21,060 nt of DNA, taken from IMG/VR virus record IMGVR_UViG_3300017917_001146, positions 1 through 21,060 of that record; one strand, given 5' to 3'. Below the pieces are notes generated by a model. That model searched no databases. It was not told the DNA's origin and saw only the letters and a list, made by a program, of their open reading frames with translations. This document shows positions 1-21,060 of this stretch, piece by piece (the first letter of the stretch is position 1; each line of letters begins with the position of its first letter). Both the position numbers and the translations under genes were made by a program. The DNA comes from a virus.

Positions 1-1
1 T

Positions 2-880
2 GAAACAAAGTGGGATGTTCCACTGCCAAATACTGAGTACACTCTTTATATAGAAGATCTTATTGATCACTCTGTAGAAACATTTGTTACTACATCTGAC
101 AGTAACTCTCAGGTTACATATGAGATAACTCAGGCTAAGGCTCAATTTGATAGATATTTCTTATTTAGAGTTTTAGATATGAGTGGCGGTATTGTAGTAG
201 ATAGCAACTTAGACGTATTAAGACCATATATTGACTATAGAACTTTAGGAACTACAGCATCAGAAATACAAGAATATAAGATGCTAGAACTTACTGCACG
301 TAGGATTATTGACTCTATTGTTAATGATGGATTTTATAATAATAAACACATTGTTGAAACAAATGGATCTGGAGCAGATTATTTTCCAATATGGGAAGAT
401 TTAAATAGAATATTAAAAGTTTATCGTAATAATGAATTAGTTTATGATTACGAAGCAGAAGATCCATCCACAAATGAAGCAACATATAGAATCACACTTG
501 ATAACTCTGCAATTATTCGTGATGAAACTGGACCATATGACAGGGCACAGTCTGCCCCACTTCACTTACAACCAGCCGCTGGCGATCTTGGATATGTTGG
601 ATGGCGTGGAGTAGCATTTCCTGTAAGTGATGACTTTTTGTTTGTTTTAGATATTGGGTATAAGGCTGTTCCACCAGATATTGAATATGCAACAAAACTT
701 CTTATTGAAGATTTAAAATGTGGAAAACTAGATTATTTTAAGCGGTACGTAACATCTTATAATACAGATCAGTTTAGAATTCAATTTGATAAGTCTGTAT
801 TTGATGGTACTGGCAATATGATAGTTGATAAAATTCTTCAAAACTATCTTAAGGATATTACAAAGATAGGTATGATTTAA
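2..880 (+). CDS. Head-tail connector/adaptor protein (5' end missing)
   Basis: This is probably a head-tail connector that sits between the portal and the neck of the virion. The reading frame is open from base 2 to the TAA at 878-880, giving at least 292 residues. The ATG at 179 is internal: the codons before it read as normal protein (for example QFDRYFLFRVLDMSGG), and no ribosome site precedes it, so the true start lies upstream of the window. Visible features are a short beta-rich N-terminal part, a motif near LDVLRPYIDYRTLGTTASEI, then a helical stretch (ELTARRIIDSIVNDGFY), which resembles the helical core of gp6/gp15-type adaptors. The C-terminal part (YATKLLIEDLKCGKLDYFKRY) is also helical. 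The role rests on gene order, on family memory of similar actinophage virion proteins and on the following genes. The stop overlaps the next start by one base (TAATG). Confidence 0.6.
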   Translation, partial: ETKWDVPLPNTEYTLYIEDLIDHSVETFVTTSDSNSQVTYEITQAKAQFDRYFLFRVLDMSGGIVVDSNLDVLRPYIDYRTLGTTASEIQEYKMLELTARRIIDSIVNDGFYNNKHIVETNGSGADYFPIWEDLNRILKVYRNNELVYDYEAEDPSTNEATYRITLDNSAIIRDETGPYDRAQSAPLHLQPAAGDLGYVGWRGVAFPVSDDFLFVLDIGYKAVPPDIEYATKLLIEDLKCGKLDYFKRYVTSYNTDQFRIQFDKSVFDGTGNMIVDKILQNYLKDITKIGMI

Positions 881-1326
881 TGTTATGCGAAAGCACAGAC
901 TTTGTATACCCATTAAGAGCGGACATTTATTATCCAATAATTAGTCAAAATAAATATGGACAACCACAAAAAGAATGGGTTTTTGATAGAACAATAGTTT
1001 GTAATGCTGCTTCAGTTGGTGGAGCAGGAGAAGAAGATTTAAAACCAGAAATAATTTTACAATATGAAAATAAATTAATTGCTAGATTTAAATCAGATCC
1101 TAGGATATCATCTAACAGTCAACAAAATGCAATATCTAATATTCTAGTTGTAAATATTCGTAATAACGAAGACTCCGTAATATATAAAGAAACTGCTGGC
1201 CCTAGGGCGGGTAGAGGAACTATTTATGAAATAGCAACTGTAGATCCCTTTTTAGGACCATTCCAAAATATAGAATACTTTAAAGTTATTTTAAGAAGGG
1301 CAGAAAGTCAGGAGGTTTCTGACTAA
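880..1326 (+). CDS. Head closure / head-tail stopper protein (putative)
   Basis: A 148-residue protein with no signal peptide or membrane segment. Its size, beta-rich composition (for example RADIYYPIISQNKYGQPQKEW near the N-terminus, then a basic and acidic beta core) and place directly after the connector fit a head-closure or stopper protein such as SPP1 gp16 or lambda gpFII-like subunits, which plug the portal channel after packaging. The start ATG shares one base with the upstream stop, and the stop shares one base with the next ATG, so the genes are probably translationally coupled. Only a weak purine run (AAGATAGG) precedes the start. The family call comes mostly from position and length; a general neck protein is the alternative. 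Confidence 0.5.
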   Translation: MLCESTDFVYPLRADIYYPIISQNKYGQPQKEWVFDRTIVCNAASVGGAGEEDLKPEIILQYENKLIARFKSDPRISSNSQQNAISNILVVNIRNNEDSVIYKETAGPRAGRGTIYEIATVDPFLGPFQNIEYFKVILRRAESQEVSD

Positions 1327-2006
1327 TGATAGTAACTACTAATATTAAATCTTTTCAAAAAACCATGAATAATGTTATTGAATACTCTAATGGATTCATA
1401 GATGGTATAGAAAAAGGTAAAAAGTTATTTTTAAATAATCTTGGCAAATCTGTTATTTTTGCTATGGGTCAGTATGTAGATATGCAAGCAAGATCAAATC
1501 CAGAAGCATTGCATCATGTTTATGAATGGTATCAAACAGGAAGTCCTGCAGCAAGACTATTTGATCTAGATTATACTGTAAGCAATCTAGGACTTTCAAT
1601 TAATTCTAAATTTAGACAATCACAAAGTTTATCTCAAGAATCTACCGCACCATTTTATAATAAAGCATATATTATGGAAAATGGCATTCCAGTATTAATT
1701 AAACCAAAAAGAACCGCTCTTGCTTTTGAAAAGGCAGGAGAAACTATTTTTACAAAAAAACCAGTCACCGTCCGTGATCCTGGCGGAGAAGAAGTACAAG
1801 GATCTTTTGAAAAAGTTATAGATACATTTATTCTTTCATATTTTAAACAATCTTTTATAAGAGCATCTGGACTTTATGACTATATAAATAAACCAACCCT
1901 ATTTAAAAAGAATATAAATGCTGGATCAAAAACTGGTAGATCTAAGGGTGTTGAAACAGGATTTAAATGGATAGCAAATGCTACGATTGGAGTAGATAAT
2001 GGCTAG
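1326..2006 (+). CDS. Neck / tail completion protein (HK97 gp10-like, putative)
   Basis: A 226-residue soluble protein. The N-terminal half is mainly helical (residues about 5-50, SFQKTMNNVIEYSNGFIDG and onwards). The rest is mixed, with basic C-terminal residues near GSKTGRSKGVETGFKW. In siphoviruses the slot between head closure and tail terminator is normally a gp10/gpZ-type completion protein that forms the tail-side ring of the neck, and size and context fit that. Translation has a good site, AGGAGG at 1310-1315, ten bases before the ATG. The gene ends TAG inside the first codons of the next gene (eight-base overlap). No diagnostic motif was recognised, so the name is inferred from order. 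Confidence 0.5.
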   Translation: MIVTTNIKSFQKTMNNVIEYSNGFIDGIEKGKKLFLNNLGKSVIFAMGQYVDMQARSNPEALHHVYEWYQTGSPAARLFDLDYTVSNLGLSINSKFRQSQSLSQESTAPFYNKAYIMENGIPVLIKPKRTALAFEKAGETIFTKKPVTVRDPGGEEVQGSFEKVIDTFILSYFKQSFIRASGLYDYINKPTLFKKNINAGSKTGRSKGVETGFKWIANATIGVDNG

Positions 2007-2562
2007 TACATTAGACTTAGGATATCCACCATTTTTTATTAACGGGTATATTAAAGATCAATTAGTTAATTTTAATATTATTGGGCAGTCAGAAAATACC
2101 CCAATACTTCCAGTAACCCCAGAAGATTCAACTACTATATACCAACAACTCCTTACATCAAGCAATATTCCAAATCCATTGTTAATACAATATGATAGAT
2201 TGCTTAGATTTAGACCATCTCCATTTTATAGGAGAAAAAGAGAACAACTTGTTTATACATTCATTTGCAGTAGTTATGAAAAACAAAGTGCTGCTATGGC
2301 TATGGTAATTGAGGCTTTAGATAGACAAGACGCAACAGCAGAAGATATCAATGCCTGGGCAGCAAAAAATACTTTATTTGATGATGATGGAGTTACTCCC
2401 CTTCCTAAAAATGTATATTTCCATAATTTTAGGGTATACCAAGTAGATGAAAGCAGAGATCTTATTGAATTAGCCTCTGTTAATATGAGTCTTGTTAGAG
2501 GAAAAATCATTATAGAGTTTGACTATCATACAAAAGACCCACAGAACTGGCCCTTTACCTAA
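1999..2562 (+). CDS. Tail terminator protein (putative)
   Basis: A 187-residue protein immediately upstream of the tail tube gene, the usual place of the terminator that caps the tube at its head-proximal end and binds the neck. The sequence has an alpha/beta look: strands around residues 58-75 (the RLLRFRPSPFYRRKREQLVY region), a helix around 85-105 (KQSAAMAMVIEALDRQ), and closing strands (ASVNMSLVRGKIIIEFDYHT). This is the pattern expected of the gpU / HK97 gp9 fold. GGAG at 1989-1992 is six bases from the ATG, and the start overlaps the previous gene by eight bases. It ends TAA at 2560-2562, and the next promoter-like element begins almost at once. A minor neck subunit is the alternative. 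Confidence 0.5.
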   Translation: MASTLDLGYPPFFINGYIKDQLVNFNIIGQSENTPILPVTPEDSTTIYQQLLTSSNIPNPLLIQYDRLLRFRPSPFYRRKREQLVYTFICSSYEKQSAAMAMVIEALDRQDATAEDINAWAAKNTLFDDDGVTPLPKNVYFHNFRVYQVDESRDLIELASVNMSLVRGKIIIEFDYHTKDPQNWPFT

Positions 2563-2569
2563 AAAATGC

Positions 2570-2578
2570 TGTTATACT
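2570..2578 (+). promoter_or_regulatory. Putative extended -10 promoter of the tail tube gene
   Basis: TG-T-TATACT forms an extended -10 element just after the stop of the terminator gene. Transcription would begin near 2585, leaving a leader of about 56 bases before the ATG at 2641. No convincing -35 hexamer is present at 16-18 bases, which is normal for extended -10 promoters. The same architecture recurs at 3334, 4097 and 20726, which raises confidence. AT-rich DNA yields such matches by chance, so this is suggestive only. Confidence 0.4.
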
Positions 2579-2625
2579 TATGGTGAGGAAACCCGCCAAA
2601 ACTTAATATACTTACTATTGAAAGT

Positions 2626-2632
2626 AGAGGTG
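2626..2632 (+). promoter_or_regulatory. Ribosome binding site of the tail tube gene
   Basis: AGAGGTG lies eight bases upstream of the ATG at 2641 and fixes that start. The rest of the leader (about 2582-2625) holds a small imperfect stem, GGTGAGG/CCCGCC with an AAA loop and one bulged base, near the predicted 5' end of the transcript. Confidence 0.6.
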
Positions 2633-2640
2633 AAAAAAAT

Positions 2641-3276
2641 ATGGCATACACTCGTGGTACATCGACCAACATTATCGTTGGTGCAGCCGCTCTCTTTGTT
2701 GCAGATTCAACATTGACAGCAGGCACACTTCCTGCGTTTACATCAACAGAATCATACAGAGATACACTTTCTGATGACGGAGATTTTACAAACGTAGGTT
2801 ACACCATGAACGGTCTTGAATTGCAGTTCCAACCAGACTTCGGTGAAGTTCAGGTAGACCAAATTCTTGACGTTGCTAAACTTTATAAGCAAGGTATGCA
2901 AGTAAATCTTGCTACTGCTTTTGCTGAGGCTACCCTTGAGAATCTTCTCTTGGCTCTTGCTTATAGCAACAGTGAACTAACAGGAACAAAGTCATCTTCA
3001 GCAGGACAAGTTCTCAATCTCTCCGCAGGAGACATTGGAGAATGTCCAGTTGAGCGTGGTATTGTTGCTGTTGGACCTGGAACTGGAGACTGCGAAGACT
3101 CTGCATACGTAGAACGTGTTTACGCTGCGTACCGTGCACTCTCAATTGAGAATGTAACTGTATCTGCAAAGCGTGATGAACCTTCCATGTTTGAAGTTTC
3201 CTTCCGTCTTCTCCCAGAAGATACATCAGGATCCTACGGTAAGATCGTAGATCGCACCTGGACACCTGCATCATAA
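2641..3276 (+). CDS. Major tail (tube) protein
   Basis: A 211-residue protein that most likely polymerises as rings to form the tail tube around the tape measure. Position (after the terminator, before the chaperones and tape measure), length and beta-rich character fit the tube family. The N-terminus MAYTRGTSTNIIVGAAALFV is followed by acidic loops, a central helix-rich piece (LENLLLALAYSNSEL) and C-terminal strands (SMFEVSFRLLPED). It differs from its neighbours in codon use: arginine is mostly CGT/CGC, and C-ending codons (TTC, TAC, AAC) are frequent, whereas flanking genes prefer AGA/AGG and T/A endings. This is the usual sign of selection for high expression. It has its own putative promoter and leader, a good ribosome site and a strong terminator directly after the stop, so it looks like a monocistronic, abundantly made unit. 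The function is quite secure, though no sequence search was done. Confidence 0.8.
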   Translation: MAYTRGTSTNIIVGAAALFVADSTLTAGTLPAFTSTESYRDTLSDDGDFTNVGYTMNGLELQFQPDFGEVQVDQILDVAKLYKQGMQVNLATAFAEATLENLLLALAYSNSELTGTKSSSAGQVLNLSAGDIGECPVERGIVAVGPGTGDCEDSAYVERVYAAYRALSIENVTVSAKRDEPSMFEVSFRLLPEDTSGSYGKIVDRTWTPAS

Positions 3277-3290
3277 TCTAGTTTTAGATT

Positions 3291-3333
3291 AACGACAGCC
3301 CACCGTATAAAAGCGGTGGGCTTAGTCGTTTTA
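3291..3333 (+). terminator. Intrinsic terminator after the tail tube gene
   Basis: A long inverted repeat: AACGAC + AGCCCACCG (3291-3305), loop TATAAAAG, CGGTGGGCT (3314-3322), unpaired TA, then GTCGTT (3325-3330), followed by TTA. The inner stem is 9 bp and GC-rich; the outer 6 bp extend it across a two-base bulge. The short T tract (GTTTT, 3328-3332) is part of the outer arm. A separate perfect 6-bp AT hairpin (AATCTA/TAGATT, 3275-3290) overlaps the stop codon. This is the only strong terminator seen in the window, and it sits behind the gene expected to be transcribed most. Confidence 0.8.
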
Positions 3334-3344
3334 TGGTAGAATTG
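3327..3344 (+). promoter_or_regulatory. Putative extended -10 promoter of the long chaperone gene
   Basis: CGTTTTATGGTAGAATTG contains TG-G-TAGAAT (-10 hexamer 3337-3342) and matches 16 of 18 bases of the element at 4090-4107. Transcription would begin near 3349, one base before the ATG at 3350, so the mRNA would be leaderless. The element overlaps the 3' arm and T tract of the terminator, so termination and re-initiation are packed into about 50 bases. Confidence 0.5.
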
Positions 3345-3349
3345 TTAAA

Positions 3350-4075
3350 ATGGCTACGCAAATATATAAAACAGATAATATTGTATTATTTGATGGAACT
3401 GAATTAGAAATAACACCATTAAAAATAAAATATCTTAGAGAATTTATGAGTACCTTTGAATTAGTAAAAGGTGTCAAAAATGATGATGATGCTATATTAA
3501 TTTTATCAAAATGTGCAATGATTTGTATGAAACAATACTATCCTAAGTTATCTAAAAACTTTGAAGAATTTGAAGATAATATTGATCTTCCAACGGTATA
3601 TAAAATTATTAATATTGCTGCTGGTATAAAGGTAGATAAAGAATCAAAAGAATCTGTTAAAGACCAGGCTACAGGAAGCGGATCTACTTGGAATGATTTA
3701 GATTTAGTTAAGTTAGAATCAGAGGTATTTTTGCTGGGCATATGGAAAGACTATGAAGATTTAGAACTATCTTTATCTATGCCAGAATTAATGGTTACTC
3801 TTTCAAGCAAAAGAGAATTAGATTATGAAGAAAAGAAATTTTTAGCAGCAATACAGGGTGTAGATTTAGATGCTAGTTCCTCCGACTCTACAGGCAAACG
3901 CAGGGGACAACAAGAATGGGAAGACCTTAAAGCAAGGGTATTTAGTAAGGGTCAGGCTGCTGATGGAAATGATGTTTTGGCACTACAAGGTCCAAATGCT
4001 AAAAAAGCAGGATTTGGTATTGGCATGGGATTAGATTATGATGATATGAGAGATCCTTCTTTAATAAAATCATAA
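3350..4075 (+). CDS. Tail assembly chaperone, long form (gpGT-like)
   Basis: A 241-residue protein just upstream of the tape measure. Residues about 10-97 are paralogous to the whole core of the next gene: both share VL-x-DGT, PLKI, LR-x-FM, F-E-x-V-x-GV and DLPTVYK, with roughly 40-45% identity by eye. The remaining ~140 residues (a helical, acidic region including YEDLELSLSMPELM and SSKRELDYEEKKFL, then a Gly/Lys-rich tail) are absent from the short gene. This is the arrangement of lambda gpGT versus gpG, where the T domain binds tube subunits and the G domain binds the tape measure. Here the G and T parts are fused in one frame without a frameshift. The start is supported by N-terminal alignment with the paralogue (both begin MAT). 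No ribosome site precedes it; a leaderless start from the promoter at 3327 is inferred. Arginines are mostly AGA/AGG. Confidence 0.7.
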   Translation: MATQIYKTDNIVLFDGTELEITPLKIKYLREFMSTFELVKGVKNDDDAILILSKCAMICMKQYYPKLSKNFEEFEDNIDLPTVYKIINIAAGIKVDKESKESVKDQATGSGSTWNDLDLVKLESEVFLLGIWKDYEDLELSLSMPELMVTLSSKRELDYEEKKFLAAIQGVDLDASSSDSTGKRRGQQEWEDLKARVFSKGQAADGNDVLALQGPNAKKAGFGIGMGLDYDDMRDPSLIKS

Positions 4076-4089
4076 TTTTAAAAAATCAG

Positions 4090-4107
4090 CGTTTTATGCT
4101 ATAATTG
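4090..4107 (+). promoter_or_regulatory. Putative extended -10 promoter of the short chaperone gene
   Basis: CGTTTTATGCTATAATTG contains TG-C-TATAAT, a full-consensus extended -10 element (hexamer 4100-4105). It is nearly identical to the element at 3327-3344. Predicted transcription start is near 4112, giving a leader of about 19 bases that includes the strong ribosome site. No obvious -35 element is visible. Confidence 0.55.
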
Positions 4108-4120
4108 CATTAGCCTATAT

Positions 4121-4126
4121 AGGAGG
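4121..4126 (+). promoter_or_regulatory. Strong ribosome binding site of the short chaperone gene
   Basis: AGGAGG, four bases (AAAA) before the ATG at 4131, is a consensus Shine-Dalgarno site. It contrasts with the absence of any such site before the long paralogue at 3350. It overlaps the 10-bp palindrome CCTATATAGG (4114-4123), which could form only a 3-bp stem. Confidence 0.75.
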
Positions 4127-4130
4127 AAAA

Positions 4131-4460
4131 ATGGCAACAACAGTACATGAGGGTGAAGAACTTGTCCTTATGGATGGCACAAAAATTAATGTGAGACCGC
4201 TAAAAATCTCACTTCTACGTCCATTCATGAAGAAGTTCGAACAGGTAGCAGGGGTGGCTGAAGATAATGAGAAGTCAATGACTCTTCTTATTGAATGCGT
4301 ACAGATTGCTATGCAGCAGTACAAACCAGAACTTGCAGACATTACAAAACTAGAGGAGATTCTTGATCTTCCGACGGTATATAAAGTAATTGAAGCAGCA
4401 TCTGGAGTTAAACTTCAAGACGCAAATGCTCTATTAAATACAGTACTTGCTAACAATTAA
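4131..4460 (+). CDS. Tail assembly chaperone, short form (gpG-like)
   Basis: A 109-residue acidic, helical protein paralogous to the N-terminal domain of the preceding 241-residue gene, and lacking its C-terminal domain. Its core runs from ELVLMDGT (residues ~9-16) to LDLPTVYKVIEAASGVKL (~80-97). By analogy with lambda gpG it should bind and keep soluble the very long tape measure protein while the tube assembles, and be needed in excess over the long form. It has a consensus ribosome site and its own extended -10 element, both consistent with higher expression. No slippery heptamer was seen near the stop (end of gene reads LANN-stop), so extension into a second frame is unlikely. It ends 19 bases before the tape measure start. 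Confidence 0.7.
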   Translation: MATTVHEGEELVLMDGTKINVRPLKISLLRPFMKKFEQVAGVAEDNEKSMTLLIECVQIAMQQYKPELADITKLEEILDLPTVYKVIEAASGVKLQDANALLNTVLANN

Positions 4461-4465
4461 ACAGT

Positions 4466-4473
4466 AAGAGGTG
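4466..4473 (+). promoter_or_regulatory. Ribosome binding site that fixes the tape measure start
   Basis: AAGAGGTG is six bases upstream of the ATG at 4480. A nearer ATG at 4476 would give only ATG-AAT-GGC-TGA, so 4480 is the real start. Confidence 0.6.
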
Positions 4474-4479
4474 CTATGA

Positions 4480-7400
4480 ATGGCTGACGTTAATGCTAAT
4501 ATTGGCATAAATATAGATACGTCCCAATCTTTAGCAGAGATTAAGGCTCTTCAGCGTCAGTTAGCACAACTTTATACAAGTATAAATAAAGGTAGTGCTG
4601 CTGCAGCAGCGGCTCAAAAGGGTCTTGCTACCAACTTAATGAATACCATCAATGCTGGTGGTAAGTTCTACGCCCAGATGGGCACAATTCGTACAAGTAC
4701 GGAATCATTTACTCACGCATTAGAGAAAAATAAACTCACGATGCGTGAGTATTTCCGTTTTGCAGGCGGATCTACTAGAACATTTGGAAAACTATTTAAA
4801 TCAGAATTTGACACAATTGGTAAGGTAGCCGAAGAACGTGTCAAAAAGATGCAGACACAATATATTAAGTTGGGTCGTGATGCATCTGGAGCAATGAAAG
4901 CAATATCCATAACTCCTACAACATTAAATATGAAGGATTATGGAAATCAGGTAGCAGTAGCAGCACAAAAACAAGCACTTTTAAATCAACTATTAAAGCA
5001 AGGCTCTACTAATCTTTTAAATTTTGGTAAGAATACGCAGTGGGCTGGCCGTCAGTTGATGGTTGGTTTTACAGTTCCACTAACATATTTTGGCACAGCA
5101 GCCGCTAAAACCTTCATGGATCTTGAGGCACAAGCCCTTAAATTTAAACGTGTTTATGGAGATATGTTTACAACTACGGCCCAAACAGATAAAGCACTTC
5201 AAGATGTTCAGGCTTTAGCAAAAGAATTTACTAAATATGGTGTTGCAGTTACTAAAACTATGGAAATGGCTGCTAATGCTGCTGCAATGGGTAAGACTGG
5301 TGCAGAACTTACAGCACAAGTTGCAGAAGCAACAAGGCTTGCTGTTTTGGGTAATGTTGAACAACAGCAGGCGTTAGACACTACAATTTCTTTAACAAAT
5401 GCTTTTGGATTAGAGGCAGACCAACTAGCACAAAAAATTAATTTTCTTAACTCTGTTGAAAACCAAACTGTTACAAGTATTGAAGATTTAACTATTGCTA
5501 TTCCAAAGGCTGGACCAGTTATTCAACAATTGGGAGGTAGTGTAGAAGATCTTGCATTCTTCTTAACTGCAATGCGTGAGGGTGGTATTAATGCTTCTGA
5601 ATCCGCAAACGCATTAAAATCTGGTCTTGCATCCCTTATTAATCCAACCAAAAAAGCAAGCCAGATGCTTGCTGATATGGGAATTAATATTAAAGATATT
5701 GTTGAAAGAAATAAAGGCGATCTTAAAGCAACTGTTGTTGAATTTGCACAAGCACTAGATACTCTTGCGCCACTTGAAAGAGCAAGAGCAATTGAACAGT
5801 TGTTTGGTAAATTCCAATTTGCTCGTTTATCAACACTATTCCAAAATGTTACAAAAGATGGAACACAAGCATCTAAAGTATTAAAAATGGCTGGGGCATC
5901 AGTAGAAGAACTAGCAATCTTATCGGAGAGAGAATTAAAAACAGTAGAAGATGCAGTTGGAACAAATTTTAGAGAAGCAGTAGAACAATTAAAACTTACA
6001 ATAGCCCCTATTGGAAAAGAATTTCTTAAAACAATAACACCAGTAATAAAGTTTTTTGGGACTTTATTAGAAAAATTTAATGGACTTAGTGATGGTTCTA
6101 AAAAATTTATTGTAGTATTAACAACACTTATTGGGCTTGTTGGTCCAACCTTGTTAATGACTTTTGGTTTGCTTGCAAATGGTGCAGCAAATATAATCAA
6201 GATGTTTATTTTAATGCGACAAGGATTTTTAAAACTAAGTGGAAATACTACAAATTTAGCACAACAAACACAATATATGACAACAGAGCAGCAAGAGGCT
6301 GCTATTGTTGCAGCATCTTTAAATCAGGCTCATACAAGATTAACTCAGCAATTTATTCTTGAGGCTGGAGCAGTAACTCAACTTCGTAATGCATATGTTC
6401 AGGCCACTACTGCAGCATTAAGATTTGCTGCTGCTAATCCTGGAATGATGATGCCAGGATTTAAACCTGGAATAAAAGGCGGGGGAACTGCTAAGTTTGC
6501 ATCTGGAACAAGTGAAGTTGTTGGTGGCCAGCCAGGAAAAGATTCTGTTCCATCATTACTAACTCCAGGGGAAGCAGTAATTCCAGCAGGTATTGCACAA
6601 GATGATAGATTTAAACCAATAATTGCAGCCCTAGTATCTGGAGAAATTGCAAAATATCAAGAAGGAACAAACGAAGTTACATTTGGTGGAAAGAGTTATA
6701 ATGCAAAAAGTGCAAAGGGCGCAAAAGATATACGCAATTTCTTAAACTCTTTACAGAAAAATCCAGATGGTAGTTATAACTATGTGGATCCAGAAGGTAA
6801 GTATAGTAGAAATAATATTCCTGCAGCAAGAATAGCAGAAGTTTTACAGGGAAGGGCAGATAGTAATAAGTTTGCTCTAAATGAAATCAAAGAGAAACTT
6901 TATCTTAATAAAGAAGGCGTAGATAAGCAAAAGGGGCTAACATCTGCAAAAGATGTAAAGATAAAAGAACTAAGAGATATTGGTGCTAAAGCCTATGTAA
7001 AAGAAACACAATTTTTAGAAAATGAGATAAAGAAAGCAGGAATAGCCCTTACAAGATCACAGGTTGCTGAACTAAATAGTACAGTTGCAGCACACTTAAA
7101 TCCACTTTTGACTAAAGATGTAGCAACTGGCGAAAAAATATGGGATCCAAGAAATCTCATGGCGGATAAGCAATTTGTTAATAATTATGTTCAAGGTCTT
7201 ACAAGAGATAGTAACTTATCAACATTATTAAAACTTAATGATCAAGAATTTTCTTCTGCGCTTGGAATAGATCCAAAAGATGCAAAAGAGTATAGGACAA
7301 CTTTAGAAGGAATAAAGTCTGGTCGCCATCCAACTAAACCAATGCAGGCTAAAGCACTTGCTGCCTATGCAAATTATGATTTTGCTTCAACCAAAAAACC

Positions 7401-10400
7401 TTATGCATTTTTAACTTCTAAGGCTATGGAATATAGATTATCAGAAGGTTTTTATGGTTCTAGACAAATGCCTTTCTTAGAAAAAATTAGAAAAGAACAA
7501 GTTGCTGCTGGTAAATATAAGAAAACAACTAAATGGGATAAGGCTGAATTAAGAAATGTTGGTGGAAAGATTTTAGCCTTCAAGGGTGAAAGAATTATAG
7601 ACAGGGCTGGCAGAGTTATTGGAAGCATAACTGGACAGAATACTAAAGCAAAAGCACAAAATCAAAGACCAACAAGTGGTGCTACAAAAGATAATAGAAT
7701 TTATAATTTAAAACCAGGTCAAGGAGTCATGCCTCCAAGATTTGCTGGAATTAAGGGTGCTGGTTTAAGATACTTACCAGGAGCAGATGACGGTATATTC
7801 CCATCTACTCCAGGCGCAGGAATTAAAACTGGAGCAGTATCTCCAGGTATGCGCCGTCAACAATCTCAAATGGATGATTTAACTGGAGCAATAAAAGAAA
7901 ATACACAGTCACAAAATGACGGAACAGAAACACAAGAAAAAACAACTAAGCAATTAAGACAAGAAAGAATGGAAAAAGTATCTAGGGTTGCAGGCCCTAC
8001 TGCCATGGCTGCTGGAACTGCTGCTATGGCTGCTGGTATGGCTGGTGCAGATCCTAAGATTACAAATGGACTGTTTGCAATATCTGCAATTGCAGGCCTA
8101 TTGCCACTATTAACTAATCCATTAGGAATAGCAGTTGCTGCTGCTGCAGCGTTTGGTATTGCTATTTGGAAGATGACATCAAATCTTAATAAGGCAAAAG
8201 AAGAGGGTATTGCACTTGCTAAATCAATGACCATGACTAATCAAAAACTAGTAGAACTTTCTAAGATAACTGGAACAGTTAGTGCTACAGAGGCAGCAAA
8301 ACTTAAAAGACAAAATATTTTAACAGGAGCATCTGGAGTACAAAGAAAAACTGGACAAAATATTCTTGAAAGTCAATTTGGTCAAAACTTAGTAAAAGAT
8401 ATAGAAAAACAACAAAAAACTGGAGCAACAAATGAGCAAGTTGCTAAAAGTATAGGAACTGGATTATCTACTGCAATTATGCAAGGTGTTCTTACTACAG
8501 AACAGGCAAGAAGTCTTGCTGCCGCACTTGGAGAAAAACTTGGAAACTATGATATACCAGCAAAAATTAGTGGAACAATTGTAAACTTAGTTGGTCCAAA
8601 TGGAGAAAGATTAGAAAATCAACCATTACAAGTTGCTCTTGAAATTAAAAAACAATCAATGGAACAGCAAGCAAAAATGTTCCAAAATGCAATTTCTCAA
8701 AGAAAGAGCAATACTGGACAAAATATGATGGGTGCTGCAGCAGGAGCATTAATAGGTGGAGGACTTGTTACTGCCAATCCAGTAGCAATTGCTGGAGGCG
8801 CTGCTCTTGGAGCCGCTGCAATTATACAAGGAAATAAAATAAAAGCAGAAAATCTTAAACTTGATACAGCAGCAATTCAACTTGGATTTGAAGCGGTAGC
8901 ACAGGGACAAGGACTTGTTGATTCACTAAATAAACAATATGATAATAAAATTAAACAAGCAAAAACTGATAAAGAAATTGGACAACTTGAAGCAGAACGA
9001 AAGGCTGCAATTGATGCAGTAAATGCAGAAAATGCAAAAACTCTTGATTTATTAATAAAGCAAAAAGATCAGTTTACCCCTGGAGCGTTTGATGCAGCAA
9101 TTAAGGCTGCTGCAGACACAATGTACAAAGAAGGTCCAATGGCGGTATTTAAAGATCAAGCCATTGAATCATTAAAAGGTTTAGAGAATAGTAAGTTTAA
9201 GACAACACTTCAATTAGGTCTTGCATCTGGAGATATGGATCCAAACCAAATTATTTCTTTGATTAATATGGCTAAGGATAATCCAGAAATAAAAACTAAT
9301 ATTAATGCCATTATAGAAACACAAGGGTTGGCAGAAGCAAATGTTCTTATTGGTTTATTGGAAAGATCTGGAGCAAATCAACAAACATATGAAATTATTA
9401 CAAAATTTGTTAAAGAAAATCCACAACAATTTAAAGATATTCAAGATGCAGTATCTCAATTAAGTAATATTTTACCAAAATATGGTGTTACTGTAGATAT
9501 TAATACTGTTGGATTAAAACAACTTCAACAAATTAATAGAATCACAAGTATTCTTAAAAATGAAAAAGGTCCTATAACACAAGAGATTATTGCAAAATAT
9601 GCAAAAGACCCTAACAATCCAGATCAGGCAGTATTTCAGGGAATATTAGATACATGGCAAACACTTGTTGGATCAGATAAAACTATTACGAAAGAAATGA
9701 TTATAGATTTTGGAGCCACATATTCTGATCCAAATGTTAAAAATTTCTTTGATGCATCTAAAGGTCTTTCTAATGTTCCAGAACATATAAAGGATTTGGC
9801 TGGAGGAACTGCTGCACAATCTAGTGCATATTTGGTTGGAAAGGGTACTGGAAGTCAAAGTCAAACTAATAAAAAAACAACAACTACCACTACGGACACT
9901 ACTAAAGAAAGAGATACCACTCTTGATGAATTACTAAAGAGATTAAAATTTATTCGCAAAGCATCAATAAATGCTGAGGGTGGAATAAATCAATTAATGA
10001 AGATAACTGGAGGAAAGGGCCTTACTAAGTTCGGTGGAGTAATTCAACAATTGGTAGAAGGACCAAAGGGTGGCTTCAATAGAGAGTTTATTTCATTCCT
10101 TGAGTCAATGGACAATAAGACTCGTAAAACATATATGACCGTCAAAGATGGACAGGTAATATTAACAAAACAAGGTAAAGCATTAAAAGAAGCATTTAAT
10201 GAAAAAGTAATTGGAGAATATCAAGTTGCACAAGTTCAGGCAAAACAGGATACTATAGCACAAGGTGCTGCCCTTGCTAAACTTCAATCTGCTGGAGTAG
10301 ACACTGCTACTGCACTAGAAATGGTAGCAGATGCAAACCTTGCTGTTGCAATAAACAGTAAAGATATTTCTTCTACCGAACTTGTGAATATGGCCAATAG

Positions 10401-13191
10401 AGCCAAGGAAGCAAAAGATGCGGTAGAACAACTTAACTTGGCACTAAAACAACAGTCAATTGACTCAGATAAACAACTTGCTGATTCAAAAACTACTTTA
10501 GATGTACTTACTAAGATTAGACAGATTCAACCAAATGTTTCTCAAGAAATTATGGATTATATTGCATCTAATCCAGCATTTGCTAAATCTTTAGCAGACG
10601 CATTTAAAGGTGCATCAAATAATCTTACAGAAATACAAAATATTATAAATAATATTCCAGAACAAAAGAAAATTAATATTCAAGTTGCTTTACAGCAAAA
10701 TCCAATTGCTGAATTAGAAAGACAACTTGGCGGTATTGGTGAAAAAATGTCTCAATACTTTAGTGCTAAAAGAAATATTATTTCTAAACCATTCTTAGAT
10801 CAAATTGCCCCTATAGATAAAAGAATAAGCGGTCTTAATAGACAAATTATTGGTGCAGAAATTAATTTAAATAATGCTAAAAAAGCACTTCAACCATTTG
10901 AAACACAAATTGCTGGAATAGAATCTGAAATTGCTAAAAAGAGACTTGACATTGAGACTGGTATTGAACAAGAAATAAAAGCACAATCTAATAAAGTAGA
11001 AAATATTAGAAAACAAATTGAAAATCAATTTGATAAAACAATTTCAAATCTAGAAGATGCTGTAAAGTCAAGACAAAGAGATATTGAGTTAAGGTTTGAT
11101 AGGCCATTAGAAGTTCTACAAGAACAATCATCAGATCTATCTAATGAACTTACATTAATGGATAGAGTTGTTGATGGTATAAACAAAAAATATGATGCAC
11201 AGGCTGAGGCTTTAAATAAAGTTTCAGAAATTAATGCAGAGATTGCTAATCAACAAAAACAACAGTTAGGATTAGCAGAGGCACTAAGTAGTGGAGATAT
11301 TGCTGCTGCTGCAAGGGCTGCAGAAGAAATGAGGGCATCATCAGCAGAGGCTGCTGCTGGTAGGGCTGGAGGGGTATTAGAAGCAGCACGTCAGGCAGAA
11401 ATTGATGCAGTTAGATCACAGAGTGGATTAACTAGACTTCAAATTGAAGAAAAACAATTCCAGATTAGTCAACAAATGTTTGCTCTTGAAGAGCAAAAAG
11501 AGGCTGCAAGTTTAGCAATTCGTGATATTGAAGATCAAATATATAATCTTCAAGAAGCAAGAGCAGCCATGGTTAAAAATGTTCTTGTTCCAGAAGAAGA
11601 AAAACTTGCTAAACTTGAAAATGACAGAGCGTTAAAACTTGAAGAAATAGAAAAACTAGAACTTGATATTCTTAAAATTAAGCAGTCTCCAGAATATAAA
11701 AAAGCAATTGCAGATGTTGAGGCTGCAGAAAAAGCACTTGATGCTTTACAACAACAACTTAGAGATGCAGAACTAGAGAAGTCAAAGATTGAAGCGGCTA
11801 TGGCTGCTGCCCTTGAAGATTTAGATAAGCAACAGAAAAATTGGGAAGATATTCAGACTGGCATTGATAATGCAAAAGGTTCAATGGTAAACTATAATGC
11901 CGAACTTGATAAGGCCAAAAAGATAGCAAAGGATTTACAAGATTATATTCTTGGCATTGGAGATTCAGATGCAGCATTTACTTTACCAAAAACAAATCCT
12001 ATTGTTGGACAGCAAACACCTGGCCTAGATGAATATGGTCTAGATCCTAAAGATCCAGACTATATGGAAAAACGTAGAGCAAGACAAGGGTTTAATAGCG
12101 CTACCCCTGTTGGAACTGCTGCAGGCACAACTGGAAATAAAGTTACCTTGGCAAAACAACTAGCAGATGCTACAAAATTAGTTGCAGATAGTACTCAAAA
12201 GGTAAAAGATCTTGAAGCAGAAATTCAAAAACTAAAATCACTTTCTTTAACAGACACAGGAAAAGTTAAAGATATACAAACTGAAATATATAATTTAGAG
12301 GCAAAACGTGCTCTTGAAGTAGAAAAAATAAAAACATATATTCAAGATATATTACCAATATTGATTCAAGAAAAAGATCTATCAATATTACTAAATGATA
12401 ATTTTGCTAAGACTTCTATTTCAACAAACCAAATATTAGAATATGTAAATAATATAGTAAAGGTATTGCCAACAAAACTTTCATTATGGACTCAGATTAA
12501 GGCTGCCATAGATGGAGCAGTTACTTCAATTCAGTCATATGTCTCAGGACTGCAATCTGCTTTGTCTACCGCACAAGCAATACTATCAACTATTCTTTCA
12601 CTAAATAGAACTGTTACTACAACTCATATAATTCAAACTATATATCAATCTTCAGGACAAACAGGACCTACTGGACCAACTGGGCCAACAACACCAAATA
12701 CTCCAACTACTCCAACAACTCCAAACTTAAATAATCCTATTTTTTCACAAGCAGTTATGTATGGTGGAAAAATTAGACCAATGTCATATGGTGGAAGAGT
12801 CGGTTCTGATTTTGTTCCTGCACTATTAACACCAGGAGAGTTTATAGTAAATAGATCAGCAGCAACATCATTTGCTCCATTTTTAAATGCAATAAATGAT
12901 AGTAAATATCCTTCACTTCTTGCTAAAAAAATAACAGAGCCACAGTATACACAAGGTCTTGTTTCTCAATCATTTACTCAACCAATATATAATGTTTCAA
13001 GCCCAACTCTTGTTTCTACCCCTGTTCAGTCGTCTGTAAACTCAGTGAATGACAACTCTAGTACAGTGTATAATTATAGTGTAGGAATTACTGTAGGCGG
13101 TACAAATGCTAGTGCTGATAGTATTGCTAAGGCAGTTCTTAATGAGATTAAATATATTGATTCACAAAGAATTAGAGGGCAAAGGTCATAA
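4480..13191 (+). CDS. Tape measure protein (TP901 family), 2903 residues
   Basis: This protein fills the tail tube, sets its length, and is ejected ahead of the DNA. Residues about 183-500 match the TP901 tape-measure core (WAGRQLMVGFTVPLTYFG, then AMREGGINASESANAL-type helices). Hydrophobic stretches lie at about 540-580, 1197-1232 and 1417-1450. An LTPGEAVIPAG segment at ~693 is flanked by two related AK[F/Y]-x2-GT-[S/N]-EV-x2-GG units (~670, ~723). Residues ~730-1100 look like a separate globular domain that I do not recognise. A Thr-rich linker sits near 1796. A long charged coiled coil spans ~2088-2483. A collagen-like run (GPTGPTGPTTPNTPTTPTTP) is at ~2729, and a second LTPGEF segment at ~2782. 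The C-terminus (ASADSIAKAVLNEI to the end) is typical of tape measures. At 0.15-0.175 nm per residue the tail would be about 435-510 nm. The first ~225 codons use CGT for arginine, later ones mostly AGA. The stop overlaps the next ATG by one base. Confidence 0.92.
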   Translation: MADVNANIGINIDTSQSLAEIKALQRQLAQLYTSINKGSAAAAAAQKGLATNLMNTINAGGKFYAQMGTIRTSTESFTHALEKNKLTMREYFRFAGGSTRTFGKLFKSEFDTIGKVAEERVKKMQTQYIKLGRDASGAMKAISITPTTLNMKDYGNQVAVAAQKQALLNQLLKQGSTNLLNFGKNTQWAGRQLMVGFTVPLTYFGTAAAKTFMDLEAQALKFKRVYGDMFTTTAQTDKALQDVQALAKEFTKYGVAVTKTMEMAANAAAMGKTGAELTAQVAEATRLAVLGNVEQQQALDTTISLTNAFGLEADQLAQKINFLNSVENQTVTSIEDLTIAIPKAGPVIQQLGGSVEDLAFFLTAMREGGINASESANALKSGLASLINPTKKASQMLADMGINIKDIVERNKGDLKATVVEFAQALDTLAPLERARAIEQLFGKFQFARLSTLFQNVTKDGTQASKVLKMAGASVEELAILSERELKTVEDAVGTNFREAVEQLKLTIAPIGKEFLKTITPVIKFFGTLLEKFNGLSDGSKKFIVVLTTLIGLVGPTLLMTFGLLANGAANIIKMFILMRQGFLKLSGNTTNLAQQTQYMTTEQQEAAIVAASLNQAHTRLTQQFILEAGAVTQLRNAYVQATTAALRFAAANPGMMMPGFKPGIKGGGTAKFASGTSEVVGGQPGKDSVPSLLTPGEAVIPAGIAQDDRFKPIIAALVSGEIAKYQEGTNEVTFGGKSYNAKSAKGAKDIRNFLNSLQKNPDGSYNYVDPEGKYSRNNIPAARIAEVLQGRADSNKFALNEIKEKLYLNKEGVDKQKGLTSAKDVKIKELRDIGAKAYVKETQFLENEIKKAGIALTRSQVAELNSTVAAHLNPLLTKDVATGEKIWDPRNLMADKQFVNNYVQGLTRDSNLSTLLKLNDQEFSSALGIDPKDAKEYRTTLEGIKSGRHPTKPMQAKALAAYANYDFASTKKPYAFLTSKAMEYRLSEGFYGSRQMPFLEKIRKEQVAAGKYKKTTKWDKAELRNVGGKILAFKGERIIDRAGRVIGSITGQNTKAKAQNQRPTSGATKDNRIYNLKPGQGVMPPRFAGIKGAGLRYLPGADDGIFPSTPGAGIKTGAVSPGMRRQQSQMDDLTGAIKENTQSQNDGTETQEKTTKQLRQERMEKVSRVAGPTAMAAGTAAMAAGMAGADPKITNGLFAISAIAGLLPLLTNPLGIAVAAAAAFGIAIWKMTSNLNKAKEEGIALAKSMTMTNQKLVELSKITGTVSATEAAKLKRQNILTGASGVQRKTGQNILESQFGQNLVKDIEKQQKTGATNEQVAKSIGTGLSTAIMQGVLTTEQARSLAAALGEKLGNYDIPAKISGTIVNLVGPNGERLENQPLQVALEIKKQSMEQQAKMFQNAISQRKSNTGQNMMGAAAGALIGGGLVTANPVAIAGGAALGAAAIIQGNKIKAENLKLDTAAIQLGFEAVAQGQGLVDSLNKQYDNKIKQAKTDKEIGQLEAERKAAIDAVNAENAKTLDLLIKQKDQFTPGAFDAAIKAAADTMYKEGPMAVFKDQAIESLKGLENSKFKTTLQLGLASGDMDPNQIISLINMAKDNPEIKTNINAIIETQGLAEANVLIGLLERSGANQQTYEIITKFVKENPQQFKDIQDAVSQLSNILPKYGVTVDINTVGLKQLQQINRITSILKNEKGPITQEIIAKYAKDPNNPDQAVFQGILDTWQTLVGSDKTITKEMIIDFGATYSDPNVKNFFDASKGLSNVPEHIKDLAGGTAAQSSAYLVGKGTGSQSQTNKKTTTTTTDTTKERDTTLDELLKRLKFIRKASINAEGGINQLMKITGGKGLTKFGGVIQQLVEGPKGGFNREFISFLESMDNKTRKTYMTVKDGQVILTKQGKALKEAFNEKVIGEYQVAQVQAKQDTIAQGAALAKLQSAGVDTATALEMVADANLAVAINSKDISSTELVNMANRAKEAKDAVEQLNLALKQQSIDSDKQLADSKTTLDVLTKIRQIQPNVSQEIMDYIASNPAFAKSLADAFKGASNNLTEIQNIINNIPEQKKINIQVALQQNPIAELERQLGGIGEKMSQYFSAKRNIISKPFLDQIAPIDKRISGLNRQIIGAEINLNNAKKALQPFETQIAGIESEIAKKRLDIETGIEQEIKAQSNKVENIRKQIENQFDKTISNLEDAVKSRQRDIELRFDRPLEVLQEQSSDLSNELTLMDRVVDGINKKYDAQAEALNKVSEINAEIANQQKQQLGLAEALSSGDIAAAARAAEEMRASSAEAAAGRAGGVLEAARQAEIDAVRSQSGLTRLQIEEKQFQISQQMFALEEQKEAASLAIRDIEDQIYNLQEARAAMVKNVLVPEEEKLAKLENDRALKLEEIEKLELDILKIKQSPEYKKAIADVEAAEKALDALQQQLRDAELEKSKIEAAMAAALEDLDKQQKNWEDIQTGIDNAKGSMVNYNAELDKAKKIAKDLQDYILGIGDSDAAFTLPKTNPIVGQQTPGLDEYGLDPKDPDYMEKRRARQGFNSATPVGTAAGTTGNKVTLAKQLADATKLVADSTQKVKDLEAEIQKLKSLSLTDTGKVKDIQTEIYNLEAKRALEVEKIKTYIQDILPILIQEKDLSILLNDNFAKTSISTNQILEYVNNIVKVLPTKLSLWTQIKAAIDGAVTSIQSYVSGLQSALSTAQAILSTILSLNRTVTTTHIIQTIYQSSGQTGPTGPTGPTTPNTPTTPTTPNLNNPIFSQAVMYGGKIRPMSYGGRVGSDFVPALLTPGEFIVNRSAATSFAPFLNAINDSKYPSLLAKKITEPQYTQGLVSQSFTQPIYNVSSPTLVSTPVQSSVNSVNDNSSTVYNYSVGITVGGTNASADSIAKAVLNEIKYIDSQRIRGQRS

Positions 13192-13829
13192 TGGCTACAG
13201 CAGCATATTTAACGGGTAGAAAAAAATATCAAAGACCACAGGCAGTATTATGGTCAGATAATGCTGGAACATTAACTAGTGGACTATATGTGCCTAATGG
13301 ATATGAAGTTGGAGCAGATGTTCCAGAAGAAACAGATCCAGATCTAATTGATCAATTTTTAATTTTATCAGACCATAATCGTGGGGAAATAAATTTTACA
13401 CCTCAGCGCATTGAACAAAGACAAAGAACAATTAATGGTCGTATGAGATCATATCATATTGCAGATAAAATGACAATAAGTTGGTCTTGGAGTTTGCTAC
13501 CGTCTAGATCTTTTTATCAAAATGCTGAATTTGATCCAAGTACTGGAATATCTCCATATGAAAACAATGTACAAGAATTTACTGCAGATGGCGGTGCTGG
13601 AGGAGTAGAGATTTTAGATTGGTATAACAATCATCCTGGACCATTTTGGATGTATTTAGCATATGATAAATATTCTAATTTTGGAGATGACAATAATGCA
13701 TTTACTCACCTTGCACAATATAATGAAATCATACAAGTTTATTTTGCAGATTTTAATTATTCTGTTGTAAAGCGTGGCGGTAGTAATTTTGATCTTTGGA
13801 ATATATCGGTAACCTTGGAAGAGGTCTAA
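13191..13829 (+). CDS. Distal tail / minor tail protein (putative)
   Basis: A 212-residue protein directly after the tape measure, where the distal tail (Dit) protein that forms the hub ring at the tube end normally lies. It is rich in aromatic and beta-forming residues. Features include a central TINGRMRSYHIADKMTISWS segment (~81-100), an acidic-glycine loop (EFTADGGAGGVEILDWYNNH, ~128-147), and C-terminal strands (YFADFNYSVVKRGGSNFDLW) with a closing SVTLEEV. The repeated pattern of strands ending in a short 'V-T-L-E-E-V' tail is common in tail-tip ring proteins. AAAGG at 13181-13185 lies five bases before the ATG, which overlaps the tape measure stop (TAATG). No motif specific enough to separate Dit from another minor tail protein was seen. 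Confidence 0.6.
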   Translation: MATAAYLTGRKKYQRPQAVLWSDNAGTLTSGLYVPNGYEVGADVPEETDPDLIDQFLILSDHNRGEINFTPQRIEQRQRTINGRMRSYHIADKMTISWSWSLLPSRSFYQNAEFDPSTGISPYENNVQEFTADGGAGGVEILDWYNNHPGPFWMYLAYDKYSNFGDDNNAFTHLAQYNEIIQVYFADFNYSVVKRGGSNFDLWNISVTLEEV

Positions 13830-16800
13830 ATGTTTGTTAATGAAGCATTAAAGACCCACTTTGAAACATCAGCAACTGTAAGGCTAAAGTCTTTGGTTAC
13901 TGCTGAAATAAATATGAATATGCCAGATAATATTTTTAAGGTTGGAAATTATAGATACAGAACAGCAACACCTGGATCAAATTATTACAACCTTCCAAAT
14001 ACCTTTGATAATTTAGACTCTGGAAATTATTATACTGGTGCTACAGATGCAGATGTTGTTGTTGATAATGGTTTTACTAATTCTGGAATACCCCAACAAT
14101 TTACCTTGAAAAAAGACAAAATGAAAATGATTTATTCTTTAGAGGATTGTTTAAAACCATTTAGACCAAGATCAGGTATAAATAAGCCATTATATTTTTC
14201 AGGTAAGTATCTTGCTAATTCTGGTGCATCTTTAGCACAAAGACCAAGATATTATATGCCGTCACGATATGATCAGTTTAGATATTGGACTTCTTATAGA
14301 ACAGAAAATAATATTGAATATGGTGTTTCAAACAAGGTATCAAATGGATTAAACTATATTGAAGATGCTGTTCCATTTGTAGTATATAAAAATCAAGTAC
14401 CTGCTAATAGAATTATAGTTAAAGTACAGACGAATACTGGTTCAGTTGATTTGGGACCATTTACAACGCAAACAGGATCATTGAGCGATCCATTATATGG
14501 AGAAGCAAATAAAACAACTCCATCAAGATGGAAGATACAGTATTTAGTTAATAATAATTGGACAGACGCAATTACATTTAATGAGAACTCAACAAGATCA
14601 GATGGTTCTCCAATCATTGGATCTGACGGGTATGTAGAAATACAATATGGGTTAATAGTTCCAGACATATATAAAGATATATTTATATTTGCAGAAACAT
14701 TATCATCAAGTACTCTTCTTCCAGAAAAATCAATAACGGGATATTCATATTTAGTTGTTGAAAATGAAGGAGAAATAGGAACATTTTATATATGGACTGG
14801 ATCAGAATATGCAACATTTGTTCCAAACTACGGGTGGTCTTTAGGATCAGAAACAGTAAGCGCTTTAACTAATTTTGTTACTGACCTAACTAATCCAGAA
14901 CAATTTACTGATACTATTGCTGGGGCAACAACTTATAGAGAGTTTGCATATATACAGGGTATTAGAGTGGTAGCAGAAACAATGAATAAGTTTGACTGTA
15001 CACTTGACTTAATAGAAATATCACCAAGATTAGTTATTGACTTATCAGATAAAACTATAGATTATAAAATAACTAAAATAATGTCAGACATTGGCATAAC
15101 ATCTTTACCTGTTGGACAACTCTTAGCATCTACTGGATCAATTAATATTTTTGATGATGACCAAGCCTTTAACTCAAATAATACAAACAGCATAGTATCT
15201 GGGTACTTAAGAAAAAATATTAAATTTAATTTTTATGAAATAATTATGAATGTTGATGGGTTTGATTATTATGTTCCAATTAAAACTTTATATTCTGAAG
15301 GAATTCCACAGGCAGATGTAACTGCAGGAACAGTTTCTATTGGACTAAGAGATTTTTATTTTTTCTTTGAGTCAATGCCAGCACCAAGACTTTTAATGAC
15401 TCAAACATCTTTAAGTATGGCAATAAGTACTATATTAGACTATGTAGGTTTTACTAATTATTCTTTTAAAAGGATAACTGGAGAAAATGATCCTATAATT
15501 CCATATTTCTTTGTTGCTCCAGATCAAAATGTTGCAGAAGTTTTAAATCAACTCGCCATATCAACACAGTCTGCGATGTTCTTTGATGAATATAATAATT
15601 TTATAGTTATGAGTAAAGATTATATTATGCCCACCTCTACAAATAGAGCAACAGATTTTATTCTATCTGGATCTAATAATCAAACAGACACAGGTGTAAT
15701 TCAAAATCAAACATCTGGAAACCTTCCTAATATTTTATCTATATCATCAGAAGATAAAAAAATATATAATGATGGAAGAATTAACTATACAACTAGATAT
15801 ATTCAAAGATCATATGGAAGTATTAGAGAAGCAAGCATGATTGATAAAGATAAAACATGGATATATAAACCAGTTCTTCTTTGGGAGGTTGCTGGAGATG
15901 AAGCAACAAAAACAATAAACGAAGTTGCATCAAAACAAGGAAACTATGTTCTTGGTGCTATGCCTATAAACTCTGATTTATCCTTAGAACTACCTACAGT
16001 TATAAATGGGGTAGTTACAAATAATACAATTGATCTAGGTGAAAATGTATATTGGTTAACAAGATATCAAGGGTATCTGTATTCAAATGGAGAAATTATT
16101 AAATATGATGCCGCTGAATTTAATATAACAGGAACTGGCAATGTTTGGATAAGCAGCAACCAAGAGTATCAAAAATATTTTGCATCTCTTCCTTTTAATG
16201 GAAAAATTTATCCAACTGGACTAATAAGAATATTTTCTACACCTTATTATGAAACTATTGATGGTATTACAAGACTACAGCCTGGAGCAGTATATCAACA
16301 TGGAAGAGGTCAGTTTGGAACACCAGTAACAACCCATACTGCTGGTATAAATTCTTATTGGTCAGACAATACATACGTCCGTGGATGTAACATGCAAACA
16401 CAATATCTTTTTACTACTCTTTTAGATGAAGATGTTACAAGACCTAGTACCACAACTGGTGCTGCAGGGGTAGATAATATTTTGGCTCGTCAAACTACAA
16501 GAAATAGTGTTATTAAAAATTTTATGTCAACAAAATATTTGACAGAAACCGCAGTAAACAGTTTAAATTCTACACAAACTGGAACAATTCAATCTTCTGC
16601 TCTTGTAATGAATGGTCCATCTTTTAAAACTACAGAAACACCGTTGAATTTTGTTTCATATGTTTATAAAAATTTAGACGGTGCATATAAAAATTTTGGA
16701 ACTAGAATGAGGATTATTGGTAAAATAGAGAATAATGAAACAAGGGGGCAAACACCAATTGGATCTTCTGCATACTATCAGGTCAATGGTGTTCAGCCAA

Positions 16801-18140
16801 ATCAAAATGTAAGCATAGGAGGGGGGTCTGGAGGTATTGCCGTACTGTTAAATCCAGAAACAAATAATGGTTATTATTTTGAAATAGTTGCACTTACTGA
16901 AACAAATATAGAGTCATATCTAAAATTAGATAAAAATGGACAAGCAGAAGTTAATATAAACAATGTTGTATTTTATAAAGTTAAAAAAGATTCTGCTAAC
17001 AATAATGCAATACCAGTTAAACTTTGGGGTGGTATAACAAATATTATTGTTGACGATGGTAGATTTACTGGTCAATATAGAATGGCTGGAGAAGAAAAAC
17101 CAACGGTATATGATTTATCAGTAGAATATCAAGACATTGGTAAAACAAGAAGGTTCTATCTATATATAAATAATAAACTAATAAAAATAGTAGATGATAC
17201 AGACCCACTACCAATTTATAATAATATGGCTTTATTTGTTAGAGGTTCTTCAAGATGTATGTTTGAAAATGTTTATGCCCTATCAGAAAACTATGCTCAA
17301 AATACAGTGTTTACTGTAGGTAAAACATTATCAGATGTATTCGGTGATAAGTCTATTGACGCAAATGAATCTTTTAGAAAATATGCAATGAGTGGAATAA
17401 TTCAAGGAACCTATCTATCTGGCATTAGTTCTGAGCAACCACCAAAATATAATATGTATTTTGATGAGTTTGGAACTATTATGAGAGAATGTGCATATTT
17501 TGATATTAGATATGATCGTGCATACCCCGCATTATATGCACAATTATCGCCAACATTTAATCGTATCAAAGGATATACTGTTTCTGGATTCCAGGCTGAC
17601 TCGTATGGCGCTGAGTTTTTAATATTTAATTCATCAGATAAGGCTCTTGTTCTTGATGAGACTAGCGGAAATTATTTAAGAATTCAGGGTGTTTCTTTTA
17701 CACAGGACACCACACATGAATTAACTGTTGACGAATATTTTAGTAAAACAAGTAATTTATCAGATCCTCCATTTAGTGGAAGTTCGTTAGTTTATTCTCC
17801 TTTAGTAGAAAAAGCAAAATATGATGATATTAAACTAAGCAGAATAATATATGGAAATAATGGTTTTAGTTTAGATACACCATATATTCAGACACAAGAT
17901 GACGCCGATGCTCTAATGGGATGGATAATAAATAAAGTGATGGTTCCTAAAAAATCTATTGGTGTAAACTCTTTTGCTATACCAACTCTTCAATTAGGAG
18001 ATATAGTTACAATTGATTATAAAGATGAAAATAATTTAAATTTAGTTGCAAATAGTACAGATAGATTTGTAATTTATAATATAGAATATTCTAGAAATAA
18101 CAATGGTCCATCAATGACTTTGTATTTGAGTGAGGTGTAA
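13830..18140 (+). CDS. Tail hub / tail-associated protein with inserted lectin-like domain
   Basis: A 1,436-residue protein, probably the central hub of the tail tip (Tal/gp27-like). The N-terminus (ETSATVRLKSLVTAEINMNM, ~11-30) and the segment with DLIEISPRLVIDLSDKT (~392-408) look like hub folds known in actinophage minor tail proteins. Residues ~510-600 carry a SLSMAISTILDYVGF helix and an AEVLNQLAISTQSAMFFDEY element, as in gp44/gp27-type hubs. The final ~70 residues (PTLQLGDIVTIDY, then strands ending MTLYLSEV) look like the closing half of a hub barrel. Between them, about 930-1157, lies a beta-rich block with NGYYFEIVAL, RRFYLYINNKLIKIVDD and ALFVRGSSRCMFENVYAL, the pattern of a concanavalin/LamG-like sandwich, which suggests surface-sugar binding. 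The ribosome site GGAAGAGGT ends four bases before the ATG, and the gene follows the previous stop without a gap. Peptidase motifs were not recognised. Confidence 0.65.
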   Translation: MFVNEALKTHFETSATVRLKSLVTAEINMNMPDNIFKVGNYRYRTATPGSNYYNLPNTFDNLDSGNYYTGATDADVVVDNGFTNSGIPQQFTLKKDKMKMIYSLEDCLKPFRPRSGINKPLYFSGKYLANSGASLAQRPRYYMPSRYDQFRYWTSYRTENNIEYGVSNKVSNGLNYIEDAVPFVVYKNQVPANRIIVKVQTNTGSVDLGPFTTQTGSLSDPLYGEANKTTPSRWKIQYLVNNNWTDAITFNENSTRSDGSPIIGSDGYVEIQYGLIVPDIYKDIFIFAETLSSSTLLPEKSITGYSYLVVENEGEIGTFYIWTGSEYATFVPNYGWSLGSETVSALTNFVTDLTNPEQFTDTIAGATTYREFAYIQGIRVVAETMNKFDCTLDLIEISPRLVIDLSDKTIDYKITKIMSDIGITSLPVGQLLASTGSINIFDDDQAFNSNNTNSIVSGYLRKNIKFNFYEIIMNVDGFDYYVPIKTLYSEGIPQADVTAGTVSIGLRDFYFFFESMPAPRLLMTQTSLSMAISTILDYVGFTNYSFKRITGENDPIIPYFFVAPDQNVAEVLNQLAISTQSAMFFDEYNNFIVMSKDYIMPTSTNRATDFILSGSNNQTDTGVIQNQTSGNLPNILSISSEDKKIYNDGRINYTTRYIQRSYGSIREASMIDKDKTWIYKPVLLWEVAGDEATKTINEVASKQGNYVLGAMPINSDLSLELPTVINGVVTNNTIDLGENVYWLTRYQGYLYSNGEIIKYDAAEFNITGTGNVWISSNQEYQKYFASLPFNGKIYPTGLIRIFSTPYYETIDGITRLQPGAVYQHGRGQFGTPVTTHTAGINSYWSDNTYVRGCNMQTQYLFTTLLDEDVTRPSTTTGAAGVDNILARQTTRNSVIKNFMSTKYLTETAVNSLNSTQTGTIQSSALVMNGPSFKTTETPLNFVSYVYKNLDGAYKNFGTRMRIIGKIENNETRGQTPIGSSAYYQVNGVQPNQNVSIGGGSGGIAVLLNPETNNGYYFEIVALTETNIESYLKLDKNGQAEVNINNVVFYKVKKDSANNNAIPVKLWGGITNIIVDDGRFTGQYRMAGEEKPTVYDLSVEYQDIGKTRRFYLYINNKLIKIVDDTDPLPIYNNMALFVRGSSRCMFENVYALSENYAQNTVFTVGKTLSDVFGDKSIDANESFRKYAMSGIIQGTYLSGISSEQPPKYNMYFDEFGTIMRECAYFDIRYDRAYPALYAQLSPTFNRIKGYTVSGFQADSYGAEFLIFNSSDKALVLDETSGNYLRIQGVSFTQDTTHELTVDEYFSKTSNLSDPPFSGSSLVYSPLVEKAKYDDIKLSRIIYGNNGFSLDTPYIQTQDDADALMGWIINKVMVPKKSIGVNSFAIPTLQLGDIVTIDYKDENNLNLVANSTDRFVIYNIEYSRNNNGPSMTLYLSEV
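18132..18137 (+). promoter_or_regulatory. Ribosome binding site that decides the 18142 start
   Basis: GAGGTG lies four bases before ATG 18142. A GTG at 18130 is in frame and would add four residues, but the site lies inside those codons and nothing suitable lies ahead of it, so the ATG is preferred. Confidence 0.6.
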
Positions 18141-18141
18141 T

Positions 18142-19047
18142 ATGCCGTTTTATCCTATGTATAATAATGAACTAGTTCTTGATAATGAATTTGGTGCACT
18201 TGATAATGAAACATTAAAAATTCTTTCTGCAGCAAAAGCAGAAGAAGATAAAAGATCTTCTATGTCTACAAAGCAAAGAGCAGAACAAGATATTATTGAT
18301 AGTTTGAAAGATCAGGCAGAAGCACAAAGGGCTATTGCTGATGCAATTAAGGCACAGCAGGAAGCACAGGCGGCACTTGCTGCTGCACAAAAAGCAAAGG
18401 CAGATGCAGAAGCAGAAGCACGTAGAAAGGCTGCAGAAGAAGAAGCACGTAGAAAAGCAGAAGAAGAGGCACGTAGGAGGGCAGAAGAAGAGGCACGTAG
18501 AAAACAAAACGATAGATATGATACAAACTATGGAACATCAGTTTCTTCAACACCTGCTACCCCATCAACAATATCCTCTAAGCCATCAAATATTAGTCCA
18601 GTTACTCAAACTCCTCCACCACCCCCTGTTAAGACAGCGCCTATAGATACTATTCTTTTTGATAATGATACTGTTCCAATAGAGATAATGGCAGATCTTA
18701 TTTTTGAAAATATTGGTGGACAGGAATTAATTAATATTGCTAGAAATGACACAGTAAATGGTCAACAAATAATTTATCAGCCAATTAAAAATTTAACACA
18801 AATACAACAAGAATATAACCCTAATAATATTGTTGCTCTTCAGGCAACCTCAGATAAATACTTTCAAAATTTTGCTATAAAGTTTGATAGTAAGGTACCA
18901 GAAGAAGGAACTGGTGAAAATGGAGCACATGTTTATATAGATCCAGAAACTGGGTCTTTAGTTATTGAAGCCATTAATTTAGATTCAGATGAACAGATAG
19001 AATTAGAAATCAGCACAAGTGGTACAATATATGAGGCGGAAATATGA
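18142..19047 (+). CDS. Tail tip protein with TolA-like charged helix
   Basis: A 301-residue protein of unrecognised function, coded among tail-tip genes. It has three parts. Residues ~30-122 are an uninterrupted Ala/Glu/Lys/Arg/Gln-rich helix, ending in tandem ARRKAEEE units, that resembles the coiled-coil arm of TolA. Residues ~125-170 are a Ser/Thr/Pro linker with a run of five prolines. Residues ~175-301 form an acidic globular domain including IGGQELINIARNDTVNGQ, a YFQNFAIKF strand and the acidic C-terminal LVIEAINLDSDEQIELEIS. The layout suggests an extended stalk joining a tail-bound head to an exposed domain, but this is inference. The short N-terminus (MPFYPMYNNELVLDNEFG) could be the docking peptide. 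The stop overlaps the next start as ATGA. There is no signal peptide or membrane segment. Confidence 0.55.
   Translation: MPFYPMYNNELVLDNEFGALDNETLKILSAAKAEEDKRSSMSTKQRAEQDIIDSLKDQAEAQRAIADAIKAQQEAQAALAAAQKAKADAEAEARRKAAEEEARRKAEEEARRRAEEEARRKQNDRYDTNYGTSVSSTPATPSTISSKPSNISPVTQTPPPPPVKTAPIDTILFDNDTVPIEIMADLIFENIGGQELINIARNDTVNGQQIIYQPIKNLTQIQQEYNPNNIVALQATSDKYFQNFAIKFDSKVPEEGTGENGAHVYIDPETGSLVIEAINLDSDEQIELEISTSGTIYEAEI
18418..18504 (+). repeat. In-gene tandem repeat, 24-base units
   Basis: Three units plus a partial fourth: 18418-18444 (27 bases, one extra GAA-type codon), 18445-18468, 18469-18492 and 18493-18504. Each begins GCACGTAG and codes for ARR[K/R]A with trailing glutamates. Units differ by a few substitutions, and unit length differs by whole codons, so the frame is kept. 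Such an array can change copy number by slippage and would alter stalk length in 8-residue steps. Confidence 0.8.
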
Positions 19048-20195
19048 TAACAGACATTGGCAAAGAGATTATTGGTAAGTATATGCTTGGGCAGGCACCT
19101 ACCTATGCTTCCTATATTGCAATAGGATGTGGAGCACAGCCACTAGCAACTGCAGATCCATATGGAGACTACTCCACTAAAGAAAACCTTGACTTTGAGA
19201 TGTTCCGTGTTCCAATTTCTTCACGTGGCTTTGTAAATGATGGCGGTACAGAAAAACTAGTTTTAACAGCAGAACTACCAACAGAAGAAAGATATGAAAT
19301 AACAGAGATAGGTTTATATTCAGCAGGGTCAAACCCATCTGCTGGAGCATATGACAGCAAAACAGTATTTGCATTTTCTCAAGGAGAAAACTGGCAATAT
19401 CATACTTCATCTGCTGCTACATCTATTCCTACAATTACAAGCCCATTAGATGATCCTAATGATGATAACATTATTGCCACAACCAATAAAGTCTTTCAAA
19501 CAAATGCAGATAATTCAATATTTTATAAGGCACCACGACCAGAAAGATATGAGCGTTGTAGATTTTTAAATAATATTATTTTAATTCGTGGTGATGATGC
19601 AGATCTCACAATAGATCCATCTACTGGTAGTTCTGGGGGGCATTTTGTAATAGAGTCTGGATCTAATCATATACACTTAACTGGAGCAGATGTTAACTTT
19701 ACTAGAAACTCACCAATAGATGAATTAAGACTTGCATTTTCTATTATAAGCAAAGATGGTGATTCATTGGATGTTCCAGATACCGTTCGAATTTTAGTTG
19801 ACTTTGCAGAAACAGATACAGAAAATAGTGGAGAATTTGCCAGATTTGAAATAGAGTTAGAAAACGGTAGTGGTACAGGCGGAACATATGATTTTGCATC
19901 TAATAGATATTATGTTGTAAAAAAGCAACTACAGGAACTATATCAAACACAAGGATTCACCTGGAATGCTGTAACTGTTGTAAAAATTTATGCTTGTGCA
20001 ATAGTTGCCGATAATCCTTCAGAAGATTATTATATTGCTTTGGACGCTTTAAGACTAGAAAATATAGCAACAGTAAATCCACTATATGGTCTTACTGGAT
20101 ATTCTGTAGTTAAAAATACTGATGCAGAAACAATTGTTAAGTCTCCAAATACTAGCAACTATATTGAATTTAGGTTTTCTATTGGAGTAACATAA
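19044..20195 (+). CDS. Tail collar/fibre-type protein (putative)
   Basis: A 383-residue protein. The first ~100 residues (MITDIGKEIIGKYMLGQAPT, YASYIAIGCGAQPL, FEMFRVPISSRGF, YEITEIGLYSAGS) look like the baseplate/fibre attachment module seen in actinophage tail proteins of the same neighbourhood, as I recall them. A loop follows (~105-165), then from about 170 a beta-sandwich resembling a carbohydrate-binding module: GGHFVIESGSNHIHL, ELRLAFSIISKDGDSLDVPD, VRILVDFAETDTENSGEFAR. The last residues (SNYIEFRFSIGVT) close the sandwich. It probably binds the tail tip and contacts the cell surface; no catalytic motif is visible. GAGG at 19033-19036 precedes the ATG, which overlaps the previous TGA (ATGA), indicating coupling. 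The next ATG again overlaps its TAA. Confidence 0.55.
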   Translation: MITDIGKEIIGKYMLGQAPTYASYIAIGCGAQPLATADPYGDYSTKENLDFEMFRVPISSRGFVNDGGTEKLVLTAELPTEERYEITEIGLYSAGSNPSAGAYDSKTVFAFSQGENWQYHTSSAATSIPTITSPLDDPNDDNIIATTNKVFQTNADNSIFYKAPRPERYERCRFLNNIILIRGDDADLTIDPSTGSSGGHFVIESGSNHIHLTGADVNFTRNSPIDELRLAFSIISKDGDSLDVPDTVRILVDFAETDTENSGEFARFEIELENGSGTGGTYDFASNRYYVVKKQLQELYQTQGFTWNAVTVVKIYACAIVADNPSEDYYIALDALRLENIATVNPLYGLTGYSVVKNTDAETIVKSPNTSNYIEFRFSIGVT

Positions 20196-20725
20196 TGGCA
20201 GATCCAGTTATTAAAAAATTAATAGTTCCAATAGGTGATTTGCCACCAATTAATTCTGGTAATGAAGGATATACAATAAGGTATAGATTTATTTCTTCAG
20301 ATAAAAACAGAACATCACATTGGTCTCCAATATATTTAGTTCAACCTGGTTTTACTTATGAAACTGGAGAAATAGCATTTAATAAATCTGGCAGTATTGC
20401 ACAAATAGTTTGGGATTCTGTTACAGTAACAAAAGTTGATGGTCCAAATACATATACTATAACTAAAAGTCATGAATATGATATTTGGGTAAGATGGGAT
20501 AGAGGCTCTGGTAACGGAGATTGGCTATATAAAGAAAGAATAGATGGAACATCTATATTATTGCCAATTCCATCAACATGGACAATTAATGGAGTTGTAC
20601 AGCCTAATAATCCTAATAGACTTAGTGTTGAAATATATTTAAAAGGATATCCAATTGAAAGAGGAAATGGTCCAGTTGGTACACCGTTTCTAAAAATGTA
20701 TATTCTTACCAACGAAACCGTATAA
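20195..20725 (+). CDS. Tail protein with fibronectin-like fold (putative)
   Basis: A 176-residue, beta-rich protein. The segment YTIRYRFISSDKNRTSHWSP (~29-48) is reminiscent of a fibronectin type III strand pair. It is followed by QIVWDSV, a TYTITKSHEYDIWVRWD strand region, and a long closing strand (SVEIYLKGYPIERGNG). Such domains decorate tail tips and fibres and often bind sugars weakly. GGAG at 20184-20187 lies seven bases before the ATG, which overlaps the preceding stop by one base. It is followed at once by a promoter-like element and the next fibre gene. The specific role is unknown. Confidence 0.5.
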   Translation: MADPVIKKLIVPIGDLPPINSGNEGYTIRYRFISSDKNRTSHWSPIYLVQPGFTYETGEIAFNKSGSIAQIVWDSVTVTKVDGPNTYTITKSHEYDIWVRWDRGSGNGDWLYKERIDGTSILLPIPSTWTINGVVQPNNPNRLSVEIYLKGYPIERGNGPVGTPFLKMYILTNETV

Positions 20726-20734
20726 TGATATAAT
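20726..20734 (+). promoter_or_regulatory. Putative extended -10 promoter of the last gene
   Basis: TG-A-TATAAT lies directly after the stop of the previous gene. Predicted transcription start is near 20741, two bases before the ATG at 20743, so the transcript would be nearly leaderless. A weak GGAGAG (20735-20740) could serve readthrough transcripts. The spacer to a -35 is not evident, and chance occurrence in this AT-rich DNA is possible. Confidence 0.35.
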
Positions 20735-20742
20735 GGAGAGAT

Positions 20743-21060
20743 ATGACTAGCGTACCATTACCAGAACGAGGACAACCGTTAGATGTAACATACATCTATC
20801 AGTTAGCAGATACTATAAACCGTGTTTCCACACAAGTTTCTTCTGCTACATATAACTATACAACTGTTGATACGGTAAGTGCTGGAAAACAAAATGTAAA
20901 AACATCAGAGGCAAGAATAGTTGGTGGTTATGTAGAAGTAGCCAATAACTCTACAGTCAGCGCTGGTAATGAAAAAACATTTTCATATGATTTTCCATCA
21001 GACTTTAAGTATGCACCAATTGCAACAGCAACTGCTGTAAATATTGGAAATACACCAGCA
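20743..21060 (+). CDS. Tail fibre-like protein, 3' end beyond the window
   Basis: The frame is open from the ATG at 20743 to the window edge (106 codons) with no stop. The N-terminus (MTSVPLPERGQPLDVTYIYQ) is followed by a short helix (LADTINRVSTQVSS) and then beta-rich sequence (EARIVGGYVEVANNSTVSAG; FSYDFPSDFKYAPIATATAV). This pattern, a short helical attachment followed by a beta domain, is common in small fibre or receptor-binding subunits. Position at the end of the tip cluster agrees. GGAGAG lies two bases before the ATG, closer than usual. The full length and domain content are unknown. Confidence 0.5.
   Translation, partial: MTSVPLPERGQPLDVTYIYQLADTINRVSTQVSSATYNYTTVDTVSAGKQNVKTSEARIVGGYVEVANNSTVSAGNEKTFSYDFPSDFKYAPIATATAVNIGNTPA

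Follow-up and report, generated by a model that had tools for sequence, protein, structure and literature searches.

The window analysed here, a stretch of 21,060 nt from a water-borne bacterial virus (IMG/VR record IMGVR_UViG_3300017917_001146), very likely encodes a G-like and a GT-like tail assembly chaperone of a tailed phage in two genes, a duplication having replaced −1 frameshifting and expression now setting the excess of G. In phage lambda, G coats the tape measure protein and the T part of GT recruits the tube protein, and the programmed −1 frameshift that yields G and GT is conserved in long-tailed phages. Lambda-type frameshifting produces G in ~30-fold excess over GT (PMC5009743). 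As in lambda, the window specifies a short core protein and a long core-plus-T protein, encoded between the tube and tape measure genes, with the long form expected to be the minor one; unlike lambda, it has two separate genes and no slippery site, and the ratio of the products would come from promoters and initiation signals.

Both ORFs of the original prediction exist as claimed (Table) and sit between the tube protein and tape measure genes. Synteny comparison showed that the tube gene occupies the position of the annotated major tail protein of Stanwilliamsviridae, and the order of genes at the tape measure gene is identical to that in annotated Stanwilliamsviridae genomes. The homologous core of the two proteins, noted by eye at ~87 residues, extends in BLASTP over 96 residues, 42 of them identical (44%); because the E value is 2e-27, this resemblance is not due to chance. 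The PLKI and DLPTVYK motifs were found in both proteins, as predicted. The short product matches the N-terminal part of the long product by homology, not identity, which is what would be expected of paralogues.

Table. Features of the tail assembly chaperone region of the window (positions are those of the window)
Feature	Position	Strand	Remarks
Major tail (tube) protein gene	2641..3276	+	syntenic anchor; phrog_2175, E 5e-34; phrog_885 major tail protein, E 0.005
Intrinsic terminator-like hairpin	3297..3322	+	between tube gene and long gene
Extended −10 TGGTAGAAT	3334..3342	+	ends 7 nt before ATG; predicted leaderless promoter of long gene
Long gene (GT-like, 241 aa)	3350..4075	+	G-type core, residues 1-98; T-type domain from ~residue 109; single frame
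Predicted promoter of short gene	4077..4105	+	TTTAAA-17-TATAAT with TG extension; TGCTATAAT at 4097-4105
Shine-Dalgarno AGGAGG of short gene	4121..4126	+	
Short gene (G-like, 109 aa)	4131..4460	+	core only, without T domain or slippery heptamer
Tape measure protein gene (2903 aa)	4480..13191	+	directly 3' of short gene

Elsewhere in the window, the tape measure protein contains two similar motifs ~2090 residues apart, LTPGEAVIP and LTPGEFIVN (6559-6585 and 12826-12852), and a collagen-like GQTGPTGPTGPTTP run near its C-terminus (12655-12696). Further downstream, the ORF called from GTG 18130 overlaps the preceding gene, and the in-frame ATG at 18142 is the likelier start (18130-18147).

Profile searches matched the cores of both proteins to phrog_10504, while the extra C-terminal domain ascribed to the long protein proved to match a separate family of its own, phrog_10474 (E 2e-14). 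Matches were also obtained to 15 of the 46 members of the tail assembly chaperone family phrog_1932 (best E 3e-4), and the homologues in Streptomyces phages are annotated as tail assembly chaperones (E ~4e-18 for the short protein). Pfam yielded a chaperone match for neither window protein, and a search of the PDB by sequence profile gave no relevant match. The predicted structure of the short protein (pLDDT 76) has as its best PDB match the HK97 tail assembly chaperone 2OB9, although weakly (TM 0.45, E 0.83); in BFVD, the top match goes by the name of tail assembly chaperone (TM 0.76, E 4e-7). The model of the long protein, of modest confidence (pLDDT 69), had no match in the PDB fold search.

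The ancestral-type arrangement is displayed by Stanwilliamsviridae, Streptomyces phages in which the interval from the major tail protein gene to the tape measure gene contains a single core ORF, carrying the annotation tail assembly chaperone, and after it an ORF in the −1 frame. The −1 frame opens right at a slippery heptamer, which is C CCA AAT in Loccivirinae and C CCG GAA in Boydwoodruffvirinae, and in Emma1919 the chaperone is annotated as a joined frameshift gene. The single-gene form was also found in at least 39 distinct IMG/VR contigs, whose heptamer is mostly G GGA AAC, with CCCAAAC, CCCAAAT and GGGAAAT as further versions. Among the 50 distinct single-gene loci made up by Stanwilliamsviridae and 39 IMG/VR contigs, 45 have a canonical XXXYYYZ at the frame change, near the G stop (GGGAAAC occurring 31 times), and the −1 ORF has a median length of 130 codons (n = 50). 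These phages (e.g. Samistivirus and Gilsonvirus) and the IMG/VR sister clade share with the window homologues of both domains and their synteny; they differ in having a single gene whose T lies in the −1 frame, one leadered promoter and a slip site (CCCAAAT, CCCGGAA or GGGAAAC), of which the window genes carry none.

The two-gene form, an in-frame core-plus-T gene followed by a core-only gene, was found in the window and in at least 109 other distinct contigs, these counts being of contigs listed from the best 80 loci per IMG/VR query and not of natural abundance. Two of the sequences are irregular: a ~34 bp tandem duplication breaks the T domain of the long gene in L130 (4560-4660), which may be an assembly error or real, and the core of the long gene shifts frame near the contig start in L234 (1-260), probably through an assembly error. 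The two-gene form was not seen among the annotated phages matching the long protein with E values of 1 or less (127 Streptomyces phages and five Rhodococcus phages), and the Streptomyces phages inspected have the single-gene form.

Direct comparison of the two forms identifies the C-terminal domain of the long protein as T: rather than being unrelated to any T domain, it is homologous to the −1 frame ORF of the frameshifting relatives. In tblastn against Streptomyces phages, the long protein aligns in two pieces that cover the core and the −1 frame T ORF. On reading the sequences, the residues GSGSTWNDLDL at its joint line up with SDGSGSTWKELDL, encoded in the −1 frame of phage Ankus, and the tail of the short protein, SGVKLQDANALLNTVLANN, aligns with the zero-frame G end GGVKLNDPNLLAMAAEALGKN. 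A heptamer combined with a long −1 ORF where G ends, the signature of a programmed −1 frameshift, is found in the sister contigs and in neither window gene. No in-frame XXXYYYZ heptamer is present in either gene, in agreement with the original observation of none by the stop of the short gene, and 3' of that gene the −1 frame shuts within ~8 codons and the +1 frame also shuts quickly. Residual frameshifting in the short gene of the window was ruled out on these grounds, namely the missing heptamer and the −1 frame of ~8 codons.

Since a tree of T domains left the placement of the frameshift contigs unsettled, a concatenated tree of 61 rows and 855 columns was built from three proteins: the tube protein, the tape measure protein (N-terminus) and another protein of the tail module. 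The 37 contigs chosen to represent the two-gene form all fall into one clade in this tree (97/95; 98% of bootstraps), adjoined by 22 single-gene contigs, with the Streptomyces phages as outgroup; the switch therefore probably happened once. In a tree of the cores, a single clade (SH-aLRT 96) contains all 86 from long genes, and those of the single-gene form group with the slower-evolving short cores. The simplest history would be one duplication with the frameshift form ancestral. The originally proposed history, in which a frameshifted gene was duplicated, one copy joined G to T in a single frame and the other lost T, is upheld by the frameshifting relatives, the homology of T to the −1 ORF and the single-origin tree. 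The short copy may have arisen either by tandem duplication of the whole gene or by insertion of a copy of the core.

The DNA around DLPTVYK had been put forward as a trace of that duplication. The identity itself is as described, 20 of 21 nucleotides between 3584-3604 and 4365-4385, but its reading as a relic of recent duplication was ruled out, as the same 21-nt stretch matches at a median of 15 positions between long and short genes across 92 two-gene contigs, with no excess at the codon level (codons for the same residue are identical at a fraction of 0.43 inside the stretch vs 0.50 in the rest of the core). The 20/21 match is most likely a chance resemblance peculiar to the window genome.

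The two genes carry contrasting control signals, which were compared with those of control genes taken from the same loci. A hairpin followed by a T-run precedes the long gene in 100 of the 110 two-gene contigs listed vs 17 of 300 control genes. After the hairpin comes a −10 element whose end lies 6-9 nt from the ATG. In 103 of the 110 long genes listed vs 5 of 740 control genes, the motif TGnTAnnnT precedes the ATG by 5-9 nt, the remaining seven long genes having a −10 without TG; a full TATAAT is present in 7 of the 103, and a Shine-Dalgarno match of at least 4 nt is absent from all 110 long genes. Such spacing of the −10 predicts a leaderless mRNA. The nearest named relatives of the window phage infect Streptomyces and Rhodococcus, and in actinobacteria, mycobacteria for example, leaderless mRNAs are described as common (PMC3898074, PMC5741613). 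Leaderless translation would then be carried out by the host of the window phage; a search of bacterial genomes for a prophage or other host clue found no relative.

In contrast, a leadered extended −10 lies 25-38 nt before the ATG in 110 of the 110 short genes listed vs 22 of 740 control genes, with an exact TATAAT 5' of 105 of the 110 and a Shine-Dalgarno match of at least 4 nt in all 110. In this the single-gene contigs resemble the short gene, 48 of 50 having the leadered −10 and 50 of 50 the Shine-Dalgarno match. A terminator-like hairpin occurs between the long and short genes in 1 of 110 contigs; because no terminator separates the two genes, G may also be read from the transcript of the long gene. 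No terminator was seen between the short gene and the tape measure gene in the window. At 33 of the 50 single-gene loci (seen in contigs L057-L062 and L157-L254), TGnTATAAT or TGTATAAT lies no more than 60 nt past the T stop and is a putative promoter of the tape measure gene itself; the equivalent after the short gene was found in 0 of 107 two-gene contigs. The predicted promoter of the short gene in the two-gene contigs occupies the equivalent place, after the stop of the T domain.

Codon usage and selection distinguish the two genes further. Measured against the tube gene of the same contig, codon adaptation averages 0.62 for the short gene and 0.50 for the long core, and in 80 of 82 contigs the short gene exceeds the long core (p 7e-15). 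The short genes are adapted like the major tail protein gene and the long genes are not, and in single-gene phages the frameshifted T region is less adapted than G. This pattern agrees with the long product being rare and the short one abundant. Purifying selection acts on all parts, the median dN/dS being 0.26 for the long core, 0.09 for its T domain and 0.11 for the short gene. The long core diverges faster (mean identity 58%) than the T domain of the same protein and than the short protein (72% each), as if part of the contacts required by the abundant G alone had been given up.

The data presented above have led us to propose a model in which an ancestral phage would have made both products from a single gene through −1 ribosomal frameshifting. 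In the ancestor of a large environmental phage clade, one duplication, supported by the comparison of the two forms, would have produced an upstream copy that became an in-frame G+T fusion and a downstream copy that kept G alone, the slippery site being lost along with T. Expression, not recoding, would then set the excess of G over GT: GT would be read as a leaderless mRNA from a weak promoter, and G would have its own strong extended −10 promoter, a Shine-Dalgarno leader and well-adapted codons. G would coat the tape measure protein and the T part of GT would recruit the tube protein, as in lambda. That promoter and initiation strength took over from frameshifting in providing the excess of G is our best reading. 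We also lean, with less assurance, toward a clade-wide dual initiation in which the conserved pairing of a weak leaderless GT mRNA with a strong Shine-Dalgarno G mRNA sets the assembly ratio.

Three other explanations bear on this model. The short or the long gene might still frameshift, the second gene being an accessory paralogue, and the −1 frameshift layout is indeed that of all close relatives outside the two-gene clade, with some XXXYYYZ present in the relevant zone of 17 of the 110 long and 19 of the 110 short genes listed. These heptamers, however, are a minority and mixed in type, whereas most single-gene phages have a fixed GGGAAAC; those near the stop of the short gene (e.g. TTTAAAT, 19 of 110) come without a long −1 frame, which closes at a median of 9 codons among the 110 two-gene contigs listed, and neither window gene has a heptamer at all. 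Hidden recoding is, in our judgment, very improbable. That the ratio is instead set by translation, through Shine-Dalgarno and codons on one shared transcript, the −10 elements not being working promoters, is unlikely but deserves the most weight of the three: the two genes are far apart in Shine-Dalgarno strength and codon bias alone, and a consensus match to a −10 is no proof of function. Against it stand the fixed spacing of the −10 in 103 of 110 long and 110 of 110 short genes vs 5 and 22 of 740 control genes, and the terminator-like hairpin that 100 of 110 contigs have 5' of the long gene.

It is likewise doubtful, to a slightly greater degree, that the long protein has another role, such as a dedicated adaptor, instead of being the minor GT partner, with the short protein alone acting as chaperone. 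The faster evolution of the long core (dN/dS 0.26 vs 0.11; mean identity 58% vs 72%) means that it may have lost oligomerisation contacts; yet none of the 110 two-gene contigs examined lacks the long gene, whose T domain is homologous to the T of the frameshifting phages and under strong purifying selection. A G-like and a GT-like chaperone produced from separate genes remains the preferred explanation.

The two-gene solution, originally described as an unusual one, has a reported precedent. Some T4-like phages are reported to have a short and a fused long chaperone gene and no frameshift (Vladimirov, Gautam and Davidson 2022, as described in PMC10885494), so the solution is not a first. By that description, on which the comparison rests, the window has the same arrangement of an in-frame fusion as the long gene and a short gene apart from it; the T4-like phages belong to a different lineage from the window phage. 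The two ORFs of Microbacterium cluster EA phages are not described in PMC7302621 as a short and a full-length fusion form, unlike those of the window. What appears to be new is the origin of the arrangement in another lineage, with a living frameshifting sister clade and a conserved contrast between leaderless and Shine-Dalgarno initiation.

Annotation tools that seek a slippery site would miss or misname two-gene chaperones of this kind. Close sister phages on each side of the change, from a frameshift to duplication with divergent promoters, offer a clear before-and-after comparison and make it testable whether tail assembly needs the frameshift itself or only two products in the right ratio. 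The conserved pairing suggests that leaderless vs Shine-Dalgarno initiation may serve these phages as a setter of stoichiometry.
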